Below are positions 1 through 23,713 of a DNA stretch of 23,713 bases, piece after piece. The stretch comes from a virus. The stretch lies in IMG/VR virus record IMGVR_UViG_3300031951_001208, positions 1 to 23,713 of that record; one strand, given 5' to 3'. The position numbers were made by a program, and so were the translations under genes. The notes under the pieces are model-generated. The model ran no database searches and was not told where the DNA came from. It worked only from the letters and a program-made list of their open reading frames with translations. How positions within the stretch are numbered: position 1 is the stretch's first letter; the number at the start of each line of letters is the position of its first letter.

Positions 1-111
1 GGCCCGTTCAGTATTCGGGCGAAGGCTCCGGTACTGCCTGCGTTCACCGCTGCCGACGCTGGCAAGACTCTTGCCATCAACCCTGCCGGTAACGGCTTCG
101 TGTGGAAGTAA
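1..111 (+). CDS. C-terminus of a phage tail/fibre-type structural protein (partial)
   Basis: The frame is open from base 1 and stops with TAA at 109-111, giving the last 36 residues of a protein that begins upstream of the window. It ends GKTLAINPAGNGFVWK. This 'GK.L.VN..G.GF.W' ending is common at the C-terminus of phage tail-fibre and baseplate appendage proteins, so a structural role is likely. The next gene starts 10 bases later behind its own AAGGAG site, which fits one structural operon. Only the tail is visible, so the exact protein cannot be named. Confidence 0.75.
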   Translation, partial: GPFSIRAKAPVLPAFTAADAGKTLAINPAGNGFVWK

Positions 112-121
112 GGAGTAGCAG

Positions 122-1459
122 ATGACAAGGCAGCACACTGGGGCTAGTTCAGGGATTGTCCTAGACATCCCTGAACTGACTGACAGGCGGGACATCGAAG
201 TCGCTTTCATGGACTTCGCTGACAGCATTCCAGCGTACCCGTCGGTGCGGCTGAACGTTGTCACTGTCACTGGGGATACCGCTGGTGCGGTTCAGGCGGC
301 GTACTTCTACAACGGTGCGAACCCCATCAACGTCAGCCTCCCCGCCAACCCTGCGGATGGCGACCGTGTCGTCGTGTATCAGGCTGGTAGTGGCAAGGTC
401 ACGTACACAAACACTGGCAATGTGGGTGGTGGGCTCCCGGATACGGGTGCCCAGTTCGGCATCTGTACTGCGGTGTTTGTGAACGGAAGTTGGTGGTTCA
501 CCCCTTTTGGGTATAGCGGTACGCTACCCACCACCCCTGTGGGTGGTGACCACACCGTTGATGGTGCTCCGGGTGGAGCACCGGGTGGGAAGACGTACCG
601 CTACCACATCTACACTTCCGTTGGCCCTGCGTCGTTCACCTCGGTGGTGCCTGCAACGATGGTGGTTGAGGCCTTCGCTCTGGCTGGTGGCTCTCCGGGC
701 ACTGCGGGTGACACCATCCAGCCCGGTACGCCGGGCCGTGCGGGTGACACGTTCGACTGGACTCTTCAGGACTGCGACCAGTACATCCCTGTGCCCATCT
801 TCGTGGGTGGCAGCGGTCAGGATTCGCAGTGTGACGCTCTGGTTGCTTTCTCGGATCAGGGTCCTGACGTTCCGATTCAGGTTGACGCTGACTTCGCTGT
901 TGCACTGGGGAAGATCGGGCTATCCTCGTACATCGGTGGGCTGGGCGTGACCAATGCTGGTCCCGCCGAGGGTTCACTGAAGGGGCAGGGCGGTGGTGCT
1001 GGATACCAGCGTCGGGCGTCTTACGCCCAGTCGTCGTATGTTCATTCGTGGACGACGGGTGGGTCATACAACTACGATTGCTCGTATGGGGCGAGGGCTG
1101 AGACGTACCAGTCTGGGACGAACAGTGTCACCCATGTGGGTGACCCGTGCGTGGGTGGTCAGTGTCCTCCCGGTTGGAGTTGCGTGGACAAGGGGCTTAC
1201 CGCCGGGCACCACTGCGTCACCACCACGCATGACCCCATCTACTCAACCCGCTACCACTGCGACAATGGTGGCTCCTTGTCGGGGACGACGTGCGTCAAG
1301 ACGTGTACTGGCAGCAACACGCAGCATCATTCTGAGACTCGCTGGCATGATTGCCAAGCGGAATATGTTGCAGATGACAACCGACAATGTGTCGATGTCC
1401 GTTCAATTTCAGGAGGTCCCGGTGCACCCGGACTTGTCGCTATCCGTTACCCGTTCTAG
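122..1459 (+). CDS. Glycine-rich adhesin-like minor tail protein with cysteine-rich insert
   Basis: This 445-residue protein starts at ATG 122 behind AAGGAG with 6-base spacing. The N-terminal 130 residues look like beta-rich tail-tip sequence. The middle and end carry glycine-rich stretches (around residues 140-155, 185-210 and 285-300) and it finishes GGPGAPGLVAIRYPF, the usual ending of glycine-rich phage adhesins and receptor-binding tail proteins. Between residues 320 and 423 lies an unusual insert with ten cysteines, including C-x4-C-x5-C spacing in the piece CVGGQCPPGWSC, many histidines, and an EGF- or knottin-like appearance. I infer a host-surface-binding tail protein whose cysteine-rich loop is an exposed, probably fast-evolving tip. 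The family assignment rests on composition and the C-terminal motif only. Confidence 0.75.
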   Translation: MTRQHTGASSGIVLDIPELTDRRDIEVAFMDFADSIPAYPSVRLNVVTVTGDTAGAVQAAYFYNGANPINVSLPANPADGDRVVVYQAGSGKVTYTNTGNVGGGLPDTGAQFGICTAVFVNGSWWFTPFGYSGTLPTTPVGGDHTVDGAPGGAPGGKTYRYHIYTSVGPASFTSVVPATMVVEAFALAGGSPGTAGDTIQPGTPGRAGDTFDWTLQDCDQYIPVPIFVGGSGQDSQCDALVAFSDQGPDVPIQVDADFAVALGKIGLSSYIGGLGVTNAGPAEGSLKGQGGGAGYQRRASYAQSSYVHSWTTGGSYNYDCSYGARAETYQSGTNSVTHVGDPCVGGQCPPGWSCVDKGLTAGHHCVTTTHDPIYSTRYHCDNGGSLSGTTCVKTCTGSNTQHHSETRWHDCQAEYVADDNRQCVDVRSISGGPGAPGLVAIRYPF

Positions 1460-1589
1460 TGAACGGCTAGAGATCTGCCGTGAATGCCCACGGTTCTTCA
1501 AGCCCACCGCCTCCTGTAAGGAGTGCGGCTGCTTCATGAGAGTGAAGACGTTGCTCGCCGACGCGACATGCCCACTGGAGAAATGGTGA
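1422..1589 (+). CDS. Small four-cysteine phage protein (CxxC / CKECGCFM type)
   Basis: This is a 55-residue protein. GTG 1422 is chosen because a perfect AGGAGG (1411-1416) sits 5 bases upstream; an ATG at 1395 in the same frame has no such site. The gene overlaps the end of the tail gene by 38 bases. The sequence has C-x2-C (ICRECPRF) followed by CKECGCFMRVK and ends CPLEKW. This layout, a double CxxC unit with GCFM..K and a terminal CP..KW, is that of a short conserved phage protein found beside structural genes in many tailed phages. It probably binds zinc; its role is unknown. Confidence 0.8.
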   Translation: MHPDLSLSVTRSSERLEICRECPRFFKPTASCKECGCFMRVKTLLADATCPLEKW

Positions 1590-1894
1590 TCAAGCACTCA
1601 CGCATCGGTGTTCCCTTCCTGTGTGACGGGGAAGACGAGATCATTCCCCTGTCGTACGCGCATGAGGGTGACCTCGTGTTCACCCTTGTCAGCAACCCCG
1701 GCCTTGCTGAGGAACTGATGTTCGACATCAAGAAGGCGGTCGAGGTCCTGTCAGGACTCGACGCCACCATCCCTGACGGTGAGTGGATGAACGAGTTCAA
1801 CGCCCTGCTCCTGATCAACGAGTTCACGACACCGCTGCATGTCATAGCCAAGGCACGGGAAGCCGCTGCCCGCATCCAAGGAGAGAACCAGTGA
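1583..1894 (+). CDS. Hypothetical protein, 103 aa, in the tail operon
   Basis: ATG 1583 overlaps the stop of the preceding gene (TGA 1587-1589), and GTG 1586 is an equally good start because GGAG (1577-1580) is then 5 bases away. Longer in-frame starts upstream would run inside the previous gene. The product is acidic and mainly helical in its second half, ending in a run of alanines and charged residues, with no motif I recognise. It ends in a GTGA overlap with the next gene, so the two are probably translationally coupled. It could be a tail-assembly or chaperone-type protein, but nothing in the sequence proves it. Confidence 0.7.
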   Translation: MVIKHSRIGVPFLCDGEDEIIPLSYAHEGDLVFTLVSNPGLAEELMFDIKKAVEVLSGLDATIPDGEWMNEFNALLLINEFTTPLHVIAKAREAAARIQGENQ

Positions 1895-2154
1895 GTAACT
1901 GCACCTCTGGCTGCAAGACGAAGGACCACGCCACCTACGGCGAGTGCCTCGCATCGAAGAGCCCGGTGTCGAAGAACAGCACCCAGTCTCAGGACAGGCT
2001 GTACAGCATGGAGCAGCGCAACGCGCAGGAGATCAACGAGTACAAGGCAGCGCGGGCGCAGGGCATCCAGCCTGCGACCACGCAGTTGAAGGACATCCGT
2101 AAGGCCGTCAGCGCCAGCCAGAAGGCTGACGCCCCCCTCACCCTGAGGTCGTAG
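1891..2154 (+). CDS. Small cysteine-containing hypothetical protein, 87 aa
   Basis: Start GTG 1891 overlaps the upstream TGA (GTGA) and has AAGGAGA at 1878-1884. The N-terminus reads NCTSGCKTKDHATYGECLAS, with three cysteines in 16 residues, followed by a charged, glutamine-rich helical stretch that probably forms a coiled coil. Small proteins with a C-x3-C...DH..Y.EC start occur in actinobacteriophage structural operons, without a known function. A longer open frame from ATG 1783 lies inside the previous gene and is rejected. Confidence 0.7.
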   Translation: MSNCTSGCKTKDHATYGECLASKSPVSKNSTQSQDRLYSMEQRNAQEINEYKAARAQGIQPATTQLKDIRKAVSASQKADAPLTLRS

Positions 2155-2158
2155 CATC

Positions 2159-3064
2159 ATGATTACAACCACTTTCGGGGAGATGGTCGATGAGACTCTC
2201 GGCTACCTCCGGTCGTTCGTTCGAGATCAGGAACTGTCTACCCATCTGACGTCAGTTGTTCCGCACAATGCGTTCCGCATCGAGGTGGCTGACGGGACAG
2301 TCGTCAGCCGTGGTCGTGTTGAGATCGGTGAGGAACTGATCTGGATTGACAAGGTCGACAAGTCAACTGGCATCGCCGAGATCCCACCGTATGGGCGTGG
2401 CATGGATGGGACGAACCCTGCTCAGCATGAGCCGGGTACACGGGTCGTGAACTCTCCCCTGTACCCGCGCAAGATGGTGAAGGACACACTGAATCAGGCG
2501 ATCCGTCAGATTGGTGCCACCTTGTACGGGGTGGAGACCGTCGAAGTGACCGCTAAGTCAAACGACTTCAAGTACGAGATGCCGCAGGAGACTCGGGAGA
2601 TCCTCTCGGTCACCATGTCAGACACCACTGGCTATGCCAGTGATGTCGTGCACTTGCGGGACTACACGTTCGACAAGCAGGCACCGCTGCTGGATGGTAT
2701 CTCCACTGGCAAGGCCCTGTACCTGTACGACGGGTGGATCGGCTACCCGGCTCGGTTGAAGATCACGTTCAGCAGGGATCCTCTCCCGCTGTACCAGCCT
2801 TTCCAGTTCTTCTCGGAGACTCGACTGCCAGATTCAGCGTCGGACCTTCCGGTCCTCGCTGCGGCTGCACGCCTGCTGGCTGCGTCTGACACGTACGACA
2901 TCCAGACCCGCTCAGTGGAGGCGAACACTCTCGACTCCAAGGTGAGTTCGACGGCTGCACAGCAGCAGTCGAAGTACCTTCAGGCGCTGTACATGCAGCG
3001 GCTGGAGGAGGAGAAGTTGCGCCTGTTGAACACGTACTCGAACCGTACCCACTACCAGAGGTGA
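2159..3064 (+). CDS. Neck/tail structural protein (adaptor-like), 301 aa
   Basis: Start ATG 2159 has GAGGT about 9 bases upstream. Residues 40-105 form a beta-rich module with an 'IGEELIWID...YGRGMDGTNPAQHEPGTRV' pattern, the 'RG..GT.a..H..G..V' signature seen in many virion proteins; the gene that follows repeats the same signature. Residues 105-200 look like a second beta domain. Residues 225-295 are strongly helical (LPVLAAAARLLAAS, then a Q/L/E-rich coil), as in proteins that dock in rings at the head-tail junction or tail tube. It is certainly a virion gene by context. Whether it is a neck adaptor or baseplate part is open. Confidence 0.7.
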   Translation: MITTTFGEMVDETLGYLRSFVRDQELSTHLTSVVPHNAFRIEVADGTVVSRGRVEIGEELIWIDKVDKSTGIAEIPPYGRGMDGTNPAQHEPGTRVVNSPLYPRKMVKDTLNQAIRQIGATLYGVETVEVTAKSNDFKYEMPQETREILSVTMSDTTGYASDVVHLRDYTFDKQAPLLDGISTGKALYLYDGWIGYPARLKITFSRDPLPLYQPFQFFSETRLPDSASDLPVLAAAARLLAASDTYDIQTRSVEANTLDSKVSSTAAQQQSKYLQALYMQRLEEEKLRLLNTYSNRTHYQR

Positions 3065-3068
3065 AGTG

Positions 3069-3437
3069 ATGGCTGCTCCGCACAACTACTCCAACACTGC
3101 TGTCGAGACCGAACTGACAGTGGATCTCGATGGCACCGCCACGGAGATCACTGTCGCCAAGTCAACGGGCTTCCCTTCGGTTCCGTTCACCCTGATCCTT
3201 AGCCCTGATGCCTCGAACGAGGAGGGCGTGCTGGTCACTGGCGCTATCAGTGCGACACGGTTCACTGTGCTGCGTGGGTACGACGGGTACACGGCTCTGC
3301 CGCATGGCACTGGGTCGAAGGTGAAGCACGGCGTGCTGGCTGAGGACTTCCGCCTCGCCAGCAGGGCTGCTCATCGGTTCGATGGTGTCACCGTGGTGAC
3401 GAAGGAAGCCGACACGTGGGGTGACCTTCTGTCATGA
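3069..3437 (+). CDS. Small tail/baseplate-type protein, 122 aa
   Basis: ATG 3069 is preferred: GAGGTG (3058-3063) is 5 bases upstream, whereas the adjacent in-frame GTG 3066 has almost no spacing. Residues 15-95 carry the beta pattern 'EITVAKSTGFP...EGVLVTG...TVLRGYDGYTALPHGTGSKVKHG', closely resembling the module in the 301-residue protein upstream, so the two may share a fold. The C-terminus (FRLASRAAHRF) is helical. The stop overlaps the next start as ATGA, so this gene is coupled to the 639-residue protein gene behind it. Confidence 0.7.
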   Translation: MAAPHNYSNTAVETELTVDLDGTATEITVAKSTGFPSVPFTLILSPDASNEEGVLVTGAISATRFTVLRGYDGYTALPHGTGSKVKHGVLAEDFRLASRAAHRFDGVTVVTKEADTWGDLLS

Positions 3438-5353
3438 GCCTGATGAAGTGGCGTAACGATGAGATTCACGGCGTCCCACATCCTCTCGGCTCCCCTCTTG
3501 GTGATGACCTCGCCTATGAAGACAACCCTGACACGGACTGGGCGTACTCGATTGGCGGGATCCACTTCCTGTCGGCTGCTTCCGACAACTACCCGTATCA
3601 GAGGCAGTTGACGAAACTGGTCAAGGACCAGTTCGACACGAGCGACAACCCCGGCGACAACAGCCTTGAAGGCTGGTGGGTCCGGTCGCAGTCTGACTGG
3701 TCGCTCGGTTCGGATCAGTTGTTCATGGAGTCAATGAGCGATGACACTGTCTCCCGCCGTTTCTGGAAGTCTGCGGGGATGGACGTGTTCACACGTCCCG
3801 GTGAGATGTCCCTGCTGCCAAGGATGGAGATGTTCGACCTGTCTGCGGCTGGCCTGCCAGCGTCAGCGGTGAAGGGCTCGATGGCTGTGTCGAAGGACGC
3901 AGTGTTCATCTCCTACGGCACGAAGGTGGTGAAGGTTCAGGGCACCAGTGTCACGGCGATCACTGCCAGTGGCGTGGTACAGGGACTGACTATCGCTGGT
4001 GACCATCTGCTGATTGAACTGCCGACGGTGGTGCAGACCACTCCGCTTGCCGCGTTCACTACACCGACTGATGCGTTCACCAACGTGGTGAACCCGAAGA
4101 CGTGGTGGGTGAAGTCCCGCTGCATGGTGTCGAGTGGGCAGACGATGTACGAGATCCCCGGTGCACTGGGTGGGGCAGCGGTTGACGTGACCAAGTCAAC
4201 GGTGAAGTTCGACATGGGTGACCCGTCGTGGGTGTGGACTGGTGTGGCCTCCGGCCCTCAGGAGATCCTGTTCTCTGGGTACGGTGACGCTGGTTCGTCG
4301 ATCCTTGCAACTGTCCTCGACAACGAGGGCAAGTTGCCTACGCTGAGTGCACTGCTGACGGTCGCAGAGTTCCCTGCCACTGAGCGGGTTGAGGACATCG
4401 CCACGTATCTGGGTACGTACATCGCTATTTCCACGTCGGCTGGCATTCGTGTCGGTCAGTTGGTGGATCGCGGCGGTGTGCAGTACGGCCCTCTACTGGG
4501 TTCTCCGGTGTCGGCGACGCATGACGGTGGCTTCTCCATGTTCGACAGGTTCGTGGCGTACCCGACGGCTGATGCCGGGGACGGCAGGCCCGGCATCGTG
4601 CTGGTCGACTTGTCGGAGATCGGTGAGGATGGTCGTGCACCGTGGGCTAACTGGCTTCGCCTCCCTGCTGGGTCGGCGTCGGTGGACGCTGCGGTGGTGA
4701 CTGGCCCTAGGGCTGCGTTCATGATGGATCATGCTGGCAACCTGTGGCACGCCAGTGCCACGGTGCTGGACAAGGGGTGGCTGGACACCAGTCAGATCCG
4801 GTTCGGCACGTGGGAGGGCAAGACGTTCGAGAGCGTGAAGGTGATCCTCTCCTCCAATCCGGGCGGTAGTGTCGAGGTGTCGTCGCTGTCACCTGAGTGG
4901 AAGCCGGTCAGCCTTGGCACGGTGGTGACGGGGATGGGCACGGAGGCGAAGTTCGACGTGGGCGCCCGGCATTCTACTTCCAGCATGGCGGTCAGGTTTG
5001 ACGTGCAGCCCGATGGGGCTGGCACTCTGGCTCCGGTGATCACTGCGTGGTCGATGAAGGCTTGGCCTACGTCCGATAATCGGGGCGAGACTGTGCTTCT
5101 CCCGCTGCTGAACTTCGACTTCGAGAGGGACACCTTCGGTGTCCCGTCCGGGTACGAGGGCAGGGCGGCGAAGCGGTGGCAGGATCTGGTGAAGCGGCTG
5201 ACTTCCGGTCGAACGATCCTTGTTGAGGAACGGGCGTCGGGGATGGTGTACACGGGGATCACTGAGGATGCGTCGTTCACTCAGGTGGCACCGCCTACCC
5301 GTGCAAGCGGGTTCGGCGGGATCGTTCAGATCTCGTTCAGGACGACGCGGTGA
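3434..5353 (+). CDS. Large beta-rich minor tail / nozzle-type protein, 639 aa
   Basis: Start ATG 3434 overlaps the previous stop (ATGA). It is the largest gene in the window. After a 60-residue N-terminus, residues 110-480 show repeated short beta strands separated by glycine and aspartate turns (for example DAVFISYGTKVVKV, RFVAYPTADAG, AAFMMDHAGNLWHAS), reminiscent of a beta-propeller. The last 120 residues form a separate domain (LLPLLNFDFERDTFG...GRTILVEER...GGIVQISFRTT) of the kind that ends many tail-tip proteins. A propeller-containing tail nozzle (podovirus type) or a baseplate hub (siphovirus type) are both possible. Context makes a virion role near certain; the precise part is not decided. 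Confidence 0.72.
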   Translation: MSLMKWRNDEIHGVPHPLGSPLGDDLAYEDNPDTDWAYSIGGIHFLSAASDNYPYQRQLTKLVKDQFDTSDNPGDNSLEGWWVRSQSDWSLGSDQLFMESMSDDTVSRRFWKSAGMDVFTRPGEMSLLPRMEMFDLSAAGLPASAVKGSMAVSKDAVFISYGTKVVKVQGTSVTAITASGVVQGLTIAGDHLLIELPTVVQTTPLAAFTTPTDAFTNVVNPKTWWVKSRCMVSSGQTMYEIPGALGGAAVDVTKSTVKFDMGDPSWVWTGVASGPQEILFSGYGDAGSSILATVLDNEGKLPTLSALLTVAEFPATERVEDIATYLGTYIAISTSAGIRVGQLVDRGGVQYGPLLGSPVSATHDGGFSMFDRFVAYPTADAGDGRPGIVLVDLSEIGEDGRAPWANWLRLPAGSASVDAAVVTGPRAAFMMDHAGNLWHASATVLDKGWLDTSQIRFGTWEGKTFESVKVILSSNPGGSVEVSSLSPEWKPVSLGTVVTGMGTEAKFDVGARHSTSSMAVRFDVQPDGAGTLAPVITAWSMKAWPTSDNRGETVLLPLLNFDFERDTFGVPSGYEGRAAKRWQDLVKRLTSGRTILVEERASGMVYTGITEDASFTQVAPPTRASGFGGIVQISFRTTR

Positions 5354-5544
5354 CGTACCCACTGGGGCCGGGTGATACGGGATCCCGTATCGCTATGGCG
5401 AAGGTGAAGTTGGGGATCCCCCCGTACACGGAGGAGTGGACGGAGGACCTCACGTACAGGATCCGGGGCTTCCAAGCCCTGCGCGGGATGGAAGTGACGG
5501 GTTTGCTGGAGCCGGAGGTGCTCGAAGCGCTCGAAAGCATGTAA
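5350..5544 (+). CDS. Stand-alone peptidoglycan-binding-like domain protein, 64 aa
   Basis: The start is GTG 5350, overlapping the TGA of the large tail gene (GTGA). The entire protein matches the layout of a PG_binding_1 repeat: 'GPGDTGSRIAMAKVKLG' (the GD.G..V..lQ..L helix), then 'DLTYRIRGFQALRGMEVTGLLEPEVLEAL' (the T...v..FQ..rGL.v.G...p.t...L half). Such domains normally sit on cell-wall hydrolases; here there is no attached catalytic domain. It may be a small virion protein that holds the tail to the wall, or the binding half of a split lysin. It is the last gene before a strong terminator. Confidence 0.72.
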   Translation: MTYPLGPGDTGSRIAMAKVKLGIPPYTEEWTEDLTYRIRGFQALRGMEVTGLLEPEVLEALESM

Positions 5545-5574
5545 ACGCTTAGCGCCCTAGGACGGGCGTAGTTA

Positions 5575-5610
5575 GGGGAGGGGTACTTATGGTACCCCTC
5601 CCCGCTTTTC
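5575..5610 (+). terminator. Rho-independent-type terminator closing the structural operon
   Basis: Perfect 12-bp stem GGGGAGGGGTAC (5575-5586) and GTACCCCTCCCC (5592-5603) with a 5-base loop, followed by GCTTTTC. The T-tract lies on the + strand side only, so it should stop rightward transcription from the tail genes before the convergent integrase gene. Confidence 0.88.
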
Positions 5611-5645
5611 GTGCGTTGTAGGCCCCTTCTAGGGCTTCCTAGGGG

Positions 5646-6623
5646 CTATCCAGCCACTTGGTGCAGTGCGACAACACCGGAATCAGCCAGCGAGGGGAAC
5701 ATGGACAGGCCCCGTGTCTCCTTGTCCCGCACCTCACGGTCTACTGTCAGCCCAAGGTAGCGTTCCGTCATGGTGGAGGAGGAGTGGTGCAGCCACGTCT
5801 GCACCTGCCTGAGTGCACCGTCGTAGCCCTTCGCCGACAGTTCGTCGAACAGGGCACGGGCACTGCTCCGGCGGAGCAGATGCATACCCGTCCAGTCCTG
5901 AGGGACCCAGCCAGCACGGCGCAGGGTGCGCTTCACCAGATCCTCAGGCTTGGAGACCACCGACGTGGGGCACAGTTCCCACTGCTGGAACCCAACAGAC
6001 CTGTACGACGGGACGAGGACGTGGTCAGGCCGGAGGGGTCCGACCTCCCTTGTGTACGCTGTCAGCCAGCGGCGGGATTCACGGTCCAACTCCACACTGA
6101 TCGGGATGCGGTCGGTCTCCTTCGTCTTGAACACGGTCACCGACAGGTACCCGGACTGGAGGTCGAGGTCGCGGACCCGCAGGGCCTTGACCTCGGACTG
6201 ACGGCCCATCGTGTACAGGCCCAGTGCCATCAGGTAGCGGTCACGAGGGTTCTCAGCCGCATCCAACACAGCCGGGAACAGGGACAGCGGGATCATGTCC
6301 CGCTGCTTCGGGGGATCCTTGCGGTAGCGACGACCAGCAACCGGGTTCTGCTCAGGACGCATGTACTCACGGGCACGACACCACTTCGAGAACGCCGACA
6401 GGGTGGAGACGTACTCGTTGAGGGAGCCGGGCGCTAGCCCGCGCTCCGTCTCGCACGCCATCACCACGTCAACATGGCTGGCGGTCATCGAGGCGACCTC
6501 GATGTCCCCGGTGATCGACAGGACTCGGGTCAGCAGGTGGTGATTGTTCTTCACGGTGTTGGCCGCGTACCCGTCAGCCTGACGGGAGACGCGGAACATC
6601 TGGATGGCTTCACTCAGCATCAT
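5646..6623 (-). CDS. Tyrosine recombinase integrase, 325 aa
   Basis: This enzyme would integrate the phage into the host chromosome and, with an excisionase, excise it. ATG 6623 is chosen because AAGGAG lies 6 bases upstream. A longer frame reaching 6728 would translate the CACCCATC tandem repeat and is unlikely. Residues 1-90 form the helical SAM-like core-binding domain. The catalytic domain shows Arg141 (MGRQSE), a lysine at 166 or 168 in the beta hairpin (FKTKETDRIPI), His248-x2-Arg251 (HLLRRSSA), His279/280 (WLHHSSSTM) and nucleophile Tyr289 (ERYLG). All catalytic positions are present, so it should be active. There is no recognisable N-terminal arm-binding domain, so it is at the short end for a phage integrase. 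It converges on the structural operon. Confidence 0.93.
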   Translation of the reverse strand: MMLSEAIQMFRVSRQADGYAANTVKNNHHLLTRVLSITGDIEVASMTASHVDVVMACETERGLAPGSLNEYVSTLSAFSKWCRAREYMRPEQNPVAGRRYRKDPPKQRDMIPLSLFPAVLDAAENPRDRYLMALGLYTMGRQSEVKALRVRDLDLQSGYLSVTVFKTKETDRIPISVELDRESRRWLTAYTREVGPLRPDHVLVPSYRSVGFQQWELCPTSVVSKPEDLVKRTLRRAGWVPQDWTGMHLLRRSSARALFDELSAKGYDGALRQVQTWLHHSSSTMTERYLGLTVDREVRDKETRGLSMFPSLADSGVVALHQVAG

Positions 6624-6687
6624 GGCTGGCTCCTTCACGGGTGTAAGGTGCTCCACGATACCAGTGGCCCTAGACCATGAAGGGTGA

Positions 6688-6708
6688 ACGGGGCTCTCAC
6701 GGCCCCGT
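6688..6708. repeat. Hairpin-forming inverted repeat upstream of integrase
   Basis: ACGGGGC (6688-6694) pairs with GCCCCGT (6702-6708) around a 7-base loop. It lies about 65 bases upstream of the integrase start, in its probable leader. There is no T-tract in either direction, so an operator or mRNA-structure role is more likely than a terminator. Confidence 0.5.
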
Positions 6709-6710
6709 CC

Positions 6711-6734
6711 ACCCATCCACCCATCCACCCATCA
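6711..6734. repeat. Three tandem copies of an 8-base unit (ACCCATCC)
   Basis: ACCCATCC occurs at 6711-6718 and 6719-6726, with ACCCATCA at 6727-6734. It directly abuts the left arm of the long inverted repeat. Short tandem iterons next to an integrase gene can be protein-binding arm sites, but no function is shown by the sequence itself. Confidence 0.7.
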
Positions 6735-6814
6735 TTCCCGGATCCCTGAGGAGAAAGGCCCCCCCTACCCCCCCAACAGGTAGGAGAGACCTTCACCCCT
6801 CAGGGATCCCGGAA
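6735..6814. repeat. Long inverted repeat, 17-bp arms, in the int-replication control region
   Basis: The left arm at 6735-6751 and the right arm at 6798-6814 are reverse complements at 16 of 17 positions, sharing CCTCAGGGATCC. The 46 bases between them are C-rich. Arms this long and this similar are unlikely by chance. The spacing suggests two binding sites for one protein (operator pair, or integrase/excisionase arm sites) rather than a tight hairpin. Confidence 0.75.
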
Positions 6815-6861
6815 CGTTCCCGTCACCCGTCTGGAGGTTCGACCCCCGCGGCAAGCCGCTC

Positions 6862-6870
6862 TGCTATCGT
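6862..6870 (+). promoter_or_regulatory. Candidate rightward promoter (extended -10) of the replication operon
   Basis: TGC-TATCGT is an extended -10 element (TGn plus a -10 hexamer). The wider string TCTGCTATCGT matches TCTGCTATNNT found upstream of three genes in the leftward arm, which supports it as a real promoter. No good -35 hexamer is seen at 16-18 bases. It lies about 130 bases before the GTG of the first gene of the operon. Confidence 0.5.
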
Positions 6871-6880
6871 GATGGGTGAA

Positions 6881-6899
6881 TCGCGTCGTGGCAACGCGA
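6881..6899. repeat. Short inverted repeat just downstream of the rightward promoter
   Basis: TCGCGT (6881-6886) and ACGCGA (6894-6899) flank a 7-base centre. Lying 10-30 bases after the candidate -10 element, it would straddle the start of the transcript and could be an operator or a 5' leader hairpin. Confidence 0.5.
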
Positions 6900-6997
6900 C
6901 ACGCCGTGAAAGACCCAGACTTTGTCAGGCCGTGGTGCTACGGTGAGATCAACCGGGACACCACCGCCCTCCGCCCCAGAACCAAGGAGCCCCAAGC

Positions 6998-7846
6998 GTG
7001 AGCCACCTCAGTCATAGCCAGTACACACAGATGCTTCGGTGTGGCAAGGCGTACGAACTCAACCGCATCCAGCAGGCCCCGCGCACACCGTCGGTGTGGC
7101 TGGTCGGCGGCGTTGCACTCCACGACACGTTCGACTCCATCAACAAGGCGTTCTACTTCGGGACACTGGACGCCCTAGATCTGCGTGCGGAGTGGGACCG
7201 CTGCTGGAACACCGCCCTCGACAACGCCAAGGAGTCCAGCAGCGTTCACCCCAGCCAGTGGCGCAGGGCCGGGCGTGTGTCCAAGGAGAAGCCTGAGCGC
7301 GAGGATCTCGACTGGTGGTACCGCGACGGCTACCGTCAGTGTGCTGACTACATGCGCTGGCTCCCTGCCAGCGGCATGAAGATCTTCGCCATCAACGACA
7401 CCCCGTTCTCCGAGGCTGAGGTCTCTGCCAACTTCGGCGAGGTGCTGGTCAAGGGGTTCCTTGACTGCGTGTACATCACGCCGGACGGCGAGGTGCTGCT
7501 CGTGGACTTCAAGTCGGGTACACGCAAGCCGTCGTCCGTACTGCAACTCGCCCAGTACGCCCTCGCGCTGGAGAAGACCATCGGTGTCAGGCCGTCGGTC
7601 GGTGCGTTCTTCATGACGAGGGCAACGGAGTTGACGGACCCCGCCGACTTGACTCGCTATACTGATGCGTACTTCACGAAGCAGTTCGAGTTGACTGCCA
7701 AGATGATCAGCGAGGGGATCTTCCTCGCCAACGTCGGTGACGGATGTCGTACCTGTGACGTATCCTCCAGTTGCTTCGCCAACGGTGGAGTGGATGCGTG
7801 GAAGTTTGATCCCGATTCCCCTCATTACCAAGTGAATGCAACATGA
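6998..7846 (+). CDS. RecB/Cas4-like PD-(D/E)XK exonuclease with Fe-S-type cysteines
   Basis: This 282-residue nuclease of the RecB/Cas4 (PDDEXK_1) type probably acts as a 5'-3' exonuclease in phage recombination or DNA processing. GTG 6998 has AAGGAG 8 bases upstream. The N-terminal 'LSHSQYTQMLRCGKAYEL' is the family's opening helix with its first cysteine (Cys15). His42 (VALHDTF) is the conserved histidine. The active site is Asp156 (KGFLD), Asp170 and Lys172 (LLVDFKSG), followed by the Q-x3-Y motif in LAQYALAL. C-terminal Cys250-x2-Cys253-x5-Cys259 with Cys15 would give the four ligands of a 4Fe-4S cluster, as in Cas4 and AddB. It opens the replication operon and overlaps the next gene as ATGA. 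Confidence 0.88.
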   Translation: MSHLSHSQYTQMLRCGKAYELNRIQQAPRTPSVWLVGGVALHDTFDSINKAFYFGTLDALDLRAEWDRCWNTALDNAKESSSVHPSQWRRAGRVSKEKPEREDLDWWYRDGYRQCADYMRWLPASGMKIFAINDTPFSEAEVSANFGEVLVKGFLDCVYITPDGEVLLVDFKSGTRKPSSVLQLAQYALALEKTIGVRPSVGAFFMTRATELTDPADLTRYTDAYFTKQFELTAKMISEGIFLANVGDGCRTCDVSSSCFANGGVDAWKFDPDSPHYQVNAT

Positions 7847-8208
7847 AGACGTGCTCACGATGCAAGCGTTCGCTTGCAACGTCAGATTTCCACCGCTCTT
7901 CGGAGCGGCGAGACGGATTGCACCCCGTGTGCAAGACGTGCAAGCGAGCAGAGGACCGCAAGCGCCTCTATGGCCTCACCCCGGAAGAGGAGGTTGCTAT
8001 GCTTGATGCCCAACACGGGGTATGCGCCATCTGCGAGACACCGAATCCCGGTGGCCGAGGCATGTGGCACGTTGACCACTGCCACGACACGGATCGCGTC
8101 CGTGGCCTGCTGTGTTTCTACTGCAACACCAGAGTGATGGCCGTCGTCGATGACGAGGCCCTGCTCGCCAAGGCTCTCACCTACAAGTACACCAACACAA
8201 CTGCCTAG
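7843..8208 (+). CDS. Recombination endonuclease VII (His-Me finger nuclease), 121 aa
   Basis: Start ATG 7843 overlaps the upstream stop (ATGA). The N-terminal half has a zinc ribbon (Cys4-x2-Cys7 and Cys30-x2-Cys33) rich in basic residues. The C-terminal half has Cys61-x2-Cys64, the catalytic HVDHCH (His76-His81) with D.VRGLLC and Cys91-x2-Cys94-Asn95. This 'VDH.H..g.vRGLLC..CN' block is the endonuclease VII signature. The T4 enzyme resolves branched DNA before packaging; here it would debranch replication or recombination intermediates. Its position right behind a RecB-like exonuclease supports a DNA-processing pair. Confidence 0.92.
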   Translation: MKTCSRCKRSLATSDFHRSSERRDGLHPVCKTCKRAEDRKRLYGLTPEEEVAMLDAQHGVCAICETPNPGGRGMWHVDHCHDTDRVRGLLCFYCNTRVMAVVDDEALLAKALTYKYTNTTA

Positions 8209-8220
8209 GAGGCACGCAAC

Positions 8221-8679
8221 ATGAGTAACATGAGTGAGGCACCACTGTCGTTTACGACGAAGATCGCTGGCGACCTGTTCACCATCCGTGGTGAGAACGT
8301 GGACGAGTTCGTGTCCCGCCTCATCGAGGTGGCATCGGACGAGCGCATCGCAGATGCCATCGGTGACATCCAGTCCCTCGGCGGTCATGCTCCTGCCGTT
8401 GCAGCCGTCAAGGCTGAGATCGGTGCGACCGTGATCGAGACGACCGTGGCTTCCGCCCCGGTCAGCACCGCTGGCCCGTCCGTCGAGTCGGACAAGTACG
8501 GCGCAGCGTGGACGTACTCGCACCCCGAGGCTCCGGCTCTGCCCGACGGTCGTGGACAGTACGTGCTGAAGGAGTGGACCGACCGGAACGGCAAGGCCCG
8601 CAAGGCCTTCGTCGACCCGTCCAAGGGTCCTCGTCCGTTCGCCAAGGGCGCGGTCGAGGCCGACATCATCTGGCTCTAG
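8221..8679 (+). CDS. Hypothetical 152-aa protein, possibly DNA-binding, in the replication operon
   Basis: ATG 8221 follows AGGAGG (8207-8212) with 8 bases between. The N-terminal 60 residues form a short beta/helix segment (FTIRGENVDEFVSRLIEV), then an alanine/proline/valine-rich linker (residues 60-95), then a basic, aromatic segment (WTYSHPEA, YVLKEWTDRNGKARKAF, PRPFAKG) and the hydrophobic ending EADIIWL. This build, an ordered part plus a flexible linker and a short charged end, would suit a single-strand-binding or accessory replication protein. I do not recognise the family. Its strong ribosome site, shared with the next gene, suggests high expression. Confidence 0.7.
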   Translation: MSNMSEAPLSFTTKIAGDLFTIRGENVDEFVSRLIEVASDERIADAIGDIQSLGGHAPAVAAVKAEIGATVIETTVASAPVSTAGPSVESDKYGAAWTYSHPEAPALPDGRGQYVLKEWTDRNGKARKAFVDPSKGPRPFAKGAVEADIIWL

Positions 8680-8709
8680 CCAGCACACCTACCCCAACTA
8701 GGAGGCACT

Positions 8710-8916
8710 ATGTCCACGCTCAACATCGCTCTCACCAACGGTGACCGCATCGCGGTCGACTCCATGTGGGAGAACAAGTCGCTGACGCTGTCCACGTTCC
8801 TCGATCCTGAGCAGCCGTGGCGCATCGGCAAGCACTTCATCGAGGTGTTCGATCAGGACTCGCAGTCCGGCATCGTGATCAACACGTCGCAGATCGTGTC
8901 TGTGACGGGGCTGTAG
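8710..8916 (+). CDS. Small beta-rich hypothetical protein, 68 aa
   Basis: ATG 8710 has AGGAGG 5 bases upstream. The leader CTAGGAGGCAC (8698-8708) is identical to that of the previous gene (8205-8215). The protein alternates short beta strands with charged turns (LNIALTNGDRIAV, HFIEVFDQDSQSGIVINTSQIVSVTGL), as in a small Sm- or SH3-like barrel, but no motif names it. Its stop is directly followed by the ATG of the ATPase gene, so the two are probably co-translated, and it may be a partner of that enzyme. Confidence 0.7.
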   Translation: MSTLNIALTNGDRIAVDSMWENKSLTLSTFLDPEQPWRIGKHFIEVFDQDSQSGIVINTSQIVSVTGL

Positions 8917-9759
8917 ATGCAGAGCCTTGTCCAAGTAGGACAGGAAGCAAGGGGAGGGGCGGCACCATCGCCCCTCCCTGAACTCCTGCCCTCACTCACA
9001 GCCAAGGGGATCCTGTTCGAGCAGGGTCAGATCGTGATGGTCGTGGCCCCGCCGAACGGCGGCAAGTCCATGCTCGCTCTCTGGTACCCGATTGCACGGG
9101 ACGTGCCTGCATTCATCTTCAGTGCAGACACGGACAAGCGCACGACGGAGTACCGGGCAGCAGCCATCAAGACCGGGTACACGTTCGAGGAAGTCAAGGC
9201 CATGGTGGGAACCAGCGCCGCCGACATCATCGACGACGCAATGAAGGACATCACGGATGCTGGCATCCAGTTCTGCTTCGACCCGGCACCCAGCATCGAG
9301 GACATTGACCTTGAACTGCTGGCATACGAGGAGGTCTACGGCCAGCCACCACGCATGGTCGTGGTGGACAACCTCCTCAACTGTGTGACAGGGGATGCGG
9401 GTGACTTCGCAGGACTGATCGACGTCCTGTCCAGCCTGCACTCACTGGCCCGCAACAAGGACACGTGCGTTGTCGTGCTTCACCACGTCAACGAGTCGAG
9501 CAGCAAGAATGCGAGTGAGTACCCGTACTCACGAGGCCAGATCCGAGGCAAGGTGGCCCAGTATCCCGAGGTCATCCTGTCGCTGGCTATGCTGCCGAAC
9601 GACGGTCAGATGCGGATTGCCTGCGTCAAGCACAGAACCGCAGTGCCCTCGCCATCCGGCGAGGACTACGTCACCGCATGGCTGGACCCCCGTCGCATGA
9701 CGTTCTATGACACGGCAGGGGAACTGCGTGCAGCAGAATCGAGGAGAGCATGGGAGTAG
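8917..9759 (+). CDS. RecA/DnaB-like AAA ATPase (replicative helicase-type), 280 aa
   Basis: Start ATG 8917 touches the previous stop; its own ribosome site is weak, so coupling is likely. The single RecA fold shows Walker A at 44-51 (APPNGGKS), Walker B at 147-151 (MVVVD), a switch motif with paired histidines (VVVLHHVNES, 186-193) and a candidate arginine/lysine finger region (GQIRGK, 207-212). This is the arrangement of RepA/DnaB-superfamily ATPases of phages and plasmids, short because the DnaB N-terminal domain is absent. It would unwind DNA at the phage fork, working with the split primase 3.5 kb downstream. A recombination ATPase (Sak4-type) is the main alternative: size and context do not fully exclude it. 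Confidence 0.85.
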   Translation: MQSLVQVGQEARGGAAPSPLPELLPSLTAKGILFEQGQIVMVVAPPNGGKSMLALWYPIARDVPAFIFSADTDKRTTEYRAAAIKTGYTFEEVKAMVGTSAADIIDDAMKDITDAGIQFCFDPAPSIEDIDLELLAYEEVYGQPPRMVVVDNLLNCVTGDAGDFAGLIDVLSSLHSLARNKDTCVVVLHHVNESSSKNASEYPYSRGQIRGKVAQYPEVILSLAMLPNDGQMRIACVKHRTAVPSPSGEDYVTAWLDPRRMTFYDTAGELRAAESRRAWE

Positions 9760-10028
9760 AACTCAGCGACTACACGTGGGACGCACTGCCCATGAAGATC
9801 GTCGAGCGTGCGTTCGACGAGTACATGAGCAACCTGTATCAGGGCATCCTCGACGGTGACCCTGAAGGTGGTGTCGAAGTTCTCGACACCCTCAGCGGTG
9901 AGCCGTTCTGTGGCTGCGAGACATGCGAACAGCGTGAGGTGTTCGCCTTCCTGATGCCCCGCTTCATCGACATGTATGAGCAAGGTTCGATCCGACGTAA
10001 ATACAAGAACAACCTGCGACCCGTGTAA
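9750..10028 (+). CDS. Hypothetical acidic protein with CxC..C motif, 92 aa
   Basis: ATG 9750 lies inside the end of the ATPase gene (10-base overlap) with AGGAG a few bases before it. The protein is acidic and helical at the start (KIVERAFDEYMSNLYQGIL), carries a tight CGCETCEQR cluster around residues 54-60, then a second helix and a basic tail. Three cysteines in six residues suggest metal binding, perhaps as a dimer. No family is recognised. Its last 53 bases overlap the next gene. Confidence 0.7.
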   Translation: MGVELSDYTWDALPMKIVERAFDEYMSNLYQGILDGDPEGGVEVLDTLSGEPFCGCETCEQREVFAFLMPRFIDMYEQGSIRRKYKNNLRPV

Positions 10029-10188
10029 GCGTGGCGGCTCAGCCAAGGCTGAGAGCCTAGACGATCTGGAGAACGGCGATGAGTTTCTGGCAAAGGCTTG
10101 GCTCCCCGTGGCGAAGGCTCGGCACGACAAGTACGAAGGCTGCTCGTGCCAGCACTCGGTCGGCCTTCGCCTTATCCAAAAGCCTTGA
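9976..10188 (+). CDS. Small zinc-ribbon-like protein, 70 aa
   Basis: ATG 9976 lies inside the previous gene. C-x2-C near the N-terminus (TTCDPCKRG) and C-x-C-x-H near the C-terminus (GCSCQH) bracket a charged helical middle (ESLDDLENGDEFLAKA). Four or five metal ligands at both ends of a 70-residue chain suggest a zinc fold. The ribosome site is weak, so it may depend on coupling to the gene it overlaps. The next gene starts inside it in another frame, giving 110 bases of double coding. Confidence 0.6.
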   Translation: MSKVRSDVNTRTTCDPCKRGGSAKAESLDDLENGDEFLAKAWLPVAKARHDKYEGCSCQHSVGLRLIQKP

Positions 10189-10393
10189 ACTCAAACCCAT
10201 CTGGTGCCTGTTCGAGGGTCAGGTCAACGATGACCTGCTCTGGGCAGGCCCCACACATACATGCCTCTGTGGGAACAACGTGTTCCTGCTGTTGGCATGG
10301 TTCGAAGAGCACAAGGTAGCGGGCTACTTCACCGAAGCCGTGTGCTCGTCTTGCTGGTCAGTTGTCCGCGCCCCAACCGAGGCCGACGAATAG
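10079..10393 (+). CDS. Zinc-ribbon-like protein, 104 aa, overlapping its neighbour
   Basis: The C-terminal 70 residues look genuine: WCLFEGQV, then TCLCGNN, then CSSCWSVV, a CxC plus CxxC pattern of a zinc ribbon. In this frame there is no ATG, GTG or TTG downstream of 10079 before this region, and ATG 10079 has GGAG 7 bases upstream, so the start is forced. The first 36 residues (R-, T- and S-rich) are encoded over the previous gene and look unlike the rest. Either this is true double coding or a frameshift once joined the two genes. Confidence 0.6.
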   Translation: MSFWQRLGSPWRRLGTTSTKAARASTRSAFALSKSLELKPIWCLFEGQVNDDLLWAGPTHTCLCGNNVFLLLAWFEEHKVAGYFTEAVCSSCWSVVRAPTEADE

Positions 10394-10404
10394 CGAGGTA
10401 ACCA

Positions 10405-10833
10405 ATGTTCGACATACTAGTGAGCGCAGCCGTAGAGGCTGCAACAAACGACAGCGATAGACAGTGGGAGGCATCTCGCCCCGACCGTGGCGGCGCTGGC
10501 CGCTACCTCGACAGCAACGTGCGTGCAGTGTGGGATGATGTGCCCACGTGGATCCGCTCGCTTGCTCTGTGCGTAGCACGCCACGAGTCCTTGCACTCGG
10601 GGCACTACGTTGCCGAGAACCCGACGTCCACTGCGGCAGGCCGTTACCAGTTTTTGTCGTCGACATGGCAGGGCAATGCTAAGTGGGCGAAGGTCGACGG
10701 CAAGTTCGTGGCACGGCAGTACGCCACCGCGTCTGCCGCCCCAGCGTGGGTGCAGGACGCAGTGTTCGTGCACTCGATCCAGAACGGTGGCATCAAGGCA
10801 TGGAGGGGGACGGGCTGTGCGGGGACGGAGTGA
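10405..10833 (+). CDS. Transglycosylase/lysozyme-like muralytic protein, 142 aa
   Basis: ATG 10405 is preceded by GAGGT. The core reads ARHESLHSGHYVAENPTSTA, then AGRYQFLSSTWQG, the 'RHES......NP.StAaGrYQFl.sTW' signature of the transglycosylase-like fold found in resuscitation-promoting factors and in phage wall hydrolases, with Glu61 as catalytic acid. The remaining helices (WVQDAVFVHSIQNGG) complete a small lysozyme-type domain. There is no signal peptide or wall-binding domain, and the gene sits among replication genes rather than beside the tail genes. It could be the endolysin, needing a holin, or a late virion enzyme. The stand-alone wall-binding domain at 5350-5544 could be its functional partner. 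Confidence 0.85.
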   Translation: MFDILVSAAVEAATNDSDRQWEASRPDRGGAGRYLDSNVRAVWDDVPTWIRSLALCVARHESLHSGHYVAENPTSTAAGRYQFLSSTWQGNAKWAKVDGKFVARQYATASAAPAWVQDAVFVHSIQNGGIKAWRGTGCAGTE

Positions 10834-10969
10834 GCATCACGAGTTCTGCCTGCACACGGAGAGGACGCAGGCCCTAGTTCCAGCCCACGCCTGCGTCTAC
10901 TGCGTCCTCATCAAGCGTGTGATCGCAGACACCATACACACCAACGAGTTCCGCCCGGAGGAGTCGTGA
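10817..10969 (+). CDS. Very small Cys/His protein, 50 aa
   Basis: GTG 10817 has a G-rich ribosome site (GGAGGGGGA, 10802-10810), and the gene overlaps the end of the transglycosylase gene by 17 bases. The sequence contains HHEFCLHTE and then HACVYCVL, giving C...C-x2-C with flanking histidines, probably a small zinc-binding unit, and ends in a charged tail. It finishes with a GTGA overlap onto the next small gene, a pattern typical of real genes in this operon. Confidence 0.6.
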   Translation: MRGRSEHHEFCLHTERTQALVPAHACVYCVLIKRVIADTIHTNEFRPEES

Positions 10970-11067
10970 ACGTCCAGTCGCCACTCATGCAGTGGCTCGT
11001 TATCGTCCTCGACGAGGTGGTCTTTCGCCCCCTCGTCTGGCTCCTGAGCAGGGGAGGAAACAAGTGA
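10966..11067 (+). CDS. 33-aa single-helix membrane peptide (possible holin-like)
   Basis: GTG 10966 overlaps the TGA of the preceding gene and has GGAGGAG just before it. Residues 8-28 are hydrophobic (MQWLVIVLDEVVFRPLVWLL) with a basic tail (SRGGNK), so one membrane helix with an internal charged patch is likely. It lies two genes after the muralytic enzyme; tiny membrane peptides beside such enzymes are sometimes holins or pinholins. That role is a guess from position. The end overlaps the next gene as GTGA. Confidence 0.55.
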   Translation: MNVQSPLMQWLVIVLDEVVFRPLVWLLSRGGNK

Positions 11068-11246
11068 GCGCCATCGAGAGGCTCGGCCACCTGTTCGCAC
11101 GGTACGACAGGGAGCGCGATGCGTTCCTAGAGTACATCCGTCGTGAGCACACCATCTGGGACGTGCCGAAGGGGAACTCGAATGCATTGCGAGAGTCATC
11201 GTCGGATGAGTTAGGGGAGCCGCATGTCGGCAGCGAACAGTCGTGA
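11064..11246 (+). CDS. Hypothetical protein, 60 aa
   Basis: GTG 11064 overlaps the previous stop and has GGGGAGG 6 bases upstream. The first 30 residues form an amphipathic helix rich in charge (IERLGHLFARYDRERDAFLEYIRRE), followed by a polar tail. There is no recognisable motif. Its end overlaps the start of the nuclease gene by 23 bases. Confidence 0.65.
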   Translation: MSAIERLGHLFARYDRERDAFLEYIRREHTIWDVPKGNSNALRESSSDELGEPHVGSEQS

Positions 11247-11625
11247 CGCTCACCCCACTCACACGATGGGGCTGGAGGGCGAGGGTCGATTCATCACCTA
11301 CGCCGCCACCATGGGGTGGCACGTGTTCAAGGGGATGTCTGGACACGAGCCGTTCGACTACGTGATCCAGATGGATGGCGACCTGCATCGCGTGGAGGTC
11401 AAGCGCATCTCGTCTGTGCAGAAGACGCAGCGCAACTACTACTACGTCACTGCCACGAAGATGGACAGCAAGAACTTCGACTGGCTGTTCGTAGCCACCG
11501 ACGACGGTGACTACTTCATCCCAGCCAGTGAGTGCCCGACTCAGACGCTGTCGATCAAGCAGGTTGGCGGCGAGTACGAGCGGAACATCACCGCTCCCGG
11601 AAAGTACGAGGTGTTCCGTGTCTGA
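11224..11625 (+). CDS. PD-(D/E)XK nuclease-like protein, 133 aa
   Basis: ATG 11224 follows GGGGAG. The fold of a small PD-(D/E)XK enzyme is visible: a first helix with GLEGEGRFITYAATMGW (Glu20), the acidic strand PFDYVIQMDG (Asp45), and the catalytic E-x-K in HRVEVKRIS (Glu58, Lys60), followed by strands DWLFVATDDGDYFIP. This arrangement resembles the group-I-intron-type PDDEXK endonuclease family and related phage resolvase-like proteins. It is followed immediately by a second protein of the same superfamily, so the pair may cut or resolve DNA together. The substrate cannot be read from the sequence. Confidence 0.75.
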   Translation: MSAANSRDAHPTHTMGLEGEGRFITYAATMGWHVFKGMSGHEPFDYVIQMDGDLHRVEVKRISSVQKTQRNYYYVTATKMDSKNFDWLFVATDDGDYFIPASECPTQTLSIKQVGGEYERNITAPGKYEVFRV

Positions 11626-12001
11626 TTACAGCCGCAACAAGAGCAACAAGGCCCGTGGCACGAGGTTCGAGTCGGAGGTTGCTGACTACCTGCAATCACT
11701 GGGTGTGGACGCGAAGCGGCTTCCCCGTACTGGGGTGAAGGACATCGGTGACATCTCTTTCCCGATGAAGGACGGCGTCCACATCGTGGTCGAGGCGAAG
11801 AACCGGGCGAAGATGGACCTGCCCACGTTCCTCGAAGAGGCGAACGCCGAGGCCAACAACTACAGCGAGAAGTACCCAGCGGTCAGTGCAACATACCCAC
11901 TCGTCGTCGTGAAGCGACGAGGCAAGGGTGTCCATCGTTCGTATGCGGTCTTCGACCTCGACGAACTCATCAACATGTTCAAGGATCTGGGGCTGCTATG
12001 A
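11618..12001 (+). CDS. Holliday-junction-resolvase-like PD-(D/E)XK nuclease, 127 aa
   Basis: GTG 11618 is chosen: it overlaps the previous gene by 8 bases and begins exactly where protein-like sequence starts, with AGGT upstream. The protein shows the archaeal Hjc-type order: a basic start then GTRFESEVADYLQSLG (Glu18/Glu20), RLPRTGVKDIGDIS (Asp45), and the catalytic E-x-K in IVVEAKNR (Glu59, Lys61), then a long helix and LVVVKRRGKG. It would cut four-way junctions or other branched DNA during phage replication and recombination. With endonuclease VII in the same operon, this phage carries two potential resolvases. The stop overlaps the WhiB gene as ATGA. Confidence 0.82.
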   Translation: MSDYSRNKSNKARGTRFESEVADYLQSLGVDAKRLPRTGVKDIGDISFPMKDGVHIVVEAKNRAKMDLPTFLEEANAEANNYSEKYPAVSATYPLVVVKRRGKGVHRSYAVFDLDELINMFKDLGLL

Positions 12002-12267
12002 CCCATAACTGGCGTGAAGATGCGAACTGCCTTGGCATCAACACCGAACTGTGGTTCGCTGAAGGTGACGGACAGGTCTCGGCCAAGGGACTGCGGGAGG
12101 TGTGCAGTCGTTGCTCCGTCATAGACCAGTGCCTCGACTGGGCAGTGAGGCACGAAGCCCACGGCTACTGGGCTGGTACCCATCCGACGGAGCGTGCACA
12201 AATGCGTCGTGCACGGGGGATCTTTCTCGAAGCACCGGAGGCGAGGGTGTATGGACACGCTCGATGA
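11998..12267 (+). CDS. WhiB-family Fe-S transcriptional regulator, 89 aa
   Basis: ATG 11998 overlaps the preceding stop (ATGA). The four cluster cysteines are Cys11 (DANCLG), Cys36-x2-Cys39 and Cys45, the WhiB arrangement C...C-x2-C-x5-C. These are followed by the turn GYWAG (56-60, equivalent to the G[VI]WGG motif) and a basic segment QMRRARG for DNA contact. WhiB-like proteins bind the host RNA polymerase sigma subunit and redirect promoters; phage versions can block the host WhiB2 or activate phage genes. This is the clearest sign that the host is an actinobacterium. It may control the shared promoters of the leftward arm, which is inference. Confidence 0.93.
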   Translation: MTHNWREDANCLGINTELWFAEGDGQVSAKGLREVCSRCSVIDQCLDWAVRHEAHGYWAGTHPTERAQMRRARGIFLEAPEARVYGHAR

Positions 12268-12634
12268 GGATGACAAGGCCCTGTTGCTGTCGCTCGTCTT
12301 TGAGCATTACGACCTGAACTACCCGAACGGGTCAGGCAACCGCAGTACCCACTGTCCTGTGCACGACGACCGACACGCTTCGGCGTCGGTGAACACGGTG
12401 ACAGGACTGTGGACCTGCTACTCTTGCCAAGCAGGAGGCGACGCTTACACACTCATCATGGACAAGGAAGGCGTGACATTCACCGATGCAGCGCGAATCG
12501 CACAGGAGATTCTTGACCGAGACGGCAGAGCAGTACGCCGCGAGCCTGCCCGGAAGTCCGGCAGAGGAGTATCTAGCCGCAAGGGGGATCGACCCAGCAG
12601 CCGCAAGTACCGCCCATCTTGGCTGGACGGGTAA
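12251..12634 (+). CDS. DNA primase, zinc-finger half (CHC2 type), 127 aa
   Basis: ATG 12251 is preferred because GGAGG (12237-12241) lies 9 bases upstream. The first 75 residues are the DnaG zinc domain: Cys35-x2-His38 (HCPVHDDRHASASVN) and Cys56-x2-Cys59 (WTCYSCQAGGDAYTL), which recognises template and start sites for primer synthesis. After about residue 88 (AQEILDRDG) the frame runs into a basic, low-complexity tail that overlaps the catalytic half in a different frame, so the true domain probably ends there. The TOPRIM half follows in the +1 frame. The two may work as separate subunits or be joined by frameshifting. Confidence 0.85.
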   Translation: MDTLDEDDKALLLSLVFEHYDLNYPNGSGNRSTHCPVHDDRHASASVNTVTGLWTCYSCQAGGDAYTLIMDKEGVTFTDAARIAQEILDRDGRAVRREPARKSGRGVSSRKGDRPSSRKYRPSWLDG

Positions 12635-13142
12635 GCCCGTCCCGGGCCACGAGTCCTACTCGGGGATGCTCGCCATCCCGTACTGGACCAGAGGCGGCGT
12701 GGTTGGGATGAAGTTCAGGGTGGTCGACGACCGCCCCGGTCCCCGCTACCTCGCACTGACGGGGCAGACCATCACCATGTACAACGTGGAGGCTGTCATC
12801 AGCCACCAGCCCTACGTCGTCATCTGCGAGGGGGAACTGGACACCGTGGTGACCCACCACGTGTGTGGGTTGAACGCCGTGGGGATCCCCGGCGTGAACA
12901 GTTGGAAGCCGCATCACCAGCGTGTACTGAAGGGCTTCAACGACGTGTTCATCCTTGCTGACAACGACGACAAGGACAACGGAGACAACCCCGGTCAGGA
13001 TCTCGCAGCCAAGATCCTGCGCCACATTCCATGGGCACGGAACATCATGCTCCCGAGGGGTATGGATGTAAGTGAGTATGTGTTGACCAATGGTAAGGAC
13101 GCCCTTGCCCCGCTACTGGGGATCGGGGCGAGCAGTGACTGA
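12513..13142 (+). CDS. DNA primase, catalytic TOPRIM half, 209 aa
   Basis: This is the polymerising half of a DnaG-like primase. TTG 12513 has AGGAG 4 bases upstream and begins where primase-like sequence begins (TETAEQYAASL); ATG 12486 in the same frame is an alternative. Residues 1-70 match the primase core (EEYLAARGIDP, MLAIPYW, VVGMKFRV). The TOPRIM motifs are EGELD (106-110) and DND (150-152), the metal-binding acidic residues. Residues 160-180 form the helix and strand closing the fold. It should prime lagging-strand synthesis with the ATPase at 8917-9759. It overlaps the zinc-domain gene by 122 bases in another frame. Confidence 0.87.
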   Translation: MTETAEQYAASLPGSPAEEYLAARGIDPAAASTAHLGWTGKPVPGHESYSGMLAIPYWTRGGVVGMKFRVVDDRPGPRYLALTGQTITMYNVEAVISHQPYVVICEGELDTVVTHHVCGLNAVGIPGVNSWKPHHQRVLKGFNDVFILADNDDKDNGDNPGQDLAAKILRHIPWARNIMLPRGMDVSEYVLTNGKDALAPLLGIGASSD

Positions 13143-13269
13143 GTCGCCGGTAGATCGAGAGGCATTTCAATGGGTGATCGACAGGCTAGTAGCAATGGGT
13201 CTGCGGGTAATGTCCGCCGACTGGAAGACGGGGAGTATCACCGTGAAGGTGATACCTCCCCGCCAGTGA
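13135..13269 (+). CDS. Small hypothetical protein, 44 aa
   Basis: GTG 13135 overlaps the primase stop by 8 bases, and the frame runs to TGA 13267-13269, where a GTGA overlap starts the next gene. The product (REAFQWVIDRLVAMGLRVMS, then SADWKTGSITVKVIPP) reads as a helix followed by two strands, with a composition like a true protein. In the alternative frame the same stretch gives low-complexity sequence. The overlap at both ends fits the pattern of this operon. Function is unknown. Confidence 0.65.
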   Translation: MTESPVDREAFQWVIDRLVAMGLRVMSADWKTGSITVKVIPPRQ

Positions 13270-13541
13270 GGCGGGAGCAGATCCTCTTCACTGCATTGGA
13301 CCTCGTCAACGGGGACCGTGACGTGCAGTACGGGGATCCGAATGAGACGCATCGTTGCATCGCAGAGATGTGGCGGGCGCTCCTGTACAGGGACGACGCC
13401 GACATCCCCATCAACGCATCGACCGTGGCAGCCATGATGGTGTGCGTGAAACTGGTGCGCGCAGTGCGCAACCCCACGTACATGGACTCATGGGTGGACA
13501 TCGCAGCCTACGCTGCACTCGGGGCGGAGATGGCAGAGTGA
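13266..13541 (+). CDS. DUF6378-type small phage protein, 91 aa
   Basis: GTG 13266 is chosen over ATG 13170 because it makes a GTGA overlap with the small gene before it and because the family's conserved part starts right there. The sequence ILFTALDLVNGDRDVQYGDP, then MWRALL, then TVAAMMVCVKLVRA and SWVDIAAYAALGAE follows the DUF6378 layout ('GdR...YG.p..nf...a..w', 'va..m...K..R', 'vDiagYa'), a helical domain common in phages and thought to be related to MazG-like nucleotide enzymes. Its role is not established. It overlaps the phosphoesterase gene as GTGA. Confidence 0.82.
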   Translation: MRREQILFTALDLVNGDRDVQYGDPNETHRCIAEMWRALLYRDDADIPINASTVAAMMVCVKLVRAVRNPTYMDSWVDIAAYAALGAEMAE

Positions 13542-14284
13542 AGACAATCGTGGCTATTTCCGATCTTCAGTCCCCATACGAGGACCGCAAAGCGGTCGAG
13601 GCAGTGGCCCAGTTCATCGAGGACACTCAGCCCGAGGTGGTCGTCTCAGTCGGGGACGAGGCGGACTTCCCGCAGATCAGTCGCTGGACTCAGGGCACAG
13701 CCGGTGAGTACACGAACGACTTCGGCAAGCACCGAGACCGCACCGTCGATGTGCTCAGGATGCTGGGTGTGCAGCACGTGATCCGCTCCAACCACACCGA
13801 CCGTGTGATCTCGGCAATCCGGAACCGTGTTCCGGGCTTCCTCGGTCTGCCTGAGTTGACGTTGGAGTCCATCCTGAAGTTCGAGGAACTCGGGATCACG
13901 TACCACAAGGAACCGTGGGAACTCGCACCCGGCTGGCTGCTCATGCACGGTGATGAGGGTGGCCTGTCAAAGAACCCCGGCACTACGGCAAAGCAACTCA
14001 CTGACCGAACCGGGATGTCAGTTATCTGTGGGCACACGCACCGCATGGGGCTGGTGCCCACCACAATGATGGTCAACGGAACGCCCAGAAATATTCGGTG
14101 GGGTTTCGAGGTCGGTCACTTGATCAACACCAAGTCTCCCGGCATGGCGTACACCAAGGGTTCAGCGAACTGGCAGCAGGGCTTCGGCCTGCTGCATGTG
14201 GACGGCAAGACGGTGATCCCTCAGCCGGTGCCCATCGTGAACAAGTCCTTCGTGGTGAACGGAAAGGTGTACTCATGGCGATGA
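13538..14284 (+). CDS. Calcineurin-like metallophosphoesterase, 248 aa
   Basis: GTG 13538 overlaps the previous stop (GTGA). The metal-binding motifs are Asp9 (ISDLQSPY, where Gln11 replaces the usual histidine), Gly39-Asp40 (SVGDEADF), Asn85-His86 (RSNHTDR), His137 (LLMHGDE) and GHTH (165-168). These define a two-metal phosphoesterase. The D-L-Q variant of the first motif recurs in phage members, so activity is still likely. Phage enzymes of this kind are proposed to act on nucleic acid ends or nucleotides; the substrate here is unknown. The last 10 bases overlap the sigma-like gene. Confidence 0.88.
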   Translation: MKTIVAISDLQSPYEDRKAVEAVAQFIEDTQPEVVVSVGDEADFPQISRWTQGTAGEYTNDFGKHRDRTVDVLRMLGVQHVIRSNHTDRVISAIRNRVPGFLGLPELTLESILKFEELGITYHKEPWELAPGWLLMHGDEGGLSKNPGTTAKQLTDRTGMSVICGHTHRMGLVPTTMMVNGTPRNIRWGFEVGHLINTKSPGMAYTKGSANWQQGFGLLHVDGKTVIPQPVPIVNKSFVVNGKVYSWR

Positions 14285-14910
14285 AGCATTTGACGGTGGA
14301 TCAGATGGGCGTGCTGACACCCATCGTTGCATCAGTCAGCCACAGGCTCGCACGTAAATACCGGGCGTACCTCGAAGCGTGTGACATCCAGCAGGAACTG
14401 TGGATCTGGATGATGGCAAGGGACAAGAGATGGCGTCCACTCGTGGAGTGCGACCCCGAGGACCGGGATGCATTGAGGCGGGAGACGGCGTTCCTCGACC
14501 GCAACCTGTACCGACGGGGCGATGTCATCTGCCGTGCCGAGAAGGCACGTGTGAGTGGCTACCGCCACTCCGATGAGTTCTTCTACTCGTCCGGCCTGAT
14601 CATTGCTCTGCTTCAGGCAGAGGCAAACGGCGGGAAGATGGTGGCGGAGCAGACTACCGACAAGGTGCGTCGCACTCGTTCCCTCGCGGAGGGAAACGAG
14701 ATGGAGGCAATGCTGTCGGATCTCCGTGCCGCCCTTGCCACCTTGTCACCTGAGCAGCGGTCACTGCTGGACCAGCGGTTTGTCGAGGAGCGGACCCAGC
14801 AGGCTGTTGCCGATGACCTCGGGGTCAGTCGGCAGGCAGCAGAGCAGCGCATCAACAGGATCATGGACAAGTTGATCGACTCGCTCGGAGGCCCAAGCCC
14901 GTATCGGTGA
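14275..14910 (+). CDS. Sigma-70-like RNA polymerase factor, 211 aa
   Basis: ATG 14275 has GGAAAGG 7 bases upstream; ATG 14281 is the only close alternative. The N-terminal helix bundle (LTPIVASVSHRLARKYRAYLE, split by a short turn from DIQQELWIWMM) resembles sigma region 2. Residues from about 145 to 205 are a clear region 4 helix-turn-helix: LRAALATLSPEQRSLLDQRF, then TQQAVADDLGVSRQAAEQRI and NRIMDKL. It should bind the host RNA polymerase and recognise a promoter -35 region. As the last gene of the rightward operon it would be made after the replication genes and could switch on late or leftward-arm genes. Confidence 0.83.
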   Translation: MAMKHLTVDQMGVLTPIVASVSHRLARKYRAYLEACDIQQELWIWMMARDKRWRPLVECDPEDRDALRRETAFLDRNLYRRGDVICRAEKARVSGYRHSDEFFYSSGLIIALLQAEANGGKMVAEQTTDKVRRTRSLAEGNEMEAMLSDLRAALATLSPEQRSLLDQRFVEERTQQAVADDLGVSRQAAEQRINRIMDKLIDSLGGPSPYR

Positions 14911-14930
14911 TCGCGCGTGCGCGTACGCAG

Positions 14931-14962
14931 AAACCCCCCGGCCTTCCCAAACCGGGGGGTTT
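14931..14962. terminator. Bidirectional terminator between the convergent operons
   Basis: AAACCCCCCGG (14931-14941) and CCGGGGGGTTT (14952-14962) form a perfect 11-bp stem around a 10-base loop. The GC core is flanked by A-tract on one side and T-tract on the other, so it can stop transcription from both directions. It lies 20 bases after the sigma-like gene and 30 bases past the end of the leftward arm. Confidence 0.9.
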
Positions 14963-14991
14963 CCCTTGCGTTCCGACTGCCGCTCTTATTA

Positions 14992-15135
14992 TCAGTCGGA
15001 GTCTTGTGTGGGACCCTTCTGGTCAGTCAGGCCACGCTGGTAGGCAGAGCGGAGCACGTCGCATATGCACGAGCAGGAGCAGGGCTCCGGCATCCACGGG
15101 CAGCAGGGACTGCCGCACTCTGGTTCGTGGCTCAT
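14992..15135 (-). CDS. Very cysteine-rich small protein, 47 aa, paralogue of its neighbour
   Basis: ATG 15135 overlaps the TGA of the upstream gene (ATGA), and the frame ends TGA 14992-14994. Eight of the first 25 residues are cysteine, including the run PEPCSCSCICD. It starts MSHEPEC, matching MTHEPMC of the upstream gene, and shares the sequel C.SC.C and (G/A)Y.R.L, so the two are diverged tandem copies. Metal binding is likely. It is the last gene of the leftward arm, just before the terminator. Confidence 0.7.
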   Translation of the reverse strand: MSHEPECGSPCCPWMPEPCSCSCICDVLRSAYQRGLTDQKGPTQDSD

Positions 15136-15317
15136 CGCTCACCGCCTAGATCTTCAATCGCGGCGACGGCATCCCGCAGGGCGCGGTCGTAGCCATCCAG
15201 ATAGGTGTCCATCTTGTCTCCGCAAACGCAGGACACGCACTTGCCAGTGTTGGCGCTGATGAGGAAGCAGCCGCGCTCGTCGGCGTTGTTGCACGGGCAC
15301 ATCGGTTCGTGGGTCAT
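15132..15317 (-). CDS. Cysteine-rich small protein, 61 aa
   Basis: ATG 15317 has AAGGAG 6 bases upstream and overlaps the previous stop. Seven cysteines lie in the first 33 residues (MCPCNNADERGC, then KCVSCVCGDK), followed by a helix (LDGYDRALRDAVAAIEDL). The clustered CxC and CxxC pairs suggest one or two zinc sites. It is coupled by ATGA overlaps to a membrane protein gene upstream and to its own shorter paralogue downstream. Confidence 0.75.
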   Translation of the reverse strand: MTHEPMCPCNNADERGCFLISANTGKCVSCVCGDKMDTYLDGYDRALRDAVAAIEDLGGER

Positions 15318-15493
15318 GGCTTCTCCTTCCTGAACCTGATCATATCAAACACGTACTCACCAACCAGCCATGTCGGGGCGAAGAACAGGAACATGAACAG
15401 CAGGGTGGTGGGGTTGGTGACGGTGAGCCCAGCCTGCGAGAGCACGAGCATCATCACGAACCACGTGATCACGGCGTACGGTGAGGCCGTCAC
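15314..15493 (-). CDS. Two-helix membrane protein, 59 aa (holin-like size)
   Basis: GTG 15493 makes a GTGA overlap with the upstream gene; GTG 15496 is the adjacent alternative start. Two hydrophobic helices (about residues 7-24, AVITWFVMMLVLSQAGL, and 30-48, TLLFMFLFFAPTWLVGEYV) are followed by a basic tail (RFRKEKP), so a two-pass inner-membrane protein with the tail in the cytoplasm is expected. Size and topology resemble a class II holin. The location away from any lysin gene makes that only one possibility. Confidence 0.65.
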   Translation of the reverse strand: MTASPYAVITWFVMMLVLSQAGLTVTNPTTLLFMFLFFAPTWLVGEYVFDMIRFRKEKP

Positions 15494-15729
15494 CACTCCT
15501 CATCCCTCTCGATGGCGGCAGCGCAAGCCTTGGCTTGGTCGACTGTGTCGAAGCGGAAGTCGAGAACCTCGTTGCCGAAGTTCACATTGTCTGCCGTGTA
15601 CACGACAAGGTCAGCGTAGTTCTCTGCGTGCCACACCTCGTACTGGAGGTTCCTCCCGCCAGCACTCTCAACATGGAGAGCCGGGTCGCGTTCGTCGTTC
15701 AGATGCTGCCAGTCAAGCGGTGCGTTCAT
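15490..15729 (-). CDS. Hypothetical acidic protein, 79 aa
   Basis: ATG 15729 overlaps the upstream TGA (ATGA); a longer frame to 15768 lies inside the previous gene and is dropped. The protein has a beta-rich middle (LQYEVWHAENYADLVVYTADNVNFG) and an acidic helical end (VDQAKACAAAIERDEEW). No family is recognised. Confidence 0.7.
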   Translation of the reverse strand: MNAPLDWQHLNDERDPALHVESAGGRNLQYEVWHAENYADLVVYTADNVNFGNEVLDFRFDTVDQAKACAAAIERDEEW

Positions 15730-16025
15730 GATCCCACCTCGTAGAGTTTCTGGGTTGCCACTATCCAACCTGCATTCGGGGCAACCAGTGACTTGCGTGC
15801 ACGTTCAGCCTGTGCCTCTGTTGCATACGGACCGTAAGTGAAGACCTGTGTCCCCTCGCCCTGCGTGAGCAGGACGAAGGGACGGTTGGCCTTGGCACTC
15901 AGGTACTCGGCACGTACCTCGTCTAGCGCACGGATGGCAGCCTCTGCTGCCTCCGCTGCTGTCTCGAAGTCCTCCATGAGCACGGCCTCGACGGCCTCAC
16001 GCTCCGCCTTCTTGATCCTCGCCAC
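15726..16025 (-). CDS. Hypothetical protein with helical N-terminus and SPOR-like tail, 99 aa
   Basis: GTG 16025 has AGGAGGT about 9 bases upstream. Residues 1-45 are an alanine/glutamate-rich helix, probably a coiled coil. Residues 48-97 (PFVLLTQGEGTQVFTYGPYATEAQAERARKSL, given here in two parts: strand plus helix) follow a strand-helix-strand order reminiscent of small SPOR-like repeats, but the match is weak. It overlaps neighbours at both ends, consistent with a single transcript. Confidence 0.65.
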   Translation of the reverse strand: MARIKKAEREAVEAVLMEDFETAAEAAEAAIRALDEVRAEYLSAKANRPFVLLTQGEGTQVFTYGPYATEAQAERARKSLVAPNAGWIVATQKLYEVGS

Positions 16026-16263
16026 CGTCAGTCACCTCCTCTGCGAGGAAACGGGCGGCAGTGTCGATGTAGCCCAGTGCGTGCCACGTGTTCGGGTCGA
16101 TGAACGAGAGTTCGTCGAGCCGCTTGTTCGTGAACACGGAGTACGCACGGATCTGCTGGGCTAGGTGCTGGGCTCCTCGCAGTTGCCAGTGACGGAAAGC
16201 CTCGGCTCGCCCGTCACGGAAATGCTCCAGCAGTGGCTCACTGATCTTCCACGTTGTCGTCAT
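15997..16263 (-). CDS. Hypothetical helical protein, 88 aa
   Basis: ATG 16263 has GGGAGGT 5 bases upstream; a longer open frame to 16488 is the shadow of the upstream gene. The product is helical (ISEPLLEHFRDGRAEAFRHW, then a second helix ending RFLAEEV) with an acidic tail. There are no cysteines, unlike many neighbours. No family is recognised. It overlaps the genes on both sides by about 26-29 bases. Confidence 0.7.
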   Translation of the reverse strand: MTTTWKISEPLLEHFRDGRAEAFRHWQLRGAQHLAQQIRAYSVFTNKRLDELSFIDPNTWHALGYIDTAARFLAEEVTDGGEDQEGGA

Positions 16264-16588
16264 CTTCCACCTCCCAGTACGCCTTGATCCCGCTGTCCCA
16301 GCCATTCGTGTACGCCTTGCTGTGTGCCACGCACTTGACCCACACAGCGTAGCCTTCGTGCGTCGGTCGCACGTCGGCCTCGAACCGACCGACCGAGGCA
16401 AAGCCTTGGATGCGGCCCTTGCGGATCCGGCTGGCCCGTGCATGGGCAGACCAGTACCCCTCGTACACACCGATCTTGGCCCACTCACCCTTACGGGCTG
16501 CCAGTTTCAGTGCCATCTTGTTCACTCGCACCCCCCGTCCCCGTTTCCGGGGCGGCGGGGCTCCCCACTCTGGCTCGATCATCGGCAT
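16238..16588 (-). CDS. Hypothetical basic protein, 116 aa, possibly nucleic-acid binding
   Basis: ATG 16588 is favoured because GGAGG lies 9 bases upstream; ATG 16597 in frame would have no spacing. The N-terminal third is strongly basic (PPPRKRGRGVRVNKMALKLA), the middle alternates basic and aromatic residues (KIGVYEGYWSAHARASRIRK), and the end is very acidic (VEDDDNVEDQ). A basic body with an acidic tail is often seen in nucleic-acid-binding proteins. The family is not recognised. Confidence 0.68.
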   Translation of the reverse strand: MPMIEPEWGAPPPRKRGRGVRVNKMALKLAARKGEWAKIGVYEGYWSAHARASRIRKGRIQGFASVGRFEADVRPTHEGYAVWVKCVAHSKAYTNGWDSGIKAYWEVEDDDNVEDQ

Positions 16589-16589
16589 G

Positions 16590-16775
16590 TTAGTCATCCT
16601 CCATCTCAATGAACGTGAACACGTACGACAGGTCGTTAGCCAACTGCCGGTACAGGTCCATGCTCAGGGTGTCCTTGGGGTCGGTGTGGTCCTCCAGTTC
16701 GGCGGAGAACTCGAACGACATGCTCTCGCCTGTGCTCTCGTTGATGACCTCGACCTCATACAGCGCCTTCTGCAT
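16590..16775 (-). CDS. Small acidic protein, 61 aa
   Basis: ATG 16775 has AAGGAGG 6 bases upstream. The protein is acidic (ELEDHTDPKDTLS, FIEMEDD) with two beta strands at the start (LYEVEVINE, MSFEFSAEL) and a helix. Its end is one base before the next start and its beginning overlaps the upstream gene by 20 bases. No function is visible. Confidence 0.68.
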   Translation of the reverse strand: MQKALYEVEVINESTGESMSFEFSAELEDHTDPKDTLSMDLYRQLANDLSYVFTFIEMEDD

Positions 16776-16932
16776 CTGCTTCCTCCTTCGTGTCTTCCGG
16801 GAATCCGTACTTGTCTAGGCAGGGCTGGCACCATGCCGCCTTCTTCCGGTACTTGCGTGGCCCTACATAGAACGCAGTGACACAGGTAAACTCGGCGTGG
16901 TTGGCAGCACAGCCGTAGTGATTGGCTGGCAT
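16756..16932 (-). CDS. Zinc-finger-like small protein, 58 aa
   Basis: ATG 16932 has AAGGA 7 bases upstream. Cysteines near residues 7 and 16 (YGCAANHAEFTC) and the later pair AWCQPCLDK give C...C and C-x2-C with a basic loop between (GPRKYRKKA), like a treble-clef or small zinc finger. The acidic tail follows (EDTKEEADAE). It is the first gene of the lower half of the leftward arm, after a 124-base gap. Confidence 0.7.
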   Translation of the reverse strand: MPANHYGCAANHAEFTCVTAFYVGPRKYRKKAAWCQPCLDKYGFPEDTKEEADAEGAV

Positions 16933-17056
16933 GGCTAGTTCCTTACGTGTGAGTGGTGAAGGGGGAGGGCAGGTATACCTAGTGCGGATTGGGTCGCACA
17001 TCGTGAGCATCCTTGGCGGCAGAACGGAGAATACCGCACGACCCTCCCCCCTCTGG

Positions 17057-17479
17057 TCAGATGGAGAGCAGGGACTGCTTCTGCTCGTCCGACATGGCGG
17101 CGAACAGGGCGTAGGCCTCCGCGACCTCCTCGGCAGACACGATGGCCTTGACCTCAGCCTTCGGCTCCCAGATGTACAGGTGCACCTCGTTGCCGACGGT
17201 GCGGGTCGAGGACTTCAGCCCGGCCATCTGCTTCGAGTACCCGGCAGACACGCGGTTGCTGGACTGCCGGATGTTGTTCACGGCCTTGGTGTCCCCCTTC
17301 GGGGCCACGTCAGCCAGCACGTACTGACCGGGATTGCGACGAGCAATCCGGGCAGCCTTGACGTACTTGGCGGGACGGCCCGGAGCCTTCGGCTTACGTG
17401 CCTTCGACCTCGTGCGCTGGATCTCCGGCAGGGCGGAGACGATGGACAACTTGCGGGTCTTGCTTTTCGTGGTGTTCAT
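17057..17479 (-). CDS. Basic DNA-binding-like protein with AT-hook-type motif, 140 aa
   Basis: ATG 17479 has GGAAGG upstream and overlaps the TGA of a small gene (ATGA). A longer frame to 17662 is the shadow of that gene. Residues 1-50 are very basic (KSKTRK, RTRSKARKPKAPGRPAKYV) and contain P-G-R-P at 33-36, the core of an AT-hook. The rest (residues 55-140) is mixed alpha/beta ending in an acidic helix (SAEEVAEAYALFAAMSDEQ). A nucleoid-type or transcription-modulating protein is plausible but unproven. Confidence 0.72.
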   Translation of the reverse strand: MNTTKSKTRKLSIVSALPEIQRTRSKARKPKAPGRPAKYVKAARIARRNPGQYVLADVAPKGDTKAVNNIRQSSNRVSAGYSKQMAGLKSSTRTVGNEVHLYIWEPKAEVKAIVSAEEVAEAYALFAAMSDEQKQSLLSI

Positions 17480-17607
17480 TGGCTTGCCTTCCGTGTGAGA
17501 ACGAGTGACTTGCAGAACGGGCAGACTGTTTCGTGTGCAGGGAACCAGTCGCCCAGCACAGGGCAGTACCACTCCCCGTGCTGGGCAACCTCGTGTTCTA
17601 TGTGCAT
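17476..17607 (-). CDS. Small zinc-ribbon-like protein, 43 aa
   Basis: ATG 17607 lies 5 bases after the DUF932 stop, and the frame ends in an ATGA overlap with the basic protein gene. The chain has EWYCPVLGDWFPAHETVCPF followed by CKS: a lone Cys-Pro, a tryptophan/histidine-rich middle, then CPFC. This looks like a short zinc ribbon. The ribosome site is weak, so its translation probably depends on ribosomes finishing the DUF932 gene. Confidence 0.65.
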   Translation of the reverse strand: MHIEHEVAQHGEWYCPVLGDWFPAHETVCPFCKSLVLTRKASQ

Positions 17608-17612
17608 GTTGC

Positions 17613-18638
17613 CTAGACCAGCAGCAGATCGAGCGCACGGTCCTTGACGTCGTCGAACTCACCGAGCAGGATCTTCTCGGCCCGACGCATCCCGTCGTCG
17701 TCGTTACGCAGCGGGGAGAACCAGTCTGCGTACTCGGTGACGGCGTTGTAGAGACCCCAGCCGGTGTCCGGCGTGGCCTTGGCGGGGCTATTCTTGTACA
17801 GGCCGAACACGGACTGACGCTGTCCCTGTGCCTTGGTCACGGCGTTCTGGGACTTGATGTCGAGGGAATCCCACGACATCCCCGGCTTGACGTGCTCAGG
17901 GAACGGGAACAGGGCAGCGAGGACGTTGGCTGCGTCCTCGTCCCGAAGGGCGGTGCCGAGCAGCCGGTTACCCAGCATGGTCAGGTCCTCGGCGTAGCCG
18001 AGCGACAACTCCAGCACCATGCGTGCCTTCTCGACGTTGCTCACGTCAAGGTCGGCGGTGTGGCGGAACTTGACGACGGCCTGAGAGGCACGCTTTGCCA
18101 TCTTCCACGTGTTCCCACACACCACTCGCACTGCCGTGGCATCGAACGACGTGGCAGTGGTGCCATCGAACGAGGTACCAGCGAACAGGTACAGGTTGGA
18201 CGCATCCTTGCCACCGATGGTGGCAGTGTGCGGCAACTTGATCGTGACGAACTCACGTTCACCACGACCCAGCGAACCGAGCGTCTCGATGGTGGCACCG
18301 CCACCCTGCAACTCGTCGACGAACGAGAACACTTCTTCGATGGGATGCGGGGTGTAGCGAGTACCGACCGGGCCGAAGGCCCGACGCTCGTTCAGTCGCT
18401 TGTTGGTGCGAACCACGGCGAACTTGTCGGGGATGTCGAGAGTGGTGACCCCGTCCATGTCCATGACGGTGGTCTGCACAGGATGTGTGCTCCAGTCGTG
18501 ATCCATGTTGGCGAGGCGGACAGCCTCGGCAATTGGCATTGCCTCCTGTGAGACGTAGCCCAGACGGTGCCAGCCCGGCTCACGCAGGGCGTAGAACGAT
18601 GCGCTGCCGTCGTTGTGAATGTCGATCATGTCAGCCAT
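17613..18638 (-). CDS. DUF932 (phage/plasmid-like, TIGR03299 type) protein, 341 aa
   Basis: ATG 18638 has GGAAGG 7 bases upstream. It is the largest leftward gene. The sequence follows the DUF932 pattern: an N-terminus with GSASFYALREPGWHRLG, a central 'RRAFGPVGTRYTPHPIEEVF' stretch, 'GRGEREFVTIKLP', and a 'RVVCGNTWKMAKR' motif with a lone cysteine, followed by helices. DUF932 proteins occur widely on phages and plasmids and their biochemical role is unknown. It has its own promoter with a perfect TATAAT (18686-18691), suggesting strong expression, possibly early after infection. Confidence 0.9.
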   Translation of the reverse strand: MADMIDIHNDGSASFYALREPGWHRLGYVSQEAMPIAEAVRLANMDHDWSTHPVQTTVMDMDGVTTLDIPDKFAVVRTNKRLNERRAFGPVGTRYTPHPIEEVFSFVDELQGGGATIETLGSLGRGEREFVTIKLPHTATIGGKDASNLYLFAGTSFDGTTATSFDATAVRVVCGNTWKMAKRASQAVVKFRHTADLDVSNVEKARMVLELSLGYAEDLTMLGNRLLGTALRDEDAANVLAALFPFPEHVKPGMSWDSLDIKSQNAVTKAQGQRQSVFGLYKNSPAKATPDTGWGLYNAVTEYADWFSPLRNDDDGMRRAEKILLGEFDDVKDRALDLLLV

Positions 18639-18685
18639 GATGTCGCCTTCCGTTGATGGTGAGTTGGTTCGTGTGTTGCATACCC

Positions 18686-18694
18686 ATTATAGCA
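18686..18694 (-). promoter_or_regulatory. Promoter of the DUF932 gene, extended -10 TGC-TATAAT
   Basis: On the minus strand TGC-TATAAT is a perfect -10 with the TGn extension, 48 bases before the ATG. It belongs to the TCTGCTATNNT set. No -35 hexamer close to TTGACA is seen; instead the -35 zone holds GGTA/TACC repeats (18709-18728). Confidence 0.72.
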
Positions 18695-18708
18695 GATTGG
18701 GCTAATTC

Positions 18709-18728
18709 GGTATTCCTACCTTCGGTAG
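18709..18728. repeat. Alternating GGTA/TACC inverted repeats over the -35 zone
   Basis: GGTA-TTCC-TACC-TTC-GGTA followed by G gives two overlapping inverted repeats, including CTACC/GGTAG. They sit where RNA polymerase region 4 would bind upstream of the DUF932 promoter, so they may be an operator. Confidence 0.45.
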
Positions 18729-18747
18729 TTGATCGGCTAAGGGTTCC

Positions 18748-18963
18748 CTACTTGTAGTCCAAGCGAAGGTCGATGGCTGCCTCCTCGTCGTCCGGGCGGA
18801 GGTAGGCATGAGCGATTCGAGCGTAGTCGTATGCCCACTCAGGTGCATACGGTGCTGACCTCGGGGTATCACCCTTGATCTCGGCGAAGTGGACGTAGAA
18901 GGAGCGAGCCAGCATGTGCACGACTTGCTGGCTCTCGGACAGGGGGAAGTCGCCAATGCTCAC
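18748..18963 (-). CDS. Hypothetical acidic protein, 71 aa
   Basis: GTG 18963 overlaps the upstream TGA (GTGA). The protein is mainly helical (ESQQVVHMLARSFYVHFAEI, then PEWAYDYARIAHAYL) with an acidic end (RPDDEEAAIDLRLDYK). No cysteines or known motif. It is the last gene of its group, just upstream of the DUF932 promoter. Confidence 0.7.
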   Translation of the reverse strand: MSIGDFPLSESQQVVHMLARSFYVHFAEIKGDTPRSAPYAPEWAYDYARIAHAYLRPDDEEAAIDLRLDYK

Positions 18964-19109
18964 GGTTGCTCCTCCAGACCGGCGAGATCGAACACTACTT
19001 CGACGTTGTCGATGTGTGCGTTGATCAGTTCCTGCACCCTGATGGCGGCTGCCGCCAAGTCGATGCCCTCATCGGCGATGAAAGCAACTTGTGTGAACGT
19101 GTATCGCAT
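18960..19109 (-). CDS. Small hypothetical protein, 49 aa
   Basis: ATG 19109 has AAAGGA 6 bases upstream; the longer frame to 19175 would cross the hairpin at 19142-19165. The chain reads as strand-helix-strand (RYTFTQVAFIADEG, AAAAIRVQELINAHI, NVEVVFDL), a compact alpha/beta unit. No family is recognised. Confidence 0.68.
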   Translation of the reverse strand: MRYTFTQVAFIADEGIDLAAAAIRVQELINAHIDNVEVVFDLAGLEEQP

Positions 19110-19141
19110 GATGATTCCTTTGCTCGTAGATTGGCCGGGTA

Positions 19142-19165
19142 GGAGGGGGGCCGAAGCCCCCCTCC
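19142..19165 (-). terminator. UUCG-loop hairpin after the 202-aa gene
   Basis: A perfect 10-bp stem, GGAGGGGGGC (19142-19151) with GCCCCCCTCC (19156-19165), encloses CGAA on the plus strand, which is the very stable C(UUCG)G loop in the leftward mRNA. It lies 7 bases after the stop of the upstream gene and before the next ribosome site. No long T-tract follows, so partial termination or mRNA end protection are both possible. Confidence 0.72.
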
Positions 19166-19171
19166 GTGTGT

Positions 19172-19780
19172 TCACTCGGAAGCAGTGACCATGATGTTGA
19201 CGCTGTCAAGGACCCATGAGGTGTCGTCCTCGTCGCAGTTGTCCGACTCGTACACACCGTCGGAGGAGTAGCGGAGGGTGACGTTGGCGTCCACTTCGAG
19301 CCTCTCGTACACGTGATCACGCACGTCGTCCTCGTCCTCCAGACCGAGGGCATCGCCATCCAGCGTGAACTCCAGAGAGATGTCGTTGTACTCGACGAGG
19401 ACGAACCATTTCTGCGTGTACTGGGCCATGTCGAGGAGACTGAGCAGGCTGTTCATGCCCTCACGATCGTCGTCCTTCATGCGCTCGATGATCTGCTCAC
19501 GAATGGCGACACGCTCCATTACTCGGCCTTCGGCAATGTACGACTTCCGGGCCTGCTCCGCCTGCTCAAGTGTGGCGATAGCCACGCCATCCTTGTGAGC
19601 GGCCATCATCATGGCGGTGGGGAAAGCAGCAATGACGGTGCCCTCTTCGGACGTGGACTCGTCAGCCTTGCGTACGAACAACTTGTACTGACCGCCGTCC
19701 GACGGGTCCGGCATGTACGTGTACACGTTGTCCTCTGTGCCGTCCCATTTCGTGGACGTGGTGGTGATGAGTGTCCCCAT
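19172..19780 (-). CDS. Hypothetical acidic protein, 202 aa
   Basis: ATG 19780 has AGGAGG 7 bases upstream, behind the CA-rich leader repeat. A longer frame to 19858 would run through the nested hairpin. The N-terminus is polar, residues 80-110 form a long charged helix (YIAEGRVMERVAIREQIIER), and the C-terminal 100 residues read as strands split by acidic loops (WFVLVEYNDISLEFTLDGD, EDEDDVRDHVYERLE). The C-terminal half resembles that of the 230-residue protein encoded next door, so the two may be distant paralogues. No family is recognised. Confidence 0.72.
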   Translation of the reverse strand: MGTLITTTSTKWDGTEDNVYTYMPDPSDGGQYKLFVRKADESTSEEGTVIAAFPTAMMMAAHKDGVAIATLEQAEQARKSYIAEGRVMERVAIREQIIERMKDDDREGMNSLLSLLDMAQYTQKWFVLVEYNDISLEFTLDGDALGLEDEDDVRDHVYERLEVDANVTLRYSSDGVYESDNCDEDDTSWVLDSVNIMVTASE

Positions 19781-19796
19781 CGTGTGTCCTCCTATT

Positions 19797-19874
19797 GATT
19801 GGTTGGTTGGTTCGGACTGAGCAGTCCCGTGTACACACCCCCCGAAGGGGGTGTGCACACAGCGTGCTCAGGCC
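19797..19874 (-). promoter_or_regulatory. Nested-hairpin intergenic cassette, copy 1
   Basis: Reading on the plus strand: leader repeat GATTGGTTGGTTGGTTCGG (19797-19815), CTGAGCA (19817-19823), a 14-bp hairpin with a UUCG loop on the mRNA (19829-19860, one mismatch) and TGCTCAG (19865-19871) inside AGCGTGCTCAGGCC. The outer repeats CTGAGCA/TGCTCAG can pair around the inner hairpin. The outer repeat overlaps the stop codon of the 230-aa gene. A second copy lies at 22750-22827. Confidence 0.75.
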
Positions 19875-20560
19875 AGTTCGACCTCGTAGTCGGTGTCGCA
19901 CGAGTCCATCGTCTCCCACGAGCCCATGCTCACGGCCTCTTTGATGTCCTCGCTGTGGATGGACTCGTAGTACGAGCCGTTTCTCGCCTGTTCACGAGCG
20001 TCGTCCTCATCGAAAGCCGTCAACGTCATGCTCCGGGGAACCGAGACAATGACGTCCTCAACCCACGACACGACGTACTCTCTCTCACGAACCTCCAGCA
20101 GGTACGGACCCGGCAGAGCCTCATTGGTCTCACCGATGAGACGGTCGAACTCCTCGCACCACTCACGTTCATTCGACTCTTTGATGAGGACGGAGCCGAT
20201 GATCTCGATGGAACGTGCGAACGAGTTGTCACGGTCGGTGAAGCGACGGTTGGCGTCATCGAGAGCCTTCTTCAGGGCCTCGATCTCGTCATCCTTCGGA
20301 TCACGAGCGACGGCTGTGTTCTCGACGGCTGCGTCCTCGACGACTGGCTCCCACTCACGGAAGAACAGCCGCGCCTCCATGACTTCGAGGCCGAAGGACT
20401 TGTACGTGAACGTGCCGTACGCACGGTCCTCGCCGACGCTGGTGACGGTGGTTTCCATGCTGTCGAAGACGTAGTCCGGGGCCTCCATGAAGGGAATGGC
20501 AAGTGCACGGACACGGTCGCCGACTGCGGGGGGCGTGAAGGTGGCGGTGTCAACGGTCAT
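19868..20560 (-). CDS. Hypothetical acidic protein, 230 aa
   Basis: ATG 20560 has GAAAGG and the CA-rich leader upstream, and its own promoter (20610-20618). Residues 10-75 look beta-rich (VGDRVRALAIP, YGTFTYKSFG). Residues 90-125 form a charged coiled coil (DDEIEALKKALDDANRRF). The last 90 residues show strands and acidic loops (PYLLEVREREYVVSWVED, LTAFDEDDAREQAR). That C-terminal part resembles the 202-aa product encoded downstream. The family is unknown. Confidence 0.75.
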   Translation of the reverse strand: MTVDTATFTPPAVGDRVRALAIPFMEAPDYVFDSMETTVTSVGEDRAYGTFTYKSFGLEVMEARLFFREWEPVVEDAAVENTAVARDPKDDEIEALKKALDDANRRFTDRDNSFARSIEIIGSVLIKESNEREWCEEFDRLIGETNEALPGPYLLEVREREYVVSWVEDVIVSVPRSMTLTAFDEDDAREQARNGSYYESIHSEDIKEAVSMGSWETMDSCDTDYEVELA

Positions 20561-20570
20561 GGTGATGCCT

Positions 20571-20593
20571 TTCGTTCGGTTGGTTGGTTGGGG
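20571..20593 (-). promoter_or_regulatory. CA-rich leader repeat before the 230-aa gene
   Basis: In the mRNA this reads CCAACCAACCAACCGAACGAA immediately followed by AGGC and the start. The same string, slightly varied, precedes the starts at 19780, 21443, 22737 and 23433. Being free of secondary structure and G, it may act as a ribosome landing site or as a binding site for a regulator. Confidence 0.7.
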
Positions 20594-20609
20594 TCGTACG
20601 TTGCGTTAC

Positions 20610-20618
20610 ACAATAGCA
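20610..20618 (-). promoter_or_regulatory. Promoter of the 230-aa gene, extended -10 TGC-TATTGT
   Basis: On the minus strand ATCTGCTATTGT precedes the gene by about 50 bases. It shares ATCTGCTAT with the DUF932 promoter, and both are followed by a GCAAC string. No -35 consensus is seen. Confidence 0.6.
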
Positions 20619-20630
20619 GATCGGGGTTTC

Positions 20631-20795
20631 TCAGCCGGAGGCTCCGCGCCTCACGGCTGCCTGACGTGCACGTCGCTGCCTGCACTCGACGTCGTGAAGG
20701 GCCTTCTCGTAGCCGACCCTCTTGCCGTCATGCCAGACGACAACACACGTGATCACGAAGATGATTCCGATGGTGAGGACGGTGAAACCGTTCAT
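20631..20795 (-). CDS. Single-pass membrane peptide with basic tail, 54 aa
   Basis: ATG 20795 has GAAAGG and the CGTGAGC spacer upstream, the same start region as the next gene up. Residues 3-21 are hydrophobic (GFTVLTIGIIFVITCVVVW), followed by a long basic cytoplasmic tail (ECRQRRARQAAVRRG). One membrane helix with the tail inside is expected. The stop lies just before the promoter of the following gene. Confidence 0.65.
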   Translation of the reverse strand: MNGFTVLTIGIIFVITCVVVWHDGKRVGYEKALHDVECRQRRARQAAVRRGASG

Positions 20796-20807
20796 GCTCA
20801 CGCCTTT

Positions 20808-21020
20808 CTAGAGGTTGCTGTGGCAGTCGCCACAGACTTCGTTCTCGTACTCGTCGCTTGCGAAGATGGGATGAACCATGTTTCCCTCACTGTCGGTGGC
20901 GAAAGACTCCGACAGTGCGTACACGCTGAAACGCTTTTGTGTACATGCATTGCAGTGGACGTCAGCGTCGTACGTCCATCCGACTATCTCCCATGCCTTG
21001 CGTGCGTATTGGTTGTACAT
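20808..21020 (-). CDS. Zinc-ribbon-like protein, 70 aa
   Basis: ATG 21020 has GAGGAGG followed by the CGTGAGC spacer; GTG 21026 in frame would be too close to the ribosome site. Two CxxC pairs bracket the chain: HCNACTQKRF near residue 24 and VCGDCHSNL at the end. This is the classic zinc-ribbon spacing. The middle is acidic (ASDEYENE). Function unknown; a DNA- or protein-binding adaptor is likely. Confidence 0.75.
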   Translation of the reverse strand: MYNQYARKAWEIVGWTYDADVHCNACTQKRFSVYALSESFATDSEGNMVHPIFASDEYENEVCGDCHSNL

Positions 21021-21032
21021 GCTCACGCCTCC

Positions 21033-21443
21033 TCAGAGTTCAGAGAGAATCGTCGAGCAGCACGAGCAGAGAATGTAACCATCGCGCTCCTCTCCCATGC
21101 CGTGACTTCCGGCCTTGCAGTCGGGGCAGTCGCCCCACCCGTCGTACTCAGACTCGTTCATGTCAACGAACTTCACCTCATCGTCGTCAGTCAGAGGCTC
21201 CTCCAACGTGACCGTGTACATCTTGGGACGATCCAAGGCGGGAACAGCAAGGCCGAGGATGAACGTGGCAGCATCGGCTGAGCACGACGGGCACAGGTGA
21301 ACTTCGCTCGCCGAGTACGGGTAGTACGAGTCGGACGGCAGCATGGAAGCCGTGGTGACCAAGGACCAGTCGTAGGGAACGCGAGTACCTGCGTACTCGA
21401 AGTGGCAACGGTCACACGTTGCGGCGTAAGTGGCGTTGAACAT
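21033..21443 (-). CDS. Multi-zinc-ribbon protein, 136 aa
   Basis: ATG 21443 follows AAGGA and the CA-rich leader, with its own promoter upstream. Five cysteine pairs are visible: CDRCHFEY near residue 10, LCPSCSAD in the middle, DCPDCKAG near 110, and CSCC close to the end (YILCSCCST). The first and second pairs, and the third and fourth, could each hold one zinc. Small multi-zinc proteins of this kind in phages often bind host proteins or nucleic acid. No family is recognised. Confidence 0.75.
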   Translation of the reverse strand: MFNATYAATCDRCHFEYAGTRVPYDWSLVTTASMLPSDSYYPYSASEVHLCPSCSADAATFILGLAVPALDRPKMYTVTLEEPLTDDDEVKFVDMNESEYDGWGDCPDCKAGSHGMGEERDGYILCSCCSTILSEL

Positions 21444-21456
21444 GGCGGTGGATCCT

Positions 21457-21475
21457 TTCGTTCGGTTGGTTGGTG
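21457..21475 (-). promoter_or_regulatory. CA-rich leader repeat before the multi-zinc protein gene
   Basis: In the mRNA it reads CACCAACCAACCGAACGAA and is followed by AGGATCC and the ATG at 21443. It is one of the five strong copies of this leader in the leftward arm. Confidence 0.7.
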
Positions 21476-21486
21476 AAGCGGGGAGC

Positions 21487-21495
21487 AGCATAGCA
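21487..21495 (-). promoter_or_regulatory. Promoter of the multi-zinc protein gene, extended -10 TGC-TATGCT
   Basis: Minus-strand TTCTGCTATGCT lies about 45 bases before the ATG. Its -35 zone, at 17-base spacing, falls inside the palindrome GCGCAGAACTGTGC (21504-21517), so a protein bound there would cover the promoter. Confidence 0.6.
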
Positions 21496-21503
21496 GAAGC
21501 CTC

Positions 21504-21517
21504 GCACAGTTCTGCGC
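21504..21517. repeat. 14-base palindrome (operator candidate), copy 1
   Basis: GCACAGTTCTGCGC is the reverse complement of GCGCAGAACTGTGC, a 6-2-6 palindrome with one mismatch. Two further copies lie at 23531-23544 and 23639-23652. This one overlaps the -35 zone of a candidate promoter. Confidence 0.6.
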
Positions 21518-21545
21518 TGCGTCATGTGGGTGTGATGCGACGTGC

Positions 21546-21863
21546 TCACACGAGGTACTTGCGGTACTTGGTCCGACGCCCTGACTTGGCTCGGCAAGCA
21601 CGGCACTCACGGTCACCGTTGGGCCGTGTGTACGTGTTGGACTTTGTCCACTTGTGACCACGCTGGCAGTAGCCGTCACGCTTGGCTGGCAGCACCTCAG
21701 GCTTGGCGAACTCATCCCTCAGTCGCATGTTCACGCGGTCAATGCGATTCCGCCTCGCGACGATTCGACCGACAGCAGCCAACGTGTACGCCGAAGCACC
21801 GCCGCCCTTTGGGCTGCGTGCGGGGCTGCTGGCCTTTCCAGCAGCGAATCCTAGGTAACTCAT
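21546..21863 (-). CDS. Basic protein with HNH-like zinc motif, 105 aa
   Basis: ATG 21863 has AAGG upstream at 9 bases; a longer frame to 21890 adds nothing protein-like. The N-terminal half is basic and low in complexity. The C-terminus holds YCQRGHKWTKSNTYTRPNG followed by RECRACRAKSGRR: C-x2-G-H...N-T-Y...G-x-R-x-C-x2-C. This 'C..GH....NTY....G.R.C..C' block is the zinc half found in many phage HNH-type proteins. The catalytic HNH residues themselves are not evident, so it may be a binding remnant rather than an active nuclease. Confidence 0.72.
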   Translation of the reverse strand: MSYLGFAAGKASSPARSPKGGGASAYTLAAVGRIVARRNRIDRVNMRLRDEFAKPEVLPAKRDGYCQRGHKWTKSNTYTRPNGDRECRACRAKSGRRTKYRKYLV

Positions 21864-21877
21864 GTGTGCATACCTTC

Positions 21878-21958
21878 CTAGTCGAGCCACTCTTCACGAA
21901 TGACGAAGCCGATCCACACAGCGACCGTGATCACGACGAGCCAGTCGAACCAGTCCAT
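21878..21958 (-). CDS. 26-aa single-helix membrane peptide
   Basis: ATG 21958 has GGAGG with a TGAGTGAGC spacer, like its neighbours. The chain is nearly all one hydrophobic helix (WLVVITVAVWIGFVI) between an aromatic/acidic start (MDWFD) and a charged end (REEWLD). It would sit in the inner membrane. Being so short it could be a chance frame, but the ribosome site and the clean hydrophobic block argue for a real gene. Confidence 0.55.
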   Translation of the reverse strand: MDWFDWLVVITVAVWIGFVIREEWLD

Positions 21959-21960
21959 GC

Positions 21961-22191
21961 TCACTCACCTCCGTACGTGGCACGCGAGGCAGAGCCTCGG
22001 GAGCCACTAGGAGCCACCGTCTCGGCGGTGGGTCCGTAGGAGAACTCGATCTTGCGAACGATGAGGTTGCGGAGAAGGCCCCGCATCCACGAGTGCACGA
22101 CCATGACATCCTCGTCGGCCTTCATGAACACGTGCTCCTCGTCAGGGTTGTTCGGCGCAGACGCCCAGATCCACACAGCGGTGTACGACAT
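21961..22191 (-). CDS. Hypothetical protein, 76 aa
   Basis: ATG 22191 has GGAG and the CGTGAGC spacer; GTG 22197 in frame is an alternative. The sequence begins with aromatic residues (SYTAVWIWASAPNNPDEEHV), continues with a helix (VVHSWMRGLLRNLIVRKIEF) and ends in a serine/glycine-rich tail. No known motif. Its start overlaps the stop of a 24-aa frame upstream. Confidence 0.68.
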   Translation of the reverse strand: MSYTAVWIWASAPNNPDEEHVFMKADEDVMVVHSWMRGLLRNLIVRKIEFSYGPTAETVAPSGSRGSASRATYGGE

Positions 22192-22193
22192 GC

Positions 22194-22268
22194 TCACGCT
22201 CCGTAGGAGGGCTGGTAGTCGCTGAACTGGACGGTGTGGATGCCGTCCTCGTAGTTACTTGTGTACAA
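22194..22268 (-). CDS. Putative 24-aa peptide with TTG start
   Basis: TTG 22268 directly follows CGGAGATTCAC, the same 11 bases that directly precede the ATG of the gene at 22344-22472, at the same spacing. The product YTSNYEDGIHTVQFSDYQPS plus three residues is rich in tyrosine. The stop TGA is part of the CGTGAGC spacer of the next gene, so the two are probably coupled. It is short, hence the moderate confidence. Confidence 0.45.
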   Translation of the reverse strand: MYTSNYEDGIHTVQFSDYQPSYGA

Positions 22269-22311
22269 GTGAATCTCCGTTCAGGTAAAGGGAACTGTCT
22301 GTCCCACTGCA

Positions 22312-22333
22312 CACACGGGCCGAAGCCCGTGTG
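22312..22333 (-). terminator. UUCG-loop hairpin between small genes
   Basis: CACACGGGC (22312-22320) and GCCCGTGTG (22325-22333) form a 9-bp stem around CGAA, a C(UUCG)G loop on the leftward mRNA. It lies 10 bases after the stop of the 42-aa gene. No T-tract follows. Confidence 0.68.
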
Positions 22334-22343
22334 CACAAGTGAC

Positions 22344-22472
22344 CTACAGGTCGTCGATGCCGAGCACGTCTGCGACGTGGTGAGTCAGGTCGTTGAGAGT
22401 GTCGTCATCAAGCGTCACGCCCGCCTCATTGGCGAGTGACGTAAGGACGTCGTTGATTCGGTACATGTTCAT
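22344..22472 (-). CDS. Small acidic protein, 42 aa
   Basis: ATG 22472 has GGAG 6 bases upstream within CGGAGATTCAC. The chain has two helices (YRINDVLTSLANEAG and DDDTLNDLTHHVADVLG) and ends in an acidic pair. It looks like a small helical hairpin. The gene is closed by a UUCG hairpin. The family is unknown. Confidence 0.65.
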   Translation of the reverse strand: MNMYRINDVLTSLANEAGVTLDDDTLNDLTHHVADVLGIDDL

Positions 22473-22509
22473 GTGAATCTCCGATCTGTGTGTGTATGTG
22501 ATGGGGGAA

Positions 22510-22737
22510 CTAGAGCAGGTCGATCAGGGCGAGGAGGTCGTCGAGGTCAGGCGAATGGATCTCAGTGAGGCCGAAGCACTCCCTGCACACACGGCCCATG
22601 AAGTAGCCATCCGAGCACACGGGACAGTCCATGGCGAACGTGCCAGCAATGTCACCCTCACGCACACCCAGATCTGAGAGCGACTTGTGAGAGTCGGTCG
22701 CAGTAGTCGTAGACCGTGTGGACATGTCTGCAAGCAT
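22510..22737 (-). CDS. Zinc-ribbon-like protein, 75 aa
   Basis: ATG 22737 has AAGGGA 8 bases upstream and the CA-rich leader repeat. After a polar N-terminus (serine/threonine-rich, residues 5-20) it carries MDCPVCSDGYFMGRVCRECF, two CxxC pairs spaced like a single zinc ribbon, then an acidic helical end (SPDLDDLLALIDLL). It probably binds zinc and a partner protein through the acidic tail. It follows the second nested-hairpin cassette. Confidence 0.75.
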   Translation of the reverse strand: MLADMSTRSTTTATDSHKSLSDLGVREGDIAGTFAMDCPVCSDGYFMGRVCRECFGLTEIHSPDLDDLLALIDLL

Positions 22738-22749
22738 GATGCAATTCCC

Positions 22750-22827
22750 TTCGTTCGGTTGGTTCGGACTGAGCAGCCCCCACCACGCACCGTCCGGAGG
22801 ACGATGCGCAGTGAGCGTGCTCAGGCC
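22750..22827 (-). promoter_or_regulatory. Nested-hairpin intergenic cassette, copy 2
   Basis: On the plus strand: leader repeat TTCGTTCGGTTGGTTCGG (22750-22767), CTGAGCA (22769-22775), a 10-bp hairpin (22786-22808, 3-base loop, one mismatch that is a wobble pair in the leftward mRNA) and TGCTCAG (22818-22824) in AGCGTGCTCAGGCC. The layout equals copy 1 at 19797-19874 although the inner hairpin sequence differs. Confidence 0.75.
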
Positions 22828-22830
22828 TTG

Positions 22831-23433
22831 CTAGGCGAGGACGACCGCCTTGAGAGCCGAGATCGTGGCAGCCTGCTGCGTGAGCAGGGCCATGACGTCC
22901 GCCAGCGACGGCTCCGCCGGGGTCGCCACAATCTGGTCACCCTTGGCATTTCCCGGCACACGACGCCCGGCGGCTTCGCCGGACGGGAGCACGGGGCTCA
23001 CGACGACAGACTCCGTAGCCGTCGGCACCGTCTTCGGGGCCTTCGGCTTACGTGCACTCACCGGCTCCGCCTCGACCACGGGAGCCGCGGCCTCCTGACG
23101 GACCTTGCGAGTCGCCGCGGCAACCTTGCCACGCTTCGACTTGTTGGCCTTCGGCAGCCTGCTCACGGGCTGGCTGTACACGTCGGCAGCGATCAAGCCA
23201 CCTTCCTGCATGAGTTCGACGTACACGCCGCCATCCTCAGTGAGGCAAGCCATCGCCTCAGGATGGTCGAAAGTCGTGAACTCCCCGGAGGGGAGGTACG
23301 AGAACACGAAGCCGTCGGCAGCGAGGCTCGTGACGTGCCGCTTCGCCGAGCGAGCAAGGGTGGCGTAGCGGATGCCATCGGCGCCAGAAGCGGCAATGTT
23401 GGCGAGGACATCGAGGTACGTAGTGGTGCTCAT
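22831..23433 (-). CDS. Hypothetical protein with winged-helix-like start and basic linker, 200 aa
   Basis: ATG 23433 has GGAG 6 bases upstream. An in-frame extension to 23628 exists but would cross the promoter and a palindrome. Residues 1-70 read as helix-helix-helix-strand (TYLDVLANIAASGADGIRYA, then TSLAADGFVFSYLPSGEFTT), like a small winged helix. Residues 95-150 are basic and alanine-rich (KANKSKRGKVAAATRK, RKPKAPK). The C-terminus is helical (SLADVMALLTQQAATISALK). A DNA-binding regulator of the leftward arm is possible. It is the first leftward gene in the window. Confidence 0.72.
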   Translation of the reverse strand: MSTTTYLDVLANIAASGADGIRYATLARSAKRHVTSLAADGFVFSYLPSGEFTTFDHPEAMACLTEDGGVYVELMQEGGLIAADVYSQPVSRLPKANKSKRGKVAAATRKVRQEAAAPVVEAEPVSARKPKAPKTVPTATESVVVSPVLPSGEAAGRRVPGNAKGDQIVATPAEPSLADVMALLTQQAATISALKAVVLA

Positions 23434-23489
23434 GTCGTGCTCCATTCGTTCGTTGGGCCGAACCGCCGGGATGACGATTCGATGGCCGA

Positions 23490-23520
23490 AGCGTAGCACA
23501 CCCCCCATTTTCGGGGTCAA
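23490..23520 (-). promoter_or_regulatory. Leftward promoter, TTGACC / TGC-TACGCT
   Basis: On the minus strand TTGACC (23515-23520) matches the -35 consensus at five of six bases and TACGCT (23490-23495) is the -10 with TGC in front. The spacer is 19 bases, longer than ideal. It lies about 57 bases before the ATG at 23433. Confidence 0.6.
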
Positions 23521-23530
23521 CTCCCACCCT

Positions 23531-23544
23531 GCGCAGAACTGCGA
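23531..23544. repeat. 14-base palindrome (operator candidate), copy 2
   Basis: GCGCAGAACTGCGA, a 6-2-6 palindrome with one mismatch, lies 10 bases upstream of the -35 element of the promoter at 23490-23520. Confidence 0.6.
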
Positions 23545-23607
23545 GCCGTGGTGCGAGCACGCCCAAGTGCACGGCTGCACATCACCAGCACATGACTCGC
23601 ATGATGC

Positions 23608-23638
23608 GGGGATGATGCGCGTGCTCACGCATCACCCC
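23608..23638 (-). terminator. Hairpin upstream of the leftward arm
   Basis: GGGG-A-TGATGCG (23608-23619) pairs with CGCATCA-CCCC (23628-23638) around CGTGCTCA, 11 pairs with one bulged A. It may end a transcript arriving from the right of the window, but no T-tract is present. Confidence 0.45.
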
Positions 23639-23652
23639 GCGCAGAACTGCGC
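23639..23652. repeat. 14-base palindrome (operator candidate), copy 3
   Basis: GCGCAGAACTGCGC is the perfect 6-2-6 form of the palindrome. It abuts the hairpin at 23608-23638 and is about 120 bases upstream of the leftward promoter. Confidence 0.65.
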
Positions 23653-23713
23653 GCAGTGAGAGGCACAAAGAGGGCAAAAGCAGACAGGTTGGGGCGAATC
23701 GGACACGGTTCGA

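What the first reader, a model, noticed from the sequence alone, without database searches (positions are those of the whole stretch)
19797..22827. Nested-hairpin control cassette present twice
At 19797-19874 and 22750-22827 the same order occurs: CA-rich leader, GGACTGAGCAG, inner hairpin, GTGCTCAGGCC. The outer arms (CTGAGCA/TGCTCAG) and leader are identical while the inner stem differs in sequence but not in shape. Sequence change with kept pairing is a mark of a working RNA structure. It sits between an upstream gene's stop and the next gene's ribosome site both times, so it may be an attenuator or a coupling switch.
Basis: seen in the sequence. Interest (0 to 1): 0.65.

Follow-up and report, generated by a model that had tools for sequence, protein, structure and literature searches.

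The report
Nested RNA hairpins between phage genes
Two long, nested RNA hairpins sit between neighbouring genes of a bacterial virus, and related viruses carry differently spelled hairpins of the same shape in most such gaps, so the shape looks functional, most likely as a place where the message is cut into separately stable pieces.

Summary
In each copy the transcript reads upstream stop, nested hairpin (7-bp outer stem, small asymmetric internal loop, 16-17-bp inner stem), CA-rich leader, Shine-Dalgarno, next gene. The minus-strand RNA folds far better than the plus strand (-47.9/-46.9 versus -39.6/-32.7 kcal/mol). Between the copies 16 inner pairs align: 8 identical, 2 changed on one side, 6 on both, none broken. 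There are only two copies in the 46-kb parent record. The architecture recurs: a 61%-identical relative has a nested hairpin after the orthologous gene, and Streptomyces phages (Beephvirinae) sharing gene order carry such hairpins in most early-operon gaps. There two orthologous gaps show 14/24 and 12/20 pairs with compensatory changes. Each cassette follows the first gene after a promoter-like motif; promoter-like gaps lack hairpins. No U-tract and no alternative fold were found, so a canonical terminator or a two-state switch is disfavoured. Best reading: an intercistronic processing and stabilising hairpin, probably an RNase III site, like T7 early sites or the Streptomyces rpsO-pnp hairpin. 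Partial termination as in phiC31 is the main rival. Cleavage itself is untested.

The parts
19813..19875 (-). Cassette 1, nested hairpin: UGG/CCG, outer stem CUGAGCA (19871-19865)/UGCUCAG (19823-19817), internal loop CG (19864-19863)/GAC (19826-19824), inner 16-bp stem (19862-19847/19842-19827), UUCG loop 19846-19843
22766..22827 (-). Cassette 2, nested hairpin: outer stem CUGAGCA (22824-22818)/UGCUCAG (22775-22769), small internal loop, inner 17-bp stem (22815-22799/22795-22779), UCC loop
19781..19812 (-). CA-rich unstructured leader AACCAACCAACCAATCAAT plus SD AGGAGG (19793-19788) of the downstream gene
22738..22765 (-). CA-rich leader GAACCAACCGAACGAAGGGAA (SD 22752-22745) of the downstream gene
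19868..20560 (-). gene upstream of cassette 1 (230 aa, no family); its stop TGA lies inside the outer 5' arm
19172..19780 (-). gene downstream of cassette 1 (202 aa, no family)
22831..23445 (-). gene upstream of cassette 2 (about 200 aa; orthologue in G002 at 18781-19353, 30% identity over the matched part)
22510..22737 (-). gene downstream of cassette 2 (75 aa, CxxC motifs, no family)
23490..23500 (-). promoter-like -10 motif TGTGCTACGCT of the unit whose first gap is cassette 2
   Evidence: 5 hits in window versus 0.36 expected
20610..20620 (-). promoter-like -10 motif TCTGCTATTGT of the unit whose first gap is cassette 1; followed by the same AACCAACCAACCGAACGAAAGG leader
21487..21497 (-). 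promoter-like -10 motif TCTGCTATGCT; gap without hairpin, same leader
18686..18696 (-). promoter-like -10 motif TCTGCTATAAT; gap without hairpin
22291..22334 (-). third intergenic hairpin in the same operon (GTGCACACGGGC-TTCG-GCCCGTGTGTGC), no shared outer arms
19135..19162 (-). fourth, simple hairpin GGAGGGGGGC-TTCG-GCCCCCCTCC in the gap 19110-19171

Best explanation
The cassettes are intercistronic RNA processing and stability elements of the phage's leftward early operon. Shown: the minus-strand transcript carries, between the first and second gene of two promoter-led units, a nested hairpin of about 25 bp (two helical turns) interrupted by a small asymmetric internal loop, ending about 31 nt before the next start codon; shape rather than sequence is conserved, and the same architecture fills most early-operon gaps of syntenic phages. 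Inferred: the host's double-strand endonuclease RNase III (or a comparable nuclease) cuts in or beside the internal loop, releasing the first cistron with a protective 3' hairpin remnant and the next cistron with a short free leader and SD like the one behind the phage's own promoters. Each early cistron then has its own stability and yield, as with the T7 early-region sites and the Streptomyces rpsO-pnp intergenic hairpin. Uncut, the hairpin would still block exonucleases and separate translation of the two cistrons.
For: Sense RNA is favoured over antisense, and sense is lower in 47 of 52 related gaps, so it acts as RNA, not DNA. Copy-to-copy: 16 pairs aligned, 6 double changes, 0 broken. 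Covariation at two orthologous Beephvirinae gaps: 96% and 95% of cells paired versus 33-56% when slid, 14/24 and 12/20 pairs with double changes, 0/500 shuffles as high on the score. Helix size: 25-26 bp here, median 22 bp in 52 related gaps. Position: base to ATG about 31 nt here, median 22 nt; 5' arm begins at or just after the upstream stop. Hairpins in serial gaps argue against each being a strong terminator; 0/52 have a U-tail. The internal loop between two stems matches the published S. [quoted passage not shown] G002's orthologous hairpin has a [4/5] loop. Promoter-like gaps and hairpin gaps are separate.
Against: No cleavage, RNA end or transcript data exist. Stems of this kind can also terminate RNA polymerase in actinomycetes. 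The host is unknown, so its RNase III is unknown. 21 of 52 related gaps have main hairpins shorter than 20 bp by my count. Only two copies share the outer arms, and no relative has that exact sequence, so covariation was measured on structures of the same architecture in related phages, not on this very cassette.
Confidence: 0.5

Rival explanations
1. Partial transcription terminator/attenuator without a U-tail: the hairpin releases a fraction of polymerases after the first gene, setting a first-gene-high, second-gene-low ratio, as reported for the early region of actinophage phiC31.
For: Each cassette follows the first gene of a promoter-led unit. Very stable GC-rich stems; the paper PMC8355165 says U trails are not essential in actinobacteria and cites Ingham et al. 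1995 on phiC31 terminators without poly-U. phiC31 early gaps do contain strong hairpins.
Against: No U-tract (0/52 related gaps with 5 or more T in the next 8 nt). No promoter-like motif follows the hairpin, so termination would only starve the next gene. In serial gaps of Beephvirinae, efficient termination would silence distal genes. The gaps in front of the next promoter lack strong hairpins. [quoted passage not shown] not read). A precise 25-bp nested shape with an internal loop is more than a terminator needs.
Confidence: 0.28
2. Translational insulator: the hairpin starts at or in the upstream stop codon and separates terminating ribosomes from the next SD, preventing coupling or read-in; a terminating ribosome transiently opens the outer stem.
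For: Stop codon in or within about 6 nt of the 5' arm in both copies; 42 of 52 related gaps have the arm starting within 20 nt of the stop. The leader after the hairpin is unstructured.
Against: A 60-nt unstructured gap would also uncouple. Does not explain the conserved internal loop, the two-turn length or the inner stem.
Confidence: 0.15
3. DNA-level element: binding site for a dimeric protein, cruciform, or a REP/MITE-like mobile repeat that happens to lie in two gaps.
For: Palindromic outer arms are identical in both copies; cluster K mycobacteriophage ESAS repeats next to starts were interpreted as protein binding sites (PMC3203893).
Against: G-U pairs are on the transcript strand, which is worse as DNA palindrome. 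Inner stems diverged with pairing kept. Related gaps covary and favour the sense strand. Only two copies in 46 kb.
Confidence: 0.04
4. Two-state attenuator or riboswitch.
For: Intergenic position before an SD.
Against: One dominant fold: centroid equals minimum-energy structure, frequency 0.41 and 0.83. No Rfam match at gathering level; the only permissive hit (rsmX, 22 bits versus a 56-bit cutoff) is noise.
Confidence: 0.03

Closest known systems
Streptomyces coelicolor rpsO-pnp intergenic hairpin (RNase III site)
   Same: Intercistronic hairpin with an internal loop in an actinobacterium; the internal loop is the cleavage locus (PMC10126417)
   Different: Here in a phage early operon, twice in one genome and in most gaps of related phages; internal loop [2/3] rather than [4/4]; cleavage not shown
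Phage T7 early-region RNase III sites (R1.1 type)
   Same: Phage early polycistronic mRNA with hairpin sites that mature and protect mRNAs (PMC8708148)
   Different: No sequence relation; host group differs; T7 sites have irregular stems, here very GC-rich nested stems with UNCG-type loops
phiC31 early-region terminators without poly-U tails (Ingham et al. 1995, title seen in the reference list of PMC8355165; paper not read)
   Same: Strong GC-rich hairpins without U-tail after early genes of an actinophage
   Different: In phiC31 several such gaps also carry a phage promoter after the hairpin; here hairpin gaps and promoter-like gaps are separate
Extended start-associated sequences (ESAS) of cluster K mycobacteriophages
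   Same: Inverted repeats just upstream of starts of a subset of early genes, repeated in one genome
   Different: ESAS arms do not support RNA pairing according to their authors (PMC3203893); here RNA pairing is supported; the SAS motif is not enriched here

Membership tests
RNase III intercistronic processing site (T7 / rpsO-pnp kind) | lies between cistrons of one transcript | tested here: met
   stop - hairpin - SD on the same strand, no promoter-like motif between; co-transcription itself is inferred
RNase III intercistronic processing site (T7 / rpsO-pnp kind) | about two turns (20 bp or more) of near-continuous double-stranded RNA | tested here: met
   26 and 25-27 bp
RNase III intercistronic processing site (T7 / rpsO-pnp kind) | internal loop or mismatch within the helix | tested here: met
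   [2/3] loop in copy 1, small loop in copy 2, [4/5] in G002
RNase III intercistronic processing site (T7 / rpsO-pnp kind) | cleaved by RNase III in vivo or in vitro | not testable with these tools
   needs RNA end mapping or a cleavage assay
canonical Rho-independent terminator | U-tract directly after the stem | tested here: not met
   tails AACCAACC and TCCGAACC; scan finds no terminator at either site
phiC31-type terminator without U-tail | strong GC-rich inverted repeat after an early gene, no U-tail | tested here: met
phiC31-type terminator without U-tail | next gene has its own promoter after the hairpin (seen in several phiC31 gaps) | tested here: not met
   no TSTGCTAYNNT motif or sigma-70-like site in the cassette gaps
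phiC31-type terminator without U-tail | mRNA 3' ends map to the stem | not testable with these tools
   needs S1 mapping or Term-seq
ESAS of cluster K phages | 13-bp SAS GGGATAGGAGCCC next to the start codon | tested here: not met
   2 two-mismatch hits, neither at the cassettes; 14 of 100 shuffles do as well
riboswitch / two-state attenuator | two mutually exclusive folds | tested here: not met
   centroid equals minimum-energy fold in both
any Rfam 15 family | score at gathering threshold | tested here: not met
   none in the window; only two tRNAs in the six related loci searched

The most novel reading that the evidence does not exclude
A previously undescribed, lineage-wide RNA class: phages with this gene order (PD-(D/E)XK exonuclease, metallophosphoesterase, sigma-like protein, leftward early operon) place a nested two-turn hairpin starting at the stop codon in most early-operon gaps as a dedicated message-segmentation system, conserved by shape and not by sequence, possibly read by a phage-encoded factor as well as RNase III.
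Probability: 0.35. Interest if true: 0.65.

Novelty: new variant of a known kind. Interest (0 to 1): 0.5.

Why it matters
Intercistronic processing is well known from T7 but poorly known in actinophages. A covarying, strand-specific hairpin in most gaps of an early operon, absent from Rfam 15 in the loci searched and found in culturable Streptomyces phages (Immanuel3, Manuel, FlowerPower, WRightOn), makes the question directly testable with published laboratory phages and hosts. It would also explain how phages with few internal promoters set separate levels for co-transcribed genes, and would give compact insulator parts for high-GC hosts.

Tried and rejected
Whole-window and cassette nucleotide searches of GenBank phages gave no relatives; the 84-nt cassette gave only chance-level hits (E of 3 or more), one of which, an intergenic site in Immanuel3, led to the Beephvirinae comparison. 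The leader pattern gave 26 loci, this phage included; the others were not followed up and are near the number expected by chance. Genome-contig scans for prophages found none. Fragmentary relatives G003 and G005 end before the early operon. The third and fourth window hairpins (22.3 kb, 19.15 kb) do not favour the sense strand and share no outer arms, so they were not counted as copies. The rsmX match was rejected as noise. ESAS, REP/MITE, cruciform and riboswitch readings were considered and rejected. No structure prediction was run, because the question is about RNA.
Full report
WHAT IS THERE. The window is a phage fragment: it equals the first 23,713 bases of a 46,245-base IMG/VR record (G001). 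Right of about 15 kb the genes run leftward. In the mRNA sense (minus strand) cassette 1 reads stop-in-arm GGCCTGAGCACGCT - 16-bp stem with UUCG loop - GGGACTGCTCAGTCC - GAACCAACCAACCAATCAATAGGAGG - ATG. Cassette 2 reads TAG CAAGGCCTGAGCACGCT - 17-bp stem - GGGGCTGCTCAGTCC - GAACCAACCGAACGAAGGG - ATG. Folding gives -47.9 (z -7.0) and -46.9 kcal/mol (z -5.2) on the minus strand but only -39.6 and -32.7 on the plus strand. The difference comes from G-U pairs, which exist only on the transcript. That is evidence for an RNA, not a DNA, element. The outer-arm pattern occurs at two loci only in the 46-kb record.

COPY VERSUS COPY. Anchored from the outside, 16 inner pairs align: 8 identical, 2 changed on one side, 6 on both sides, none broken. 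Identity of pairs is above shuffled order (8 versus 4.6, P about 0.03), so the inner stems look like diverged copies whose pairing was kept. The outer arms are identical and therefore carry no covariation information.

OPERON CONTEXT. A promoter-like motif TSTGCTAYNNT occurs 5 times versus 0.36 expected. The motif was read off the gaps themselves, so the enrichment is partly circular. Four sites are leftward, in the gaps at 23.49, 21.49, 20.61 and 18.69 kb. Three of these gaps were folded: none is structured beyond its shuffles (z 0.1, 1.7, -1.3). The two cassette gaps give z -5.7 and -4.3. Each cassette sits after the first gene of a promoter-led unit. The AACCAACC..GAACGAAAGG leader follows both promoters and cassettes, so it appears to be the standard free 5' leader of this phage. 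No sigma-70-like promoter or U-tailed terminator was found at the cassettes.

RELATIVES. Exact-sequence relatives do not exist in the collections searched. By protein and gene order the phage groups with G002 (61% in DUF932, 63% in the DnaB-like protein) and, distantly, with Streptomyces phages of Beephvirinae (tail protein about 28%, metallophosphoesterase about 33%, sigma-like protein about 25%), which share the order exonuclease / metallophosphoesterase / sigma-like protein / oppositely directed early operon. In G002 the orthologue of gene 22831-23445 is followed by a nested hairpin (13-bp outer stem, [4/5] internal loop, 14-bp inner stem) that begins in the stop codon; -46.8 sense versus -39.2 antisense. 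G004 has one as well.

In eight Beephvirinae early operons I folded 52 gaps of 50-130 nt: 34 have z below -3 versus 10 of 80 random windows from the same regions, and sense beats antisense in 47 of 52. The eight phages are related, so these gaps are not 52 independent cases. Main-stem length has median 22 bp, the hairpin base lies a median 22 nt from the next start, the 5' arm starts within 20 nt of (or overlaps) the stop in 42 of 52, and none has a U-tail. At two orthologous gaps covariation is strong: 14 of 24 and 12 of 20 pairs have double compensatory changes; 96.4% and 94.9% of cells pair versus at most 56% when the structure is slid; 0 of 500 shuffles reach the score. Related sequences inflate such shuffle tests, but the slide control and the number of double changes suffer less from this.

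MECHANISM. Shown: a conserved, strand-specific, two-turn nested hairpin between co-directional genes. Inferred: processing and stabilisation. A review (PMC10126417) reports that S. [quoted passage not shown] Against plain termination: no U-tract, no promoter-like motif behind the hairpin, hairpins in serial gaps, and no strong hairpins in front of the next promoter. Termination without a U-tail is nevertheless documented for phiC31 by title (Ingham et al. 1995, cited in PMC8355165; paper not held), so partial termination stays the leading rival at 0.28. The two activities could coexist.

The strand was not stated, and 'attenuator or coupling switch' lacks an alternative fold. No further copy lies to the right in the parent record.

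LIMITS. One phage carries this exact cassette; covariation was measured on structures of the same architecture in related phages. Gene starts are my calls. Host and expression are unknown. Absence from the literature was judged only on the open-access papers held and on Rfam 15.

Noticed in passing
window 23532-23543, 23640-23651 (+), 21505-21516 (-); L149 541-552, 588-599, 678-689: Operator-like motif CGCAGAACTGCG clustered at the head of the early operon and at the 21.49-kb promoter; the same motif, three times, lies upstream of the orthologous gene in relative G002 (each set 3 hits versus 0.1-0.2 expected). Candidate repressor operator.
   Followed up: partly
window 18686, 20610, 21487, 23490 (-), 6860 (+): Extended -10-like motif TSTGCTAYNNT, 5 hits versus 0.36 expected, in intergenic gaps; candidate phage promoters.
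   Followed up: partly
L149 2157-2178 and 3005-3026: Perfect 22-bp palindrome GATGTCAACTATCGTTGACATC twice in early-operon gaps of G002; perhaps another operator or hairpin.
   Followed up: no
L179 4871-4990, L180 4996-5117, L181 4037-4140, L182 5055-5180, L183 4840-4943: In Beephvirinae one conserved gap holds a hairpin whose loop CCTCTCTCCCCC is complementary to the GGGGAGAGA Shine-Dalgarno leader shared by many genes of the operon; possible RNA regulator of translation.
   Followed up: no
window 6732-6816: Very stable hairpin (-69 kcal/mol on the minus strand) beside the tyrosine integrase gene; terminator or part of an attachment site.
   Followed up: no
window 13538-14284, 14275-14910: Metallophosphoesterase followed by a sigma-70 region 4-like protein, a gene pair kept in G002, G003, G004 and Beephvirinae next to the early operon; possible regulator of the promoters above.
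   Followed up: partly
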